A stretch of 64,000 bases of DNA from positions 1 through 64,000 of the forward strand of contig CAMKNZ010000008.1 of assembly GCA_946414315.1 (NCBI GenBank), in the 5' to 3' direction. The stretch comes from an uncultured Clostridia bacterium (GTDB lineage Bacteria > Bacillota > Clostridia > Christensenellales > Aristaeellaceae). Each line of letters opens with the position of its first letter. The first letter of the stretch is position 1. Both the position numbers and the translations under genes were made by a program. The notes beneath the pieces are model-generated. The model saw nothing but the letters and a program-made list of their open reading frames with translations. It ran no database searches and was not told where the DNA came from. This document shows positions 1-64,000 of the stretch, in pieces.

Positions 1-52
1 TTGATAGACTCCTCAAATCAGGATAATAGCAGTATATCATAGTACGCTCTAA

Positions 53-415
53 AAAGCAAGAAATTATTTTACCCGATTCCCCAAATATCCGCTGGTGGAT
101 ATGGGCTGGACACGGCCCGACTGCTACACCTACAATAAGGATGTATGGGGATTGGCAACCAAGGCAAGCTGTTGCCTGTTTTGCCCGTTCCATACCAACT
201 ACTTTTACTGGCATGTCCAAGAACATGAGCCGGAATGTTACGCCTGTGCGCTCCTTGTAGATAATCTTGTGGAAACACATCAGGCCCGCCCGCTGCTGAG
301 AAGCAAACTATTCCTATCAAAGTCTCGAAAACGTCTGCGGGATCTGACAGTAGAGGATTGCCAAGACACACAGGCATTTCTATATCGTCAAAGACCAGTG
401 TGGAGCGGATTTTAA
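53..415 (+). pseudogene. PAPS-reductase-like protein, C-terminal remnant
   Basis: The open frame runs from a stop at 50-52 to a stop at 413-415 with no usable start at its beginning; the first start-type codon is GTG at 95. The translation carries a tract around PLVDMGWTRPDC and a cysteine-rich CCLFCPFH segment, then a Lys/Arg-rich end. This resembles the C-terminal part of phosphoadenosine-phosphosulfate-reductase-like proteins carried by clostridial mobile elements. The N-terminal nucleotide-binding domain is missing and no ribosome binding site precedes GTG 95, so I read it as the 3' end of a truncated gene. The family assignment is from memory of the motif and is moderately sure. Confidence 0.5.
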
Positions 416-435
416 TATGCTGCGGAGAATGTTGA

Positions 436-465
436 AAAATGCGTCTCAAGTTGAGACGCATTTTT
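436..465. terminator. Perfect hairpin with T-tract
   Basis: A near-perfect inverted repeat (AAAATGCGTCTCAA against its complement, one central base) ends in a run of five T. It lies just downstream of the PAPS-reductase-like remnant and fits a rho-independent terminator. The flanking A-run would let it work on the other strand too. Confidence 0.75.
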
Positions 466-657
466 ATTTGCGTTAGAGCCTGCTCTATTGCGGCGCTTTT
501 ACTTTTGTCATTGATCCTTTCATGGATTTATCCATCGAAAACATATGGCGAAATAATCTGTGAACCAACCACGATCTTCGTTAGTTTATTGATCGGCCTT
601 GTGGCGGGCCTGGAATCATGGAAGGGTGACGTTGATATAAATAGTAAACGCAAATAA
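439..657 (+). CDS. Possible small two-helix membrane protein
   Basis: This 72-codon frame encodes a basic N-terminus, a hydrophobic stretch (about residues 14-30), a short polar loop and a second hydrophobic stretch (about 44-58), ending in a Lys/Arg-rich tail. That pattern suits a tiny two-span membrane protein. Against it, the only ATG lies inside the stem of the terminator at 436-465, and the nearest purine-rich tract (GGAG) is about 11 bases upstream. No family is recognised. It may be a chance frame in a decayed element. Confidence 0.25.
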   Translation: MRLKLRRIFICVRACSIAALLLLSLILSWIYPSKTYGEIICEPTTIFVSLLIGLVAGLESWKGDVDINSKRK

Positions 658-760
658 GCATTTATGCTTTATTGTGGGCGTCTGCAAATTGTATCCCATC
701 GGGAAATATGCTGGATATACGGATCAGTTAGCTGGATCAACAACGGGAGGAAAATTTAAA

Positions 761-1146
761 ATGACGATCAAAGAGCTGCGTCTGTCCAAAGGCATGACTC
801 AGGAAAAAATGGCGGAGATACTGGGCGTTGACCGTAGCGACCTGGGTAAAATGGAAAACGGAAAGAAACGGATCAGCGGGAAGATCGTTGATAAAATCTG
901 GTATAACTTCGGCGTGGATGTCCATGATACGGAAGAGAATAAGCCGGTAAAGAAAGCCCCCGCCCTGAAGCCGAAGATGAAGCCGAAGATGATTATCCAG
1001 TCCCCATTAGGCGGAAATATCACGCCGGAGGAAATCGAAGCACGCCTGCCGGAGGAACAGAGACCTGTTATATCCGGGTGGACCAGAACCTAATCTGGTG
1101 GGTTCGCTGGGACGGGACAAACGGAGCGGTGGAGATCTGGGATTAA
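761..1146 (+). pseudogene. HTH (XRE) / DUF6465-like protein, frameshifted
   Basis: ATG 761 follows a good ribosome site (GGGAGG) with 10 bases spacing. Residues 1-50 form an XRE/Cro-type helix-turn-helix (MTIKELRLSKGMTQEKMAEI and onward). A Lys/Pro-rich linker and then IIQSPLGGNITPEEI follow, which resembles the start of the C-terminal DUF6465-type domain seen in clostridial element proteins. In frame the protein stops at 1093, but shifting frame near 1060-1068 restores YIRVDQNLIWWVRWDG and GAVEIWD up to a stop at 1144-1146, the expected end of that domain. I infer a one-event frameshift. The domain name is from memory. Confidence 0.55.
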
Positions 1147-1178
1147 ATTGGATTCTGATCTGTAAAGGAGGCAGGCGT

Positions 1179-1652
1179 ATGAATGCACTCGTGGCCTATT
1201 TCTCAGCCAGCGGCATAACTGCCAAAGTGGCAAAGAAACTGGCGGAAGCAATCGGTGCTGAACTGTATGAAATCTGTCCGAAGACACCTTATTCCCGGGT
1301 GGATCTGGACTGGACAAACAAGCAGAGCAGGTCGTCTGTCGAGATGAATGACAAGTCCTGCCGGCCGAAGTTGTTGGATACTGCTGCACCGGTTGCAGCG
1401 GCTGATGTGGTTTTTATTGGCTATCCGGTCTGGTGGTATCGGGAACCGTCCATTATAGATAGTTTCCTGGATGCATATGATTTCACAGGGAAGAAGATTA
1501 TCCTGTTTGCTACATCCGGTGGAAGCGATATCGGCAAAGAGGCTCCAGCCCGGGTTGCTGAGATTTCCGGTGCGGTAGTTCTGCCCGGAAAGCGGTTTGC
1601 CGCCTCGGTCACTAGGGTAGAACTGATGGTCTGGGCAAAAAGTTTGATATAA
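1179..1652 (+). CDS. Flavodoxin family protein
   Basis: A 157-residue flavodoxin-like protein expected to bind FMN and act as a soluble electron carrier or NAD(P)H-dependent oxidoreductase. ATG 1179 is chosen because AAAGGAGG lies 8-15 bases upstream and the protein then begins with the typical MNALVAYFSASGITAKVAKK phosphate-binding loop. The middle holds DVVFIGYPVWWY, which lines the flavin site in this subfamily, followed by ATSGGSDIG; the C-terminus WAKSLI is also typical. The gene is intact although its upstream neighbours are decayed, and it is followed by a hairpin and T-tract. Confidence 0.85.
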   Translation: MNALVAYFSASGITAKVAKKLAEAIGAELYEICPKTPYSRVDLDWTNKQSRSSVEMNDKSCRPKLLDTAAPVAAADVVFIGYPVWWYREPSIIDSFLDAYDFTGKKIILFATSGGSDIGKEAPARVAEISGAVVLPGKRFAASVTRVELMVWAKSLI

Positions 1653-1656
1653 AAAA

Positions 1657-1703
1657 CCACCGGTCGTACATTGGCCGGTGGAGGAAAGAGACCTCTCTTT
1701 TTT
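1657..1703 (+). terminator. Terminator after flavodoxin gene
   Basis: A CCACCGG / CCGGTGG hairpin (1657-1681) is followed by a second short hairpin, AAAGAG-ACCT-CTCTTT (1685-1700), running into T residues. It begins 5 bases after the flavodoxin stop. Confidence 0.6.
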
Positions 1704-1810
1704 GTTGTGAAAACGGCCGATTTTTGATGGCGTGCATAACATTTATTCTTCTTTCTTTTCGTTATTTTTCAACGGTTTCAGGACTTGTCTGTCCGGTTGT
1801 CCGAGGTGCC

Positions 1811-1855
1811 TTGACATCGTGGGGGTCATAGGTTCGAGTCCTACTAATCCCACCA
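1811..1855 (+). pseudogene. tRNA-Val(GAC) 3' fragment with CCA
   Basis: The segment reads as a tRNA from the anticodon loop (TTGACAT, anticodon GAC) through the 3' anticodon stem CGTGG, a variable region, a T-arm with TTCGAGTCC, the acceptor strand TAATCCC and ACCA. The upstream 5' half (expected anticodon stem CCACG, D-arm, acceptor GGGATTA) is absent: GAGGTGCC precedes the loop instead. Integrases commonly recombine within the anticodon or T-arm of tRNA genes, so this looks like a residual attachment half-site. The isoacceptor is inferred from the loop and 3' stem. Confidence 0.6.
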
Positions 1856-1856
1856 A
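1827..1856 (+). repeat. Direct repeat copy 1 (tRNA T-arm and acceptor end)
   Basis: Thirty bases starting CATAGGTTCGAGTCC and ending CCCACCAA recur identically at 2049-2078. Each copy is followed within 2-7 bases by a terminator hairpin. The repeat equals the 3' end of a tRNA gene and is a candidate attachment-site core. Confidence 0.8.
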
Positions 1857-1862
1857 AGTAAG

Positions 1863-1890
1863 AGGGCCTTCCGAAAGGAACGGCCCTTTT
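1863..1890 (+). terminator. Terminator after tRNA fragment 1
   Basis: AGGGCC TTCC GAAA GGAA C GGCCCT forms a stem with a GAAA tetraloop and is followed by T residues. This is the usual layout downstream of a tRNA gene. Confidence 0.75.
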
Positions 1891-1943
1891 GCTTTGGTGG
1901 AATACTGTCAGGTCTGAACCTGTGACACCCGCGATCGTGGGGG

Positions 1944-1991
1944 GATTACCTCTGACGACCGCCAGTGGCGGAAATTTCGTCAGAGGTAATC
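1944..1991. repeat. Long perfect hairpin
   Basis: GATTACCTCTGACGA (1944-1958) is exactly complementary to TCGTCAGAGGTAATC (1977-1991), and inside it CCGCC-AGT-GGCGG (1959-1971) forms a second stem. The 15-base outer arms and inner stem lie between the two tRNA-like repeats and belong to no gene. There is no T-tract, so a plain terminator is unlikely. Confidence 0.7.
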
Positions 1992-2048
1992 TCATGCGAA
2001 ACGGCGAGATCTCCACAGTGTGGAGTCGCACCGATTGAGCATGCGGAA

Positions 2049-2078
2049 CATAGGTTCGAGTCCTACTAATCCCACCAA
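2049..2078 (+). repeat. Direct repeat copy 2 (tRNA T-arm and acceptor end)
   Basis: This is identical to 1827-1856. Upstream, an anticodon-arm-like stretch (ATTGAGCATGCGG) differs from copy 1 and does not form a complete tRNA. The sequence about 76 bases upstream lacks the GGGATTA acceptor strand that would be needed. Confidence 0.75.
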
Positions 2079-2080
2079 TG

Positions 2081-2116
2081 CCCCGAAGTAAGGATTTTCT
2101 GAGCTTCGGGGTTTTT
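2081..2116 (+). terminator. Terminator after tRNA-like repeat 2
   Basis: CCCCGAAG and CTTCGGGG (2104-2111) form an 8-bp stem followed by TTTTT. Confidence 0.8.
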
Positions 2117-2517
2117 CTTTGTATCCGTCTGGAAAGGCGCAATATGCGATTTCAGGCAGTTCTACAACGAATTGTGCAACCATCCGCCCCGTGAATCCTT
2201 TGAAATATAAGGGTTCATGGGACTTTTTTGTGCCAATTTTTGTGCTACTTTTATCCATTAATGCGTTCAATGGCTTCCAGTTGTTTCATGACGTGTTGAT
2301 GGCGAGTTCGGGCATAAATCCTTTCGATCATTAGAAGGTCAGCGACTTGAGCGGAACAGGCATAAACAGTTTTGAAAAGATCCCTGAAAGCGGTTTTGTT
2401 ATATCAGTTTGTCATAAAAGGGGGAAATCCCTGTCATCAGGACATGCATACGAAAAAGTAAGGCGGAAGCTAAAAACAAAATGTTATCGATTACAACAAA
2501 AATGGTGGAAAATCTGC
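2117..2517. other. Intergenic, no gene recognised
   Basis: About 400 AT-richer bases between the tRNA-like repeats and the radical SAM operon. Short open frames exist on both strands, but none has a good ribosome site or a recognisable protein. This may be further element remnant. Confidence 0.5.
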
Positions 2518-2546
2518 TTTACGTTCCGCTGATATGTGGATATAAT
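2518..2546 (+). promoter_or_regulatory. Sigma-A-type promoter of the radical SAM/peptide operon
   Basis: TTTACG and TATAAT are separated by 17 bases. Transcription would start near 2553, leaving about 29 bases to ATG 2582. That argues against the earlier GTG at 2555 as the start. Confidence 0.6.
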
Positions 2547-2581
2547 GTTATCGAGTGAAACGCATGGGAAAGGACACAAGC

Positions 2582-3727
2582 ATGAAAGAGCCCTTGAACG
2601 GTATAGAGTATCTCAATATGCTTGAAAAAGAAAACGGCGGACAGGCTGCCACCCATGCGGACCTGGCTCATTATCTGGACGAAAAAGCCAGAAAAGCCGG
2701 TGTTCCACTCGGAGGCCAGTTTGAACTGACGCCCCTGTGCAACTTCAGCTGCAGGATGTGTTATGTGCACCTGGAAAAGGAACAGCTTGGCAAAGCTTCC
2801 CTCCTGACGACTGAGCAGTGGAAAGATCTGATCTTTCAGGCGTGGAAGGCCGGCATGCTACAAGCCACGTTAACGGGCGGGGAGTGTCTTGCTTATCCTG
2901 GATTTAAAGAGATTTACCTTTACCTGCAGGAACTGGGCTGCAAAGTGGCAGTGCTGACAAACGGGTACATGCTCGATGATGAGATGGCATGCTTTTTTGA
3001 AAAGCATCAGCCTGTGAACATCCAGATTACCCTGTATGGTTGGAATGACGACGTATACGAGCGGGTTACCGGACGGAGGGCGTTCACAACCGTTGCGAAC
3101 AATATCCGCAACCTGATCAACAAAGGCGTTTCGGTTTCCCTTACTTTGACGCCGAACCGTTATCTTGGTGAGGACGCCCTGGAAACATTAAGGGTTGCAT
3201 ACGAACTGTGCGGACATGTGACGATCAACCCCAAACTGACGCTTCCCCGGGAGGAGACCGGAAGGACCGGAATAGGGGATGAAGCTGATCCGGAATTGTA
3301 TGTCAGGCTTTTCCGCCTCAAGGCGGAACTGAACGGACAGCCGGCAGGTGAACCCTTTGAGGGTGAGCTTCCTGAGCCGGGCGGTCCCTGCCGCGAATGT
3401 GCGGAACACGGCATGAAATGCGGCGGCGGACGATCATCGTTCGCAGTTGACTGGAAGGGAAACATGACATTCTGCAATTCATTGGAAGCAGTGAAGTGCA
3501 ACCCCCTTGAGGAAGGATTTCAGAACGCCTGGAAGAAGCTTAATCAGGAAGCTTTGAGATGGCCGATTTCATCAGAGTGCGAGGGCTGCGCATACAGATC
3601 TGTGTGCTTCAGCTGCGCAGCCTATGAGTATCAGTTTGCCGGACCCGGGAAACAGCCGCTGACGGTGTGCGAATGGACAAAATACCTGGTTCGCCACGGT
3701 GTCAAACGCCCCCCGGTCTGTGAATAA
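2582..3727 (+). CDS. Radical SAM/SPASM peptide-modifying enzyme
   Basis: A 381-residue radical SAM enzyme likely to modify the Cys-rich peptide encoded 27 bases downstream. Residues 53-60 (CNFSCRMC) give the CxxxCxxC [4Fe-4S]/SAM site, and TLTGGECL follows as the usual GGE SAM-binding motif. The C-terminal third is a SPASM domain: cysteines near 270, 273, 280, 298, then CEGCAYRSVCFSC (333-345) and a last one near 363, enough for two auxiliary clusters. The N-terminal 45 residues may help bind the leader peptide. ATG 2582 has an AAAGGA site. The linkage formed (thioether, C-C or other) cannot be read from the sequence. Anaerobic sulfatase maturases share the architecture, but no sulfatase is nearby. 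Confidence 0.85.
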   Translation: MKEPLNGIEYLNMLEKENGGQAATHADLAHYLDEKARKAGVPLGGQFELTPLCNFSCRMCYVHLEKEQLGKASLLTTEQWKDLIFQAWKAGMLQATLTGGECLAYPGFKEIYLYLQELGCKVAVLTNGYMLDDEMACFFEKHQPVNIQITLYGWNDDVYERVTGRRAFTTVANNIRNLINKGVSVSLTLTPNRYLGEDALETLRVAYELCGHVTINPKLTLPREETGRTGIGDEADPELYVRLFRLKAELNGQPAGEPFEGELPEPGGPCRECAEHGMKCGGGRSSFAVDWKGNMTFCNSLEAVKCNPLEEGFQNAWKKLNQEALRWPISSECEGCAYRSVCFSCAAYEYQFAGPGKQPLTVCEWTKYLVRHGVKRPPVCE

Positions 3728-3754
3728 ACAACATAACATGAAAGGAGAAACAAT

Positions 3755-3934
3755 ATGAAAAAAGAGTACGAAACTCCCGAAGCCAAGAAGATCGATTTTG
3801 ACTACAGAGAGAATGTTGTCGCTTCCGGTACGGCCAAGCAGGGCGATGACAAATGCAACACCTATACGGATCCGTGCACGGGCGAATCCAAGATGTGCTA
3901 TATGTTCTCCACTTCCCAGTGCTCCTGGGGCTGA
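3755..3934 (+). CDS. Cys-rich precursor peptide (probable RiPP)
   Basis: A 59-residue peptide with an excellent ribosome site (AAAGGAG, 8 bases before ATG). The N-terminal half is charged and leader-like (MKKEYETPEAKKIDFDYREN), followed by VVASG, which resembles leaders of clostridial peptides encoded beside radical SAM enzymes. The C-terminal core, about residues 25-59, contains four cysteines at 34, 41, 48 and 56, spaced 6, 6 and 7 residues apart, among Thr, Ser, Asp, Gly and aromatic residues. It ends QCSWG. It sits 27 bases after the radical SAM gene and just before a strong terminator, so the pair forms a closed operon. The function of the product is unknown: antimicrobial, signal or cofactor are all possible. 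Confidence 0.8.
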   Translation: MKKEYETPEAKKIDFDYRENVVASGTAKQGDDKCNTYTDPCTGESKMCYMFSTSQCSWG

Positions 3935-3951
3935 TCTTCAGCAGGAAGATG

Positions 3952-3990
3952 AAAAGGCCTGGCTGTACAGTTGTACAGCCAGGCCTTTTT
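3952..3990. terminator. Strong bidirectional terminator
   Basis: An 18-bp perfect stem (AAAAGGCCTGGCTGTACA and its complement) with a tight loop has A-runs on one side and T-runs on the other. It ends the peptide operon on the plus strand and the caspase-like gene on the minus strand. Confidence 0.9.
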
Positions 3991-3996
3991 CATATT

Positions 3997-5556
3997 TTAC
4001 TCAACGGAACCGCGCTCAAAGAGTATACAGTCATCCGGGCCGCTCATCTGAACTGCCTGTTCATAATAAGCTCCCTCCTGGAACTCGAAATTGTTAGCCT
4101 CGCAATATGCTCTCCATGCTTCGTTGACCAACTGGTTCATATTGTCAACCTGATTACGGACGCCCTGATACGCTTCCGAAAGACTCAGTTTTCCATCGCT
4201 GTTGCTGTCCCCGGCCATTTCCCCTGAGTAACTGCCAGACGGATAACCGCATCCCATCGTACGGACCAGCGAATAAGTAAAAGCGCTGCCGTGATTGAAT
4301 AACATATTGTAGTTTGAAAGATCGGTTGCCAGATATGCTTCAAGCGCCTGCTGATCCACATAACTGCTTTTGGAAGTTGTTCCGTGTTCGCAGGCCGCCA
4401 GGACAACGTACTTCCCAAGCATTTCACCTGATTTTGTATCATTCAGTGCGGTTTTGCCCCGGAAGGCATTGACAACCGCCCTGGTAAAGTTACTGCCGAC
4501 GGCGGCACCGCCTTTTGTTCCGGACGATTCATCATAAATGGATGATCCGCTGCCGCAGGAATCCAGGATCACGATCACTTTTCCGGGCGTGGCGCTGTCG
4601 ATCGCTGAGCAAAGGGCAGAAGGCAGGACATATCCGGATTGAGCGGCATTTTCATTTCCGCTTCCTTTACCGTCTGTTCCGAACAGCGAGCCCGCGGTGG
4701 CTGATTTTGAATTGTCCCCGTGTCCGCTGTAATAGAACAGACAGACGTCGGTTTCCCTGGCTGCCTGGCTGAACTTATTGCTGACTGCGGAAAGCATCCC
4801 TTCTGCGCTGAGATTGCTTTTTACAGTTACCTGCCAGTTTTGAGACAGCCCGCTGACCGCATTCTGCATGGCATTGATATCTGAATCGATACCGTTCAGC
4901 TTGGACAAATAATCATAATTCCAGTTTCCGATGATCAGCGCAAAGTACCGCGGATAAGCCTGATAGGTCCATCCGTGGTCTTCGCACCATTGGATGGCTA
5001 CGGTGTTTTCCGCACTTCCGATTCCTGTGCCGGAGAGAATATAGGGAAACGCGTCGTCGGCGACGGATTCAATCCCGTCCGGGAAAATCACAGTGTTTGC
5101 GTCCGTATCGGCAAAGAACCATCCGTGGTCTTCGCACCATTGGACGGCTACGGTGTTTTCCGCGTTTCCGATTCCTGTGCCGGTGAGGATACCGGGAAAC
5201 GCGCCGTCGGAGACAGATTCAATCCCGTCCGGGAAAACCACAGTATCCGCGTCTGTGTCGACAAAGAACCATCCGTGTCCTTTGCACCAGGCAACCGCTA
5301 TGCTGTTTTCCAGATTTCCGAATCCCGTGCCGGCCGACTGCCGGTCAAAGGCGTCATCAGCAATGTATTCAATCCCTTCCGGGAAGATCACAGCATCTGC
5401 AGGAATGCCGGCAAATGCTTCCGCTTCGATTTGCTTTAAACCGGCCGGCAATACCAGTGTGCAGTCTTCTTCCTCAGCGCTTGCAACAGCTGACGGAACA
5501 AACAATATACACAGGATCAGAGCAATGAGCAAAACATTTGTTTTCAAATGATCCAT
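3997..5556 (-). CDS. Secreted caspase-like (C14) protein with tandem repeats
   Basis: 519 residues from the ATG at 5556, preceded by GAGGTG; a GTG 12 bases earlier is less likely. An N-terminal signal peptide (hydrophobic, ending near AVASA) indicates export. Residues about 40-200 contain three 50-residue repeats (FPDGIESVSDGAFPGI...NAENTVAVQWCEDHGW) resembling BspA-type leucine-rich repeats, encoded by a 150-base tandem repeat. Residues about 205-400 are a caspase/metacaspase fold: YFALIIGNW strand, histidine in FYYSGHGD (H279) and cysteine in VILDSCGSGS (C334). The final part contains DSNSDGKLSLSEA, which looks like a calcium-binding dockerin or EF-hand-like loop. It is probably a surface or secreted cysteine peptidase; the substrate is unknown. 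Confidence 0.85.
   Translation of the reverse strand: MDHLKTNVLLIALILCILFVPSAVASAEEEDCTLVLPAGLKQIEAEAFAGIPADAVIFPEGIEYIADDAFDRQSAGTGFGNLENSIAVAWCKGHGWFFVDTDADTVVFPDGIESVSDGAFPGILTGTGIGNAENTVAVQWCEDHGWFFADTDANTVIFPDGIESVADDAFPYILSGTGIGSAENTVAIQWCEDHGWTYQAYPRYFALIIGNWNYDYLSKLNGIDSDINAMQNAVSGLSQNWQVTVKSNLSAEGMLSAVSNKFSQAARETDVCLFYYSGHGDNSKSATAGSLFGTDGKGSGNENAAQSGYVLPSALCSAIDSATPGKVIVILDSCGSGSSIYDESSGTKGGAAVGSNFTRAVVNAFRGKTALNDTKSGEMLGKYVVLAACEHGTTSKSSYVDQQALEAYLATDLSNYNMLFNHGSAFTYSLVRTMGCGYPSGSYSGEMAGDSNSDGKLSLSEAYQGVRNQVDNMNQLVNEAWRAYCEANNFEFQEGAYYEQAVQMSGPDDCILFERGSVE
4966..5410 (-). repeat. 150-bp tandem repeats inside the caspase-like gene
   Basis: The block containing ATCCGTGGTC and the following sequence recurs at 4971, 5121 and (diverged) 5271, giving a period of 150 bases or 50 codons. 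The first two units are the most alike, which suggests recent duplication. Confidence 0.8.
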
Positions 5557-5742
5557 TAAGCACCTCACAAAGTGATCCCCGTGTTTGTATTATATCGTTC
5601 TTCCCATTCTACCACATGTCGATCAAACAGTTCAATTCCTACACGGAAAGTAATCATAATGCCGCAATACGCAGTTGCGAAAAATTCATCACCTGTGTCT
5701 TGCCGCTGCCGGCATCTGCTTTTCATTCGGGCAGATTAACGG

Positions 5743-5748
5743 TATAAT
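5743..5748 (+). promoter_or_regulatory. -10 box for the nitroreductase gene
   Basis: TATAAT lies 45 bases before the start codon. The -35 region 17 bases upstream (TTTTCA) matches the consensus only weakly. Confidence 0.4.
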
Positions 5749-5793
5749 AGAGCAAACAGGGACAGACTGAATTATAAACCGGGAGGGAAAACA

Positions 5794-6336
5794 ATGGACG
5801 TATTAAGAGCAATTTCTGACCGCAGGTCCCATCGGGCCTATAAGGCGGACCAGCTTCCGGAAGACGTGCTTTGCGCGATTCTCCGGGCTGGGCTGGAAGC
5901 ACCCAGCGCCCGGAACCATCAGCCGTGGCATTATTCAGTGGTGCAGAACCCGGAACTGATCCAGGCGGTCCATGACGAAGCGGCCGCGGTGATGGGGAAG
6001 GGCGGCAGCCCGCGATTCGCCGATCCGGATTTCCAGATGTTTTACCACGCGCCGACGGTGGTTTTCCTTTTCGGTGAAAAGGAATTCGACTGGACGCAGG
6101 TGGACTGCGGGATCGCGGTGGAGAATATGGCGCTGGCCGCGGAAGGCCTGGGCATCGGCAGCGTGATTCTCGGCCTGCCGAAACCGGCGTTCAAGGGAGA
6201 AAAGGCGGACGAGCTGCGGGCCCGGCTGGGCTGCCCTGAAGGGTATGATTTCGTGATCGCGCTGGCACTGGGCTATGCGACAGACACAAAAGAAGCGCAT
6301 GACCTCCGGGAAGAGAAGATCAGCCGGATCAGGTAA
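5794..6336 (+). CDS. Nitroreductase family protein
   Basis: A 180-residue FMN-dependent oxidoreductase of the nitroreductase fold. Visible features are RRSHRAY at 10-16 (phosphate contacts of FMN), EAPSARNHQPW at 35-45, and NMALAAEGLGIGSVIL at 111-126, the helix and loop closing over the flavin. The length is near the family minimum, typical for clostridial forms. A strong GGGAGG site precedes the ATG. It probably reduces nitro compounds, quinones or flavins with NAD(P)H; the physiological substrate cannot be told. The next gene starts 5 bases downstream and is likely co-transcribed. Confidence 0.9.
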   Translation: MDVLRAISDRRSHRAYKADQLPEDVLCAILRAGLEAPSARNHQPWHYSVVQNPELIQAVHDEAAAVMGKGGSPRFADPDFQMFYHAPTVVFLFGEKEFDWTQVDCGIAVENMALAAEGLGIGSVILGLPKPAFKGEKADELRARLGCPEGYDFVIALALGYATDTKEAHDLREEKISRIR

Positions 6337-6341
6337 AGGAA

Positions 6342-7220
6342 ATGGCGGACCGGAATCAATGGGGTGAATATTTGAACATTATCGACACATCAGGCGAATG
6401 GCTCTCCGCGTTTGAAGGGGATCATTTTGACCTGGCAAAGTGGGACACTTATATCGACAGGAATGTTCCCGGCGCAAAGGGACTCTGTCTGGACGACATG
6501 CGGGAGTGCATGGGAGCGGGCTTTACATGGGAAAAGGATTTCCTGCCGGTACTGAACGCCGTTCAGCTCAATCCGGAACAGCGGGAGACAGCCGTCAGGT
6601 CCTTCCTGGGCGTGACGGAAAACCTGGACCGGAAGATTCAGGAACGGTTCGGCAGGACCGTGGACTGCGACGTAATCCTGTATCTGGGCCTGTGCAACGG
6701 CGCGGGCTGGGTGACGACGCTGAACGGGAAAACTGTGGTTCTTCTCGGGATCGAAAAGATCATGGAGCTCAACTGGCAGGATACAGACGCCATGACCGGG
6801 CTGATCATCCATGAACTGGGCCATGTTTACCAGGACCAGTACGGCGTGCTTCACAGGGAAACCGGATCAACGCGAGACAAGTTTCTCTGGCAGCTCTTTA
6901 CGGAAGGAATCGCCATGGTATTTGAACAGGAAATTGCCGGAGATCCGGACTATTTCCACCAGGACACGAACGGATGGAAGGATTGGTGCGACCGGCATGC
7001 CGGGCAGATCCGGGAATCTTTCCGCAGCGACCTGGAGACCATGACGCAGGCAGACCAGCGCTACTTCGGCGACTGGGCCAGCTATGAAGGCTACGGCGAT
7101 ACGGGATATTATCTGGGAACGCGGTTTGTCCGCTTCCTGCTTGAATCAGAATGTTTTGACCGCCTGATCTCCTGGAGCATCGAAGACGTACGGGACGGTT
7201 TCGAACGTTTTGCGCAGTGA
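6342..7220 (+). CDS. Putative zinc metallopeptidase-like protein (HELGH)
   Basis: A 292-residue soluble protein without a signal peptide. HELGH at 157-161 is an HExxH zinc-binding helix, and TEGIA with Glu188 lies 27 residues after the second His, a plausible third ligand as in gluzincins. The region GWVTTLNGKTVVLLGIEKI before it looks like the edge strand of such a fold. I do not recognise a named family. It could be an active peptidase or a non-peptidase relative. It is coupled to the nitroreductase (5-base gap) and followed by a bidirectional terminator. Confidence 0.6.
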   Translation: MADRNQWGEYLNIIDTSGEWLSAFEGDHFDLAKWDTYIDRNVPGAKGLCLDDMRECMGAGFTWEKDFLPVLNAVQLNPEQRETAVRSFLGVTENLDRKIQERFGRTVDCDVILYLGLCNGAGWVTTLNGKTVVLLGIEKIMELNWQDTDAMTGLIIHELGHVYQDQYGVLHRETGSTRDKFLWQLFTEGIAMVFEQEIAGDPDYFHQDTNGWKDWCDRHAGQIRESFRSDLETMTQADQRYFGDWASYEGYGDTGYYLGTRFVRFLLESECFDRLISWSIEDVRDGFERFAQ

Positions 7221-7239
7221 GAATAACGGACGAAAAAAA

Positions 7240-7268
7240 ATCCCGGTGTGCCAGGCACACCGGGATTC
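7240..7268. terminator. Bidirectional terminator
   Basis: AATCCCGGTGTGCC pairs with its complement across a short loop, with an A-run at 7233-7240 on the left. It separates the converging genes ending at 7220 and 7276. Confidence 0.8.
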
Positions 7269-7275
7269 GTACTGT

Positions 7276-8154
7276 CTACTGATCAAAGAAATGCCTGTCG
7301 ATCCGGTCGGTATAGGCGCTGGCAGGACTGTCCGGATCATAATGAACGGGGATCTTCTGCCCGACGAAGGCTTTTTTACCGAATCTCCGCATGGTGATCT
7401 TTGCGATATCGGCACGGGTTTCATAAGAAACGCCGTCGACGGTATACTCAACGCGGGCGTGATAATCGGTGACCAGGTCCTCGTCCCGGTCCAGGCGGGT
7501 TTCCCCGACAATCTGCAGGATCCGGCCTTCGGCAAGGCCCGTCGCCCGGCGGCGGAAGGCTGTTCCGCGGCGGACGGAAAGGATCCGGTGGATAAAGACG
7601 GCCGGGATGAGCGCGAGCAGGATTACAACGGTGATCCAGGTATCCCGGGTTATGTTGCGGGTTTCAAAATCCCGGATAACCTGGTAAACCATGAAGAAGG
7701 CGACAATGCCAATGATGATCCAGAGGCCGACGGCGATTACATGCGCGGGCCGGGAACGGCGCGCGGCGAACCAGTAGCTGAGCAGGAACAGGCCGGCCAG
7801 CGCCAGGCAGCCGCCGATTACGGCAAGCGTTGACGCCAGCGGCGCGGAAGCCGGCAGGGCGTCGTATTCAACGACCGCAACCGCCAGCAGGCAGAATAAT
7901 CCGAAGGCGAAGACCAGAAGCGAAGGACGTTTCCGGCGGACAAGGTAATAAACAAGCCAGTTCAGGCCGACGCACACCAGCGACGCAAGCAGGATCAGGA
8001 ATGCGGCGGAATCTGCGCCGCGAACCGCATTGCCGATGGGCCGGGCCAGGAGCAGCAGGCACAGAAACGGAAAAAGGGCAAAGAGCAGGAAGCCTTTCAG
8101 GACAACGGTCCGGAAGAGGGATTTCATGGAGTTTACTGCGTCCTGCCTGTTCAT
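7276..8154 (-). CDS. DUF3592-like membrane protein
   Basis: 292 residues. Six hydrophobic segments fill roughly residues 17-200 (for example GFLLFALFPFLCLLLL, LILLASLVCVGLNWLVYYLV and ITVVILLALIPAVFIH). A soluble C-terminal beta-rich domain follows, with VEYTVDGVSYETRADI and VGQKIPVHYDPDSPASAY. That C-terminal pattern (a conversion of an external variable followed by HYDP.xP) is characteristic of DUF3592-type proteins. The ribosome site GGAGA precedes the ATG. The function is unknown. It is divergent from the STAS gene, with about 200 bases between them. Confidence 0.65.
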   Translation of the reverse strand: MNRQDAVNSMKSLFRTVVLKGFLLFALFPFLCLLLLARPIGNAVRGADSAAFLILLASLVCVGLNWLVYYLVRRKRPSLLVFAFGLFCLLAVAVVEYDALPASAPLASTLAVIGGCLALAGLFLLSYWFAARRSRPAHVIAVGLWIIIGIVAFFMVYQVIRDFETRNITRDTWITVVILLALIPAVFIHRILSVRRGTAFRRRATGLAEGRILQIVGETRLDRDEDLVTDYHARVEYTVDGVSYETRADIAKITMRRFGKKAFVGQKIPVHYDPDSPASAYTDRIDRHFFDQ

Positions 8155-8243
8155 ATCATTCTCCGCCTGAAGAGTAGAGTATCGTTTTTCGGGATCGGGT
8201 TAAGCATATCATAAAGCAAGATCGGAATAAAGCCCGGTTTTCA

Positions 8244-8273
8244 TTGACAAGCCGACACTTTTCCGATTATAAT
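8244..8273 (+). promoter_or_regulatory. Sigma-A promoter of the STAS gene
   Basis: A perfect TTGACA is followed after 18 bases by TATAAT. The leader to ATG 8362 is about 80 bases. Confidence 0.75.
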
Positions 8274-8361
8274 ATAATATGATTTATCAAGAACTGAACG
8301 GATTCAATCAATCACTTTTTTGCATATTCCTGCATACGATACCACCGAGAGGAGAAACGAC

Positions 8362-8658
8362 ATGAACATCAACAAGAATCAGAACGGAACAGCCCTGGAG
8401 ATTGCCCTGGAAGGACGCCTGGACACGATGACTGCACCGGAACTGGAAGCTGAGCTGAACAATTCCCTGCAGAACGCGGACAGCCTGGTGCTGGATTTCG
8501 GCAAACTGGAATATATCTCTTCCGCCGGCCTGCGGGTGCTCCTGTCCGCCCATAAGGCTATGAGCAACAAGGGCGGCATGAAGGTCACGAACGTGAACGA
8601 AATCGTCCGGGAAGTATTCGAAGTGACGGGATTTGCAGATATCCTGACGATCGAATAA
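8362..8658 (+). CDS. STAS-domain anti-sigma factor antagonist
   Basis: 98 residues forming a single STAS domain, as in SpoIIAA and RsbV. Start 8362 is chosen for the GAGAGGAG site and because it removes a non-conserved extension. LEYISSAGLRVLLSAH (49-64) holds the conserved serine pair (53/54) where the partner kinase phosphorylates. Normally such a protein binds an RsbW/SpoIIAB-type anti-sigma kinase and is reset by a PP2C phosphatase, but neither gene is present here and the gene is monocistronic with its own promoter and terminator. The partner must be encoded elsewhere. Confidence 0.9.
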   Translation: MNINKNQNGTALEIALEGRLDTMTAPELEAELNNSLQNADSLVLDFGKLEYISSAGLRVLLSAHKAMSNKGGMKVTNVNEIVREVFEVTGFADILTIE

Positions 8659-8674
8659 GCAAAAGAGACAAATA

Positions 8675-8704
8675 AAGAAGCGGCGCCGATCGGCGCCGCT
8701 TCTT
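8675..8704 (+). terminator. Terminator after the STAS gene
   Basis: A perfect 30-base palindrome (AAGAAGCGGCGCCGA and complement). The T-tract is weak (TTCTTC), but the position directly after a monocistronic gene supports termination. Confidence 0.7.
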
Positions 8705-8730
8705 CAGGAAAACGGGAGGTTCGCCGGAAA

Positions 8731-10128
8731 ATGAAGAAGGTGTGGATCGCACTGGCACTGCTGTTGCTGCTCCTGGCAGGAACAGTCTGCGCAGCTGCCG
8801 TTGAACTTACGGCCGGGACGATCAGTGCCTTTGACAGAAACATCCTGCAGGTATCCTCCGAAGACGGCGGCCGGCTGACAATCGAGGCATGGAACGGCAC
8901 GCTTCCGCTGAAGAACATCGTAACGGACCTGCGGGTTGAGCCGGGGACGGTCGAAATCACCTGGGACGGGCTGAGCTACGGCGGGGAACCGGTGCCGGCC
9001 GGCAAAATCCGTCTGCGGGCTACGCTGACCGGCAGCGACCGTACGGTGGAACAGGCGGAGATCACAGTGAATGCGGATACCCCGCTGGCGGCGGCGGTTT
9101 GCTGCCTGCCCGCGGCGCAGCGTTTCTATCCGGACGGACGGAATCAGCTGAAGATCGAGATTGCCCTGTCCGCGGCAGGAAACTGGGAAATCAGCATCGT
9201 ACCGAAGAACGATCCGGAAGATGTGGTCTGGCACAAAACAGACCGGACCGACGGGCGGTTTCCCGTGGTCCTGCAGTGGAACGGAATGCGTCGGGCGGGC
9301 GTGAGATGTGAACCCGGGGAATATGTGATCTCCCTGCGCTCCAAAGCCTGCCCGGAACGGGTGTGCACAGCAGGCGTCAGACTCCTGGCAGAACCGGAAC
9401 CGGCGTCGGAGGTTACGGTTACCGGCAGCCAGATGCCGGAAGACTTTTCCGATGACGCCGCGGTCTGGGCGGCGCTGACCGCGCCGGTGGTCATCGGCGA
9501 CGGGGTGGAAGGCGGAAGCCTGCTGATCATGCCGGAAAAGGGCGCCCATAAAGGAAACGTCGGAACGGTGGACGGCCGGACGTCCGGGCTGGCTGTGCTG
9601 GAACTGACCGACGACGGATGGGCGAAGGTCGGCGTCTGGCGGAAGGAAGACGGGAAGTATACCGAAGGCTGGGTCAAAACGGAACGGCTTCACGTGATCC
9701 GGCCCAACGACCTGTACGGCGCCGTGGTCGACAAGAAAGCCCAGACGATGACAATCTATGAAGACGGGGAGAAGATCGGCACCTTCCTCGTCTCCACCGG
9801 ATATACGACGGCGGAGTCCCGCGAAGCAGACACCCACAGCGGCGTTTACTTAATGGGTACCCGGATGGAAGCCTTTTCCCAGAGCGGGCATATCTACTGC
9901 TACCCGGTGAGGATTGACGGCGGAAACCTGATCCATTCCACCGGTTACGCACTGACCGGCGGCCTGCGGGATTACGACGAGGAACTTGCCGCCCTGGGCA
10001 CGAAGGCCAGCCACGGCTGCATCCGCATGGACCCGCGGACCACGGCGGAAAACGGCGGCATCAACGCCTGGTGGGTCTGGACGCACCTGGGGCATGATAC
10101 CAAGATCATTGTGACGCCGGAAGAATAG
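8731..10128 (+). CDS. L,D-transpeptidase (YkuD domain), exported
   Basis: 465 residues with an N-terminal signal peptide (KKVWIALALLLLLLAGTVCA). Residues about 50-235 contain two FlgD-like beta-sandwich segments (ITWDGLSYGGEPVPAGKIRL; LQWNGMRRAGVRCEPGEY). Residues 260-320 look like an SH3-type wall-binding segment ending GWVKTERLHV. The YkuD catalytic domain is C-terminal, with SHGCIRM (Cys430, His428). Such enzymes form 3-3 crosslinks in peptidoglycan or attach proteins to it. The gene stands alone with a GGGAGG site 10 bases upstream of the ATG. Confidence 0.9.
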   Translation: MKKVWIALALLLLLLAGTVCAAAVELTAGTISAFDRNILQVSSEDGGRLTIEAWNGTLPLKNIVTDLRVEPGTVEITWDGLSYGGEPVPAGKIRLRATLTGSDRTVEQAEITVNADTPLAAAVCCLPAAQRFYPDGRNQLKIEIALSAAGNWEISIVPKNDPEDVVWHKTDRTDGRFPVVLQWNGMRRAGVRCEPGEYVISLRSKACPERVCTAGVRLLAEPEPASEVTVTGSQMPEDFSDDAAVWAALTAPVVIGDGVEGGSLLIMPEKGAHKGNVGTVDGRTSGLAVLELTDDGWAKVGVWRKEDGKYTEGWVKTERLHVIRPNDLYGAVVDKKAQTMTIYEDGEKIGTFLVSTGYTTAESREADTHSGVYLMGTRMEAFSQSGHIYCYPVRIDGGNLIHSTGYALTGGLRDYDEELAALGTKASHGCIRMDPRTTAENGGINAWWVWTHLGHDTKIIVTPEE

Positions 10129-10147
10129 GAAAAACCGCCGGCTGCTC

Positions 10148-10176
10148 TTGTCCATTCTGCACGGAACATGTATAAT
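10148..10176 (+). promoter_or_regulatory. Sigma-A promoter before the sensor/hydrolase/apt operon
   Basis: TTGTCC, 17 bases, TATAAT; 63 bases upstream of ATG 10239. Confidence 0.6.
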
Positions 10177-10238
10177 GGTATCAACAGGATCATACAAAAG
10201 AATCGGACTCAACTGTATACGGAACGGGGGACAAGAAA

Positions 10239-11117
10239 ATGAAGAAGAACCTGAAGACCGGCAGCGAAGGCATTTCCCTGCATGTCCTGCATATCGCCAT
10301 GATTATCTGCGCGATTGCGATTTCGCTGCTGCTGATCTTTTCCACATACCAGTCCTCGAACGTGTTTTCCACACTGTCCAAGGCGACAAGCAATTACATC
10401 GTCCGGCAGAAGGCGGCCCACGACCTGATGGAAGCCTCCGACTACCTGACTGAAATGGTGCAGCGCTTCACGCTCGAAGGCGATACCCAGTACCTGGACA
10501 ATTATTTCGAGGAAGCATACAACTCCAAACGCCGCGAAGCAGCCATTACGAGCATGAAAGAGAGCGCCGCGGAGGAAGTGCTGGTCCAGCAGCTCGAGGA
10601 CGCCATGAATGAATCCATGTCTCTGATGTACCGCGAATATTACGCGATGAAGCTGGTCATCGAAGCGAAAGACCTGAAGGACAGCCACGACGAGATCCGG
10701 GCCATCGAGCTGAAGGAGGAGGATACCTTCCTTTCCGCGGACGATCAGATGGAAAAGGCCCAGGAAATGGTGCTGGGCAAAGAGTACTACGACCGGAAAG
10801 AGGTTATCCGCACCGACCTGAAGGCCAGCCTGCAGACGCTGGATAAGCTGATGACCACCACCCGCCAGAACACGACCGCCGAACTGAACAAAGAGCTGAC
10901 GATTATCCGTGTGGTGATCATCATCCTGACGGTGATTATCCTGGTGCTGATCTGGTTCACCGCGAAACTCGGTACCGTGCCGATGATGAAGGCCAAGAAG
11001 TGCGCGGAAGCCGGCGAACCGATCCCGATGATCGGCTCGAAGGAGTTCCGGTATATGGCAAAGAGCTATAACAAGATGCATGAAAAGCTGTACGGAAGCA
11101 AGGGGGAAACAAAGTGA
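10239..11117 (+). CDS. Membrane sensor-like protein without output domain
   Basis: 292 residues: a transmembrane helix at about 18-36, an extracytoplasmic, strongly helical and acidic region (about 37-225) resembling the four-helix sensor bundles of chemoreceptors and kinases, a second helix at about 228-246 (VVIIILTVIILVLIWF), and a short cytoplasmic tail of some 45 residues. The tail is too short for a kinase, methyl-accepting or cyclase domain; it may be half of a HAMP-like segment. The alpha/beta hydrolase gene starts 4 bases before this stop, so the two are translationally coupled. It may be a partner subunit for another signalling protein. No family is recognised. Confidence 0.55.
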   Translation: MKKNLKTGSEGISLHVLHIAMIICAIAISLLLIFSTYQSSNVFSTLSKATSNYIVRQKAAHDLMEASDYLTEMVQRFTLEGDTQYLDNYFEEAYNSKRREAAITSMKESAAEEVLVQQLEDAMNESMSLMYREYYAMKLVIEAKDLKDSHDEIRAIELKEEDTFLSADDQMEKAQEMVLGKEYYDRKEVIRTDLKASLQTLDKLMTTTRQNTTAELNKELTIIRVVIIILTVIILVLIWFTAKLGTVPMMKAKKCAEAGEPIPMIGSKEFRYMAKSYNKMHEKLYGSKGETK

Positions 11118-12013
11118 GTTTCCTGGAAATGACGCTGAATGCCAAAGACGGATATGAGCTTGCCCTGCGGATCTATGAGGCGGACGGACCGAAGGCGGTC
11201 GTGAAGTGCATCCACGGGATGGAGGAATACCAGGACCGGTATCAGCCCTTTGCGGAATTCCTGCAGGCGGCGGGATACGCGGTGGTGACCGCGGACCTGC
11301 GCGGCCACGGCAAAAGCGCCCCGATCCTCAGTCACATCGCCGACCAGGACGGGCATCTGCGCCTGATCGAGGATGAAGAAACCATCCTGGAGATGATCCA
11401 CGAACGCTGGGCCGGCGTACCGGTGATCCTGTTTGCCCATTCCATGGGTACGATCATCGCACGGGTGTTTCTCCAGAAGGAAAGCCGGGAATTCCACAAG
11501 GTAGTGCTTTCCGGTTATCCCAATCCGAACAGCGCCGCCGGCGCGGGCATCCTGCTGAGCGGCCTTCTGAGTTCCTTCAAGGGCGCAAAAGGATATTCCA
11601 AGCTGGTGGACGGCATGGTGCTGGGACCTTTCTCCAAGGCGGTGCCGGACGCAAAAACGCCGGTGGACTGGCTGTCCGTCAACACAGAAAACGTTGAAAA
11701 ATACCGTGAGGATCCGCTGTGCGGCGCCCGGTTCACCCTGGGCAGCTATAGCGCCCTGTTCAACCTGATCAGGCTGATGGGCGAAGCCGGAAAGTATGAA
11801 GAGGTCTGGAAGGAACTTCCGATCCTGATGATTTCCGGCCGGGAGGATCCCTGTACAGGCGGCGAAAAAGGCCGGGCGGATTCCGAAGCAGTCCTGCGAA
11901 AAGCCGGATTCCGGGAGCTGGAAATCGTCACGCTGGACGGCATGCGGCACGAGATCCTGAACGAGACGGGCAAAGAAGCGGTATATCAGAAGATCCTGGA
12001 CTTTATTGAATAA
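11114..12013 (+). CDS. Alpha/beta hydrolase (monoacylglycerol-lipase-like)
   Basis: 299 residues from a GTG start that overlaps the previous stop by four bases; GGGGGAAAC precedes it. The serine-hydrolase triad is visible: nucleophile in FAHSMGT (Ser110), acid in SGREDP (Asp245) and His279 in DGMRHEIL. The oxyanion-side motif IHGMEEYQDRY (34-44) and DLRGHGKS (61-68) are typical of lysophospholipase/monoacylglycerol-lipase-like enzymes (Hydrolase_4 family). It has no signal peptide, so it is cytosolic. It is co-transcribed with the membrane sensor-like gene and apt. The substrate is probably a lipid ester, by family only. Confidence 0.9.
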   Translation: MSFLEMTLNAKDGYELALRIYEADGPKAVVKCIHGMEEYQDRYQPFAEFLQAAGYAVVTADLRGHGKSAPILSHIADQDGHLRLIEDEETILEMIHERWAGVPVILFAHSMGTIIARVFLQKESREFHKVVLSGYPNPNSAAGAGILLSGLLSSFKGAKGYSKLVDGMVLGPFSKAVPDAKTPVDWLSVNTENVEKYREDPLCGARFTLGSYSALFNLIRLMGEAGKYEEVWKELPILMISGREDPCTGGEKGRADSEAVLRKAGFRELEIVTLDGMRHEILNETGKEAVYQKILDFIE

Positions 12014-12042
12014 TACACGAAGAACGAAAAGGAGCAGCAGAC

Positions 12043-12570
12043 ATGAGCAAGAAACTGGAAGAATACGTCGTAACCATTCCTGATTTTCCCGAACCCGGGA
12101 TTATGTTCCGGGACATTACGTCCGTGATCCAGGATCCGGACGGCCTGAAGCTGGCGGTGGACGGCCTGGTGGACCTGCTGAAGGATACGGAATATGACCT
12201 GATCATCGGCCCGGAATCCCGCGGTTTCATATTCGGCGTGCCGGTGGCTTATCTGACAGGGAAGGGCTTTATTCCCGTCCGTAAAAAAGGCAAGCTGCCC
12301 CGGGCAACCGAGAGCCAGAAGTATGACCTGGAATACGGCCAGGCGGAGATCGAGATCCATACAGACGCCATCAAACCCGGCCAGAAGGTCGTCATCGTGG
12401 ACGACCTGATCGCTACGGGCGGCAGCGCGGAAGCAGCCGCGAAGCTGGTGGAAAAGCTGGGCGGCGAAGTTGTGAAAATGATCTTTGTGATGGAACTGGC
12501 CGGTCTGAAGGGCAGGGACAAACTGAAGAAATACGACGTCGAATCCCTGATCGTTTACGAAGGCAAATAA
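12043..12570 (+). CDS. apt: Adenine phosphoribosyltransferase
   Basis: 175 residues; converts adenine and PRPP to AMP in purine salvage. The PRPP-binding loop VVIVDDLIATGGSA is at 116-129, the substrate segment GPESRGFIFG at 56-65 and the flexible-loop KKGKLPRAT at 81-89. The length matches the family. AAAAGGAG precedes the ATG. It is the last gene of the operon, 29 bases after the hydrolase, and is followed by a strong terminator. Confidence 0.97.
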   Translation: MSKKLEEYVVTIPDFPEPGIMFRDITSVIQDPDGLKLAVDGLVDLLKDTEYDLIIGPESRGFIFGVPVAYLTGKGFIPVRKKGKLPRATESQKYDLEYGQAEIEIHTDAIKPGQKVVIVDDLIATGGSAEAAAKLVEKLGGEVVKMIFVMELAGLKGRDKLKKYDVESLIVYEGK

Positions 12571-12592
12571 TTTCAGACTTCAACCGGAATAA

Positions 12593-12630
12593 CAGACAAG
12601 GCCCGGAGACTGCTCTCCGGGCCTTGTCTT
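12593..12630. terminator. Bidirectional terminator
   Basis: AGACAAGGCCCGGAGA pairs with TCTCCGGGCCTTGTCT over a CTGC loop. It lies between apt and the convergent gene ending at 12644. Confidence 0.85.
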
Positions 12631-12643
12631 ATACCGGTATTTT

Positions 12644-13096
12644 TCAGTTGAAACTGATGGAACTGATGATCTTGTCAACCGTGCTCTGGACGGAAGGATC
12701 GTCTGCAGAATAGGTGAACTCCAGCGTGACGCTGCTCCCCCGGGCCTGGTCCATCCAGGAATAGGAGATGCGGATCTTGCCGAATTCCTTTGCCATGGAA
12801 TAGAGCATCTCCCTGCCGTTGATACTGACCGGACCGTACTCTTCTTCGCTGCCGGTGAGCACCTGGAACAGATCCGAGCCGGACTGAGCGGAAACATAAG
12901 CCTGTACGGCCAGTTTGTTTCCGTGCCAGTAAAAGCAGAGATCCTGATCGAACAGGGGATCGATCTGTACGCTTTCGAAATGATCCGGCACCCATACGCT
13001 GAATCCCCCGGCCGGACAATCGGCAGTCAGTGCCTGCGCAGCGGAAAAGGAAAACGCACATACTGCTGCCAGCAGGATTGCGGCAAAACGTTTCAT
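12644..13096 (-). CDS. Small secreted protein of unknown function
   Basis: 150 residues from the ATG at 13096, preceded by AGGAGG with 7 bases spacing; a TTG two codons earlier is ignored. The N-terminal signal peptide KRFAAILLAAVCAFSFSAAQA is followed by a soluble domain with alternating strands (GGFSVWVPDHFESVQI; LAVQAYVSAQSGSD) and a C-terminal DPSVQSTVDKIISSI helix. The pattern recalls small exported proteins assessing bacterial cell-surface state, but I recognise no family and assign no function. It converges on apt. Confidence 0.6.
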   Translation of the reverse strand: MKRFAAILLAAVCAFSFSAAQALTADCPAGGFSVWVPDHFESVQIDPLFDQDLCFYWHGNKLAVQAYVSAQSGSDLFQVLTGSEEEYGPVSINGREMLYSMAKEFGKIRISYSWMDQARGSSVTLEFTYSADDPSVQSTVDKIISSISFN

Positions 13097-13287
13097 GGAC
13101 AAACCTCCTCTGAATCAGTTCCATATATAGAACGGAGGGCGACGGCTGTTCCCTGCGGCTGAATTATGAAATATTGATGACTTTTTCAGTACGAAGCATA
13201 ACATAAATACGCGGGAAATCAAAGTGTTTTTTGCAGTGATAACGTTACGTCAGACGGGTTCTCAAACAAAAATATAAAATATTTCAC

Positions 13288-13324
13288 GATATACATTGAC
13301 AGACGATGTATATATGCGTATGAT
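13288..13324 (+). promoter_or_regulatory. Promoter with overlapping PadR-type operator
   Basis: TTGACA (13296-13301), 17 bases, TATGAT (13319-13324). The inverted repeat ATATACAT (13289-13296) and ATGTATAT (13306-13313) brackets the -35 box. PadR proteins bind such ATAC/GTAT dyads, so self-repression of the padR-DUF4097 pair is likely. Confidence 0.7.
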
Positions 13325-13347
13325 ATAGCTCGAAAGGAGGAGTGACC

Positions 13348-13671
13348 ATGACGATTTCAGCAGACCTGCTGCGCGGATATACAGATACCATCATCATGCG
13401 GCAGCTGGCGGAAACGGACGGGTACGGCTACGGCATCAGCCGCGCGGTCGCGGAGAAGAGCGACGGGATGGTGCAGCTGAAGGAAGCAACGCTGTATACG
13501 GCGTTCCGAAGGATGGAAGAGAGCGGGTTTATCAGCTCCTACTGGGGAGATGAAGCGACCGGCGCACGCAGGCGGTATTACAGCCTGACGGAACCCGGCA
13601 GGGAAAAACTCGCGGAAGATAAAGAAGCCTGGGAAGAAACAAGAAGAGTAATTGATACGTTATTGGGATGA
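13348..13671 (+). CDS. PadR family transcriptional regulator
   Basis: 107 residues, a stand-alone PadR winged helix (PadR-s1 size class). ATG 13348 is chosen over GTG 13342 because AAAGGAGG then has 7 bases spacing. The core TDGYGYGISRAVAEKSDG, the recognition helix EATLYTAFRRMEESGFI and the wing with GARRRYYSLTEPGREKL are typical. It is followed after 13 bases by the DUF1700/DUF4097 protein, a common pairing in Bacillota. It probably represses its own promoter and responds to envelope or drug stress by analogy with relatives. Confidence 0.92.
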   Translation: MTISADLLRGYTDTIIMRQLAETDGYGYGISRAVAEKSDGMVQLKEATLYTAFRRMEESGFISSYWGDEATGARRRYYSLTEPGREKLAEDKEAWEETRRVIDTLLG

Positions 13672-13684
13672 GGAGGAAGAAACA

Positions 13685-14800
13685 ATGAACCAGACAGTAA
13701 AGCGGATCGTGGATATCCTGTTCCAGGATGTGGTGGAAAATGAAGAAACAAACGCGCTGCATGAAGAGCTGATGAACAACTGCCAGGAGCATTACCAGGA
13801 CCTGATCGACCGTGGACTGAGCGAAGACGAGGCGGTCGGAGAAGTGGTGGAAAGCCTGAAGGGTATGAAAGACGTGATCGCCCAGTATCCGAAGAAAGGC
13901 GCCGGTCCGGCTTCTTTCTCCGAAGACAAGGAAGAAGACGAAGGAAAGAGCTTTGTGTTCAACGGAGCAGACAGGCTGAAGGTCGAAACGACGGACCAGG
14001 ATATTACCGTGAATCCTTCTGCGGACGGATCAATCCACATCTGGTGTGACGATCCGGAAGGCGTGAAGGTTGAACTTGCAGGAGATGAAGTCCGGGTCAC
14101 AGGCGAGAAGAAGAGCGAAAAGGTGTCCTCCTCCTTCCAGTTCAATGAAGGGGAGGAGATCAGCATCAGCAGCCTGCTGAACATGGTAGGCAAGGCGATC
14201 CGGAATGTGGCAACTACCTTCCAGGGAGGCGCTCCGATCTTCATCGAGGTACCGGACGGACAGATGAAGGAAATTGAACTGAACAGCCGCAGCGGCGATA
14301 TAGAGTGCTACTGCGCCATGGCACGGAAGATGACGGCCCGCTCTACCAGCGGCGATGTAACGCTGCAGCCTGAGACGGAAAAAACCGCGGAAAAACTGCT
14401 GGTCAGTACGGTCAGCGGCGATGCAGAGATTCACGGATCCGCACTGGAGGCGGAAGTCAGCAGCATGAGCGGCAGCGTGACCGTGGACGGCGTTTTTGAA
14501 ACGCTGGAAATGAAGAGTACCAGCGGGGACGTAGAGTTCAACGGCTCGGTCCTGGACGCTGCTGCCAGCGCGATCAGCGGAGATATCGGCGTGACGGTTG
14601 AAAACACTACGGTGAAGAAGGTCACGGGCAAGAGCACCAGCGGAGACGTGGAAATATACCTGCCGAAGGGACTTCCGGGTGTGCACGCCGAGTGCTCCAC
14701 GGTCAGCGGAGACTGCCTGAGCAGGGTGTCCGACGCGGGCGCGGGCGCGGCAGTACAAATCCGGGCAAAGAGCGTCAGCGGAGACGTCACTGTGCAGTAA
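13685..14800 (+). CDS. DUF1700/DUF4097-like protein
   Basis: 371 residues from ATG 13685 (AGGAGG site). The N-terminal 70 residues form the helical DUF1700-like module (ILFQDVVENEETNALHEEL; GLSEDEAVGEVVESLKGM). From about 105 on, it is a DUF4097 beta-solenoid with a repeated S-x-SGD motif (RSGDIECY, TSGDVTLQ, VSGDAEIH, TSGDVEFN, ISGDIGVT, TSGDVEIY, VSGDCLSR, VSGDVTVQ), each repeat a short turn and strand. There is no transmembrane segment. It is paired with PadR, so it is probably the effector arm of that regulator; biochemical function is unknown. Confidence 0.85.
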   Translation: MNQTVKRIVDILFQDVVENEETNALHEELMNNCQEHYQDLIDRGLSEDEAVGEVVESLKGMKDVIAQYPKKGAGPASFSEDKEEDEGKSFVFNGADRLKVETTDQDITVNPSADGSIHIWCDDPEGVKVELAGDEVRVTGEKKSEKVSSSFQFNEGEEISISSLLNMVGKAIRNVATTFQGGAPIFIEVPDGQMKEIELNSRSGDIECYCAMARKMTARSTSGDVTLQPETEKTAEKLLVSTVSGDAEIHGSALEAEVSSMSGSVTVDGVFETLEMKSTSGDVEFNGSVLDAAASAISGDIGVTVENTTVKKVTGKSTSGDVEIYLPKGLPGVHAECSTVSGDCLSRVSDAGAGAAVQIRAKSVSGDVTVQ

Positions 14801-14820
14801 AAAAACATAGTAAATTACTG

Positions 14821-14857
14821 GAATACCTGCTATAATATACGCAGGTATTCCTTTTTT
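14821..14857 (+). terminator. Terminator after the DUF4097 gene
   Basis: GAATACCTGC and GCAGGTATTC form a 10-bp stem followed by CTTTTTT. Confidence 0.9.
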
Positions 14858-14904
14858 CTGTTTGTATGCAAACATCCGGACAAGCCGGAAAGGGAGAGGG
14901 ACCA

Positions 14905-15831
14905 ATGAAAAGACAGAGTTTCCGTGCGACGGTGAGCCTGATCCTGGGCGCAGCCCTCTGTTTCTGCATGGTTTTTCAGTCTGCCGGGGCTGAATCTTTC
15001 TATGTGGAAAACGAATGGAACTACGCGGACGGATCCATCGACGTAAATCACGGCATTCCCGATAACGCGACCGGGGTCATGGACCGGATCAGGCGCAAGG
15101 GCGTGCTCCGGGTGGCGACAGAGCCGTATTTCCCGCCATTCGAGTTTATCGATCCGGAACAGCTGGATCAGCGGCAGTACGTGGGCGCGGATATGATGCT
15201 GGCCCGCCTGATCGCGGAGAAGATGGGCGTGGAGCTGCAGATTGTGCCGATGGAATTTACACAGGTGCTCCCCGCGCTGAGTGAAAACCAGTGCGACCTG
15301 ACCATTTCCGCGCTTTCTTTTACGCCTAGCCGGGCGTCTTCCTACGCGCTGTCCAAGGGCTATTATTTCCCGGAAACCACTGCGAGCACTGCTTTTGTAA
15401 TCCGGGAAGAGGACAAGGACAATATCACTTCTCTGGAAGATCTGGCAGACAAAACGATCATTGCCCAGAGCAGTTCCCTGCAGGAAGCGATGGCTTCCAA
15501 AAACATCGTGAACTACCGCGAATTCCGGCGTGTTTCTTCTGTTCAGGCAGTCTATGAAGCCGTGCGGAAGGGCCGGGCGGACGCGGGCATAGTGGACATG
15601 GAAACCGCGTCCAACTATATACGGAACAATAAAGACGCCGGGCTGATGCTGGCGGAAAACCTGTATTTCACCCTGGCGGAACAGTATCTGGGACACCGGA
15701 TTGCCGCCAAAAAGGGTGAACTGCAGCTGATCTATTTCGTGAACGGCGTGATTGACGAGGTGCTTGCTGACGGCCGTTACATGAAATGGATCGAGGAAGC
15801 GCAGATCCGGGCCGCTGAAATAGGAAAGTAA
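14905..15831 (+). CDS. Extracytoplasmic solute-binding protein (SBP_bac_3)
   Basis: 308 residues from ATG 14905 (GGGAGAGGG site), with a signal peptide (RATVSLILGAALCFCMVFQ) and no clear lipobox. The SBP_bac_3 core begins at RKGVLRVATEPYFPPFEF, continues with VPMEFTQVLPALSENQCDLTIS and ends with a lobe-two helix containing YFVNGVIDEVLADGRYMKW. Such proteins bind amino acids or similar polar ligands. No permease or ATPase lies nearby; instead a six-gene signalling operon follows after about 40 bases. This suggests a ligand-sensing role rather than transport. Confidence 0.85.
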   Translation: MKRQSFRATVSLILGAALCFCMVFQSAGAESFYVENEWNYADGSIDVNHGIPDNATGVMDRIRRKGVLRVATEPYFPPFEFIDPEQLDQRQYVGADMMLARLIAEKMGVELQIVPMEFTQVLPALSENQCDLTISALSFTPSRASSYALSKGYYFPETTASTAFVIREEDKDNITSLEDLADKTIIAQSSSLQEAMASKNIVNYREFRRVSSVQAVYEAVRKGRADAGIVDMETASNYIRNNKDAGLMLAENLYFTLAEQYLGHRIAAKKGELQLIYFVNGVIDEVLADGRYMKWIEEAQIRAAEIGK

Positions 15832-15872
15832 ACGGAAAGCGGAGCCGAAAGAGCGCTGAAGGGGGAACGCAC

Positions 15873-18800
15873 GTGAAAAAGAATAAAGCTTATATACCGC
15901 TGTTCTGCCTGCTGATCCTGCTGTGCCTTTTTTTGAATTGGGGCGGGGATCAGCTGGTGTCACGCTGGAACTGGCCTGTCTGGCTGGATTCGTTCGGCAC
16001 TATGCTGACGGCCTATCTGCTTGGGCCCTGGTGTGCCGCGATCGTCGGTGCGACGACAAACATTCTCGGGTATATCCTGTACGGCATTCCCTGGTGGTAT
16101 GCCCTGGTCAGCATCGTGATCGGACTGATTGCCGGATTTGCCGCGAAGAAAAAGTGGCTGGATCATCTTCTGGGAACGCTGACCACCGGTGCGATCATGG
16201 CCGCGGCTATAGCAGCAGCCGCCTATCCCATCAACCTGATCCTGAACGGAGGAAGTACCGGAAACAACTGGGGCGACGCTGTAATCGGCTTCCTCGGGGA
16301 GGCCGGTATCCCGAGCTGGACAAGCCTTTTCATCGGCGAACTGTATGTGGAACTGATCGATAAGGTCATTATTCTGATTGTCCTGCATGTGATTATCCGG
16401 ATTGTGAAACTGATCTGTCGAAAACTGAAGAAGGACGAAGCCGGCCCGGAAGAAGAGACGGACGGAAGTGTCTCCGCCGTGGTTAAGGCGACAGCGCTCC
16501 TGCTGGCCGCAGGGCTGGGCGTATCCGCACTCGGCACGGTGATTCCGGCCGCGAAGGCGGAAGAATCCGCACCGGCGTTTGAAATCAATTACAACGATTA
16601 CGTACAGACCATCTATTCCAGCACAAACGGCCTGCCCTGCGGTGAAGCAAACGACATCGCGATCACCGGGGACGGCATCATCTGGATCGGTACCTATGCC
16701 GGTCTGTACCGCTATAACGGACGGGAATTCCGCTGGATGGACGGCTTTGATTCCGTCCGGAACGTCAACTGCCTGTATGTGGACGAGGAGGGCCGGCTGT
16801 GGATCGGTACGAACGACAACGGCCTGTCCATCGTGATCAACGAGCAGGTGGTCAATGTCATCGACCAGAGTCAGAGCCTGCCGTCCAACGCGGTCAAGTC
16901 CATCATCAAGAGTTCGGACGGATACTACTACATCGGTACGACATCCAGCATGCAGATCCTGACGCTGAACAACGGTCTGAAGCGTTTGAACACGCTGTCC
17001 GAGGTCGCCTACGCGGATCACCTGGCGGCCGACAGCAAGGGCAACGTGGCTGCGGTGACAAATGACGGCACGCTGTTCCTTCTGCAGCAGGGACAGATTG
17101 TCTCTTCACGCCAGCTGCCGGAGAGGCAAAGCACCTTCCGGTGCTGCACCTTCGATCCGGACGGCTACCTGCTGGCGGCAACGTCGGAAAACGAGATCTT
17201 CCGTTTCGATATCAGCAAGGGCTGGTTTGAAATGGCGGACGTGAAAGAATGCCCCGGGCTCCTGAGCATCAAGAACATGTATTACCTGGAGAACGGGCAG
17301 ATGTTCATCTGCGCGGACAACGGCGTGGCTTATGTCGACCAGAACGGCGAATATGAAAAGCTCAACACCAACGACTTCAACAATTCCATTGACAATATGC
17401 TGGTGGACTACCAGGGGAACCTGTGGTTTACTTCCTCCCGGCTCGGCCTGATGCGAATGGCCGCCTCCGACTTCCGGGATATCTACACGACCGCCGGCAT
17501 GGATAACCGGGTCGTCAACACAATCGTCCAGTGGAACGGCGTCTATTATTTCGGAACGGACAAAGGCATGGACGCGGTGGACGTGAAAGGAAAGCACCGG
17601 GTGAACGATGACCTGACCGAAAAGTTTGCCGGTGTCCGCATCCGCTGCATGGCGGTGGACGAACAGAACCACCTGTGGATCTGCACCCACGGCAAAGGCC
17701 TGTATGAATACGATCCGGACGGGACGGAATATGTATACAACAAGGAGAACGGCCTGTTCGGCAACAAAGCCCGTGTGGTGACCCAGCTGCGGGACGGTAC
17801 GATCCTGGTTTCCGGTGATACGGGCCTGGGTTTCTTCCGGGATCATCAGCTTCAGGATATGATCTGGTATTCCGATACCCGGATCACCAGCAACACTGTG
17901 ATGACCATGACGGAACTGCCGGACGGCACGATCCTGGCCGGTACGGACGGAAACGGTATCGCCGTGATCGAAAACCGGAAAGTGACCAGGATGCTGACAA
18001 GGGCGAACGGCCTGAGCAGCGACGTCATCCTGCGGACGGTGCTTGATGCCAAGACCGGCGGAGCATTTGTGGTCACCAGCAACGGCTTGTGCTACATGAA
18101 CACGGACGAGACCATCCGGACGCTGGACAACTTCCCCTATTTCAACAACTATGACATCTGGATCAAGGGAACGGACGGGCTGTTCGTCCTCTCCAGCGCC
18201 GGTATCTATACCGTGGACCGGAACGAACTGCTCAGCGGAAAAGACGAGATTTCCTATGACCTGCTGGATTCCCGACGGGGCCTGAACAGCAGCCTGACTG
18301 CCAACAGCTGGACCTGGTTCAACGATGAAACCGGCGAACTGTACCTGGCCTGCGACACGGGGGTGTTCGTGATCAACACGAACAGTTTCTCCTCCGGCAC
18401 GAAGATCTACCGGCTGAGCGTACCTTCCATCAAAATGGACGGCGTCGCACACCGGGTGGACCGGAGCGTAACCCAGAAAATCCCCCGGGGCGTCAGCCGC
18501 CTTGAGATCCAGCCGGAGGTCATCAACTATACGATCCAGGACCCCAACGTGGGTTATATGCTCGAGGGATTCGACCAGGACTGGAACATCGTTCCCCAGA
18601 ACGCGCTGAACACCATTTCCTATACAAACCTGCCAGCCGGCAACTATATATTCCACCTGGCGGTTTTTGACAACAACCAGGAGAACATACTGGTGGAACG
18701 GACCTATAACATCACCAAAGAGAAGGAGATGTACGACAACAGCTGGTTCATCTTCTATATGCTCTCGGTTCCGATGTTCACGGTGGGCTGGATTACCTGG

Positions 18801-19586
18801 CTGCTGGTTAAACGCCATGAGCGGAAGATGGAAGAACAGCTGGCCATGGCGAACCGCCAGATCGAGATGGGTAAACAGACGGTTATCGCTATTGCCCGCA
18901 CCGTCGACGCCAAGGACCAGCGCACCAGCGACCACAGCCGGCGCGTGGCCATCTATTCCAAACAGATCGCAGAAGAATACGGGCTGGATGAAAAACAGTG
19001 CCGGGACATCGAATGGGCGGCTCAGATGCACGACATCGGCAAGATCGGCATTCCGGACGCGATTCTGAACAAGCCGGCCCGGCTGACGGACGATGAATAC
19101 GCCGTCATGAAATCCCATACCGTCCGCGGCGCGGAGATCCTGAAGGACTTCACGCTGCTGGATAATGTTATCGACGGCGCCCAGTATCACCATGAGCGGT
19201 ACGACGGCCGCGGATACCCGCAGGGCCTGAGCGGGGAGGACATCCCGCTGTTCGCCCGGATTATCGGTGTGGCTGACGCGTTCGACGCGATGACCGCCAA
19301 CCGTATCTACCGCCAGCAGATGGACTTCAGCTACGTGCTGGGCGAGATGGAGAAAGGCCGCGGAACCCAGTTCGATCCGCAGTTTGTGGATATCCTGCTG
19401 AAGCTGATCAACAACGGCGTCATCGACCTGAACAAACTCTATCACGTTTCCAAGGAAGACAGCGACCAGGCGGAAAAGGCGGCCGCGGAAGCCCGGGCCG
19501 CCAGCGGACAGAAGGCAGAGCAAAGTCCCTACAGTTCCGGCAGCGTTTCTGAGCGTAAGGATCCGGAGAAGGGAGACAAAGCATGA
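15873..19586 (+). CDS. Membrane / two-component propeller / HD-GYP protein
   Basis: 1237 residues from GTG 15873 (GGGGGA site). Five or six N-terminal membrane helices (about 8-185) contain WLDSFGTMLTAYLLGPW and TTNILGYILYGIPWWY, resembling the S-component fold of ECF transporters. A further hydrophobic segment near 210 leads to an external part: two-component-regulator propeller blades (GIIWIGTYAGLYRYN, RLWIGTNDNGLS, HLWICTHGKGLYEY), then a Y_Y_Y domain (about 870-940). A transmembrane helix (about 955-975), a coiled coil and the HD-GYP domain follow: MHDIGKIGIPD with His1053-Asp1054 and RGYPQGL with GYP at 1114-1116. HD-GYP domains hydrolyse c-di-GMP. Its stop overlaps the next start by 4 bases. 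Confidence 0.88.
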   Translation: MKKNKAYIPLFCLLILLCLFLNWGGDQLVSRWNWPVWLDSFGTMLTAYLLGPWCAAIVGATTNILGYILYGIPWWYALVSIVIGLIAGFAAKKKWLDHLLGTLTTGAIMAAAIAAAAYPINLILNGGSTGNNWGDAVIGFLGEAGIPSWTSLFIGELYVELIDKVIILIVLHVIIRIVKLICRKLKKDEAGPEEETDGSVSAVVKATALLLAAGLGVSALGTVIPAAKAEESAPAFEINYNDYVQTIYSSTNGLPCGEANDIAITGDGIIWIGTYAGLYRYNGREFRWMDGFDSVRNVNCLYVDEEGRLWIGTNDNGLSIVINEQVVNVIDQSQSLPSNAVKSIIKSSDGYYYIGTTSSMQILTLNNGLKRLNTLSEVAYADHLAADSKGNVAAVTNDGTLFLLQQGQIVSSRQLPERQSTFRCCTFDPDGYLLAATSENEIFRFDISKGWFEMADVKECPGLLSIKNMYYLENGQMFICADNGVAYVDQNGEYEKLNTNDFNNSIDNMLVDYQGNLWFTSSRLGLMRMAASDFRDIYTTAGMDNRVVNTIVQWNGVYYFGTDKGMDAVDVKGKHRVNDDLTEKFAGVRIRCMAVDEQNHLWICTHGKGLYEYDPDGTEYVYNKENGLFGNKARVVTQLRDGTILVSGDTGLGFFRDHQLQDMIWYSDTRITSNTVMTMTELPDGTILAGTDGNGIAVIENRKVTRMLTRANGLSSDVILRTVLDAKTGGAFVVTSNGLCYMNTDETIRTLDNFPYFNNYDIWIKGTDGLFVLSSAGIYTVDRNELLSGKDEISYDLLDSRRGLNSSLTANSWTWFNDETGELYLACDTGVFVINTNSFSSGTKIYRLSVPSIKMDGVAHRVDRSVTQKIPRGVSRLEIQPEVINYTIQDPNVGYMLEGFDQDWNIVPQNALNTISYTNLPAGNYIFHLAVFDNNQENILVERTYNITKEKEMYDNSWFIFYMLSVPMFTVGWITWLLVKRHERKMEEQLAMANRQIEMGKQTVIAIARTVDAKDQRTSDHSRRVAIYSKQIAEEYGLDEKQCRDIEWAAQMHDIGKIGIPDAILNKPARLTDDEYAVMKSHTVRGAEILKDFTLLDNVIDGAQYHHERYDGRGYPQGLSGEDIPLFARIIGVADAFDAMTANRIYRQQMDFSYVLGEMEKGRGTQFDPQFVDILLKLINNGVIDLNKLYHVSKEDSDQAEKAAAEARAASGQKAEQSPYSSGSVSERKDPEKGDKA

Positions 19587-20776
19587 AAAAACAGATCGTC
19601 CTGACGGCCGTTGTATGCGCGGTCGTGCTGATCGCGGCAGCGGTCCTGACCGGTTTCCTGGGCGGCCCGAAAAGCACAAAAACCCTGAAGGTGGGTTTTG
19701 TCTATTCCGAGGATGAGAGCACACCCTATACAGCCAACTTTGTCAAGGCCCAGCGGGCGCTGCAGGAAGAATACGGAAGCAGGATAGAGATCCTGGCAAA
19801 GAGTAACGTGCTCAGCCGGGAATGCGAGACGCCCATCCGGGACCTGATCCGGGACGGGGTAAAGATCCTCTTTATCAACATGGACACGGATATTCCGGTG
19901 ACCCTGGCCCGGGAATTCCCGCAGGTACAGTTCTGCCAGGCTTCCATGCCGACAATCAGCATCGAAGGAACGCCGGAAAACTACCATACCTTCAACGGGG
20001 AAATCTACCAGGCCCGCTACGTAAGCGGTATCGCCGCAGGCATGAAGTTGCGTCAACTGCTGGACAGCGGCGCACTGCTGCCCCAGGACGCGCTGGTGGG
20101 TTACGTCGGCGCGAACTCCACGGCGGAGGTCATTTCCGGCTATACCGCTTTCCTGCTGGGCGTGCGGAGCGTGGCGCCTGAAGCGACCATGCGGGTCCGC
20201 TATACGGGCAGCTGGAGCAACTTTTCGGCCGAGAAGGAACAGACACGGGAACTGATCAAGGAAGGCTGCGTGGTCATCGCCCAGCACGTGAATACTACCG
20301 CGCCGGCTGTGGTCTGCGAAGAAGCGGCGGCTTCGGGACTGACGGTCTATCATGTGGGCTATCACCAGAGCATGATGGACATTGCGCCTTCCTCCTCCTT
20401 GACCAGCGTGAGGACGAACTGGGCGCCCTACGCCATTCAGGCAGTGGAGGCGGTGCTGAACGACCAGGTGATCGAAAATGTGGTGGAAGCCCATGCCCAC
20501 GGCCGGGACCTGAGCGCCGGATTTGAGAGCGGCTGGGTGGAACTGCTGGAGCTGAACAAGTTCGTCATGGCGGAAGGCACCCAGGAGAAGGTCAACAATG
20601 CGATTGAAAACCTGAAAAAGGGAAGGATCAAGGTGTTCAGCGGGAATTATACGGGCGTAAACCCGATCAATCCCGCGGATACGATCGACCTGAATACGGG
20701 TTATATCGAATGCCAGTATTCTTCCAATCCATCGTTCGGATATGTGCTGAGGGACTGCATCACGGTGGAAAACTAA
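19583..20776 (+). CDS. BMP family substrate-binding protein
   Basis: 397 residues. A signal anchor (IVLTAVVCAVVLIAAAVLTGFL) lacks a classic lipobox cysteine. The mature part is a basic-membrane-protein (PnrA/Med-like) periplasmic-binding fold: KVGFVYSEDESTPYTANF, INMDTDIPVTLAREFPQVQF, VSGIAAGMKLRQL, LVGYVGANSTAEVISGYTAFLLG, and TNWAPYAIQAVEAVL. Relatives bind nucleosides or simply regulate. ATG overlaps the HD-GYP stop by 4 bases (GGGAGA site), and no ABC transporter genes are present, so it may supply ligand information to the neighbouring sensor proteins. Confidence 0.85.
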   Translation: MKKQIVLTAVVCAVVLIAAAVLTGFLGGPKSTKTLKVGFVYSEDESTPYTANFVKAQRALQEEYGSRIEILAKSNVLSRECETPIRDLIRDGVKILFINMDTDIPVTLAREFPQVQFCQASMPTISIEGTPENYHTFNGEIYQARYVSGIAAGMKLRQLLDSGALLPQDALVGYVGANSTAEVISGYTAFLLGVRSVAPEATMRVRYTGSWSNFSAEKEQTRELIKEGCVVIAQHVNTTAPAVVCEEAAASGLTVYHVGYHQSMMDIAPSSSLTSVRTNWAPYAIQAVEAVLNDQVIENVVEAHAHGRDLSAGFESGWVELLELNKFVMAEGTQEKVNNAIENLKKGRIKVFSGNYTGVNPINPADTIDLNTGYIECQYSSNPSFGYVLRDCITVEN

Positions 20777-20862
20777 CAATATAACAAATGGATTATTGTT
20801 GGAGCGCGGGACGGACGGACCGCGCCCCGATGGCATAGGGAACCAATGAGGGGGATCTCCGG

Positions 20863-23800
20863 ATGAAAAACGAGCGGAAGAATCTGACGGTACGCATCGC
20901 GGTCATCGGCGGGATTATTGTGGCCGCAATCCTGGTGATCGGCACGATCTGGATGGGTCAGAGCGCCCGCCGTGATACGGACGACGCAGCCCGTTCCGTG
21001 AGCCTGCTGTATCTGGACGAACTGGCCGGCCGGCGGGGACAGGTGGTGGAGGAAACCCTCAATGACGATATCGGGAAGATCAGGGTCGCCGTCGAGCTGA
21101 TGACGGATGAAGACCTGAGCGACATTGAACACCTGCAGGCTTACCAGGCCCGGATGAAAAAACTGTACGATCTGGAAAAATTCGCATTTGTCGATACAGA
21201 CGGACTGATCTATACCTCCCGGGGAACACAGACGAATATCGATGATTACCAGTTTGAGCATACGTCGCTGGAAAAGCCGGAGATATCCCTTGTCAATACT
21301 GAAAGCACGGAGAACAGAAAGGTTGTTATCGCGGTACCGGTGGACCGGATGCTGGGTGATAAACGCCTGACGGTATGTTTCATGGAGATCGACATGGCGG
21401 TGATGCTGGGATCTGTTTCGGTAACCCAAAACACGGATTCCACCTATTGCAACATCTATACTGCCGATGGTATCCCGCTGAGCAACCAGGTCCTGGCCGG
21501 AACCGCAACAGAGAGCAACCTGTTTGACGCGCTGGCCAACGCGTCCTTCCGGGAGGGGTACTCCCTGGATCAGGTGAGAGCGGACTTTGTACAGAAAAAG
21601 CGGGGAATTGCCTCATTCAACTACAACGGCGCGCGGGAAATGCTCAGCTACGTGCCCGTGAAGGACACGGACTGGTTCCTGACCTATCTGATCCGTGAGA
21701 AAGTGATCAGCGACCGGATCGGCGCCGTTTCGAACGGGATCATCACCCGCAGCCTTGTTCAGTCCCTGCTGGCAGCACTGGCGCTGGCGGGCCTGTTCAC
21801 GTTCATCATCCGGCAGATCCGGAAAAATGCGAAGCTGCAGCTGGAAAAAGAAACCTCCGAGGCGGAAAACCGGGCACGGCACGAGGAGATGGAACAACGA
21901 CTGGCTCTTCAGGATCAGCTGCTGGCGCAGAAGACCCAACAGGAGGAACAGGGCAAGCTGATTACGGCACTGGCATCCGACTACCGGAGCGTGTACTATC
22001 TGGAACTGGATCAGAACCGGGGTGTGTGCTACCAGGCACGGACTGACCTGCACGGCTTCAGGGCGGGAGAGACTTTTAACTATCTGGAGTCTGTGACCGC
22101 ATACTGTAACAAATATATCCTGGAACCATACCGGAAGGACTTCCTGCAGTTTATCCAGCCGGACCATATCCGGGAGGGACTGAAAGAAAACCTGGTGATT
22201 TCCTATCGATACATGATCAGCGTGGATGGAAAGGAATCCTGGGAGGCCGTGCGCTTCGCGGGCGTGCGTCATCCGGAAGACCGGGCGGACCATCTGGTGC
22301 ACAGTGTGGGCGCGTGCTTCGCGGACGTGGATGCCGAAACCCGGCAGGCCCTGGCGCAGCAGCAGGCCCTGGGTGAAGCCCTGGCCGCAGCGGAACAGGC
22401 CAGCAAGGCCAAAACTGCCTTCCTGAGCAACATGAGCCATGAGATCCGGACGCCCATGAACGCGATCATCGGCCTGAACAATATCGCACTCAACGAGCCG
22501 GACGTATCTGAGAAACTGCGGGGATACCTGACCAAGACCGGAGAGAGTGCCCAGCACCTGCTGGGGATTATCAACGATATCCTGGATATGTCCCGGATCG
22601 AATCAGGCCGGATGGTGATCAAGAACGAAGAATTCTCCTTTGCCAAGAACCTGGAACAGGTGAATATGATGATCAGCGGCCAGTGTGCCGAAAAGGGCCT
22701 GACATTCGACTGCCGGATGATCGGAAAGATCGACGACTATTATATCGGAGACGGCATGAAGCTGCGTCAGGTGATGATCAACATCCTGAGCAACGCAGTG
22801 AAGTTTACGCCGGAAGGCGGAACGATCACCTTCCTGATCGAGGAAGGCCCCCGCTATAACGGCAAGGCAACCCTGAAGATGATCTTCAGGGATTCCGGTA
22901 TCGGCATGAGCAAAGAATTCCTGCCGCACCTGTTCGATGCCTTTGCCCAGGAGGACTCCTCGTCCACGAGCAAATACGGCAGCACCGGCCTGGGCATGCC
23001 CATCACGAAGAATATCGTGGAGCTGATGAACGGTCATATTGAGGTGGAGAGCGAGAAAGGGAAGGGAACCACCTTTACCGTAACGGTAACACTGACAGAA
23101 TCCGAACGGAAGGGCGCCGTGCCGGAGGGAGAGCTGAACCCGAAGGAAATGAACGTGCTGGTGATCGACGACGACCCGATCGCCCTGGAGCATGCACAGA
23201 TTGTGCTGGGCCAGATCGGGATCAACTGCGAGACGGCGCAGTCCGGTGCGGAAGGAATCGAAATGGTGAAGATCCGTCATGGGCGCAGGGCGGATTACGA
23301 CCTGCTGCTGGTGGACTGGAAGATGCCGGAGCTGGATGGCGTAGAGACGACCCGCCGGATCCGCGCCATCGTCGGGAACGATACACCGATCATTATCCTG
23401 ACTTCATATAACTGGGATGAGGTGGCGGAGGAAGCCCGCAGCGCGGGCGTTGATACATTCGTACCCAAGCCGCTTTTTGCCGGCAGCGTGATGGATGAAT
23501 TCCGCGAGGCGTTCAAGCGGAAAAACGCAAACATGACCAGGGAAGCCGCAGACCTGAAGGGACGTCATATCCTGCTGGCAGAAGACGTAGCGGTGAACGC
23601 CGAGATCATGGTCATGGTGCTGAACATGCGGGAGATTGAGGTCGACGTGGCGGAAAACGGCCGGATCGCGGTGGAAAAATATGAATCCCATCCGGACGGA
23701 TACTACGACGCGATCCTGATGGATATGAGGATGCCGGAAATGGACGGCCTGGAGGCGACGAGGAAGATCAGGCATACAGGCCGGCGGGACGCTATGACAA

Positions 23801-23940
23801 TCCCGATCATAGCACTGACGGCCAACGCCTTTGATGAGGACGTTCAGCGCAGTCTGCAGGCTGGCCTGAATGCGCACCTGTCCAAACCGGTGGAGCCGGA
23901 AGCGCTGTTTGAAACGCTGGAAAGCCTGATCCGTCCATGA
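20863..23940 (+). CDS. Hybrid sensor histidine kinase with two receivers
   Basis: 1025 residues. Two transmembrane helices (about 10-27 and 295-315) flank a 270-residue extracytoplasmic sensor, probably dCache-like. After a coiled coil and a PAS-like region (about 360-510) comes HisKA with NMSHEIRTPMNAI (His526), HATPase_c with NILSNAVKF (about 640), DSGIGMS and STGLGMPI, then two receiver domains: VLVIDDD at about 763 with Asp818, and LLAEDVAVNAE with Asp954. Both receivers keep the acidic pocket and the C-terminal lysine. It likely autophosphorylates and passes phosphate via the free HPt protein at the operon end. A GAGGGGGA site precedes the ATG. Confidence 0.9.
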   Translation: MKNERKNLTVRIAVIGGIIVAAILVIGTIWMGQSARRDTDDAARSVSLLYLDELAGRRGQVVEETLNDDIGKIRVAVELMTDEDLSDIEHLQAYQARMKKLYDLEKFAFVDTDGLIYTSRGTQTNIDDYQFEHTSLEKPEISLVNTESTENRKVVIAVPVDRMLGDKRLTVCFMEIDMAVMLGSVSVTQNTDSTYCNIYTADGIPLSNQVLAGTATESNLFDALANASFREGYSLDQVRADFVQKKRGIASFNYNGAREMLSYVPVKDTDWFLTYLIREKVISDRIGAVSNGIITRSLVQSLLAALALAGLFTFIIRQIRKNAKLQLEKETSEAENRARHEEMEQRLALQDQLLAQKTQQEEQGKLITALASDYRSVYYLELDQNRGVCYQARTDLHGFRAGETFNYLESVTAYCNKYILEPYRKDFLQFIQPDHIREGLKENLVISYRYMISVDGKESWEAVRFAGVRHPEDRADHLVHSVGACFADVDAETRQALAQQQALGEALAAAEQASKAKTAFLSNMSHEIRTPMNAIIGLNNIALNEPDVSEKLRGYLTKTGESAQHLLGIINDILDMSRIESGRMVIKNEEFSFAKNLEQVNMMISGQCAEKGLTFDCRMIGKIDDYYIGDGMKLRQVMINILSNAVKFTPEGGTITFLIEEGPRYNGKATLKMIFRDSGIGMSKEFLPHLFDAFAQEDSSSTSKYGSTGLGMPITKNIVELMNGHIEVESEKGKGTTFTVTVTLTESERKGAVPEGELNPKEMNVLVIDDDPIALEHAQIVLGQIGINCETAQSGAEGIEMVKIRHGRRADYDLLLVDWKMPELDGVETTRRIRAIVGNDTPIIILTSYNWDEVAEEARSAGVDTFVPKPLFAGSVMDEFREAFKRKNANMTREAADLKGRHILLAEDVAVNAEIMVMVLNMREIEVDVAENGRIAVEKYESHPDGYYDAILMDMRMPEMDGLEATRKIRHTGRRDAMTIPIIALTANAFDEDVQRSLQAGLNAHLSKPVEPEALFETLESLIRP

Positions 23941-23954
23941 GGCGGAGGCAGAAG

Positions 23955-26843
23955 ATGAAGGATGTGACCGGAATGAGATACAGAGACCGCGGGAAAGCGG
24001 GACGCAGCCACGCATTGATCTGGCTGTGCGTGTTCCTGCTGTCCGCCATGATCTTTCCGGCAGCCGGGGCCGCCGGGGAGGAAACCGGCACGGTCCGGGT
24101 CGGGTATTATGAGAACGAAGTATTCCAGGAAGGCGCTTCGATAGACGCGATCAAGACGGGATACGCCTATGAATACTACCTGAAGCTTTCCGAGTATACC
24201 GGATGGAAATATGAATACATCTACGGCAGTTACGGCGAGCTGTACCAGATGCTGCTGGACGGCCGGGTCGACCTGCTGGCCGGACTGGCGTGGAAAGAGG
24301 AACGCGGCGGCCTGATCGGCTATCCGGACGCCGCGATGGGTCACGAGACTTACAGCCTGGTGAAACACGACACAGATCCGGGTATTACGGCGGAACCTTC
24401 CACGATTGCCGGAAAAAAGATCGGTGTGCTGGACAGTGCCATGGTCGGCGTGCTGGGGAACTGGCTGGAAAGCAAGGGCGTATCAGCCGACGTGGTTCGG
24501 TTTACCGACTATGCGGAGCTGTTTACCGCTTTTGACAAAAACAAGGTCGACATTCTCGCCGCGGAGGGCGACGGCGCCTACGGCAGGGAACATGCCGAAG
24601 TACTCTGTTCCTTCGGCGCGTCGGATTACTATCTCTGCGTGAATATCCGGAGGCCCGACCTGCTGACGGAACTGAACCTGGCCCAGGCTCAGCTGGCCGT
24701 GGAGGAACCGAACTACCTGCACTCCCTGAATTCCAAATACTATTCCGTGAGCATGTCCAGCCGGGCGTTCTCCGCATCGGAACGGGAATGGATTGACGGA
24801 CACAGCGAGCTGAAAGTGGGCTATCTGAACAACTACCTGCCATACAGCGACACAGACGCCCAGGGGAATGTGACGGGCATAGTCCAGGATATGGTGCTGG
24901 GGATCCTGAACGGGCTCGGAATTGACGGAATTGCGGTATCCTATCAGGCCTTTGACAGCTATGATGACATGATCGCGGCCGTGAACGACGGGAGCGTCGA
25001 CGCGGTATTTCCCGTGGGCGGCGGACTGTATTATTCGGAAGAGAACGGGATCTATCAGTCCAGCACGGTAGTTTCCGCACCGACCGAACTGGTTTACAGC
25101 GGAGAGTATTCCGATGGAAAGACGGAAAGCTTTGCCGTAAATGAGCAGAACCGGATGCAGTATTACTACATCACCACCAATTATCCGGAAGCCCGGATTC
25201 TGACGTTCCCGTCCATTGACGACTGCCTGAAGGCGGTACTGGACGGAAAAGCCGGCGGGACGACGCTGAACGGCCTGCGGGCGAACGATATCCTGAAGAA
25301 CCGGAAATACCGGGATCTGTCCATGCGCCAGCTGAGCCGGAGCGACGACCGGTGTTTCGGCGTGAAGATCGGCAATGAGGGACTGCTGAAACTGCTGAAC
25401 CGCGGCATCAGCGTGCTGGGACCGGAATACGCCCAGAGCATCTCCTACCGCTATACGGACGGGCTGTATTCCGTATCGCTGATGGACATGCTGAAGGACA
25501 ACATGGCGTTCGTCGGCAGCGTAATTCTGGCGGTGGCCGCGCTGATCATCTTCCTGCTGGTGCGCGGGATCAGGCAGAGCCGGAAAGAAACACAGACCAA
25601 GGAACAGGCCCGGCTGGAACTGGAGGAAAAGAACAAGGAACTGGCGGAGGGCCGGGAAGCGCTTTCCAAAGCGCTGGACGCAGCAGAGAATGCCAACCGG
25701 GCCAAGACCACCTTCCTGAACAACATGAGCCACGATATCCGCACGCCCATGAACGCAATTGTGGGCTTTACGGAACTGGCGTCCACCCATATCGACAATA
25801 AGGAACAGGTGCAGGACTACCTGGGCCGGATTTCCGTGTCCAGCCAGCACCTGCTGTCGCTGATCAACGATGTGCTGGACATGAGCCGGATCGAGAGCGG
25901 CAACGTGACCATTGAGGAAGCGGACGTTCACCTGCCGGATGTGGTCCGGGACATTCATACGATCATTGAGCCCAGCACCGCGGCGAAGCACCAGAAGCTG
26001 ACGGTCAGCACACAGGAAATCCGGAATGAGGATATCGTGACCGATAAGCTGCGGCTGAATCAGATCCTGCTGAACATCCTGTCGAACGCGGTCAAGTTTA
26101 CGCCCGACGGGGGAGAGATCAGCCTGAAAGTCAGCCAGCTGCCCATGGAAGAGAAGACGGACATTGCCGAATATGTGTTCCGGATCAGGGACAACGGGAT
26201 CGGCATGAGTGAAGAATTCCGCCAGAGCGTCTTTGAAGCCTTTGCCCGGGAACGGACCAGCACCGTCAGCGGGATCCAGGGCACGGGCCTTGGCATGGCA
26301 ATTACCAAGAATATCGTGGATATGATGGGCGGCACGATCTCTGTGGAAAGCGAATCGGGCAAGGGCACAGAGGTAACCGTGATCCTGCCGTGCCGTTTCA
26401 GCAGCGGAATCCGGAAAGATGAAACACCGGCGGACAATGTCGGGTTCAGCGGGAAGACGGTATTGCTGGCCGAAGACAACGAGATGAACCAGATGATCGC
26501 GGAGGAGATCCTGAAGCAGCACGGCTTCGCAGTGGAGATTGCCGGCGACGGCGAAGAAGCCGTGCGGAAGATGGCGGAAGCGCCGGCGGGGACTTATGAC
26601 GTGATCCTGATGGACATCCAGATGCCGCGGATGAACGGATATGAGGCCGCCCGGCGGATCAGGCAGCTGGAGGATCCGGAGAAGGCCGGCATCCCGATCA
26701 TCGCAGTGACGGCCAATGCCTTTGAGGAAGACCGGAAGGTCGCACTGGAGGCCGGCATGAACGGTCATCTGGCCAAGCCCTATGATATTCCGAAGATGAT
26801 GGAAACACTGCGGAATGTTCTGCGGCAGAAAGATAAACAGTAA
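23955..26843 (+). CDS. Hybrid histidine kinase with two fused SBP domains
   Basis: 962 residues from ATG 23955, chosen because GGAGG lies 7 bases upstream; an in-frame ATG at 23937 overlaps the previous stop but has no ribosome site. A signal peptide (HALIWLCVFLLSAMIFPAAGAA) is followed by two SBP_bac_3 domains, about 30-265 (TVRVGYYENEVFQEGAS) and 275-500 (ELKVGYLNNYLPYSDTDA). A transmembrane helix (about 517-535), a coiled coil, HisKA (NMSHDIRTPMNAI, His593), HATPase_c (NILSNAVKF; GTGLGMAI) and one receiver (LLAEDNEMNQ; MDIQMPRMNG, Asp887) follow. This is a BvgS/EvgS-like architecture in a Gram-positive-type genome. Confidence 0.92.
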   Translation: MKDVTGMRYRDRGKAGRSHALIWLCVFLLSAMIFPAAGAAGEETGTVRVGYYENEVFQEGASIDAIKTGYAYEYYLKLSEYTGWKYEYIYGSYGELYQMLLDGRVDLLAGLAWKEERGGLIGYPDAAMGHETYSLVKHDTDPGITAEPSTIAGKKIGVLDSAMVGVLGNWLESKGVSADVVRFTDYAELFTAFDKNKVDILAAEGDGAYGREHAEVLCSFGASDYYLCVNIRRPDLLTELNLAQAQLAVEEPNYLHSLNSKYYSVSMSSRAFSASEREWIDGHSELKVGYLNNYLPYSDTDAQGNVTGIVQDMVLGILNGLGIDGIAVSYQAFDSYDDMIAAVNDGSVDAVFPVGGGLYYSEENGIYQSSTVVSAPTELVYSGEYSDGKTESFAVNEQNRMQYYYITTNYPEARILTFPSIDDCLKAVLDGKAGGTTLNGLRANDILKNRKYRDLSMRQLSRSDDRCFGVKIGNEGLLKLLNRGISVLGPEYAQSISYRYTDGLYSVSLMDMLKDNMAFVGSVILAVAALIIFLLVRGIRQSRKETQTKEQARLELEEKNKELAEGREALSKALDAAENANRAKTTFLNNMSHDIRTPMNAIVGFTELASTHIDNKEQVQDYLGRISVSSQHLLSLINDVLDMSRIESGNVTIEEADVHLPDVVRDIHTIIEPSTAAKHQKLTVSTQEIRNEDIVTDKLRLNQILLNILSNAVKFTPDGGEISLKVSQLPMEEKTDIAEYVFRIRDNGIGMSEEFRQSVFEAFARERTSTVSGIQGTGLGMAITKNIVDMMGGTISVESESGKGTEVTVILPCRFSSGIRKDETPADNVGFSGKTVLLAEDNEMNQMIAEEILKQHGFAVEIAGDGEEAVRKMAEAPAGTYDVILMDIQMPRMNGYEAARRIRQLEDPEKAGIPIIAVTANAFEEDRKVALEAGMNGHLAKPYDIPKMMETLRNVLRQKDKQ

Positions 26844-26865
26844 CACGAGAGAGGAGCAGCGAGCC

Positions 26866-28578
26866 ATGGGTGAAGCTGGAATCAGTATGGATTTTGCGGG
26901 TGAAGACCGGGAAAGGCTGGCCGCGATGAGAAAGCGGCAGATCCTGATCGTGGAGGACGAATTTGTCAACCGCGAAATCCTGAAGGCTTACCTGGAACCG
27001 GAGTATGAGGTGCTCTGCGCGGAAACGGGTGAGGAAGCCCGTGAAAAGATCCGCGCCGGGTTTGATATCATCAGCTTGATCCTGCTGGACCTGAACCTGC
27101 CGGACCTGCACGGCATGGACATCCTGCGCTGGGTCCGGGAGGATACTCATTTTTCCAAGATTCCCGTGATTGTGATGACTTCGGACAAGGAATCCGAGGT
27201 GGAGAGCCTGACCATCGGCGCTGTGGACTTCATTACGAAACCCTATCCGATGCCGAAGGTGATCCAGGCCCGGGTGCGGCGCATCATCGAACTGAACGAA
27301 ACCAGGGACCTGATCCGGGAGACATCCCGGGACAGCCTGACAGGCCTGTTCAACCGGGAATACTTCTTTCATTACGCAGAACAGTACGATCATTTCCACC
27401 AGGACGAGCCGACGGACGCCATCGTGATGGACGTCAATCACTTCCGGATGATTAACGAACGGTACGGTAAAGCCTTTGCGGACGAAGTGCTCCGGCGGAT
27501 CGGCATCGCGATGAAGGCGTTCGTGAAACAGAACGGTGGTATTGCCTGCCGCCGGGAAGCGGACCGGTTCCTGCTCTACTGTCCGCACAGGACGGATTAT
27601 ACATCGCTGGCGGAAGAAGTTGCCGCGGCAGCGGGCGGCGGCATGAAAGGAAAGATCCGGATCCGCCTGGGCGTTTATTCCGGTGTGGACAAGACCATCG
27701 AGATGGAACAGCGGTTCGACCGGGCCAAGAGTGCGGCGGACACGATCCGGAACAGCTATAATGTCACGGTGGCGCTGTATGACGACGAACTGCACGACAA
27801 GGAAGTTTATGCGGAACGGCTGCTGGACGAATTCCAGGAAGCCATCGACCAGAAGCAGTTTCTGGTGTTTTTCCAGCCGAAGTTTGATATCCGGCCGGAA
27901 ATGCCGCTTCTGTGCGGCGCGGAAGCGCTGGTACGCTGGAAACATCCGGAACTGGGCATGATCAGCCCGGGTATCTTTGTACCGCTGTTTGAGAGCAACG
28001 GCCTGGTGCGGGAACTGGATCACTATGTATGGCGGGAAACCGCCGCGCAGATCAGCGCCTGGAAACAGAACCCGGGAAAGGCTGTACCCGTTTCCATCAA
28101 CGTTTCCCGGGTAGACATGATGGATCCGGACCTGATGGACATCCTGCGCAGCCTGATTGAAGACAACGGACTGGAATACGGCGACTTGCACCTGGAAATC
28201 ACGGAATCCGCCTATACGCAGGACGCAAAGCAGATCATTGATACGGTGAATGTCCTGCGGAGCATGGGTTTTGTGATCGAGATGGATGACTTCGGAAGCG
28301 GATACTCTTCGCTGAACATGGTCACCTCTCTGCCGATCGACGTGCTGAAGCTGGATATGGGATTCATCCGCAGCGCGTTCAGCGAGGGAGGGAACACCCG
28401 GATGATCAGGGTGATTGTGGATATTGCCCAAGCCCTGAAGGTGCCGATGATCGCTGAAGGCGTTGAAACGAAGGAGCAGATGCTGACCCTGAGGGAACTG
28501 GGCTGCGACATCGTGCAGGGCTATTATTTCTCCCGCCCCGTACCGGCGGATGAATTTGAAACTTTCCTGAAAGTGTAA
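26866..28578 (+). CDS. Receiver / degenerate GGDEF / EAL protein
   Basis: 570 residues from ATG 26866 (GAGGAG site). The receiver (about 24-140) has ILIVEDE and phosphoacceptor Asp75 in LLDLNLPD. The GGDEF domain (about 150-320) has SRDSLTGLFNREYF, but its signature is RREAD (229-233), so it should not make c-di-GMP. The EAL domain (about 330-570) keeps the catalytic set: EALVRW (Glu353), SINVSRVD, LEITES, DDFGSGYSS, LKLDMGF and AEGVET. A phosphodiesterase output controlled by phosphorylation is the straightforward reading, with the receiver fed by the two hybrid kinases upstream, probably through the HPt protein. Confidence 0.92.
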   Translation: MGEAGISMDFAGEDRERLAAMRKRQILIVEDEFVNREILKAYLEPEYEVLCAETGEEAREKIRAGFDIISLILLDLNLPDLHGMDILRWVREDTHFSKIPVIVMTSDKESEVESLTIGAVDFITKPYPMPKVIQARVRRIIELNETRDLIRETSRDSLTGLFNREYFFHYAEQYDHFHQDEPTDAIVMDVNHFRMINERYGKAFADEVLRRIGIAMKAFVKQNGGIACRREADRFLLYCPHRTDYTSLAEEVAAAAGGGMKGKIRIRLGVYSGVDKTIEMEQRFDRAKSAADTIRNSYNVTVALYDDELHDKEVYAERLLDEFQEAIDQKQFLVFFQPKFDIRPEMPLLCGAEALVRWKHPELGMISPGIFVPLFESNGLVRELDHYVWRETAAQISAWKQNPGKAVPVSINVSRVDMMDPDLMDILRSLIEDNGLEYGDLHLEITESAYTQDAKQIIDTVNVLRSMGFVIEMDDFGSGYSSLNMVTSLPIDVLKLDMGFIRSAFSEGGNTRMIRVIVDIAQALKVPMIAEGVETKEQMLTLRELGCDIVQGYYFSRPVPADEFETFLKV

Positions 28579-28611
28579 TATTCTATATGTAAGAAAGAGG
28601 GGGAACAACCA

Positions 28612-28950
28612 ATGCTGACGATTGACGCCCTGCGCGCGTACGGCGCGGATGTGGATGACGGCCTGAGAAGGTGCATGAACAACGAAGGATTCTACCTGAA
28701 ACTGGTGGAGAAGGCGGCGGCGGATCCGTCCTTCGACCAGTTAATAGAAGCGGTGGAAGGCGGAGATCTGGGACGGGGATTTGAACTGGCCCACGCCCTG
28801 AAAGGCGTGACGGCGAATCTTTCCCTGACACCGGTGGAAACGCCGGTACGGGAGATCACGGAGCTGCTGCGGAACCGGACGGAAACGGATTACGGCCCGT
28901 ATCTGGACCGGATCGCTGAAGCAAGAAAGAAACTGACAAAACTGTTATAA
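28612..28950 (+). CDS. Free-standing HPt phosphotransfer protein
   Basis: 112 residues, mostly helical, with the histidine phosphotransfer signature AHALKGVTANL, where His61 is the phosphoacceptor. The length is normal for a single HPt domain. It sits 33 bases after the EAL gene (AGAGGGGG site) and closes the operon with a terminator. It gives the hybrid kinases upstream a shuttle to the receiver of the EAL protein or to a response regulator elsewhere. Confidence 0.93.
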   Translation: MLTIDALRAYGADVDDGLRRCMNNEGFYLKLVEKAAADPSFDQLIEAVEGGDLGRGFELAHALKGVTANLSLTPVETPVREITELLRNRTETDYGPYLDRIAEARKKLTKLL

Positions 28951-28964
28951 GGGGAGACAATGAA

Positions 28965-29001
28965 GGAGCGCGGTTCAAAACGAACCGCGCTCCGCGTTTT
29001 T
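28965..29001 (+). terminator. Terminator of the signalling operon
   Basis: GGAGCGCGGTTC and GAACCGCGCTCC form a 12-bp stem followed by GCGTTTTTG. Confidence 0.9.
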
Positions 29002-29004
29002 GTT

Positions 29005-29259
29005 TTATTCTTTTTCTTTCTCTTTTTTCTCCCGAACCAGGCTAACGATCAGCGAGATCAGGAAGAGCGGGATCCCGACGATCCCGGCAGGAAGCCATAC
29101 CCCCGCACAGAATGCGCCAAACTGATCCAGCGCGAAATCGTAATGGTAGGGGCGATTCAGGGCACCGGGGTTCCTATCCACCGCCAGGCCGACCGCAAAG
29201 ATTACAATCAGCATCAGGCCGATGAAGATGAGCACAGCGCCGGAGTTTCTGCCTTTCAT
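29005..29259 (-). CDS. Small two-helix membrane protein
   Basis: 84 residues with two hydrophobic helices (about 8-26, GAVLIFIGLMLIVIFAVGLAV; about 52-72, VWLPAGIVGIPLFLISLIVSLV) and a highly charged Lys/Glu tail. AAGGCGG precedes the ATG by 7 bases. It lies 12 bases after the SH3-repeat gene on the same strand, so the two form a small operon. No family is recognised and no function is assigned. Confidence 0.65.
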   Translation of the reverse strand: MKGRNSGAVLIFIGLMLIVIFAVGLAVDRNPGALNRPYHYDFALDQFGAFCAGVWLPAGIVGIPLFLISLIVSLVREKKEKEKE

Positions 29260-29271
29260 AACTTTTCCGCC

Positions 29272-30480
29272 TTACGGAGAGATGTAGTTTCTATGAACCC
29301 AGCCTGTGTAGCCGTTGTACTGTACCTTTGCCCAACCGCCTTCAATCGCCAGGACATGAACCGTCTGGCCATACTGCAGACGGCCGACACCATCCACGTT
29401 GGAAGACCAGTCGCCCTTCCTCTTATGGAAGTTCAGGTCATTGATGGTAACCGTAGCGTCATATTCCTGGAAAACAGGCGCAGGAGCTGCTTCGGCATTG
29501 GGATCCGGTGTTACGACTTCACCGGCATCCGCAGGCTTGGAAAGCTGCAGGAAGCTGTTGTCAATGTATCCTTTTCTGCCGCCATACTGGATATAGTCCC
29601 ATTTCTTTTGATGCTTAAGTACGACCACGGGTGCGCCGTAAGGGACCTTAAACAGGACCGTATAGCCCTTCCCCTGACCTTTGCGGACATTGACAGACTT
29701 CCTGTTTCCAGACGTTGCATAGGCTGTGTAGCTTGAGCTGCCGCCACCGCCGCCGCCAGGAGCCGGCTCGACCGTCGGGGCAGGCTCGCTGGTGCTGAGA
29801 TACGCATTCTGCATCCAGCCGGTGTTGCCGCCGACAGAAACATAGTCCCACTTCGCACCGTGGCTGATGACGTGGACTTTTGTTGCAGTAGGATAACTCT
29901 CGATTACCGGTGCGCTGGTGCTGGCGCTGCTGCGGAGGCTTACTGTACGGTAACCTGCAATGAGAATCCAGGCGTCGTAATCACCACCGCCTCCGTTTTT
30001 GGAGGTGGATTCAGCCCCGGAAGCCGCGACCTTTTTCTTGCTCAGGCGGCTGTTTACGATATAGCCATAACCGAAATCAGAGGTTTTGACATAGTCGTAA
30101 TTAGCGCCGTGGGAAAGAACGGACACCTTGGTTCCCTTGGCCAGAGAGGCAATGGAACCGGAACCGCCGTCGGGCTTCGGCCGCAGCTGGGTATCGTCAT
30201 AAGCGACCCAGGCACTGTAGGAAGAAGCCTTTTTCAGGTAGCTGGTTTTTACATATCCCTGGGTTCCGTTGTAGAAGGTGACATAGGACCAGCCGTTCTT
30301 CGTGCTGGAGAGCGTGCAGACGGAGTCCTTCCTGTAGCTGGCAAGTACTTTGGCACTTTCACTGGGCTGCATACGTACCTGCAGGGTAGACGTTACCCGG
30401 TAGTATGTCGCGGCAGAGGCAATGCCCGCCGGGATCAGCAGCACGAGCACGAGCAACAGTGCGATCAGACGTTTCTTCAT
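29272..30480 (-). CDS. Secreted SH3b-repeat protein
   Basis: 402 residues from the ATG at 30480 (GGAGG, 8 bases spacing); the longer open frame upstream lacks a ribosome site. Signal peptide KKRLIALLLVLVLLIPAGIASA. The rest is built of about five bacterial SH3 domains, each with a VR/LR start and a W-x-Y-V / G-Y-V end (TLQVRMQPSESAKVL...GYVKTSYL; TQLRPKP...GYIVNSRL; TVSLRSSA...GWMQNAYL; SVNVRKGQ...GYIDNSFL; DLNFHKRK...GWVHRNYI), separated by Gly/Ser- or Pro/Ala-rich linkers. No catalytic domain is visible, so it probably binds the cell wall or acts as a scaffold. Confidence 0.85.
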   Translation of the reverse strand: MKKRLIALLLVLVLLIPAGIASAATYYRVTSTLQVRMQPSESAKVLASYRKDSVCTLSSTKNGWSYVTFYNGTQGYVKTSYLKKASSYSAWVAYDDTQLRPKPDGGSGSIASLAKGTKVSVLSHGANYDYVKTSDFGYGYIVNSRLSKKKVAASGAESTSKNGGGGDYDAWILIAGYRTVSLRSSASTSAPVIESYPTATKVHVISHGAKWDYVSVGGNTGWMQNAYLSTSEPAPTVEPAPGGGGGGSSSYTAYATSGNRKSVNVRKGQGKGYTVLFKVPYGAPVVVLKHQKKWDYIQYGGRKGYIDNSFLQLSKPADAGEVVTPDPNAEAAPAPVFQEYDATVTINDLNFHKRKGDWSSNVDGVGRLQYGQTVHVLAIEGGWAKVQYNGYTGWVHRNYISP

Positions 30481-30652
30481 CAGGGTTCCCTCCAAAAAAG
30501 TAATACCGATAAACCAAACCACGCTGATTATATACAATTTTTATCGAATTGAAAACCCTTTCTGAAGATTTTTTTACAATAATATTATGAAAAAACAACA
30601 AAATAGTTATATACAGAAAAACCATATACCATATATTGTGGTAAAAAAATAC

Positions 30653-30688
30653 TTGACTTTATCACGGTAAAGCATTATCATGATAAAG
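30653..30688 (+). promoter_or_regulatory. his operon promoter with palindromic operator
   Basis: TTGACT (30653-30658), 17 bases, TATCAT (30676-30681). The inverted repeat CTTTATCA (30657-30664) and TGATAAAG (30681-30688) overlaps both boxes, a classic position for a repressor. The leader to hisZ is only about 50 bases, too short for a T-box. Confidence 0.7.
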
Positions 30689-30740
30689 AAATTTTGCCGG
30701 AAGGGCCTGAAGGCCGGACCGGAACCCCGGAGGGAAGCGT

Positions 30741-31688
30741 ATGTTGATTGACGATCGGGTGATGAACGGACAGGAAAGGATCAGTTTCCGCCTGCGTTCC
30801 CTTTATTCGGAATACGGGTATGAACGTTACCGGATGAGCAAGTTTGAAGAATACGACCTGTACAGCCGGAACAAGGATTTCCTGTTTTCCGAAGGCGTCA
30901 TTACCTTTACGGATACAAACGGGCGACTGATGGCGCTGAAACCGGACGTGACGCTTTCCATCGTCAAGAACCGGAAAGATACGCCCGGGGAGATCCAGAA
31001 ACTGTATTACCACGAAAACGTCTACCGGGTTTCCGCCGCAGCGGACGGATTCCGGGAGCAGACGCAGGTGGGCCTGGAATGCATGGGCGCGGTGGACGGT
31101 GCGTGTATTGCGGAAGTGCTGAAGCTTGCGGCGGAAAGCCTGAAGCTGTGCTCCGACCGGTTTGTGCTGGAGATTAGCCACGTCGGAATCCTGAACGCAT
31201 TCGTGGACGCGATTGCACCGGATGAAGCCGTGAAGGATGAGATCCTGACCTGCGCCGGGCAGAAGAACCTGCACGGGATCAGCCGGATCTGCCGGGACAA
31301 CCGCCTGGCCGAAGGAGCGGAGGACGCGCTGAAGCAGCTGCTGAGCCTGTACGGCACGCCCCGGACCGTGATGCCGAAGATCCGAGCCCTTGCGGAAGAA
31401 TACGGCGCCGGCGAAATGGCGGCGGAACTGGGCCGGGCAGTGGCCGGATTCACAGGCAGCGAGATCGAGGACCGGATCCAGATCGACTTTTCCGCCACGG
31501 GGGACGTGAAGTATTATAACGGCATCGCGTTCAAGGGCTTCATCAGCGGAATTCCGGGAAGCGTGCTTTCCGGCGGGCAGTATGATACCCTGATGAAAAA
31601 GATGGGCCGCAAAGACCGGGCGATCGGATTCGCCGTGTTCCTGGATATGCTGGAGAGACTGACAGAGGAGGATGACTTCCGTGCTTAA
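30741..31688 (+). CDS. hisZ: ATP phosphoribosyltransferase regulatory subunit HisZ
   Basis: 315 residues, a catalytically inactive relative of histidyl-tRNA synthetase that forms the regulatory subunit of the HisZG complex. RFRLRSLYSEYGYE-type N-terminal and class-II features are present: EYDLYSRNKDFLFSEG, ALKPDVTLSIV, YYHENVYR and the C-terminal YYNGIAFKGFI and SGGQYDTL motifs. A shorter than full-length HisRS size and the adjacent short hisG confirm HisZ rather than HisS. First gene of the his operon; GGAGGG site before the ATG. It overlaps hisG by eight bases. Confidence 0.95.
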   Translation: MLIDDRVMNGQERISFRLRSLYSEYGYERYRMSKFEEYDLYSRNKDFLFSEGVITFTDTNGRLMALKPDVTLSIVKNRKDTPGEIQKLYYHENVYRVSAAADGFREQTQVGLECMGAVDGACIAEVLKLAAESLKLCSDRFVLEISHVGILNAFVDAIAPDEAVKDEILTCAGQKNLHGISRICRDNRLAEGAEDALKQLLSLYGTPRTVMPKIRALAEEYGAGEMAAELGRAVAGFTGSEIEDRIQIDFSATGDVKYYNGIAFKGFISGIPGSVLSGGQYDTLMKKMGRKDRAIGFAVFLDMLERLTEEDDFRA

Positions 31689-32307
31689 TATCGCTCTTCC
31701 CAAAGGCAGGCTTGGTGAAAAAGTCTACGCCATGTTCGCAAAGGCGGGATTTGAGTGCCCCGCACTGCTGGAACCCGGCCGCAAGCTGATCTTTGACAAT
31801 GAAGAAGCCGGCGTGCGGTATTTCTGGGTCAAGCCGTCGGATGTGGCGATCTACGTCGAGCGCGGCGCTGCCGATATCGGCGTGGCCGGCAAGGACATCC
31901 TGCTGGAGTACCGGCCGGACGTATACGAGCTGCTGGACCTGAACGTGGGCAAATGCCGGATGGCCGTTGCGGCGCCTGCGGGCTTCAAAGACGACATGAA
32001 CCGGACGCTGCGGGTGGCGACAAAGTTCTCCCGCATCGCCCGGGACTACTATACCTCCATCGGCAGGGACATCGATATTATTCACCTGAACGGCTCCATT
32101 GAGATCGCGCCGATCCTGGGACTTTCAGATGTGATCGTGGACATCGTGGAAACAGGAACGACCCTGCGGGAGAATAACCTGAACGTGATCGAGGAGATCG
32201 TACCGATATCCGCCCGCCTGATTGCCAACAAGTCCGGGTTCAAGTTCCGGACTGAGCAGATCGAGCGGCTGACAGAGGGACTGAGAAAGGAAGTGCAGGA
32301 AGCATGA
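31681..32307 (+). CDS. hisG: ATP phosphoribosyltransferase, catalytic short form HisG
   Basis: 208 residues; first step of histidine synthesis, ATP plus PRPP to phosphoribosyl-ATP. GTG 31681 is chosen over ATG 31672 because GAGGAGG ends right before 31672 and gives 9 bases spacing to the GTG, and the protein then begins MLNIALPKGRLG as usual. DVAIYVERGAADIGVAGKDIL and the PRPP loop VDIVETGTTLREN are visible. The short form lacks the C-terminal regulatory domain and needs HisZ, encoded immediately upstream. Confidence 0.96.
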   Translation: MLNIALPKGRLGEKVYAMFAKAGFECPALLEPGRKLIFDNEEAGVRYFWVKPSDVAIYVERGAADIGVAGKDILLEYRPDVYELLDLNVGKCRMAVAAPAGFKDDMNRTLRVATKFSRIARDYYTSIGRDIDIIHLNGSIEIAPILGLSDVIVDIVETGTTLRENNLNVIEEIVPISARLIANKSGFKFRTEQIERLTEGLRKEVQEA

Positions 32308-33578
32308 TCAGCATTATGAAATACGGCGAGGTGTCCAACGAGGAGATCTTCGCCCGTTCCATGCCGACGGTGAACGTTACGGACGCTGTGGCGGAGATCA
32401 TCCGGAACGTGCGGGAACGGGGCGACGCCGCCGTCAAGGAATACACGGAAAAGTTTGACAAGGCGAAGCTTGACAGCCTGCTGGTGACGGCTGAAGAAAT
32501 GGAAGAGGCACTGGAAAAGACTGGACAGGAGTTTATGGCCATTCTGGAAAAGGCGGCGGCCAATATCCGGAAGTTCCACAGCAGGCAGGTGCGGAATTCC
32601 TTCATCATTAATGACGAACCCGGCGTGGTCATGGGCCAGAAGGTGATCCCGGTGGACCGGGCGGGCGTATATGTACCCGGCGGTACGGCGCCCCTGTCCT
32701 CCACGGTGCTGATGGACGTGATTCCTGCGAAGATCGCGGGCGTGAAGGAAGTGATCCTGATCACGCCTCCCGGAAAAGACGGGAAGATCGATCCGGCGAT
32801 CCTGGCGGCGGCGAAGGTAGCCGGAGCGGACCGGATCGTGAAGGCGGGCGGCGCCCAGGCGATCGCGGCGTTGGCATACGGTACGGAATCCGTGCCGAAG
32901 GCGGACAAGATCGTCGGCCCCGGGAACGCTTTTGTGGCGGAAGCAAAACGCCAGGTCTACGGCATTGTTTCCATTGATATGATTGCCGGCCCCAGCGAGA
33001 TCCTGGTGGCGGCGGACGGCAAGTCCAATCCCGCCTGGCTGGCGGCGGACCTGCTGAGCCAGGCCGAACACGACAAGGTGGCCAGCGCCGTGCTGGTGAC
33101 CGACTCCATGGAACTGGCGGAAAAGGTGCGGGACGAACTGGAAAAGCAGATCCCGCTGCTGGACCGGGCGGAGATTGCCCGGGTATCCATTGACAACAAC
33201 GGCAAAATCATTGTTGCAGAAGACCTGAAGACCGTGATCGACATTGCCAACGAGATCGCACCCGAGCACCTGGAACTGTGCGTGGACAATCCCTTCGACT
33301 GGCTGGACAGCATCCGGCACGCCGGATCGGTGTTCATGGGCCGGAACTGCCCGGAAGCGCTGGGCGACTACATGGCCGGACCGAATCACACGCTGCCGAC
33401 TCAGGGAACCGCTAAATTTTCCAGTCCGCTGTCGGTGGATGACTTTGTGAAGAAAACGCAGTATACTTATTTTACCCGGGAAGCGCTGGCTGACCTGGCA
33501 CAGGATGTAGCCGCCTTTGCCCGGAAGGAAGGATTGACCGGACACGCCAGGAGCGCGCTGATCAGAACGGAAAAATAA
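32304..33578 (+). CDS. hisD: Histidinol dehydrogenase
   Basis: 424 residues; oxidises histidinol to histidine in two NAD-dependent steps, the last reaction of the pathway. Typical segments are VPGGTAPLSSTVLMDVIPAK, GAQAIAALAYGTES, KIVGPGNAFVAEAKR, IAGPSEILV, AEHDKVASA (zinc and catalytic region), EIAPEHLELC and GPNHTLPT. The start overlaps the hisG stop by four bases, giving translational coupling. Length and motifs are normal for the family. Confidence 0.97.
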   Translation: MISIMKYGEVSNEEIFARSMPTVNVTDAVAEIIRNVRERGDAAVKEYTEKFDKAKLDSLLVTAEEMEEALEKTGQEFMAILEKAAANIRKFHSRQVRNSFIINDEPGVVMGQKVIPVDRAGVYVPGGTAPLSSTVLMDVIPAKIAGVKEVILITPPGKDGKIDPAILAAAKVAGADRIVKAGGAQAIAALAYGTESVPKADKIVGPGNAFVAEAKRQVYGIVSIDMIAGPSEILVAADGKSNPAWLAADLLSQAEHDKVASAVLVTDSMELAEKVRDELEKQIPLLDRAEIARVSIDNNGKIIVAEDLKTVIDIANEIAPEHLELCVDNPFDWLDSIRHAGSVFMGRNCPEALGDYMAGPNHTLPTQGTAKFSSPLSVDDFVKKTQYTYFTREALADLAQDVAAFARKEGLTGHARSALIRTEK

Positions 33579-33594
33579 GAGAGGAAGACACAGG

Positions 33595-34659
33595 ATGAGC
33601 CGGTTCTTTTCGGAGAAGTATATTGACCTGGAACCGTACGTTCCGGGGGAGCAGCCGCGGAATCAGCAGTATGTGAAGCTGAACACGAACGAAAACCCGT
33701 ATCCGCCCCTGCCGGAGGTGACGAAAGCCGTCGAAGAGGCGAGCAGGAAGCTGTATCTTTATTCCGATACGGAGTGCGTTGACCTGAGGAAGGCGCTGGC
33801 CAGGCGGCTGGAGATCTCCCCGGACGAACTGCTGATGACCAACGGTTCGGACGAGATCCTGAACTTTGCTTTCATGGCCTTTTGCGACAAGCATACACCG
33901 GCTTATTTCGCGGATATTACCTACGGCTTTTATCCGGTGTTTGCAGCAATTAACCGGGTGCCCTATGAGACTATTCCGCTGAGGGATGACCTGACGATCA
34001 ATATTGCCGATTATTATCATAAAGCCGGCACAATCTTCATTGCCAATCCGAACGCACCGACGGCCATCGCTCTCCGGGCGCGCGAGATTGAAGAGATCCT
34101 GAAACGGAATCCCTACAACGTGGTGATTGTGGATGAAGCCTATGTGGATTTCGGCGCAGAGAGCTGTGTGCCGCTGATCCGGAAATATGACAACCTGCTG
34201 GTCACGCAGACCTTCTCCAAATCCCGGTCCATGGCAGGCGCCAGGCTGGGTATGGGCATCGGTAATCCGGAGCTGATCCGGGACCTGAATACGGTGAAGT
34301 ATTCCACCAATCCCTATAATGTCAACAGCCTGACTGCCGCGGCAGGCGTTGCGTCCCTGAAAAATGACGAGTACAATCGGGAAAACAGCCTGAAGATCAT
34401 GGATACCCGGGACCAGTACGGAAGGAAGCTTCGGGAACTGGGCTTTGAAATGACTGAAAGCCAGGCGAACTTCTTCTTTGCCAGGCACCCGGAGATTCCC
34501 GGCGAGGAACTGTACCTGGAACTGAAAAAGCGGGGCGTGCTGATCCGTCACTTCAATGCGGAACGGATCAAGGATTATAACCGCATCACTATCGGCACCC
34601 CGGAACAGATGGACAGGCTGGTTGAAGAAATCAAAGCGATACTGGAGGACAGGAAATGA
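33595..34659 (+). CDS. hisC: Histidinol-phosphate aminotransferase
   Basis: 354 residues, PLP-dependent fold-type I aminotransferase converting imidazole-acetol phosphate to histidinol phosphate. KLNTNENPYPP at the N-terminus, TNGSDEILNFAFMAF, ANPNAPTAIALRAREIE, VIVDEAYVDFG, and the Schiff-base lysine in TFSKSRSMAGARLGMG are seen. GAGGAAG precedes the ATG and the gene is 16 bases after hisD. Its end overlaps hisB by four bases. Confidence 0.96.
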   Translation: MSRFFSEKYIDLEPYVPGEQPRNQQYVKLNTNENPYPPLPEVTKAVEEASRKLYLYSDTECVDLRKALARRLEISPDELLMTNGSDEILNFAFMAFCDKHTPAYFADITYGFYPVFAAINRVPYETIPLRDDLTINIADYYHKAGTIFIANPNAPTAIALRAREIEEILKRNPYNVVIVDEAYVDFGAESCVPLIRKYDNLLVTQTFSKSRSMAGARLGMGIGNPELIRDLNTVKYSTNPYNVNSLTAAAGVASLKNDEYNRENSLKIMDTRDQYGRKLRELGFEMTESQANFFFARHPEIPGEELYLELKKRGVLIRHFNAERIKDYNRITIGTPEQMDRLVEEIKAILEDRK

Positions 34660-35243
34660 GACAGGCAGAAATCAGCCGGAAGACCGGCGAGACGGATATC
34701 CGCGTACTGCTGAACCTGGACGGAACCGGAAAGAGCACCGTCGATACGGGCGTCGGTTTCCTGGACCACATGCTGACGCTGTTTGCCCGCCACGGGCGGT
34801 TTGACCTGGAAGTGTCCTGTAAAGGAGACACCTATGTGGACGACCATCACTCCGTGGAGGACATCGGCATCGCCCTGGGCAAGGCTTTTGAGCAGGCCCT
34901 GGGGGACAAGAAGGGCGTGACACGTTACGGAAGCACGATCCTGCCGATGGACGAAAGCCTCATCCTGAGCGCGGCGGACCTGTCCGGCCGCGGCCTGCTG
35001 ATCTACGACCTTTCGATCCCGGCGGAGAAGGTCGGAACCTTTGATACGGAACTGACGGAGGAATTCTTCCGGGCCCTGGCCCACAACGCCGGCATGACGC
35101 TTCACATCAGGCAGCTTTCCGGCGGCAACAGCCACCACATCATTGAAGGCGCCTTCAAGAGCGTGGCCCGCAGCCTGCGGACCGCAGCGGCCATCGATCC
35201 TGCCTGCGCGGAGGAGATCCCCTCCACGAAAGGAGTCCTGTGA
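34656..35243 (+). CDS. hisB: Imidazoleglycerol-phosphate dehydratase
   Basis: 195 residues, the monofunctional dehydratase (no N-terminal phosphatase domain as in enterobacterial HisB). Duplicated metal-binding motifs are seen as DTGVGFLDHMLTLFARHG and VDDHHSVEDIGIALG in the first half, and FRALAHNAGMTLHI and GGNSHHIIEGAFKS in the second. The missing phosphatase activity is supplied by the PHP-type enzyme at the operon end. Its stop codon shares its final A with the hisH ATG. Confidence 0.97.
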   Translation: MRQAEISRKTGETDIRVLLNLDGTGKSTVDTGVGFLDHMLTLFARHGRFDLEVSCKGDTYVDDHHSVEDIGIALGKAFEQALGDKKGVTRYGSTILPMDESLILSAADLSGRGLLIYDLSIPAEKVGTFDTELTEEFFRALAHNAGMTLHIRQLSGGNSHHIIEGAFKSVARSLRTAAAIDPACAEEIPSTKGVL

Positions 35244-35866
35244 TGATCGCAATCATCGACTACGGCGTGGGGAACCTGTTTTCCCTGCAGTCCTCCTTTG
35301 CCGCGATCGGGCAGGAAGCCGTCGTGACCCGGGACATTGAGGAGATCCGCCGGGCGGACCGGCTGATCCTTCCCGGCGTAGGCGCTTTCCAGGACGCAGC
35401 GGACAAGCTGCGTCTTTCCGGCATGGACCGGGCGGTGAGGGAAGAAACGGCGAAAGGGAAGCCGCTGCTGGGCATCTGCCTGGGTATGCAGATGCTGTTT
35501 GAGCGCAGCCATGAATACGGCGTGCACGAAGGCCTGGGCCTGCTGAAGGGCGAGATCTGCCCGATTGCGGAAAAGATTCCGGCAGGGCTCAAGATTCCCC
35601 AGATGGGCTGGAACGCCCTGAAGATCGTGAAGGATTCTCCGCTGCTGAAATACACGAAGGCAGGGGAATATGTCTATTTTGTCCATTCCTACAGCGCGGT
35701 GGACTGCGACGACAGCCTGCTGGCCGTGACGGAATACGGCGCGGACCTGACGGCCTGCGTGGGCAAAGGCAATGTATTCGGCTGCCAGTTCCATCCGGAA
35801 AAAAGCGGCGAAGTCGGCCTGCGTATCCTGAAGGCCTTCTGTGAAACGGAGGTTGCTTCATGCTGA
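35243..35866 (+). CDS. hisH: Imidazole glycerol phosphate synthase, glutaminase subunit
   Basis: 207 residues; class I glutamine amidotransferase supplying ammonia to HisF. ATG 35243 is preferred over GTG 35240 for spacing from AAAGGAG. IIDYGVGNLFSLQSSF at the N-terminus, nucleophile in GICLGMQMLFERSHE, and the His/Glu pair in FGCQFHPEKSGE are visible. The stop overlaps the hisA start by seven bases. Confidence 0.97.
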   Translation: MIAIIDYGVGNLFSLQSSFAAIGQEAVVTRDIEEIRRADRLILPGVGAFQDAADKLRLSGMDRAVREETAKGKPLLGICLGMQMLFERSHEYGVHEGLGLLKGEICPIAEKIPAGLKIPQMGWNALKIVKDSPLLKYTKAGEYVYFVHSYSAVDCDDSLLAVTEYGADLTACVGKGNVFGCQFHPEKSGEVGLRILKAFCETEVASC

Positions 35867-36573
35867 TTTTTCCCGCAATTGACTTATACGAAGGCAAAGC
35901 GGTCCGCCTGTACAAGGGGGATTACGCGCAGATGACGGTCTACAGCGATCATCCGGAGGAGATCGCCATGGACTTTGCCGCCAAGGGTGCGACCCATGCG
36001 CACCTGGTGGACCTGGAAGGTGCGAAGAACGGCACGACGCCGAACCTGAATACGGTGCTGAAGCTGAAGGAAGCGGCGGGCCTGTTCTGCGAGATCGGCG
36101 GCGGCATCCGCAGCATGGAGATCGTAAGGACCTATCTTTCCGCCGGGCTGGACCGGGTGATCCTGGGCACGGCGGCGGTGGAGGATCCGGTGTTCCTGCG
36201 GACGGCGGTGGATGCGTACGGTGAACAGATCGCAGTAGGCGTGGATGTGCGGGATGGCTATGTAGCCGTGAAGGGCTGGACGGAAAAGTCCGCGCTGCAC
36301 TTCATGGATTTCTGCAAGAAAATGGAACAAATCGGCGTGAAAACGCTGATCTGCACGGATATCTCCCGGGACGGCGCCATGCGGGGTACCAACCGGGAAA
36401 TGTACCGGCAGCTGTCGGAAACCCTGGGCCTGCAGATTACGGCCTCGGGCGGCGTCAGCACGATGGAGGATATCGAAAGCCTGCGGCAGATGAACCTGTA
36501 CGGCGCAATCATCGGCAAGGCGTACTATACCGGGGATATCGACCTGAAGAAAGCGATCGAGGTATGTAAATGA
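35860..36573 (+). CDS. hisA: ProFAR isomerase
   Basis: 237 residues, TIM barrel. Isomerises ProFAR to PRFAR. LIFPAIDLYEGKAVRLYKGD contains the first catalytic Asp; HLVDLEGAKNG, EIGGGIRSMEI, GVDVRDGYVAVKGW and the second-half catalytic region CTDISRDGAM followed by TASGGVSTMEDI are all in place, with half-barrel phosphate sites. The gene overlaps hisH and hisF by seven and four bases. Confidence 0.97.
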   Translation: MLIFPAIDLYEGKAVRLYKGDYAQMTVYSDHPEEIAMDFAAKGATHAHLVDLEGAKNGTTPNLNTVLKLKEAAGLFCEIGGGIRSMEIVRTYLSAGLDRVILGTAAVEDPVFLRTAVDAYGEQIAVGVDVRDGYVAVKGWTEKSALHFMDFCKKMEQIGVKTLICTDISRDGAMRGTNREMYRQLSETLGLQITASGGVSTMEDIESLRQMNLYGAIIGKAYYTGDIDLKKAIEVCK

Positions 36574-37328
36574 TCACCAAACGGATTATTCCCTGCCTGG
36601 ACGTGAAGGACGGACGGGTAGTCAAGGGCGTCAATTTCCAGAAGCTCGGCGACGTAGCTTCCCCGGTGGAGCTGGCAAAGTATTACAGCGACAACGGGGC
36701 GGACGAGCTGGTCTTTTACGACATTACGGCTTCGGCGGAGGGCCGGGCGCTGTTCACGGACATTCTGACGGAAACGGCGCGGACGGTATTCATCCCGCTG
36801 ACGGTGGGCGGCGGAATTAACACCACGGACGACTTTGACCGGGTACTGAAGTGCGGCGCGGATAAGGTGTCCGTCAACTCAGGCGCCATCCGGGATCCGT
36901 CGCTGGTAGGAAAGGCCGCAAAACTCTACGGCGACCAGTGCGTGGTGCTGAGCGTGGATGTGAAACGGGTGGACGGCGTTTTCCGGATCTTCGCCAAGGG
37001 CGGCCGGGAGAACACCGGGATGGATGCCATCGAGTGGGTGAAGCGATGCGTCGGCGAAGGCGCCGGCGAGGTCGTTGTCAACTCCATGGACACGGACGGC
37101 GTGAAGCAGGGGTTTGACCTGGAACTGCTGGAACAGGTGTGCAATGTGGTGCAGGTACCGGTGATCGCTTCCGGCGGCGCCGGATGCATTCAGGACTTCA
37201 TCACGCTGTTCAGGGCGCTCCCCGGGGTGGACGCCGGTCTGGCAGCTTCGATCTTCCATTTCGGAGAGGTCGCGATTAAAGACCTGAAGCTTGAAATGCA
37301 GAAGAACGGGATTCCGGCAAGAATATAA
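36570..37328 (+). CDS. hisF: Imidazole glycerol phosphate synthase, cyclase subunit
   Basis: 252 residues, TIM barrel; partners HisH to make imidazole glycerol phosphate and AICAR. Both catalytic aspartates are seen: [17 protein letters not shown] and [17 protein letters not shown]. Phosphate-binding motifs [11 protein letters not shown] and [11 protein letters not shown] are intact. AICAR links this pathway with purine synthesis (purC is about 10 kb away). Confidence 0.97.
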
Positions 37329-37344
37329 CTTTGGAGGAAAAACA

Positions 37345-37992
37345 ATGCTTAAGATTGAGGATCTGAAATTTGACGAGAAAGGCCTGATTCCGGCCATTGT
37401 GGTGGACGCGGAGAACGGCAAGGTGCTGACGCTGGCGTATATGAACAAGGAAAGCCTGCAGATTTCCATGGAGAAAGGGCTGACCTGCTTCTGGAGCAGG
37501 AGCCGGCAGGAGCTGTGGCTGAAGGGCGAGACCAGCGGGAATTATCAGCACATCGTGTCCATTACGGCAGACTGCGACCGGGACGCGCTGGTAGTGAAGG
37601 TGGAAAAGGACGGCCCGGCCTGCCATACGGGTACGGAGAGCTGCTTCAATGACGTGATCTGGGAGAGCGACGAACTGCATGAGTTCACCTATGAGGGACT
37701 GATGGAGCTGATCGCCGGCCGGAAAAAGGAAAAGAAGGAAGGCTCCTATACGACCTACCTGTTTGAGAAGGGCCTGGACAAGATCCTGAAGAAAGTCGGG
37801 GAGGAGACCACTGAGGTCATCATCGCGGCCAAGGACAAGGATAAGAAGAACACGGTCTATGAGATCGCCGATCTGGCCTATCACGTGATGGTGCTGATGA
37901 TCGAAGCGGGAATCTCCCTGGAGGATATCCATAAGGAACTGGCGTCCCGTCACGTGATCGACAAGAAGGTCAAGCAGGAGAAGATGGTCTGA
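37345..37992 (+). CDS. hisIE: Bifunctional phosphoribosyl-AMP cyclohydrolase / phosphoribosyl-ATP pyrophosphatase
   Basis: 215 residues from ATG 37345 (TTGGAGG site); the upstream in-frame extension overlaps hisF and is discarded. The N-terminal HisI domain has [20 protein letters not shown], and metal-binding [12 protein letters not shown] and [11 protein letters not shown]. The C-terminal HisE domain has the all-alpha pyrophosphatase pattern [17 protein letters not shown] and [13 protein letters not shown] fused HisIE carries out steps 2 and 3 of the pathway. The stop codon shares its A with the next ATG. Confidence 0.96.
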
Positions 37993-38726
37993 TGAAAGAT
38001 CTGCACATGCACACCGTGTTTTCCGACGGAAAGAACACGCCGGAAGAAATGGTGCAGGAAGCGATCCGTCTCGGACTGGATACGGTGGGGATCTCGGATC
38101 ACAGCCACCTGGACCCCTGCGGTATGACGCTGGAAGCCAGTGAAGAATACCGGAAGGAGATCGCGCGCCTGAAGGAAAAGTATGCCGGGCAGATCAAAGT
38201 ACTCTGCGGGCTGGAGCGGGATTTCATCTCGGATGATTTCGGGCCGTACGACTATGTGATCGGCTCAGTACACCTGCTGACAATGCCGGACGGACATCAT
38301 GTTTCCATCGACTGGACCTCGGAGAAACAGCGGGAAGGCGTGGAAAAATACTTCGGCGGAGACTGGTACGCTTTCGTTGAAGAATTCTATGGAACGGAAG
38401 CGAAGGTGGTCGAGGTTACAAAGTGCGACATCATCGGCCATTTCGATCTGATCACCAAGTTCATCGAGCAGGAACCGAACTTTGACGTCCACCATCCCCG
38501 CTATGTGAAAGCCTGGCAGAAGGCGGCGGATATCCTGCTGAAGACCGGGAAACCCTTTGAGATCAACACCGGGGCCATTTCCCGGGGATACCGGACCAGC
38601 CCCTATCCCAGCAAAGAGATCCGGGATTATATCCGGTCCCGCGGCGGCACGCTGATCCTTTCCAGCGACAGCCACGCAAAGGAAACGATCGCATACCGGT
38701 TTGAAGAGTACGAGAATGAAATATAA
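37992..38726 (+). CDS. hisK: Histidinol-phosphatase, PHP family (HisK/HisJ type)
   Basis: 244 residues; removes the phosphate from histidinol phosphate, filling the gap left by the monofunctional HisB. PHP-domain metal ligands are visible in DLHMHTVFSDG, ISDHSHLDP, CGLERDFI, GSVHLL, CDIIGHFDLI and SSDSHAKE. It is coupled to hisIE and followed by a terminator. Its place as last gene of a complete his operon makes the assignment firm, although PHP proteins have other substrates too. Confidence 0.9.
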   Translation: MKDLHMHTVFSDGKNTPEEMVQEAIRLGLDTVGISDHSHLDPCGMTLEASEEYRKEIARLKEKYAGQIKVLCGLERDFISDDFGPYDYVIGSVHLLTMPDGHHVSIDWTSEKQREGVEKYFGGDWYAFVEEFYGTEAKVVEVTKCDIIGHFDLITKFIEQEPNFDVHHPRYVKAWQKAADILLKTGKPFEINTGAISRGYRTSPYPSKEIRDYIRSRGGTLILSSDSHAKETIAYRFEEYENEI

Positions 38727-38728
38727 AG

Positions 38729-38768
38729 AGAAAAAAGTTTCCGAAGAAATCCGGGAACTTTTTCTTTT
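38729..38768 (+). terminator. Terminator of the his operon
   Basis: AGAAAAAAGTTTCCG pairs, with one bulge and one mismatch, with CCGGGAACTTTTTCT; a T-rich tract follows. Confidence 0.8.
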
Positions 38769-38830
38769 GGCCTGCGTCTGACAGAGTGAGACCGGGAGAA
38801 ACCGGCACAAAGAAGACGGAGGGAAAGACA

Positions 38831-40672
38831 ATGAAGAAGGTTACAGCGATCATTCTGGCCGTGCTGATGGTGCTGAGCATCGCGGCGGGTGCCATGGGCG
38901 AAGAAAACAAGATCTGGCAGGCCGGGGATACGGGTGAAAAGGTCACCTGGATCCAGCAGCGCCTGAAGGACCTGGAGTACCTGGACCGCACACCGACCGG
39001 TATCTTTGATGAGGAGACCGCGAAGGCACTGATGGGATTCCAGCAGGATCACGGCCTGCTGAAGACCGGGATGGCGGACAGCGTCACGATGAAGATGCTG
39101 GAAACAGTGACGGAAACCCGGTCTGAGATTGTGAACAGATGGAACGTATATGAAGGAGACGTGTGTTACGAAGCGTCCGCCGAATCATACTCCATGAAAT
39201 CATCCTATGCACCGATGGCTACGGGTATGCCGGCTGCCGGGATGATGCGGAACGAACCGATCGACTGGAATACGGAAGAATACACGACCTTTGAAAGCAA
39301 CCGCTTCCTGAGCGTGCAGACATCGCCGCTGTCCACTTTTGCGGCGGACGTGGATACCTCCTCCTACGCACTGTTCCGGCGCAAGGTGCTTAGCGGGGAA
39401 AGGGTTTCTCCCGACAGCATCCGGATCGAGGAGATGCTGAATTACTTCCATTACGACTACGCGAAGCCGCAGAACGGCGAACCCTTCGGCGTGACGGTTG
39501 AGATCGCGCCCTGTCCCTGGAATGAAAAGACGAAGCTGATGCTGATCGGCCTGCAGGCGGAGGAAATCCAGACGGACAACCGGCCGGGCCACAACCTGGT
39601 GTTCCTGATCGACACCTCCGGCAGCATGTACGGCAGCGACCGGCTGGACCTGGTGAAGCGTGCGTTCCTGCTGCTGCTGGACGAGCTGAAACCGGAAGAC
39701 ACCGTATCTATCGTGGCCTATGCCAGCCAGGACCGGGTCGTGATTGAAGGCGTTCCCGCTGCGGACAAGACCCGCATCATGGAAGCAATCTCCGAACTGG
39801 AAGCGGGCGGCGCCACCAACGGATCCGCCGGCATCAACAGGGCTTATGAGATCGCGGCAAAGTATTACCGCGAAGGCGGCGTGAACCGGATTCTGCTGGC
39901 CACGGACGGCGACCTGAACGTGGGTACCACAGGTGAAGGAGACCTGGCCAACCTGGTGAGCGAAAAGAAAAAGGCCGGTATCAGCCTGACCTGCCTGGGC
40001 GTCGGTATGGGCAACTATAAGGATAACAAGATGGAAGCGCTGGCGGATTACGGCGACGGCAACTGCCGGTATCTGGACACGATCCATGAAGCCCGCAAGG
40101 CCCTGGTGGAAGAAGGCGGCGGTACGTTCGTCACCGTTGCGAAGGACGTCAAGATCCAGGTGGACTTCAACCCGGCGATGGTCAAGGGTTACCGGCTGAT
40201 CGGATACGAAGACCGGGTGATGGCGGCCGAAGATTTTGCCAACGATGAAAAGGACGGCGGCGAGATCGGCAGCGGACACCGGGTGACAGCCCTGTATGAG
40301 ATCGTACCGGCGGATTCCGACTTTGAATTCGGCGAGGCGGGCAGCCGCTACCAGAATGCGCAGGCGGAGGAAACCGCTGAAGGAGCCGACTGGCTGACGG
40401 TCTCCATCCGGGCCAAGGAACCGGAAGGAACGGAAAGCAGGCTGTATGAATATCCCGTGAAGGCGGACGCAGTCAAGGAGACCATGAGCGAAAACCTGCG
40501 GTTCGCCGCGGGCGTGGCCGAGGCCGGGATGATCCTGCGGGAGAACGAGTGGAAGGGCACTTCGAGCTGGGCGCAGGCGCTGGAACTGGTGCGCGGATGT
40601 GAGAGCGTGACCGGGGATGCGTACAAGGAAGAGTTTGTGTACCTGCTGACGCTGCTGGAAAGAGCTCAGTGA
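38831..40672 (+). CDS. Secreted VWA (YfbK-like) protein with PG-binding domain
   Basis: 613 residues from ATG 38831 (GGAGGG site). Signal peptide KKVTAIILAVLMVLSIAAGAMG. Residues about 25-100 form a peptidoglycan-binding_1 domain (GEKVTWIQQRLKDLEYLDR; GIFDEETAKALMGFQQDHGL). Residues about 150-250 carry a YfbK-type N-domain (FAADVDTSSYALFRRKVL; VSPDSIRIEEMLNYF). The VWA domain (about 250-430) has an intact MIDAS: DTSGSM (Asp261), GGATNGSAG and ATDGDLNVG. A C-terminal beta-rich YfbK domain follows. It is likely anchored in the wall and binds a metal-dependent partner; no operon partner is evident. Confidence 0.88.
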   Translation: MKKVTAIILAVLMVLSIAAGAMGEENKIWQAGDTGEKVTWIQQRLKDLEYLDRTPTGIFDEETAKALMGFQQDHGLLKTGMADSVTMKMLETVTETRSEIVNRWNVYEGDVCYEASAESYSMKSSYAPMATGMPAAGMMRNEPIDWNTEEYTTFESNRFLSVQTSPLSTFAADVDTSSYALFRRKVLSGERVSPDSIRIEEMLNYFHYDYAKPQNGEPFGVTVEIAPCPWNEKTKLMLIGLQAEEIQTDNRPGHNLVFLIDTSGSMYGSDRLDLVKRAFLLLLDELKPEDTVSIVAYASQDRVVIEGVPAADKTRIMEAISELEAGGATNGSAGINRAYEIAAKYYREGGVNRILLATDGDLNVGTTGEGDLANLVSEKKKAGISLTCLGVGMGNYKDNKMEALADYGDGNCRYLDTIHEARKALVEEGGGTFVTVAKDVKIQVDFNPAMVKGYRLIGYEDRVMAAEDFANDEKDGGEIGSGHRVTALYEIVPADSDFEFGEAGSRYQNAQAEETAEGADWLTVSIRAKEPEGTESRLYEYPVKADAVKETMSENLRFAAGVAEAGMILRENEWKGTSSWAQALELVRGCESVTGDAYKEEFVYLLTLLERAQ

Positions 40673-40808
40673 GTTGAAAGCGTTCGGTAAATGAGCAAGA
40701 ACAGACAACGAATAGTGCAAAATGAAGATCGAAGTATTGAAATAGACGATGACAAAATAAAATAAAGTGAATATAATGGCATGGATCGGATCCGGAAGGA
40801 GAAACGCC

Positions 40809-41591
40809 ATGCCATTTTTGTATGAAACCCATATGCATACCTGCCAGGGAAGCGCCTGCGGAAAGGTTACGGGAAAGGAACAGGCCCGGGTATACAAGGA
40901 GGCCGGATATACCGGCATTATCATCACCGACCATTTTTTCGGCGGGAATACCGCGGTGAACCGTGAGCTGCCCTGGGAAGAACGTGTCGACCTGTTCTGG
41001 AAGGGATATGAAGACGCGAAAGCGGAAGGCGACCGGATCGGACTGGACGTTTTTTTCGGACTGGAACAGAATATCCATTTTGACGAATACCTGATCTACG
41101 GACTGACAAAGGAATATATGATGGCCCATCCGGAAATGGAACACTGGAACCGGCGGCAGCAGCTGGAGGAAGTGCACAAAGCCGGCGGCTGTGTGATCCA
41201 GGCACATCCGTTCCGGATGCGGAACTATATGGACCGGATCCGGCTGGGACTGCATTTCTGCGACGGAATTGAGGTGGCGAACGCGGGGAACGACCAGATG
41301 GATGACGCCCGGGCATGGCTGTACGGGAAGGAAAACCACCTGGTGATGACGGCCGGATCGGACAACCACTGCGGTGTGAACTGGCCGCTGTACGGCGTGG
41401 CATTTGAAAAACGATTGACAAGTATTGAGGAATATGTCACAATAATTATGAATAAGTATCCCGTTCAACTTCATATTCCGGAAGGCAGGCTTACGTTTGC
41501 CGAACCGCCGGTGATCGACGAAAGGCATCGGGCATTGATGCTGGACGAGAATGAACGGGAGCATCCTGCTGAAAAAGAATGGATTGACTGA
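40809..41591 (+). CDS. PHP-domain metal-dependent hydrolase
   Basis: 260 residues from ATG 40809 (AAGGAG site); an in-frame upstream start is discarded. Metal-binding PHP motifs are seen: FLYETHMHTCQGSACGK, ITDHFFGGN, FFGLEQNIHFDEYLIYG, VIQAHPFRM, and TAGSDNHC. It resembles trpH-like or polymerase-type PHP phosphoesterases rather than the HisK group. Substrate unknown. The GGDEF/EAL gene starts 32 bases after its stop. Confidence 0.8.
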   Translation: MPFLYETHMHTCQGSACGKVTGKEQARVYKEAGYTGIIITDHFFGGNTAVNRELPWEERVDLFWKGYEDAKAEGDRIGLDVFFGLEQNIHFDEYLIYGLTKEYMMAHPEMEHWNRRQQLEEVHKAGGCVIQAHPFRMRNYMDRIRLGLHFCDGIEVANAGNDQMDDARAWLYGKENHLVMTAGSDNHCGVNWPLYGVAFEKRLTSIEEYVTIIMNKYPVQLHIPEGRLTFAEPPVIDERHRALMLDENEREHPAEKEWID

Positions 41592-41623
41592 GACGATCCT
41601 GATCTGGGAAAGGACGGACGGAG

Positions 41624-44440
41624 ATGAATCTGGTTCTTGTCCTGCGAGCAGAACTTGTCTGCCTGATCATCCTGCTCTACCTTACATTTGTATCAAGAAC
41701 CTACCGGATGGGAAAAGACGTCCGGATTTTTAACCAGATTCTTTTTTTCGCAATCATCCATGTCGTGATGGATATGGTGACCGTCTATACGGTCAACAGC
41801 CTGGGCGATACCCTTCTGAATAAAATTGCACATGTCATCTTCTACCTTTCGGCGATTATGTATTCCTATGAGATGTGCATTTATACGCTGAACCTGTCCC
41901 GCCCGCAGCAGATGGACCGGAAAAAACGGCTGCTTGCGCTGCTTCCGGCGATGATCTACCTTGTGCTGCTCTTTACGCCGCTGCTGCCCATCCAGTATGA
42001 GCAACTGAACGGAACGAAGGCCAGCACCGGTCCGGCGGCGACGGTGGGCTTCGTGATTGCGTTTGTGTATTTCGCGGTGGCAATCGGCAGCATTTTTATC
42101 CACTGGCGAAAGGTGGGGCGGCACTTTAAGCGCGTGATGCTGCCGATGCTGTTCCTGCTTATCATTACCGAGCTGATCCAGACCCAGGTGAAGGAGTATC
42201 TGTTTACCGGATGCGCAATCACGGCGATCACGGTGGCTTTCTTCTTCACGCTGGAGAACCCGGCTACGGTGCTGGAACGGAAGGTCATGATGGACGCGCT
42301 GAGCGGACTGGGGACCCGGTCCGGTTACGAGCACGACATGGCCGAATATGACAAGGAATTCGAAGCGGACAAGAACACAACCTTTACCTTCCTGTTTGTG
42401 GATATCAATAACCTGCGCAGTGTGAACGGCCTTTACGGACACCAGGAAGGCGACAGCTACATCAGCAACATCGCCGTACTCCTGATGACCGGCCTGCGCG
42501 GCGCGGAACACATCTACCGCATGGGCGGGGACGAATTCCTGGCAATCTACCGGAAGACGGAAGAAAAGGTAGTCGTCCGCGATATCAAGCGGGTGCAGGA
42601 CGCCTGCGTGAAGAGCGGTGAAGAACACGGATACATGCCGGAGCTGGCAATCGGCTACGCGATCTCCGATCCGAAATACAACAACCTGCGGGATGTGCTG
42701 CGGGTTGCGGACTACATGATGTACCGCAACAAGGCGGACATCAAGCGGGATATTGTTGAGGATACAATCCGGCATACGGGCACGCACCTGAACCTGACGG
42801 GACTGACGGACCGCGTGTTTGACGCCATGTGCCTGACCAGTGAAGAGTATTATCCCTACCTGACGAATATGGAAACCAACGTGACCCGCATCGCGCCGGC
42901 CATGGTGGAATTCTTCGGACTGGAAGGGGAGTTCATCGACAACTTCGGCGCGATCTGGCCGAAGTATGTCCACCCTGACGACCTGGCGGAATATACGAAT
43001 GATATGACCGCCACGATCTCCGGACAGAAGCAGTACCATTTCTGCCGGTACAGGGCGAAAGGAAAGAACGGCGAATATGTGGAGCTGACCTGCCGCGGCG
43101 GCGTGTACCACGGCCGGGACGGCGAACCGGACGTGTTTGCCGGCTATATCGTAAACCACGGAGCTACCGGTACGATCGACGGTGCTACGGGCCTGAAGAA
43201 CCACCAGGCGATGTACGAGTATCTGACGGAAGCACTGGCGGAACAGCGCAGCGGTGTGGTCATGCGGCTGGAGATCCGGAACCTGAACCGGATCCGGATG
43301 ATCTACAGCGGCGAGACGGCTGCGTCCCTGATCCGGAACCTGGCCAGCGATTTTGTCAACGCGGTGGATACGGACGGCGAGGTTTACAGCAACCACGGAT
43401 CCAATTTTATCTTCTGCCTGCCCAATTATGACGAAGCGAAAGCCAACGAACTCTACCGCCGGATCCGGAAGCACTGCAAAGCGGGCATCCTGACGGATCA
43501 GGAAGTGATCCCGGTGGATATCACCGGCGGCGCGGTGAAGATGCCGGATGAAACCCTGCCCGTGCCGAGCGCGATCCGCCAGGCGGCGCTGTTCGCCAAT
43601 GAAGAGGCATATTATCACAGTACAAACAGCCTGTGGTTCTTCGGTGAGACGGACCAGGGTGCCGGTACCTATAACAAGGAACTGCTCAAGACGATCCAGC
43701 ACGACTGTATTATGGACCGGACGCGCTTCTATCTGCGGTTCCAGCCGATCATCCGGGCGCAGACCGGAGAGGTTGCCGGGGCGGAAGCACTGCTTCGCTG
43801 GCGGTCTGAGGAGCACGGCGAGGTATCGCCCGGGAGGTTCATCGCATTCCTGGAGAACGATCCGGCCTATGAACCCCTGGGCTACGATATTATCCGCCAT
43901 GCGGTCCGGACTGCCCGAAAGATACGGAAGACGCTGCCGGAGTTCCGCATCAATGTGAACATTACCGCAATCCAGCTGCTTTCGGACGAGTTTATTCCCA
44001 CGGTGGTGAAGATCCTGGAAGAAGAACAGTTCGATCCGGCGTACCTGATGCTGGAACTGACCGAGCGCTGCAAGGAAATGGAGTTCGAACTGCTGAGCGA
44101 ACGGGTGACAGAGTTGAAGAAGACCGGCGTCCGGGTGGCCCTGGACGACATGGGTACCGGTTACTCCACGATCGACCTGCTGCTGCATCTGGCGTCGGAT
44201 GAATTAAAGCTGGACATGGCGTTTACCCGGGAACTGCGGGGTAACGAAAGACATGAAATTCTGACCCGGACCCTGTGTGCGTCCGCGGCCAGGGGCCATA
44301 TTGACATTTGTTTCGAAGGCGTTGAGAATGAGGAACTGGCCGAGTATCTGAAGGGGTACGGCAACGTGCTGCTGCAGGGCTATCACTTCGCGAAGCCGCT
44401 GATGCCGGAAGAATTTATGGAAAAGTACTGCAGCAAATAA
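41624..44440 (+). CDS. Membrane GGDEF / PAS / degenerate GGDEF / EAL protein
   Basis: 938 residues. Seven hydrophobic helices occupy about 1-215 (LVLVLRAELVCLIILLYL onward). A first GGDEF domain (about 220-385) has an intact GGDEF at 301-305. Residues about 395-510 look like PAS (FFGLEGEFIDNFGAIWPKYV). A second GGDEF-like segment (about 515-690) has SNHGSNF in place of the signature and is degenerate. The EAL domain (700-938) keeps EALLRW (Glu721), NVNITAI, LELTERC, DDMGTGYST, LKLDMAF and EGVEN. It is potentially bifunctional: cyclase from the first GGDEF, phosphodiesterase from EAL. GGACGGA is the weak ribosome site. Confidence 0.9.
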   Translation: MNLVLVLRAELVCLIILLYLTFVSRTYRMGKDVRIFNQILFFAIIHVVMDMVTVYTVNSLGDTLLNKIAHVIFYLSAIMYSYEMCIYTLNLSRPQQMDRKKRLLALLPAMIYLVLLFTPLLPIQYEQLNGTKASTGPAATVGFVIAFVYFAVAIGSIFIHWRKVGRHFKRVMLPMLFLLIITELIQTQVKEYLFTGCAITAITVAFFFTLENPATVLERKVMMDALSGLGTRSGYEHDMAEYDKEFEADKNTTFTFLFVDINNLRSVNGLYGHQEGDSYISNIAVLLMTGLRGAEHIYRMGGDEFLAIYRKTEEKVVVRDIKRVQDACVKSGEEHGYMPELAIGYAISDPKYNNLRDVLRVADYMMYRNKADIKRDIVEDTIRHTGTHLNLTGLTDRVFDAMCLTSEEYYPYLTNMETNVTRIAPAMVEFFGLEGEFIDNFGAIWPKYVHPDDLAEYTNDMTATISGQKQYHFCRYRAKGKNGEYVELTCRGGVYHGRDGEPDVFAGYIVNHGATGTIDGATGLKNHQAMYEYLTEALAEQRSGVVMRLEIRNLNRIRMIYSGETAASLIRNLASDFVNAVDTDGEVYSNHGSNFIFCLPNYDEAKANELYRRIRKHCKAGILTDQEVIPVDITGGAVKMPDETLPVPSAIRQAALFANEEAYYHSTNSLWFFGETDQGAGTYNKELLKTIQHDCIMDRTRFYLRFQPIIRAQTGEVAGAEALLRWRSEEHGEVSPGRFIAFLENDPAYEPLGYDIIRHAVRTARKIRKTLPEFRINVNITAIQLLSDEFIPTVVKILEEEQFDPAYLMLELTERCKEMEFELLSERVTELKKTGVRVALDDMGTGYSTIDLLLHLASDELKLDMAFTRELRGNERHEILTRTLCASAARGHIDICFEGVENEELAEYLKGYGNVLLQGYHFAKPLMPEEFMEKYCSK

Positions 44441-44503
44441 AACTTTTGCGATCGCTGTTACCAAAATCCTTTCAGGATTTTGACAGCTGCTCAAATAAAG
44501 AAC

Positions 44504-44527
44504 GGGAGCGTGCGGACGCATGCTCCC
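44504..44527 (-). terminator. Terminator of the minus-strand pair
   Basis: GGGAGCGTGC and GCATGCTCCC pair (one G-T) over GGAC. Reading on the minus strand, it is followed by GTTCTTTATTTG, a modest T-tract, just after the phosphoesterase stop. A separate hairpin, CAAAATCCT/AGGATTTTG, lies at about 44462-44482. Confidence 0.65.
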
Positions 44528-44545
44528 GATTGTAATTCCGGAGGA

Positions 44546-45211
44546 TTATAACTGGCTGTTTCTGATCAGCATACGCCGGCCGAAGCGGGTCGGTTCTTTC
44601 CGGTTCATGGTTTCCGGCAGATCGAATTCATAGGAAGTGCTTGCGTTGATGACCGGGATCCCGTTCCAGTCCCGTTGGCGGATAAAATGGGCGCCGGTAT
44701 AGGACTGGTGAACGTGGCCGTGGACCATGACCGCCGGGCGCCAGCGGTCCAGCAGCGGGCCGAAGCACTCAAAGCCGCGGTGGGCAGGATCCTCCTGGTC
44801 CCCGAAACCGCGGATCGGCGTGTGGGTCAGCAGGATATCGAAACCTCCGGCGGAGCGGATTTTCCGGCGAAGAGAGGCGATCCGGCAGGACATCTCTTTT
44901 TCAGAATACATATTGAGGCCATCGGGGCGGTAGCGGATGGACCCGCCCAGGCCGAGGATGCGAACGCCTTTTACCTGAACGATCTTTCCTTCCGCGCTGA
45001 GGCAGCCTTCCGGCGGCTCTTTTTCATACCTGTCGTCATGATTGCCGTGGATGTAGACGATCGGCGCATTGGTAAAGCAGGTCAGGAAAGACAGGTATTT
45101 GGCAGGAAGATCGCCGGCGGAGAGGATCAGATCCACACCGCTGAGCGCTTCCCGGCAAAGGTCCCCCCACAGCCGATCGGAGGGTTCGTCCGCGATCGCA
45201 AGAATCCTCAT
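44546..45211 (-). CDS. Metallophosphoesterase with altered first motif
   Basis: 221 residues. Calcineurin-like motifs II-V are present: LILSAGDLPAKYL, YIHGNHDD, LLTHTPIRGFG, and VMVHGHVHQSY. The first motif is MRILAIADEPSDRLW, where the usual D-x-H lacks the His (ADEPS), so one metal ligand differs from the standard set. Relatives with this change are known in Bacillota, so it is not necessarily inactive. Coupled to the BMP/ParB-like gene with a 10-base gap. Substrate unknown. Confidence 0.8.
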   Translation of the reverse strand: MRILAIADEPSDRLWGDLCREALSGVDLILSAGDLPAKYLSFLTCFTNAPIVYIHGNHDDRYEKEPPEGCLSAEGKIVQVKGVRILGLGGSIRYRPDGLNMYSEKEMSCRIASLRRKIRSAGGFDILLTHTPIRGFGDQEDPAHRGFECFGPLLDRWRPAVMVHGHVHQSYTGAHFIRQRDWNGIPVINASTSYEFDLPETMNRKEPTRFGRRMLIRNSQL

Positions 45212-45221
45212 ATCCGCACGC

Positions 45222-47147
45222 TCACTTTCTGTTCCAGCTGAAGGCTGACAACTGCGGCTTCAGTTCACCGTGGATTCCCTGAAGCCGGACCAGCGGACGG
45301 GCGGATTCGATCAGCTCGTCCATGGCAGGAAGGGTGCCGACGATATTGTCGGCCAGATAATCCATACAGAGGATCTCAGCCGGCGTCAGGCGGCGGTCTG
45401 CGTCGCAGCGGAGGACGCCGTCCTGATCCCGCAGTTCGCCCTCAAAGGGGGAGAAGGAAGCGTCGCGGATCTGCTCCCGGAAATGGTGGATGGTCCGGGC
45501 GGCGTAAGGATCAAACCGGGAGGAGAAGGCAACATCCAGAATACTGGAACCGAGGCCCCACCAGTAATTGGTTACGTTATCCTTGCTTCCGGACTGGGCA
45601 AAGGTGCCGTTCAGCATCTGCTCAAGCATCATCCGGTAGAAAAGTCCCCAGCGCGGGACCAGGGTGGCCATGTTGATAATTTCGCCGTTTTCCCGCAGAT
45701 ATAGGCCGTAATCCCGGGCCTCATGATTGGGCGCGGTGATATCCCGGTTGCAGATCACGCGGATCTCCGGATCCTCAAAGGGGCTTTCCGCGTTGAACCA
45801 GGAAGCGGAGAACCAGTTCAGGTACACCCTGGCCTGCGGATTGACCATACGGGCGCCCAGTGCGAAGGCGTTGGCCGCCGCGGGGGTTCCGTAGATCGGG
45901 TAGTCCGCGATATATCCGATCTTGCCGTTATCGGACAGGATGCCGGCGGCCAGGCCGAGCAGGAATTTCGCTTCGTAGAACCGGATATAATAGGTACGGA
46001 TATTGGTATAGTTGGACAGGAGGGAGCAGCACAGGAAACGGACTTCCGGATGCTCGAGGGCCGCCTCGATGGTGCTGTTGAGCATGACGGGCGACGTGGC
46101 GAAGATGGCGTTATAACCGTCTTTGATCAGGCGGCGGATTTCCTCTTCACAGTCCGCCCGGGAGGGAACGATGCAGGCAGCGGTTTCGAGCTTGTCGCCC
46201 AGCTTTTCTTCCGCCTCCAGCCGGCCGAGGTTGTGCCAGTAGTTCCAGGCGGAATCCTCGATGGAACGGTTGAAGAGGAAAGCCGCTTTGATCTTTGAAG
46301 GCCGGAACAGGACGGAGATCAGCGGAACCGGGCCGGCAGGCTGCACCTGCTCCATGACCAGGTTTACCCGCCCTTCCCGCAGCTCGAATTCCTTCGACAT
46401 CAGCCGGATCCGTTCGGCGGTTTTCGCCATATCGTCATCCTTAACATCCAGATAACCAAAGGCGGTCAGATAGATCAGGAACGCATCGCCGCAGGGATGG
46501 GCAGGCTTTCCTTTCATTATGGTCAGATAGTTTTCGGAGAAATAATGATACAGTTTCCGCAGGGACAGGATCTCATCCTCAGTCCATTTATCCCCGGCGC
46601 GGACGCCGGGCAGGGAGAGCAGTTTCCGGTAGGAACCGGGCCGGGAAAAAAAGATGGAATAAAGCCCGGTTTCCTTTGAAAAGTCGCAGTACTCATAATA
46701 GGAAACGATCTCCGGGTCGTCGCTCAGGGGCGGATAAACCCGGGTGACGTCTGCTTCGATATCGCGTGCGTTGAGGTATTTCATAACAGAAATGCGCTTG
46801 TTTCCCTCAATGGCATAATAATTGCCGAGGTATTCCAGCACGGTGACGGGCTGGTTAACGCCGCTTTGCTCAACGCTCTCGCACAGGCTTTCCCACTTGG
46901 TGGCGAACTCGCTTCCGGCTTCCAGGATCGGCAGGAAACCTTCCGCAAAGGCATAGCTGCGTCCGCGGGAAACGGAACCGATCACCCTGTCCAGCGGAAT
47001 CTGCATGATGCCGAGGGAAAGCCGGCTGAGGGTGGAAAGATTCGGCACCTTTTCCTCCAGTACCGGCAGATAAGGATCGGTATTGGCCTGGATGGCTGCC
47101 TGATAAACGCGCAGCCCTTCGCGGCGGGCTTTACTGTAATGGTCCAT
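45222..47147 (-). CDS. Cytosolic BMP-family protein with ParB-like N-terminal domain
   Basis: 641 residues from the ATG at 47147; the open frame extends far upstream but has no ribosome site or recognisable protein there. No signal peptide is present. Residues about 60-150 contain LGIMQIPLDRVIGSV and NYYAIEGNKRISVMKYLNA, resembling a ParB/sulfiredoxin-like domain. From about 260 on, a BMP/PnrA-type binding fold is seen (AAFLFNRSIEDSAWNYWHN; IKDGYNAIFATSPVM; VRFLCCSLLSNYTNIRTYYIR; KIGYIADYPIYGTPAAANAFALG; LYLRENGEI). BMP proteins usually bind nucleosides outside the cell, so a cytosolic form suggests an internal sensor. It precedes the phosphoesterase gene by 10 bases. Confidence 0.7.
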   Translation of the reverse strand: MDHYSKARREGLRVYQAAIQANTDPYLPVLEEKVPNLSTLSRLSLGIMQIPLDRVIGSVSRGRSYAFAEGFLPILEAGSEFATKWESLCESVEQSGVNQPVTVLEYLGNYYAIEGNKRISVMKYLNARDIEADVTRVYPPLSDDPEIVSYYEYCDFSKETGLYSIFFSRPGSYRKLLSLPGVRAGDKWTEDEILSLRKLYHYFSENYLTIMKGKPAHPCGDAFLIYLTAFGYLDVKDDDMAKTAERIRLMSKEFELREGRVNLVMEQVQPAGPVPLISVLFRPSKIKAAFLFNRSIEDSAWNYWHNLGRLEAEEKLGDKLETAACIVPSRADCEEEIRRLIKDGYNAIFATSPVMLNSTIEAALEHPEVRFLCCSLLSNYTNIRTYYIRFYEAKFLLGLAAGILSDNGKIGYIADYPIYGTPAAANAFALGARMVNPQARVYLNWFSASWFNAESPFEDPEIRVICNRDITAPNHEARDYGLYLRENGEIINMATLVPRWGLFYRMMLEQMLNGTFAQSGSKDNVTNYWWGLGSSILDVAFSSRFDPYAARTIHHFREQIRDASFSPFEGELRDQDGVLRCDADRRLTPAEILCMDYLADNIVGTLPAMDELIESARPLVRLQGIHGELKPQLSAFSWNRK

Positions 47148-47402
47148 GGTATCACTTCGTTTCAATGAAAAATGAATAATGCACAACGAAATATGCCGTA
47201 CATTACGGGTCATTGATGACCAGGAATATTTTATCAAATTCAGAAGGAATTGGCAAAACGTGAACGATTTAAGGATCAAGGGACGGAACGTCCGTGAAGT
47301 TGTCGGATCTGGGAAAGTGATCGAACAATTTGTCCGTCTTGAGAAATAAGGGCGTGAATGATAAAATAAATCCGTATAATCTTGATTACGGAGGGACACG
47401 GA

Positions 47403-48119
47403 ATGCCGGAAATCGGGATGATCCTGCGGGAAGGGAAAGGCAAGAAAATCTACGCGACGGATGATCCGGACAAGGCGATCGTCTATTTCAAGGACGAAGC
47501 CATGGCTTTTCACGGCCTGAAACGGGGCCGTATCCTCGGCAAGGGCGAAGTCAACAATTCGGTGTGCGAGCACCTTTTTCAGCTGCTGAAAGAAAACGGA
47601 ATTGAAAATCACTACCTGGAACGGATTGACGCAAGGCACAGCCTGATCAGACGGTGTGAGATGATCCCGCTGTCTGTCAAGATCCGCAACCGTTCCGCCG
47701 GACAGCTGGCAGAGCGGACCGGAATCCCGGTGGGGACGAAACTGGAACCTCCGGTAGTGGAGTTTGAACTGCGGTACACCGGGATGGACGCGGATCCGCT
47801 GGTGAACAATACCCACATTTATGCCATGAAACTGGCCACACCGGAGGAAATGGCCGAGATCAGCCGGGTCAGCCTGAAGGTGAACGACATCCTGACGGCT
47901 TACCTGAAAGATATCAATATCGAACTGATCGATTTCAAACTGGAATTCGGACGCTGGCACGGAAAGATCCTCGTCGCGGACGAGATCACGCCTGACACGG
48001 CGCGCTTCTGGGACGCGGGCACGCATGAGCCGCTGGATATCGACCGGTTCAGAAGAGACATGGATAACGTTGCGGAAGCCTATCAGGAAGTGCTTCACCG
48101 GATGATGGGTGTAGGATGA
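47403..48119 (+). CDS. purC: Phosphoribosylaminoimidazole-succinocarboxamide synthase (SAICAR synthetase)
   Basis: 238 residues from ATG 47403 (GGAGGG site), forming SAICAR from CAIR, aspartate and ATP in purine synthesis. Motifs: LREGKGKKIYATDDPDKAIV, FHGLKRGRILGKGEVNN (AIR-binding side), RCEMIPLSVKIRNRSAGQL, and LIDFKLEFGRWHGKILVADEITPDT. Length is normal. The next gene overlaps by four bases. No other pur genes are in view, so it may be an isolated copy or the start of a scattered pathway. Confidence 0.95.
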   Translation: MPEIGMILREGKGKKIYATDDPDKAIVYFKDEAMAFHGLKRGRILGKGEVNNSVCEHLFQLLKENGIENHYLERIDARHSLIRRCEMIPLSVKIRNRSAGQLAERTGIPVGTKLEPPVVEFELRYTGMDADPLVNNTHIYAMKLATPEEMAEISRVSLKVNDILTAYLKDINIELIDFKLEFGRWHGKILVADEITPDTARFWDAGTHEPLDIDRFRRDMDNVAEAYQEVLHRMMGVG

Positions 48120-49078
48120 AGAGTATGATCAGAAAAACCATTGCATTGCTGCTGGCGCTGCTGCTCCTGTGGGGTGTCGGGTGTGCCGCGGCGGAAGAAG
48201 GGGAGTTTCCGGCATTAAACGATGCCGGTTTTCTGGATTCCGGGGAGTTCGTCTTTGAAGACGAGGAAAACGGTGTATGGCGCTACGCCAGCGCTACGCT
48301 CCGCGTTGAGATCTACCGCAGGGAGCAGACAAAACCTGCCCGCGTCTGGTATGAGGCGGAGGTTTTCTGCGCGGAAGGAAGCACAGGGCCCCGGATGATC
48401 GCCAATGATCCGGAACACTGGAAAGTGGCGGCAAACATGGAATATCCCTACAAGATCGCCCGCAAGACCGGGACGGTACTGGCGCTCTCCAACGATTTTG
48501 CCCAGCTGAGGATTCAGCAGAAGAAAGGCAGGCCGGGCATCATCATCCGGGACGGCAAGGTCTGGTCTGACCGGACGAAGAAGCAGGGCGTCAAGGACTT
48601 CCCGAACCTGGACTGCCTGGCGATCTGGCCGGACGGCGATATGAAGGTTTATTACAGCGACGAAATGACCGCGGAGGAATACCTTGAAGCAGGCGCCATT
48701 GACGTGCTGTCCTTCGGGCCGATCCTGATCCGGGACGGGGAACTGAATGAAAAGGGGCTGAAACAGTACGGCACCAGCCGCGCCCCCCGTACGGCCGTGG
48801 GCATGGTGGAAAAGGGTCATTACTGGTTCATGATGCTGGAGGGGCGGATCAAACGGAGCAGGGGCGACGGGATCCGCTTCCTGGCGGAAAAACTGCTGGA
48901 CAAGGGCTGCACCACGGGCTTTAATCTGGACGGCGGTGATACAGCCTGTATCGTCTTTATGGGACATCAGCTGTGCAAGATGCAGGACGGAAAGAAGCAT
49001 CTCGCCTCCCGGAGGACGAGCGACATCCTGGGCGTTGGGAAGTCGGAACTGCTGCCGGCGGTGAGCGATCCGTGGTAA
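48116..49078 (+). CDS. Exported phosphodiester glycosidase (NAGPA) family protein
   Basis: 320 residues overlapping purC by four bases. N-terminal signal MIRKTIALLLALLLLWGVGC with GVGC looks like a lipobox, so it may be a lipoprotein. The body has the NAGPA fold: NMEYPYKIARKTGTVLALSNDFAQL, GIIIRDGKVW, VLSFGPILIRDGE, PRTAVGMVEKGHYWFMMLEG and the closing GFNLDGGDTACIVFMG. Family members hydrolyse sugar phosphodiesters, for example on wall polymers. A tail of about 45 residues follows the last motif. The pairing with purC looks incidental. Confidence 0.85.
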   Translation: MKSMIRKTIALLLALLLLWGVGCAAAEEGEFPALNDAGFLDSGEFVFEDEENGVWRYASATLRVEIYRREQTKPARVWYEAEVFCAEGSTGPRMIANDPEHWKVAANMEYPYKIARKTGTVLALSNDFAQLRIQQKKGRPGIIIRDGKVWSDRTKKQGVKDFPNLDCLAIWPDGDMKVYYSDEMTAEEYLEAGAIDVLSFGPILIRDGELNEKGLKQYGTSRAPRTAVGMVEKGHYWFMMLEGRIKRSRGDGIRFLAEKLLDKGCTTGFNLDGGDTACIVFMGHQLCKMQDGKKHLASRRTSDILGVGKSELLPAVSDPW

Positions 49079-49081
49079 CTG

Positions 49082-49110
49082 TTGCAATGCAAAGGAACTT
49101 GTGTTAGAAT
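49082..49110 (+). promoter_or_regulatory. Sigma-A promoter of tig
   Basis: TTGCAA, 17 bases, TAGAAT; 63 bases upstream of the tig ATG. Confidence 0.6.
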
Positions 49111-49173
49111 GCCATGCGGTGTTTTATACGCACCGCTGTTTTATGCTGAAAAGATTCAGGAGGAAAGATATTC

Positions 49174-50688
49174 ATGAGCCACACCTACGAGAAACTGTCC
49201 GGAAACAAAGCGAAGCTGACCTTCACGATCCCCGCGGAGCAGTTTGACGAAGCAATGCAGCAGGCATTCCTGAAGCTGCGCAAGCGGATTAACGTGCCGG
49301 GTTTCCGGAAGGGCAAGGCTCCGAGAAAGATGATCGAAACGCTGTACGGCGAGAGCATCTTCTATGACGACGCTTTTGAGATCGTTTTCCCGGACGCGTA
49401 CCGCGCGGCCGTGGAAGAATATGATCTGAAGCCTGTGGACCAGCCCCAGATCGACCTGGATGAGATCGGTGCCGGCCAGGACCTGAAATTCCATCTGGAA
49501 GTGTTTGTCCGCCCCGACGTGACGCTGGGCGACTATAAGGGGCTGGCGGTTGAGACCGAGATCCAGAAGCTGACGGATGAGATGGTTAACGCCCGGATCG
49601 AGGAAGATCGTAAAAAGGCCAGCCGTACCATCGACGTGGACGACCGTCCCGTTGAAGAAGGTGACACTGTAAACCTGGATTACGCCGGTTCCGTTGACGG
49701 CGTTGCTTTCGCCGGCGGCACCGCCCAGGGACAGACCCTGACCATCGGCAGCCATCAGTTCATCCCCGGATTCGAAGAACAGATGGTCGGCATGCAGATC
49801 GGTGAGGAAAAAGACCTGAACGTCAAATTCCCCGACGAGTATCATGCTGAAGAGCTCAAGGGCAAGGACGCCGTGTTCCATGTAAAGGTGAACGGCATCC
49901 AGAAGACCGAAGTGCCGGAGCTGGACGACGATTTTGCCGCAGACATCAGCGAATTCGATACCTTCAAGGCCTATAAGGACAACATCGTCAAGGAACTGAC
50001 CGACCGCATCAACAAGAACAACGACGTCGCTGCGGAGAACGCGCTGGTTGAGAAGGCCGCGGAGAACGCCCAGATCGATATTCCGGAATCCATGATCGAT
50101 GACCAGGCCGAGTATATGGTCCGCGAGATGGCGATGCGGATGAGCTACCAGGGACTGCGGATGGAAGACTACCTGAAGTACACCGGCCAGACGATGGACG
50201 GTGTGAAGCAGATGTACAAGCCCGAAGCTGAAAAGCGCGTCCGCATCGAACTGGTGATCGAAGCGATCCGTAAGGCCGAGAAGATCGAGCCCACCGAAGC
50301 AGACATCGAAAAGGCCATCGCGGAGCAGGCTGAACAGATGGGTCAGGAAGTGGAAACCTTCAAGAAGAACCTGACGGAAGAACAGAAGGGTTACCTGAAG
50401 GATAACGCCGCGATCCGCCTGGTTCTGGACCTGCTGAAGAAGGACGCCAAGATCACGGAGAAGAAGGCGGAGGAAGCGGAAGACAAGAAACCCGCGAAGA
50501 AGCCTGCCGCCAAGAAGACGGCGAAGAAGGCCGACTCAGAAGAAGCTGCCGCGGAAGAAAAGCCCGCGAAGAAGCCCGCCGCCAAAAAGACCGTGAAGAA
50601 GGCTGACGCGGAAGAAACCCCTGCGGAAGAAAAACCCGCCAAGAAACCCGCCGCCAAAAAGACGGCAAAGAAGACAGACGCTGAGTAA
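49174..50688 (+). CDS. tig: Trigger factor with histone-H1-like tail
   Basis: 504 residues; ribosome-associated chaperone and prolyl isomerase. The N-terminal ribosome-binding signature is VPGFRKGKAPRKMIE. The PPIase (FKBP) domain (about 155-240) has VEEGDTVNLDYAGSVDGVAF and the C-terminal chaperone arms follow to about 425. A Lys/Ala/Pro-rich tail (430-504) with repeated PAKKPAAKKT units is an addition not seen in usual trigger factors of about 430 residues. The tail is basic and disordered in appearance and resembles histone H1 C-termini. GGAGG site; followed by clpP, clpX and lon. Confidence 0.95.
   Translation: MSHTYEKLSGNKAKLTFTIPAEQFDEAMQQAFLKLRKRINVPGFRKGKAPRKMIETLYGESIFYDDAFEIVFPDAYRAAVEEYDLKPVDQPQIDLDEIGAGQDLKFHLEVFVRPDVTLGDYKGLAVETEIQKLTDEMVNARIEEDRKKASRTIDVDDRPVEEGDTVNLDYAGSVDGVAFAGGTAQGQTLTIGSHQFIPGFEEQMVGMQIGEEKDLNVKFPDEYHAEELKGKDAVFHVKVNGIQKTEVPELDDDFAADISEFDTFKAYKDNIVKELTDRINKNNDVAAENALVEKAAENAQIDIPESMIDDQAEYMVREMAMRMSYQGLRMEDYLKYTGQTMDGVKQMYKPEAEKRVRIELVIEAIRKAEKIEPTEADIEKAIAEQAEQMGQEVETFKKNLTEEQKGYLKDNAAIRLVLDLLKKDAKITEKKAEEAEDKKPAKKPAAKKTAKKADSEEAAAEEKPAKKPAAKKTVKKADAEETPAEEKPAKKPAAKKTAKKTDAE
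50461..50688 (+). repeat. Repeated tail codons in tig (PAKKPAAKKT units)
   Basis: The codons for PAKKPAAKKTAKK (and a V variant) occur three times in about 200 bases, separated by acidic EEAAAEEK or EETPAEEK segments. It is part of the tig reading frame. Confidence 0.85.
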
Positions 50689-50700
50689 CATTCACTGTAC

Positions 50701-50724
50701 GGCGGCCCGGCCGGGCCGCCTTTT
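50701..50724 (+). terminator. Hairpin between tig and clpP
   Basis: A perfect GGCGGCCCGG / CCGGGCCGCC palindrome followed by TTTT, 12 bases after the tig stop. It probably partly terminates tig transcription and sets the level of clpP, which has its own strong AAAGGAGG site. Confidence 0.75.
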
Positions 50725-50745
50725 CAGTCAAAAGGAGGAACCGAT

Positions 50746-51342
50746 ATGCCGCTTATTCCGATGGTCATTGAACAGACGAACAGGGGAGAACGTTCCTACG
50801 ACATTTATTCCCGCCTGCTGAAAGACCGGATCGTCTTTCTCGGCGGAGAGATCACAGACGACACGGCCAACCTGGTGGTGGCGCAGCTGCTGTTCCTGGA
50901 GATGGAAGACCCGGACAGCGACATCAGCCTGTACATCAACAGCCCTGGCGGATCCGTGACTGCCGGCATGGCGATTTACGACACGATGAAATACATCAAG
51001 CCGCAGGTTCGCACAGTATGCGTCGGCATGGCCGCGAGCATGGGCGCATTCCTGCTGATGGCCGGCGAGAAAGGCAAGCGCCTTGCACTGCCGAATGCCG
51101 AAGTGATGATCCACCAGCCGCTGGGCGGCGCCCAGGGGCAGGCGACAGACGTGGCAATCCGCGCCGAATGGCTGATGAAGACCAAGAAAAAGATGACCGC
51201 CATGATGGCGGAGATGACCGGCCAGCCCCTGAAAAAGGTTCAGGCGGACGTGGAACGGGACTATTTCATGAGCGCTGAGGAAGCGCTGGATTACCACATT
51301 ATCGACGAGATTTATCAGCCGCGGGACAAGCAGAAGAAGTGA
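50746..51342 (+). CDS. clpP: ATP-dependent Clp protease proteolytic subunit
   Basis: 198 residues; serine peptidase that assembles into the tetradecameric barrel fed by ClpX. The catalytic triad is visible: Ser98 in GMAASMGAF, His123 in MIHQPLGG, and Asp172 in VERDYFM. The N-terminal axial loop ([19 protein letters not shown]) is normal. AAAGGAGG precedes the ATG by 7 bases. It is separated from tig by the hairpin at 50701 and from clpX by 9 bases. Confidence 0.97.
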
Positions 51343-51351
51343 GGATAAAGC

Positions 51352-52647
51352 ATGGCTAACAATTACGGCAGACAGACACCACGGTGCTCCTTCTGCGGAA
51401 AAGAGCAGCGCATGGTGAGCCGGCTGGTCGCCGGCCCGAACGTCTATATCTGCAACGAATGCATCGCACTGTGCAACGAGATCCTGAACGACGAGGAATT
51501 TCTGTCTGAAGACGGCGCCCAGGAGCAGATCGGCCCGGTAAAGCTTCCTTCTCCCGCGGAGATGAAAAAGACACTGGACGAATACGTCATCGGCCAGGAA
51601 AGGGCCAAGCGCGCACTGAGCGTCGCGGTTTACAACCACTATAAACGCATCAACCGGAAAACGAAACGGAACGATGTGGAGATCCAGAAGAGCAATATCC
51701 TGCTGCTGGGACCGACCGGCAGCGGCAAAACCTATCTGGCCCAGACGCTGGCGAAGATCCTGGAGGTGCCCTTTGCCATTGCCGACGCTACCAGCGTGAC
51801 CGAGGCGGGATATGTCGGCGACGACGTGGAGACGATCCTGCTGCGGCTGATCCAGGCTGCGGACTGGGATATCGAAAAGGCCCAGCGCGGCATCGTGTAT
51901 ATCGACGAGATTGACAAGATTGCCCGCAAGGGAGAAAACATGTCCATCACCCGGGACGTCAGCGGTGAAGGCGTGCAGCAGGCGCTGCTGAAAATCCTGG
52001 AGGGAACGGAAGCTGCGGTACCGCCCCAGGGCGGCCGGAAGCATCCTCACCAGGAAATGGTCCGGATCGACACGACGAATATCCTGTTCATCTGCGGCGG
52101 CGCATTTGACGGCCTGGTTCCGATTATCGAGAACCGGATCGGCAAGAAGTCGCTGGGCTTCGGCGCGGAAATCCAGAGCCAGCGGGATCCAGCCCGTACG
52201 GATGCCCTGAAGGACGTGCGGCCGGAAGACCTGACCAAATACGGACTGATCCCTGAATTTGTCGGCCGCCTGCCTATCGTGGTGACGCTGGAGGGACTGG
52301 ATGAGGACGCGCTGGTCCGCATCCTGACCGAGCCGAAGAACGCACTGTGCAAGCAGTACGAAGCTTTGCTGGATATGGACGGCATCCGCCTGACATTTGA
52401 GGAGGACGCCATCCGCTCCATCGCCAAACAGGCCATCGACCGCAAATGCGGCGCCCGCGGCCTGCGCGCGATCATTGAGGACGCGATGCTGGATACGATG
52501 TTTGACCTGCCCGGAATGACGGACATCAACGAGTGTGTTATTACGAAGGAAGCCGTGAACGGCGGAAAGCCGACGCTGATCTCGGGGGTAAGCAAGCGCA
52601 CATCCAGGAGAGCGGAAAAGAAAAAGGACGAAACAGACGCTTCCTGA
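51352..52647 (+). CDS. clpX: ATP-dependent Clp protease ATP-binding subunit ClpX
   Basis: 431 residues; AAA+ unfoldase that delivers substrates to ClpP. N-terminal zinc finger Cys12, Cys15, Cys34 and Cys37 (RCSFCGKEQ...YICNECIA). Walker A GPTGSGKT near 120, pore loop GYVGDDVE, Walker [12 protein letters not shown], the ClpP-binding loop [13 protein letters not shown], and sensor-2 region [13 protein letters not shown] are all present. A 35-residue basic C-terminal tail is slightly longer than usual. Linked to clpP and 18 bases from lon. Confidence 0.97.
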
Positions 52648-52665
52648 TAAAACAAAGAGGAAAAT

Positions 52666-54972
52666 ATGAAAAAGAACCAGACAATCGAATTGCCTGTGCT
52701 GCCTTTACGGGGCCTGATGCTCTTTCCGAACATGGTCCTGCATTTTGACGTGGGCAGAAAGAAGTCCCTGGCCGCACTGGAACAGGGTATGATGGACCAG
52801 CAGAAGGTCTTCCTGATCAGCCAGAAAAACGACGATACGGAAGATCCCGGATGGAAGGATCTGTGCAAGGTCGGGACCATCGCGGAGATCAAGCAGGTGA
52901 TGAACCTGCCCGGGGAAAACATCCGCGTGCTTGTGGAAGGCGCTTCCCGCGGCATTATCCAGGAAATGACCGGCGATGACTCGTGCCTGAAGGCCGTGAT
53001 CAAAATCAGCGAAGACAAGGCTGTCCGGTCGGCGGAAGCGAAAGCGCTGCTGCGTACCGCACAGGACCTGTTTGAGGAATATGCTCGGACATCCCAGCGG
53101 GTCGGGCAGGACACGGTGGAATCGATCCACGCGATCGAGAAGCCCGGAGAGGCGGCGGACCTGCTGGCAGCCAATGTGCTGACGAAGCGGGAAGACCGGC
53201 AGGAGATCCTGGATGAACTGAATCCGGTGACAAGACTGGAAAAGGTCTGTGCGATCCTGATGCGCGAGACTGATATGGCGGATACGGAAAAGCAGATCCA
53301 GGCCCGGATCCGGAAACAGGTGGAAAAAAACCAGAAAGATTACTATCTGCGCGAGCAGATCAAGGCGATCCAGACGGAACTCGGCGACGGGGACGAAATG
53401 GAGACCTCCGACCTGCGCAAACGGCTGGCTGAGACACCGCTGAACGAAGAAGCACGGGCCAAATGCGAAAAGGAACTGGACCGGCTGGCCCGGATGCAGC
53501 CGGGCAGCCCGGAAAGCTCCGTGAGCCAGACCTATGTCGAATGGATCCTGGATCTTCCCTGGGGCAAAGAGACGGAAGACAACCTGGACCTGAACAGGGC
53601 AAGGGAGATCCTGAACCGGGACCATTACGGCCTGGATGATGTGAAGGAACGGATCATTGAGTATCTTGCCGTGCTGCAGATGAAAAAGGACATGAAAGGC
53701 CCGATCCTCTGCTTTGTGGGACCGCCCGGTGTCGGCAAGACCAGTATTGTGAAGGCAATTGCCGAAGCGGTGGGCCGGAAGTTTGTCCAGGTCAGCCTGG
53801 GCGGTGTACGGGATGAAGCGGAGATCCGCGGCCACCGCCGGACCTATATCGGCTCCATTCCCGGGCGGATCATTTCCGGCATGAAACAGGCAGGGACATG
53901 CAATCCCGTATTCCTGTTTGACGAGATCGACAAGATGAGCGGTGATTTCCGGGGAGACCCGGCTTCCGCCATGCTGGAAGTGCTGGATTCCGAACAGAAC
54001 CACGCATTCCGGGATCACTACCTGGAGCTTCCTTTTGACCTGAGCAAGGTCATGTTCATCACCACCGCCAATAATATGGAAACAATTCCCGCTCCGCTGC
54101 TGGACCGGATGGAATTGATTGAAGTGCCCAGCTATACGGAAGAGGAAAAACTCCAGATCCTGAAGCGGCACCTGCTGCCCAAGCAGATCAGGGAACACGG
54201 GATGAAACCGAATGCCCTGAAAGCCGGCGATGAGGTCCTGAAGCGGATGATCGAGGATTACACCCGGGAGGCAGGCGTACGGACGCTGGAACGGACGGCG
54301 GCCAAACTGTGCCGCAAGGCTGCAGTACGGATGCTGGACCAGGGGAAACGATCCATGACCGTGACGCGGAAAGGGCTGCAGGAAATGCTTGGCGCGCCGC
54401 GCTATCTGCGCGAGCCCCCGGAGAAGGAACCACGGGTAGGCGTTGTGAACGGACTGGCCTATACTTCTGTAGGCGGCGAACTGCTTGAAGTGGAATGCAC
54501 CACGATGAGCGGCAAGGGAACGCTGAAGCTGACGGGCCAGCTGGGCGACGTGATGAAGGAATCCGCGGAAGCGGCGTTCAGCTGGGTCCGCGCCCACAGC
54601 GAAGAACTGGGCCTGCAGAAAGATTTCTACCAGGGAATCGATATCCATATCCATGTGCCGGAAGGCGCGGTGCCCAAAGACGGACCGTCCGCAGGTGTGA
54701 CCATGACGACGGCGCTGGTCAGCGCGCTGACCGGGAAACCGGTGCGCCAGGACGTCGCCATGACCGGTGAAGTGACCCTGAGGGGACGTGTGCTGCCCAT
54801 CGGCGGACTGAAGGAGAAGACCCTGGCGGCGTACCGCGCCGGGATGCGTACGCTGGTTATTCCGGAAGAAAACCGGAAGGATCTGGAGAAGATCCCGGAA
54901 CACGTCCTGGCACAGTTCAGGATCGTTGAGGTCAAAGATGTGAAGGAAGTGCTGAAGACAGCGCTGATTTAA
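52666..54972 (+). CDS. lon: ATP-dependent Lon protease
   Basis: 768 residues, soluble Lon-A. The N-terminal substrate domain starts [19 protein letters not shown]. The ATPase domain has Walker [10 protein letters not shown] at 352-360, [13 protein letters not shown] and Walker [11 protein letters not shown]. The peptidase domain has the catalytic dyad Ser675 (PKDGPSAGV) and the lysine in GGLKEK (about 716-718). Its ribosome site is weak (AGAGGA). The arrangement clpX-lon-ysxC is a common Bacillota order. Confidence 0.97.
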
Positions 54973-54995
54973 TACCGGAAGGAGGGGCAGGAGAA

Positions 54996-55592
54996 ATGAT
55001 GGAGATCAAAAGCGCGGAGTTCGTAACGTCTATGGCGGATTACGGGCCGTTTACGGGAAAGGGCCTGCCCCAGATTGCGGTGGCAGGAAAGAGCAACGTC
55101 GGGAAAAGCACCCTGATCAACCGGCTGTGCCGGCGGAACAAGCTGGCCCGTACCAGCTCCACTCCCGGTAAAACCCGGCTGCTGAACGTATTCCTGCTGA
55201 ACGGAGAATTCCATCTGGTCGACCTGCCCGGATACGGGTTTGCAAAGGTCGACAAGCAGGAAAAGCAGCGCTGGGGCAAAATGATGCAGGACTATTTCGC
55301 CAAAGCGGACGAACTCCGGCATGTGCTCTGCCTGGTGGATATACGCCATGAGCCGACGGAAGACGACAAACAGATGAACCGGTTTCTGCGGGAAACGGAA
55401 ATTCCTTTCACCGTGATCGCGACCAAGGCGGACAAGATCAGCCGCGGCGCAAGAAGCAAATACCTGGCGCCGATCTGCCGAGCCCTGAGCGTGCAGCCCT
55501 GGGAGATCATCTGCTTCAGCGGCGAAGACGGAACGGGCAGGGACGATCTGCTGAAGCTGCTGGACGGGATCCTACACCCGGCAGAAGCATAA
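54996..55592 (+). CDS. ysxC: Ribosome biogenesis GTPase YsxC/EngB
   Basis: 198 residues; small GTPase needed for 50S subunit assembly. G1 GKSNVGKST, G3 DLPGYGFAKV, G4 TKADKISRG and G5-like ICFSGEDG motifs are visible. The start region has MMEIKSAEF, with ATG 54996 or 54999 equally possible. GGAGGGGC is the ribosome site. Last gene of the protease block. Confidence 0.95.
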   Translation: MMEIKSAEFVTSMADYGPFTGKGLPQIAVAGKSNVGKSTLINRLCRRNKLARTSSTPGKTRLLNVFLLNGEFHLVDLPGYGFAKVDKQEKQRWGKMMQDYFAKADELRHVLCLVDIRHEPTEDDKQMNRFLRETEIPFTVIATKADKISRGARSKYLAPICRALSVQPWEIICFSGEDGTGRDDLLKLLDGILHPAEA

Positions 55593-55627
55593 GTTTTGCT
55601 TTTTTTCCAAAAGACAGTTTTTTCCTA

Positions 55628-55656
55628 TTGCATACAGGAACCTTCGGGAGTATAAT
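55628..55656 (+). promoter_or_regulatory. Sigma-A promoter of the zinc-ribbon gene
   Basis: TTGCAT, 17 bases, TATAAT. It begins a 175-base leader to the ATG at 55834 holding two AAAAGTGGA direct repeats (55690 and 55711) around a GTGGAG/CTCCAC hairpin at 55694-55710. Confidence 0.65.
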
Positions 55657-55833
55657 CCATGTCCGTGGATCACGGGACGCATTTGGCGCAAAAGTGGAGG
55701 AGAACTCCACAAAAGTGGAAGGAGAGGGGCAAAAATTCCCCTTATTTCACATGCAAGTGTTGAAAAAAGTGTCATTTGTGCCACTGATGAACGAGAGAGT
55801 GGGAAAAACTCCCAAATCAAGGAGGAAAAGCCA

Positions 55834-56250
55834 ATGAATCTGGTCAAATGTCCCCGCTGCGACCTGAACTATATCCGGGAAGATGAAAAGTACTGCAAAG
55901 TTTGCCTGCAGGAAATGAAAGGGGAATCCCGCTCAGAAGAGATCGAGCTTTGCAGCATCTGCAACGAGGAACCTGCCCTGCCGGGCAAGGACGTCTGCCT
56001 GTTCTGCCTGCGTGAGATGAACAAGAGCAACAGCACGGAAGAGAACGAGCCCGACACGGAAAATGAAAACGTCGACACTTCCACCATCGGAGATATGGAC
56101 GACGTGAGCGGCATGGACGAGATTATTCCCGAAGTGGAAGAGGAAGAGACGGACGAGTTCGAAGAGATCGACCAGGAAATGAGTCTGGAAGACGTCCGGG
56201 AAGACGAAGAAAGGGACGCGGAAGACGACGAAGAAGACGAAGAAGTCTGA
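55834..56250 (+). CDS. Zinc-ribbon protein with acidic tail
   Basis: 138 residues. Four CxxC pairs (Cys6/9, 21/24, 40/43, 55/58) should bind two zinc ions. From residue about 68 the chain is highly acidic (Glu/Asp-rich, EEEETDEFEEIDQEM and a DDEEDEE tail) and predicted disordered. No known family is recalled; the profile suggests a nucleic-acid- or protein-interaction adaptor. CAAGGAGG site before the ATG. It has its own promoter and is followed 35 bases later by a phosphoesterase gene. Confidence 0.7.
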   Translation: MNLVKCPRCDLNYIREDEKYCKVCLQEMKGESRSEEIELCSICNEEPALPGKDVCLFCLREMNKSNSTEENEPDTENENVDTSTIGDMDDVSGMDEIIPEVEEEETDEFEEIDQEMSLEDVREDEERDAEDDEEDEEV

Positions 56251-56285
56251 CCGATCCGATTCCGTTTGACTGACAAGGAGAGATT

Positions 56286-56984
56286 ATGAGCCTGTTTGCC
56301 ATCGGGGACCTGCACATGTCCGGGGGAGACGATAAGCCCATGGACGTGTTCGGGCCCCAGTGGGACAGGCATTTTTTTCATATCCGGGAGAATTGGCAGC
56401 AGCTGGTTACAGCGGAGGACACGGTGCTGATCCCGGGAGACATCAGCTGGGCGATGCAACTGGAGGCGGCACGGGTGGACCTGGAAGAGATCGGACAGCT
56501 GCCGGGGAAAAAGATTCTGTGCAAGGGGAACCATGATTACTGGTGGAATTCCATCAGCCAGGTCCGCGCAGCACTGCCGGCCGGAATGACAGCCCTGCAG
56601 CATAACGCGGCAGACCTGGGTGACGCAGTGGTCTGCGCGACCCGGGGATGGATGATTCCCACAAAAGAAACGCCGCTGAGCGAACAGGATGAAAAGATCT
56701 GCAAACGGGAAGCCGAACGCCTGCGCCTGGCGCTGGAAGACGCGGCGGCACGGGCGAAAGGAAGGCCCCTGATCGTGATGACCCATTATCCGCCACTGCT
56801 GGCGGGAGAAACGGATACAATCTTTACGAAACTGCTGGAAGCATACGGCGTACACACGGCGGTATACGGCCATCTTCACGGGGCCGGAATCCAGAGCGGC
56901 TTCACGGGAGAATGCCGCGGTGTCCGGTATCACCTGGTCTCCTGTGACAGCATCGGGTTCAGCCCGATCAAAATATACCCGTAA
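56286..56984 (+). CDS. Metallophosphoesterase
   Basis: 232 residues, calcineurin-like fold with a complete metal-ligand set: AIGDLHMS, LIPGDISWA, CKGNHDYWW, VMTHYPPL and YGHLHGAG. The phrase NHDYWWNS recalls the YmaC/YkuE-type cytosolic phosphoesterases of Bacillota. AAGGAG precedes the ATG. It is probably co-transcribed with the zinc-ribbon gene and ends in a terminator. The substrate is unknown. Confidence 0.88.
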   Translation: MSLFAIGDLHMSGGDDKPMDVFGPQWDRHFFHIRENWQQLVTAEDTVLIPGDISWAMQLEAARVDLEEIGQLPGKKILCKGNHDYWWNSISQVRAALPAGMTALQHNAADLGDAVVCATRGWMIPTKETPLSEQDEKICKREAERLRLALEDAAARAKGRPLIVMTHYPPLLAGETDTIFTKLLEAYGVHTAVYGHLHGAGIQSGFTGECRGVRYHLVSCDSIGFSPIKIYP

Positions 56985-57014
56985 AAAAATTAATTTTTTG
57001 AAACATTTAAAACA

Positions 57015-57049
57015 GCGGGCAGGTCCTGAAACGGGGCCTGCCCGCTTTT
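57015..57049 (+). terminator. Terminator after the phosphoesterase gene
   Basis: GCGGGCAGG and CCTGCCCGC form a stem with extra pairing inside, followed by TTTT. Confidence 0.9.
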
Positions 57050-57277
57050 ATATACAAAATATAGAGATTGGCATCCACTAAAACCACAAACAACCCATTA
57101 TATATTACAAATATATTACAATATTATTATAAATAAGTTAACAAACAAAAGAACACCGGCTGCAAACCTTTGAAATCAGGGCTTGCAGAGAAAGCATTCT
57201 TGTGTTAAATTTGTGGGGAAAAAGGGAAGATCATCCCAAAATCATACATAAAAGTGGTAGAAAAGGGGGACGGTGTG
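57050..57277 (+). promoter_or_regulatory. AT-rich leader before mraZ
   Basis: About 230 bases, strongly AT-rich at 57060-57150 against a GC-rich background. A weak promoter candidate is TTGCAG (57183-57188), 17 bases, TAAATT; no stronger one is clear. Repeated TGGGGAAAAAGGG and GTAGAAAAGGGGG tracts lie just before the gene and may be MraZ-binding repeats (relatives bind TGGGN direct repeats). Confidence 0.4.
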
Positions 57278-57802
57278 ATGGACGGCTCGAAAAATGAAAC
57301 CTCCGTAAACAACGCCGAAACCCCTGAAAAGAACGAAAAACAAAGGGCCAGAAGGTTCATCGGATCATACAGCCACAGCCTGGACAGCAAGGGAAGGCTG
57401 GTGATTCCACAGGGATTCCGGGACAAGCTGGGAGAGACGTTCTGCGTGGCCCCGTCTTTCGACTTCCGGTCCATCGCCATCTACCCGACGGAAAAGTGGG
57501 AAGAGCGGAACGAGACCTATGAAAGACTTGGCAAGCTGAATCCGGCGCTGAACCGGTACCTTGAACAGTTTTACGCACTGAGCTTTGACGAACAGACCTG
57601 TGACGCGCAGGGGAGAGTGCTCCTGCCGGCCAACATACGGCAGAAGATCCTCCACGAAGAACGGGATATGGAGATCACCGGTGCAAACGACCACGTCCGT
57701 GTGGCGGCTGTTTCCGACAGCGGTGATATCTGGAATGAATTCAAGAACGAACTGCCCCAGCTTCTGGAAATGATCGCAGGGCTGGAAGCACCCAAAGAAT
57801 AA
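57278..57802 (+). CDS. mraZ: Transcriptional regulator MraZ
   Basis: 174 residues from ATG 57278 (AGGGGGA, 8 bases spacing). The core double-AbrB fold is clear: FIGSYSHSLDSKGRLVIPQGFRD and CDAQGRVLLPANIRQKI. It has an N-terminal extension of about 28 polar residues (MDGSKNETSVNNAETPEKNE) beyond the usual length of about 143. MraZ binds and regulates its own operon promoter. It is first gene of the division and cell-wall cluster and is followed directly by ftsL instead of rsmH. Confidence 0.93.
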   Translation: MDGSKNETSVNNAETPEKNEKQRARRFIGSYSHSLDSKGRLVIPQGFRDKLGETFCVAPSFDFRSIAIYPTEKWEERNETYERLGKLNPALNRYLEQFYALSFDEQTCDAQGRVLLPANIRQKILHEERDMEITGANDHVRVAAVSDSGDIWNEFKNELPQLLEMIAGLEAPKE

Positions 57803-57819
57803 AAAGGAGGTGAGCACGA

Positions 57820-58422
57820 ATGACTGAGATGACTGCCAGGGTCAGGAACAGGCTGCAGGACGGCATGATCAACTGGCAGGAAAGACGGTTTCAACGGGAA
57901 GACTTCCGTCAGCAGCAGGCAGACATTCATCGGTCCAGGATGACGTGCTCGGCCTCTCTTCCATCATTCCATCAGACACAGGACTGGACAGGCGGTTTAT
58001 CAGCCAGCAACAGGATCCCGGTGATTGAGGAAACGAAGCCCAGGCAACGGCTGATCTCATCCGAAGGAATCCGGTGGAGCGCGGCAGTTACGGCGCTGAT
58101 TATTGTCGGCGTACTGCTGATGGCGTTTCTGGTCGTTGACGTGACAAACATCGGGGCAGGAGGGAGGACGATCACAAAACTGAACTCCTCCATCCGGGAC
58201 CTGGAAACAAAGAATGAACGGCTCCAGGCAGAGATTGAACTGCAGGCAGGAAGCTCCAGCGTCTGTACGGAAGCAGTCAAACTGAACCTGATCTCTTCCA
58301 ACGGCGCGAGGACCATCAGACTGACGGCTCCGGTCAATGCACAGCTGACATTCTCAAGTGCTGAAAAAGCTGCTGAGAACGCTGATCTGGAGGGAAGATT
58401 GACTTCCAATGCGGGAGACTGA
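57820..58422 (+). CDS. ftsL: FtsL-like septum protein
   Basis: 200 residues with an exceptionally strong ribosome site (AAGGAGGTGA). The N-terminal 75 residues are polar and cytoplasmic, one transmembrane helix (about 88-108, AAVTALIIVGVLLMAFLVVDV) follows, then a heptad coiled coil (INKLNSSIRDLETKNERLQAE region), as in FtsL/DivIC. The rest is variable. Assignment is by position and topology; these proteins are weakly conserved. It should bind FtsQ and the septal synthase complex. Confidence 0.7.
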   Translation: MTEMTARVRNRLQDGMINWQERRFQREDFRQQQADIHRSRMTCSASLPSFHQTQDWTGGLSASNRIPVIEETKPRQRLISSEGIRWSAAVTALIIVGVLLMAFLVVDVTNIGAGGRTITKLNSSIRDLETKNERLQAEIELQAGSSSVCTEAVKLNLISSNGARTIRLTAPVNAQLTFSSAEKAAENADLEGRLTSNAGD

Positions 58423-58446
58423 AAACGATCGGTCTCCCATTTCGTA

Positions 58447-58463
58447 TTTCCACCGGGTGGAAA
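58447..58463. promoter_or_regulatory. 17-bp palindrome before murE
   Basis: TTTCCACC G GGTGGAAA is perfectly symmetrical about one base, located 64 bases before the murE ATG. The one-base centre suits a protein-binding dyad more than a hairpin, but a small terminator or chance cannot be excluded. Confidence 0.35.
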
Positions 58464-58527
58464 AGAAAGCTGATTTGTGGTAAGCTATTCAGGAGCTGAA
58501 CCAACCTAAACGAAGAGGTGGACAGGC

Positions 58528-59994
58528 ATGAAACTGTGGGAATTACTGACGGAGCTCCCTTATGTTGAGGAGACCCGCGGAGATATGAATACGGAGATCC
58601 GGGAGCTGACATCCTCCAGCCGGGACAAGGCTGACGCAGGACTCTTCTTCTGCATTGTCGGCGCCCGATTCGACGCACACGATTATGCGTGGGAAGCGGT
58701 GGAAAACGGCTGTGTCGCGCTGATTGTTGAGCACTTCGTCCAGATGAACGTTCCGCAGGTCCGCGTGAACAACGGCCGCGCTGCCATGGCCAGAATCGCA
58801 GAGGCGTTTTACGGCCATCCATCCCGCCAGATGCGCATGATCGGAATCACCGGGACCAAAGGGAAAACCACAACGACCTATCTGCTTCAGAGCATCTGTG
58901 AAAAAGCAGGGCTGAAATGCGGTATCATCGGCTCCACGGGCACCGTGGTGGAAGAGCAGCACCTGGACAGCAAGCTGACCACGCCGGATCCCATCGAACT
59001 GCAGAAGATGCTGCGCATGATGGCGGACGAAGGCGTCAAGGTCGTTTGCATGGAAGTATCTGCCCACGCGATCGACATGAACCGCCTGGACGGCATGAAC
59101 TTCGAGGTCGGCTGCTATACAAACCTGAGCCAGGACCACCTGGATTATTTCTACACCATGGAGCGGTACTTTGAGACCAAGAAGCAGTTCTTTACCAGCG
59201 GAATGGTGAAGAACGCCGCGATGAACGCCGACGACGAAACTTCCGAAAAACTGAAGAACGGGATAGGCTGCCCCTACATTACCTACGGAATCTGCGTGGA
59301 TGCCGACGTGTTTGCGCGGGACATCGAGATCACCGAAGAAGGGGCCCGTTTCAATGTGCAGCTGCACGGCATGAACCAGATCGCGATCCAGATGCGGATG
59401 ACCGGCATGTTCAATGTTTACAACGCGCTGGCAGCAACGAGCTGCGCACTGATCATGGGCATTACACCCGAAAAGATCAAGGCCGGACTGGAAGCGGTTA
59501 CCCGGGTGCCGGGCCGGATCGAGGTCCTGCAGACAGGAACGCCCTACAAAGTCATCCTGGACTACAGCCATTCACCGGACGCACTGGAGAACATCCTGAA
59601 AACTGTCCGCCAGTTTACGCGGAACCGGGTGATCGCCCTGTTCGGATGCGGCGGAGACCGGGACAAGGGCAAGCGTCCCATGATGGGCGAGATCGGCGGA
59701 CGGCTGGCGGATTACTGCATCCTGACATCGGACAATCCCCGGACCGAGAACCCGATGGTTATCCTGGCCGCGATCGAAAAGGGCATCAAACCGACAGGCA
59801 AACCCTATGAAGTGATTGAAAACCGCCGGGAAGCAATCAACCGCGCGCTGCGGATGGCAGAAGACGGAGACGTGATCGTGCTGGCAGGCAAGGGACATGA
59901 AACCTATCAGGAGATCATGGGAATCAAGCGGCCCTTCGATGAAAAAGTGATCGTCAGCGACCTGCTGCTGGAAATCCAGAAAGAGAAGGGATAA
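58528..59994 (+). CDS. murE: UDP-MurNAc-L-Ala-D-Glu:meso-diaminopimelate ligase
   Basis: 488 residues. ATP-binding GITGTKGKTTTTYL at about 108-120, the carbamoylated-lysine region EVSAHAIDMNRLDGM, central NLSQDHLDYFYTMERYF, and the C-terminal ligase domain with VILDYSHSPDALENIL and TSDNPRTENP. DNPR (402-405) is the signature of the meso-diaminopimelate form; lysine-adding MurE has a different motif. Thus the peptidoglycan is of the A1-gamma type. GAGGTGG site. Confidence 0.96.
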   Translation: MKLWELLTELPYVEETRGDMNTEIRELTSSSRDKADAGLFFCIVGARFDAHDYAWEAVENGCVALIVEHFVQMNVPQVRVNNGRAAMARIAEAFYGHPSRQMRMIGITGTKGKTTTTYLLQSICEKAGLKCGIIGSTGTVVEEQHLDSKLTTPDPIELQKMLRMMADEGVKVVCMEVSAHAIDMNRLDGMNFEVGCYTNLSQDHLDYFYTMERYFETKKQFFTSGMVKNAAMNADDETSEKLKNGIGCPYITYGICVDADVFARDIEITEEGARFNVQLHGMNQIAIQMRMTGMFNVYNALAATSCALIMGITPEKIKAGLEAVTRVPGRIEVLQTGTPYKVILDYSHSPDALENILKTVRQFTRNRVIALFGCGGDRDKGKRPMMGEIGGRLADYCILTSDNPRTENPMVILAAIEKGIKPTGKPYEVIENRREAINRALRMAEDGDVIVLAGKGHETYQEIMGIKRPFDEKVIVSDLLLEIQKEKG

Positions 59995-60006
59995 GGGAGA
60001 GACAGT

Positions 60007-61026
60007 ATGTATAGGATGATCGGCGCAGCGCTGATCGCGCTGGCAGCAGCCCTCCTGATCGGCCCCAGGCTGATCCGCTACCTGAAGAAACTGCATTTCG
60101 GCCAGACGATCTATGAACTCGGCCCCAGCCACCAGCAAAAGCAGGGCACGCCTGTCATGGGCGGCCTGATGATGGCGGCGGGGATTCTGCTGGGCAGCCT
60201 GATCTGCCATCCCGGAAAGTGGGACGGTATCTGGGACTTTGTGTTCCCGCTGCTGCTCGTTTCTTTCCTGAGCATGGCTGTGGGTTTTGCAGACGACTAT
60301 ATCAAAGCTGTCAAAAAACGTCATGACGGACTGAGCCCGTGGCAGAAAATCGCCGGACAGGTGATTGTGTCACTGGGCTTCAGCTTATACTGCTATTATT
60401 CTCCCCGGGTCGGAAGCGCCATCCGGATCCCGTTCACGGGAGCGGAATGGGACCTGGGTATTTTCTATATTCCGCTGATGACGCTGCTGGTGATCTTTAT
60501 CGTGAACAGCAGCAACCTTCAGGACGGGCTGGACGGCCTGCTCGGTACCGTTACCGCCATCAGTTCATCGGCATGGGCCGTGATCTGTATGATCCTGGTT
60601 GTGGTTTCCGAGCTGACCGGCAGGGAGAACCCTGCGAGCGGTACGGCTACCATCGGCGTTTTCGCCATGAGCATGGCCGGAGGCTGCATCGGATTTCTCC
60701 GGTTTAACCGGTACCCGGCAAAAACCTTCATGGGCGATACCGGCAGCATGCTGCTGGGCGGCGGAACGGTCGCCATGGCGATGCTGCTCAGAATGCCGCT
60801 GCTTCTGCTGCTGATCTTCTTTACACCGATCATGAGCAGCGTGAGCGTAATCCTGCAGCGGTACTACTATAAACTGACCCATGGCAAACGCATCTTCCTG
60901 ATGAGTCCGATTCACCATCATTTTGAAAAGAAAGGCTATACAGAGACACAGATCGTAAGCATGTACGCCGGGATCACCCTGCTGCTGAGCCTGATCGCCG
61001 TGCTCGGCGTATGCCAGTCGATCTAA
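60007..61026 (+). CDS. mraY: Phospho-MurNAc-pentapeptide-transferase
   Basis: 339 residues, about ten transmembrane helices. It makes lipid I from UDP-MurNAc-pentapeptide and undecaprenyl phosphate. Motifs: QKQGTPVMGGLMM, AVGFADDYIK (metal-binding aspartates), NSSNLQDGLDGLLGT, GDTGSMLLGG and the C-terminal loop MSPIHHHFEKKG. GGGAGA site and a 12-base gap from murE. No murF, which normally acts before it, lies here. Confidence 0.97.
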   Translation: MYRMIGAALIALAAALLIGPRLIRYLKKLHFGQTIYELGPSHQQKQGTPVMGGLMMAAGILLGSLICHPGKWDGIWDFVFPLLLVSFLSMAVGFADDYIKAVKKRHDGLSPWQKIAGQVIVSLGFSLYCYYSPRVGSAIRIPFTGAEWDLGIFYIPLMTLLVIFIVNSSNLQDGLDGLLGTVTAISSSAWAVICMILVVVSELTGRENPASGTATIGVFAMSMAGGCIGFLRFNRYPAKTFMGDTGSMLLGGGTVAMAMLLRMPLLLLLIFFTPIMSSVSVILQRYYYKLTHGKRIFLMSPIHHHFEKKGYTETQIVSMYAGITLLLSLIAVLGVCQSI

Positions 61027-61038
61027 GGAGCAAGGAAT

Positions 61039-62400
61039 ATGGATTTTGAAAAGAAGAAAGTGCTGGTTGTCGGTATGGCCCGGAGCGGCGTCGCTGCGGC
61101 GCAGCTGCTGCGTGCGGCCGGGGCGGAAGTGACGGTCAACGATTCGAAGACGGAAGAAGAACTCGGACAGCAGCTGAAGCCGCTGGAAGGTCTGCAGGTA
61201 GAACGCAAATTCGGTTGCGGCGCCATGGAACTGCTGGAAGGAAAGGACTGCCTTGTGATTTCTCCGGGCATCCCCGACACGGTTCCCTTTGTTGTCAAGG
61301 CAAAGGAAAATGGCATCTATGTGATCGGCGAACTGGAACTGGCCGCTCAGCTTTCCCGGGGAACGCTGATTTCCGTTACCGGTACGAACGGCAAGACCAC
61401 GACAGTTTCCCTGCTGGGGGAGATCTTTGCCAACAACGGGAAAGTGACTCATGTGGTGGGCAATATCGGATATCCTTTCTCGCTGGCTTCCCTGGTCAGC
61501 CGGAAAGAAGACGTGATCGTATGCGAAGTTTCCTCATTCCAGATGGAGACGGCGGATACGTTCCATCCGCATGTGGCGCTGCTGACGAACATTACAGAAG
61601 ACCATCTGAACCGGCACGGTACGATGGAAGTCTATACCGCGCTGAAGATGCGGATGTTCCGCAACCAGACCGCCTCCGACTATGCCGTGTTCAACGCGGA
61701 CGATCCCGGACTGGACGGACTGAGCAAACAGGTCAAGAGCCATGTGCTCTTTTTCAGCCGGAAAAAGGAAGTCAAGGAAGGCGCTTTTGTCCGGGACGGA
61801 CAGATCATGGTGCGGATCAACGGCAGCGAGAAAAAAATCTGCGCTACGGAAGAAGTGTTTATTCCGGGGCCTCACAACCTGGAGAACGCGCTGGGCGCTG
61901 TCTGCGTCGCGGCGGCAATGAATGTTCCCGTGCCGGTGATCCGGCACAGTCTGAAGACCTTCCGCGGCGTAGAACACCGGATCGAGACAGTGCGGGAGCT
62001 GAACGGCGTGGAGTATATCAACGACAGCAAGGGAACAAATGTCGATTCCACGATCAAAGCGGTTCAGACCATGAGCCAGCCAACGGTGATTATCCTCGGC
62101 GGATATGACAAGCATACATCTTTCGATCCGCTTTCCAGGGAAATCATCAACAGCCCGATGATCCGCCACGCCGTGCTGATCGGTGAAACGGCCGGACTGA
62201 TCCGCAACAGCCTGGAACGCGTTGGCTTCAACAACCTAACGGACGCCGGTTCCCTGCGGGAAGCGGTGGAAACTGCCAGATCGATCGCCGGTAAGGGCTG
62301 GTGCGTGCTGCTGAGCCCCGCCTGCGCAAGCTTTGATATGTTCAAGGACTATGAAGAACGCGGCCGGGTGTTTAAGCAAATCGTAAACGAACTGGATTAA
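61039..62400 (+). CDS. murD: UDP-N-acetylmuramoylalanine-D-glutamate ligase
   Basis: 453 residues, Mur ligase fold. VLVVGMARSGVAAAQLLRAA (N-terminal Rossmann-like), ATP loop TGTNGKTTTVSL at about 114-125, CEVSSFQMETAD, NITEDHLNRHGTMEVY, and ligase C-domain NDSKGTNVDSTIKAV and ILGGYDKHTSF. Adds D-glutamate to UDP-MurNAc-L-alanine. AAGGAG site; 12 bases after mraY. Confidence 0.97.
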   Translation: MDFEKKKVLVVGMARSGVAAAQLLRAAGAEVTVNDSKTEEELGQQLKPLEGLQVERKFGCGAMELLEGKDCLVISPGIPDTVPFVVKAKENGIYVIGELELAAQLSRGTLISVTGTNGKTTTVSLLGEIFANNGKVTHVVGNIGYPFSLASLVSRKEDVIVCEVSSFQMETADTFHPHVALLTNITEDHLNRHGTMEVYTALKMRMFRNQTASDYAVFNADDPGLDGLSKQVKSHVLFFSRKKEVKEGAFVRDGQIMVRINGSEKKICATEEVFIPGPHNLENALGAVCVAAAMNVPVPVIRHSLKTFRGVEHRIETVRELNGVEYINDSKGTNVDSTIKAVQTMSQPTVIILGGYDKHTSFDPLSREIINSPMIRHAVLIGETAGLIRNSLERVGFNNLTDAGSLREAVETARSIAGKGWCVLLSPACASFDMFKDYEERGRVFKQIVNELD

Positions 62401-62466
62401 ACAGACCGAAGTCTATTTCTAAAGGTTGGTTTTTCAACGGATTACGGAGCAAGGGGAGAAACGCCG

Positions 62467-63489
62467 GTGGACGGACAGAACCAGGACTACAGGCCGCGGA
62501 CCGCGGGGGAACGGAGGAACGCTTCCGGCCCTGACGGCGGCGTCCGTGACTGGCAGCGAAATACCTGGTTCGGGCCGGCACCGCTGAACAACAATCCTTT
62601 TGAAGAACCGGAAGATGCTCCTGAACTGAAAGAAATCCGTTCGGCGAACGTTACCGAACACGCAGGCGATTTCTGGAATACCCCTGAAAAAAGCAATACA
62701 GGCCCGGTACCGTCCGGAAGGACCGCCGTAAACGAGAGCCGAAGCAGAGACAGGAGAATCAAAGCGCGCCCGCGCACGTTCCGCCTGATCGCCGGGGGCT
62801 TTGTTTTCATTGCTGCTTTGGTGCTGATCCTCCGGTTTGCGGTTTTCAGCGTCAAGGAGATCTATGTCAACGGAAATTCAACCGTTTCCGCAGAAGAAGT
62901 AATCCGCGCCAGCGGCATCCGCCGCGGCGACTACATCCTGTCTCTGAACGAAAAAACGGTCGAAGAGCGGATCACCTCCGATTACCGGCTGCAGTTCAGA
63001 TATATGGCTACCCAGCTGCCGAGCACGGTGGTCATTTCCGTCCGGGAGCGGGAACCCTGCTGCTGGCTGACTTATTGCGGCATCATGTATGTGATGGATA
63101 AAAACCGAATGGTGCTGTATGAATCAGAAAATCCGTCGGAACAGCCGCAGAACCTGGTTGAAATCAAAGGGCTTGAAGTACGGTCCAATACGCTGGTAGG
63201 GCAGTATATCAACCTCGGGAGCGAAACCCAGCAGAGCATTTTCACCGAACTGTTCCTGGAAATGAAGGTGCTTGGCTGCACCGACCAGATCAAAGAGGCC
63301 GACATCAGCAATACCAGCTCGATCCTGCTCTTCACGAGGGACGGATACATTGCGGCACTCGGAGACAGAAACAATCTCCATGCCAAGCTGAGGAGCCTGT
63401 TGCTTGTCCAGGAAGAACTGAAACAGCAGAACTATTCCGGCGGAACGATCAGCGTGACCAATCCGGAAGCACCGATCTATACGCCGTAA
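62467..63489 (+). CDS. ftsQ: Cell division protein FtsQ/DivIB
   Basis: 340 residues from GTG 62467 (AAGGGGAG site). A long, polar N-terminal cytoplasmic region (about 1-100) is followed by one transmembrane helix (FRLIAGGFVFIAALVLILRFAV) and a POTRA domain (VKEIYVNGNSTVSAEEVIRASG) with the FtsQ beta domain after it (YMATQLPSTVVISVRERE; VMDKNRMVLYES). It organises the divisome with FtsL. The unusually long cytoplasmic part distinguishes it from the typical DivIB length of about 260. Confidence 0.92.
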   Translation: MDGQNQDYRPRTAGERRNASGPDGGVRDWQRNTWFGPAPLNNNPFEEPEDAPELKEIRSANVTEHAGDFWNTPEKSNTGPVPSGRTAVNESRSRDRRIKARPRTFRLIAGGFVFIAALVLILRFAVFSVKEIYVNGNSTVSAEEVIRASGIRRGDYILSLNEKTVEERITSDYRLQFRYMATQLPSTVVISVREREPCCWLTYCGIMYVMDKNRMVLYESENPSEQPQNLVEIKGLEVRSNTLVGQYINLGSETQQSIFTELFLEMKVLGCTDQIKEADISNTSSILLFTRDGYIAALGDRNNLHAKLRSLLLVQEELKQQNYSGGTISVTNPEAPIYTP

Positions 63490-63540
63490 ATAAATTGTTA
63501 CAAAAACAGCGAAAAAATGTAATAAAAGAGTTGAAAACTC

Positions 63541-63569
63541 TTGCAAAAAAAGCCTGAAGAGGGTATAAT
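63541..63569 (+). promoter_or_regulatory. Sigma-A promoter of ftsA
   Basis: TTGCAA, 17 bases, TATAAT. It lies 81 bases upstream of the ftsA ATG, in the 160-base ftsQ-ftsA gap, so ftsA can be expressed apart from the mraZ operon. Confidence 0.7.
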
Positions 63570-63649
63570 TCTTTAAGGTGTGTATTATTTTGTAGTAACT
63601 GACCGCGATCTTTTGACAGGATCCGGAAAACAGGGGGCATGAGAAACCT

Positions 63650-64000
63650 ATGAAAACAACGGTTGCAGCCATTGATTTCGGTACGAGCAAGATTGTGACG
63701 CTCGTTGCTGAAAACAGCGGCAGCCAGCGCTGTGACATTACGGCCGCCGGCGTAACAAAGTATGACGGTTATCTCGAAGAAGGATGGAATAATCCCGGAA
63801 TGCTGGATGAAGCGATCCGCCGCTCCATTGCGGACGCAGAAGAACAGTCCGGAAGCAAAATTAAAGAGATCAATGTTGGCGTTCCCGGTGCATTTACGCA
63901 CGTTTACGCCACGAAGGTTACGGTTCCGCTGAAGGGGACCGATCCCAGGGTTACCGCCTCCGACGTCAAAACAGCGTTCAGTATGGCGGCAGAAAACCTG
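63650..64000 (+). CDS. ftsA: Cell division protein FtsA (partial, cut by window end)
   Basis: The first 117 codons of an actin-like FtsA: MKTTVAAIDFGTSKIVTLVA is the phosphate-1 loop and GVPGAFTHVYATKV is typical of the 1A/1C region. FtsA anchors FtsZ to the membrane. The start ATG 63650 is preceded by a weak site (the GGGGG tract is 13 bases upstream). The gene continues beyond the window, so length and C-terminal amphipathic helix cannot be checked. Confidence 0.93.
   Translation, partial: MKTTVAAIDFGTSKIVTLVAENSGSQRCDITAAGVTKYDGYLEEGWNNPGMLDEAIRRSIADAEEQSGSKIKEINVGVPGAFTHVYATKVTVPLKGTDPRVTASDVKTAFSMAAENL

Follow-up and report, generated by a model that had tools for sequence, protein, structure and literature searches.

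The enzyme-peptide gene pair in the 64,000-nucleotide stretch of clostridial DNA analysed here (the window) is probably a satellite cassette of a RiPP system that bears a radical SAM enzyme and resembles that of the linear polyphosphorylated peptides (LPP). The pairing of enzyme and precursor is observed, as is the constancy of the leader; the cores are hypervariable, and likely processing genes, which in a relative are clustered in what we call the hub, are present in genomes that carry the enzyme. From these observations we infer the order of the steps, the chemistry and the service of the hub to the window pair. An earlier note on this DNA had described the locus as self-contained. The pair probably does not stand alone: in relatives, the genes likely to carry out the processing are gathered in a hub, and pairs like this one lie scattered elsewhere. 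A hub was not found in the genome of the window, which is incomplete.

The components listed in that note (the enzyme, a 59-codon peptide 27 bases downstream with a ribosome site and four cysteines, and an 18-bp terminator) are all present. The features of the locus are as follows.

2482..2495, + strand: operator-like site TGTTATCGATTACA, the only copy in the genome at no more than one mismatch
2518..2546, + strand: sigma-70-like promoter, TTTACG-17-TATAAT, a consensus match only (10/12)
2546-2553: half copy of the TGTTATCGATTACA site, 8 bases, overlapping the −10 box by its first base
2582..3727, + strand: radical SAM/SPASM-type peptide-modifying enzyme, 381 aa (PF04055, 36-member alignment, tree)
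2738..2761, + strand: CxxxCxxC radical SAM cluster motif, Cys 53, 57 and 60, invariant in 36/36
3419..3670, + strand: SPASM-like cysteine region, Cys 280, 298, 333, 336, 342, 345 and 363, invariant in 36/36
3741..3747, + strand: precursor ribosome-binding site, AAAGGAG
3755..3934, + strand: precursor peptide, 59 aa, 27 bases 3′ of the enzyme stop
3755..3826, + strand: conserved leader MKKEYETPEAKKIDFDYRENVVAS, with the YxxP motif (Y5, P8; 3767-3778) and conserved Ser24 (3824-3826)
3827..3931, + strand: hypervariable four-cysteine core GTAKQGDDKCNTYTDPCTGESKMCYMFSTSQCSWG; its boundary, Y+20, is a counting convention and not a known cleavage site
3952..3989, + strand: intrinsic terminator, perfect 18-bp stem (arms 3952-3969 / 3972-3989)

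The promoter site claimed earlier is there, but as a match to the consensus only, in a scanned region that holds 7 promoter-like sites against 3.9 ± 1.9 in shuffles. The operator-like site, which from its consensus we take to be of the LacI/CcpA type, was rejected as a family feature: of 37 enzymes with 45% identity or more to that of the window, 1 (the window's own) is preceded by such a site, and of 25 at 37 to 45%, 0 are. The enzyme start was placed at ATG 2582, the residue at which the alignments of many relatives begin; GTG 2555 is an alternative in-frame start. The terminator RNA folds at −34.6 kcal/mol (z −8.6 versus 200 shuffles), and it also lies just past the end of a convergent caspase-domain gene. 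This gene was dropped as a partner because, in a conserved-neighbour search of 35 loci, nothing in the window flanks apart from the enzyme was common to three or more of these loci.

Relatives of the enzyme were present in 38 of 200 genomes of the family sample (E ≤ 1e-20), 14 of 396 of the order sample (E ≤ 1e-40) and 5 of 398 of the phylum sample (E ≤ 1e-60), with the window genome counted each time; the best match outside the family, across the order and phylum samples, had an E value of 7.5e-83. The 258 tblastn matches were reduced to 165 groups by removal of near-copies and of matches covering fewer than 250 residues, and PqqD-like ORFs were taken out of the peptide list by pattern. Distinct enzymes with 45% identity or more to that of the window number 39, the window's own among them. 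In 35 of these, a same-strand leader peptide lies no more than 1 kb away, 34 recognised by pattern and that of L242 by eye; in the remaining four, the peptide is on the opposite strand (L248, L018) or contig ends cut the locus (L103, L119). Where enough flank was available in this band, such a peptide was found at 21 of 23 loci, compared to 0 of 23 in control windows 2.5 to 3.5 kb away. The earlier note had proposed a modified-peptide system, to be given up if relatives of the enzyme never neighboured a similar peptide; the peptide recurs beside them, and the proposal stands. In the 37 to 45% band, a leader peptide accompanies 16 of 25 enzymes (17 by pattern, of which L092 proved to be PqqD), and five of the other nine loci have double-glycine-type peptides (L091, L092, L093, L120 and L125). 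Pattern matches alone amounted to 6/31 at 33 to 37% identity and 19/70 under 33%.

A tree of 95 of the 165 groups, from which enzymes under 33% identity or 250 residues were left out, placed the window within a group of 38 enzymes (SH-aLRT 100), of which one is cut and the other 37 have a leader peptide, on one strand or the other, no further than 1.5 kb away. With the precursor as query, 25 of 308 family genomes matched at E ≤ 0.01, and two precursors (L235 and L243) had no enzyme in the 11 to 13 kb fetched round them. A single-sequence scan of genome contigs returned 66 pattern-matching stretches with 0 relatives, whereas an alignment-based scan worked. A ruminant host is named in the titles of 11 of the 17 public-contig loci at 45% identity or more (L103-L119). 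The plasmid collection gave no match and the viral contigs four weak ones (22 to 29% identity), so nothing in these two collections points to carriage by a phage or a plasmid.

The window peptide is a real RiPP precursor, with the general marks of one: a conserved leader, a variable core and an adjoining modifying enzyme. The leader consensus, MKKxYExPxxEKxxFDYxxxVxAS, is common to 65 precursors, four of which (L242, L235, L243 and the second of L110) were added by hand. Its Y and P were fixed by the search pattern; beyond these, Phe stands at Y+10 in 57/65 and Ser at Y+18 to Y+21 in 62/65. Between the window leader and 25 others, differences were distributed 153/107/347 over codon positions 1/2/3, the pattern that a conserved frame under translation should give. 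Judging from a median dN/dS of 0.20 (101 usable of 325 pairs among 26 leaders), the leaders are under purifying selection. The window peptide had no match in NCBIfam, Pfam or PHROGs, and the leader profile matched nothing meaningful in the PDB.

The hub was found in relatives. In a genome of the same genus as the window (G091), one enzyme-precursor pair is clustered with processing-type genes and a second precursor, the latter with a weak ribosome site. The cluster encodes an HprK::PqqD fusion, with PF05402 above cut-off and an HprK part that matches TIGR04352 at E 7e-6 (25 bits, under the cut-off of 200), an ABC protein (PF00664/PF00005), and an archaeal-type signal peptidase that matches TIGR02228 at E 6e-11 (42.4 bits, below the cut-off of 51.85). 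In the signal peptidase of locus L074, Ser30, His70 and Asp85 are conserved in 40/40, 44/44 and 42/42 of the homologues with a letter there. An NTP_transf_5 gene (PF14907) lies ∼5 kb upstream in G091, amid sugar-modification-type genes, and three further enzyme-precursor pairs lie ∼3, 100 and 665 kb off. Genomes G566, G575 and G576 each gave one PqqD match, in the fusion, with a signal peptidase within ∼3 kb. A single hub is shown only for these three and G091, because HprK- or PqqD-type matches are multiple in several genomes.

The fusion query had a match in 28 of the 31 carrier genomes chosen and in 12/12 of the well-completed ones; one protein spans both domains in 20/31 (counted by hand), and 8 of the 28 matches are split or partial. 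For the signal peptidase, the counts were 25/31 and 10/12. Both were missing from the window's own genome (G000, 60% complete), G195 (89%) and G565 (79%), and a signal peptidase match was additionally missing in G119, G198 and G038. In the 200-genome family sample, a fusion match at E ≤ 1e-60 was found in 13 of 24 enzyme carriers, compared with 1 of 176 others (p 4e-13); this table was compiled by hand, with carriers defined by a best enzyme match of E ≤ 1e-73, a threshold set at a gap, and the lone non-carrier match (G051) covers the kinase part only. The link between enzyme and hub is thus strongly supported in relatives. No hub genes adjoin the window pair; the fusion and the signal peptidase were not found in the window genome, where PF05402 matched only in the SCIFF maturase. 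Since that genome is incomplete, this absence decides nothing.

These data suggest the following route. A PqqD-type recognition domain, which in relatives forms the C-terminal part of the HprK-like kinase fusion, would bind the YxxP motif of the leader and present the peptide. One or more crosslinks, most likely Cys thioethers, would then be put into the cysteine core by the radical SAM/SPASM enzyme of the cassette itself. The conserved Ser where leader and core meet may be phosphorylated by the kinase, the archaeal-type signal peptidase would cut near VxA/S, between A and S, and the ABC exporter would release the product. Pairs with divergent cores would be scattered round the genome and rely on a hub, of which each of the four same-genus genomes counted has one. 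That these form a RiPP class in which one hub of fusion, signal peptidase and exporter serves many dispersed plug-in cassettes, each with a radical SAM enzyme of its own and a different cysteine core, with products both radically crosslinked and Ser-polyphosphorylated, is a tentative extension on which we lean towards doubt.

For the chemistry, Cys thioether formation is our first guess, with about an even chance of being right. The 65 precursors fall into 52 core groups. The window core has a median identity of 0.26 to the others (best 0.42), compared with 0.23 to shuffled cores, and its cysteines (34, 41, 48 and 56, with 6, 6 and 7 residues between) follow a spacing absent from all other 64 precursors. 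The earlier note had offered this 6-6-7 spacing as the mark of a class; with cores this variable, it is the window peptide's own. Two core cysteines are found in 39/65 precursors. One core type, GNGDVGRGRGRGGGCDGVPYHRNxRTFSSGRNSGC, recurs across genera, and the changes in it are mostly synonymous (median dN/dS 0.10 over the 22 of 45 pairs that were usable).

The main chemical rival is that the enzyme acts without using cysteine (by epimerisation, or through crosslinks of the carbon-carbon or ether type) and that the cysteines become disulphides after export. We consider it somewhat unlikely; it is compatible with the satellite reading. Over the 52 core groups, 42 of 74 gaps between neighbouring cysteines measure 10 to 16 residues, compared with 23% in shuffles (0/2000 as many), as expected for Cys-Cys pairs. 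The neighbouring gaps of the window core, at 6 to 7, fall outside this range, and only its non-neighbouring pairs fit, C34-C48 with 13 residues between and C41-C56 with 14. Five precursors with one core cysteine and one with none also speak for this rival. However, the recurrence of Cx3P (16/52 core groups) and CxxTP (6/52), with 0/1000 shuffles giving as many, suggests a cysteine within a recognised site; the window core itself has no Cx3P.

Thioethers formed by the enzyme alone, in a stand-alone ranthipeptide or sactipeptide pair of the ordinary kind, with neither phosphorylation nor a hub, would follow the earlier note, which had pointed to these classes from the pairing. We regard this as unlikely. 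The enzyme has the CxxxCxxC motif and a clear PF04055 match (72 bits), and is a radical SAM protein by these marks. "SPASM-type" is a label given from its cysteine pattern: the seven C-terminal cysteines are invariant in 36/36 aligned enzymes, which favours an ordinary pair, but against the Pfam SPASM model the enzyme reaches 14.4 bits, below the cut-off of 21.5. Core cysteines in 64/65 precursors also favour an ordinary pair, as do distant matches to AlbA, SkfB, SuiB and CteB (structures 5v1q and 5wgg we take to be SuiB and CteB), and the three genomes in which no hub was found (G000, G195 and G565). On the other side, no cut-off was reached among the 25 maturase-type NCBIfam models listed for the enzyme. 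The AlbA model gave 61 bits against a cut-off of 850 and PapB (NF047865) 40 against 340, and for SkfB and StsB, too, the enzyme stayed far under the cut-offs. By contrast, a separate, canonical SCIFF ranthipeptide pair in the same genome (L258), whose maturase is 23% identical to the window enzyme, passes both of its cut-offs (755 versus 425 and 82.5 versus 50), so the models work here and the window pair is of another kind. PapB-type Cx3[DE] motifs were not enriched (6/52 core groups versus a shuffled mean of 11.2), and the hub genes track the enzyme across the family. With the enzyme far under the listed cut-offs and its relatives' genes pointing to the LPP/lasso branch of RiPPs, an assignment from the pairing alone is not supported.

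That the peptide is a cofactor precursor or an intracellular signal, and is never secreted, would fit a pair with no adjoining exporter and a distant match of the enzyme to the mycofactocin maturase; it sits badly with the hypervariability of the cores, with paralogous cassettes spread over the genome, and with the ABC protein and signal peptidase of the G091 hub, and we judge it very unlikely. A chance ORF, for which the small size alone speaks, can be dismissed on the recurrence of the leader, the codon-position signal and the consensus ribosome site.

If the satellite reading is true, it joins two branches of RiPPs described apart, the radical SAM-crosslinked peptides and the phosphorylated LPP/lasso peptides, and shows one route to peptide diversity in ruminant-gut Clostridia, in which a constant leader, a changing core and scattered pairs are combined. 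Such peptides are easily found by their constant leader, and the 65 distinct precursors would form a natural library with which to gauge the tolerance of one recognition domain and of related radical SAM enzymes to new cores. For the window peptide, four cysteines as two overlapping 13/14-residue loops are a direct prediction for mass spectrometry.

Among known systems, prochlorosins combine one leader with many unrelated cores, all served by one lanthipeptide enzyme. The window family likewise has a constant leader and unrelated cores, but its precursors, or small precursor groups, mostly adjoin an enzyme of their own. With ranthipeptides (SCIFF/CteB, PapB) it shares the pairing of a radical SAM/SPASM enzyme with a short precursor that contains Cys. 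It differs in that the window peptide does not have six Cys in 45 residues, no PqqD-type domain was detected in the window enzyme, and the window core has no Cx3[DE]; of the two SCIFF models, that of the precursor (TIGR03973) had no match to the peptide and that of the maturase (TIGR03974) is absent among the 25 listed for the enzyme. Among the systems for sactipeptides, which are marked by thioethers from Cys to an alpha-carbon, the SkfB enzyme is the closest solved structure by sequence (1e-23, profile search), but the window enzyme lies far under the AlbA and SkfB cut-offs and neither an exporter nor a protease adjoins the pair.

The sole solved match of the PqqD domain was TfuB1 (E 0.005), presumably a lasso RRE. 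Neither a macrolactam cyclase nor a B2 protease was found in ten hub-locus proteins (nine from G091, one from G576) or six window proteins. Paeninodin-like lasso peptides, as outlined by Popov et al. (2026, PMC13381572), have a [Y/W]xxP leader, a PqqD-type RRE, an HprK-like kinase and an NTP transferase. The window family and its relatives share the type of leader motif, the PqqD-type domain, the kinase and the NTP transferase, with the difference that the motif is of the Y and not the W type.

We liken the window system to LPP. The same paper describes LPP loci with an archaeal-type signal peptidase, an RRE, an HprK-like kinase, an NTP transferase and an MsbA-like exporter, and precursors with a leader YxxPxVLxHQxIxFETxxS and highly variable C-termini. 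The leader is bound by the RRE via YxxP, the kinase phosphorylates core Ser3, which by our own reckoning is Y+18, and the signal peptidase needed the RRE alongside it to cut in vitro (PMC13381572). The window family shares the YxxP leader, the highly variable C-termini and a conserved Ser near Y+18/19, and all five kinds of gene are found at the G091 hub. It differs from that description in pairing a radical SAM/SPASM enzyme with the precursor, in cores that carry cysteines, in a kinase and recognition domain that are often fused, in enzyme-precursor pairs scattered away from the hub, and in a leader with EKxxFDYxxxV in place of HQxIxFET. We therefore do not file the window pair as LPP, since its leader lacks HQxIxFET and its own genome yielded no hub. 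Among the papers listed by searches of an open-access library, no other described, by title and abstract, this leader with a radical SAM enzyme. Given the shared gene set, YxxP motif and variable C-termini, and 0 occurrences of "radical" or "rSAM" in the main text of PMC13381572, the window family has the look of LPP-type processing with three additions: a radical SAM/SPASM step, cysteine cores and enzyme-precursor pairs scattered as satellites.

Exchange between leaders and cores is suggested by two loci, L007 (1159-1464) and L016 (1138-1437), where the GNGDVGRGRGRGGGCDG core is also preceded by a different, longer leader with VGG; this core and its leader seem to have recombined. A second core element in common, YNN[DE]PNGQYxKC, was found in two genera, at L070 (peptide near 12364), L238 (7146-7313) and L034 (5464). 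Precursors with the same leader as the window peptide were also seen at L249 (5631-5828) and L041 (4697-4894), each flanked by two enzymes, and their cores are aromatic-rich with 0 or 1 cysteine.

Peptides with the YxxP motif adjoin enzyme relatives of 32-34% identity at L133 (9052-9192) and L140 (9164-9301), on contigs labelled Prevotella and actinobacterium, respectively. Their presence in contigs with labels of other phyla suggests horizontal spread or a binning error. Around the cassette itself, we noted the following elements in the window:

1820-1856 and 2042-2078, a 37-base repeat containing GGTTCGAGTCC...ATCCCACCA, in two copies of 92% identity
2482-2495, palindrome-like TGTTATCGATTACA, 5′ of the promoter
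2546-2553, half copy of TGTTATCGATTACA, beginning at the final base of the −10 box
3997-5568, minus strand, caspase-domain protein (PF00656), convergent to the cassette

The 37-base repeat looks like tRNA 3′ ends, and ARAGORN detected no tRNA genes in the window; the two copies may have been left behind by tRNA-targeted integration close to the cassette. Allowing at most one mismatch, TGTTATCGATTACA occurs in one copy only in the window's genome (60% complete). The caspase-domain gene contains three 150-base repeats (4969-5418) and was absent from the neighbor clusters common to at least three loci in the conserved-neighbor search.

Some more distant enzymes are accompanied by other precursor types. 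Double-glycine-type peptides accompany enzymes of 39-44% identity at L091, L092, L093, L120 and L125, and in the enzyme tree L091, L092 and L125 form one group with four others. Another type, MKKxYxKPEIxFExFxLSTNIAGxC...CYHVP...LFNS, lies ∼2 kb from enzymes of 33-36% identity and had no NCBIfam match in L146 and L161, the two tested:

L144 6054-6323, L146 5695-5952, L161 5819-6070 and similar, MKKxYxKPEIxFExFxLSTNIAGxC-type precursors

Outside the window, at L258, the same genome also encodes a canonical SCIFF pair:

L258 1253-1411, SCIFF ranthipeptide
L258 1471-2841, its maturase
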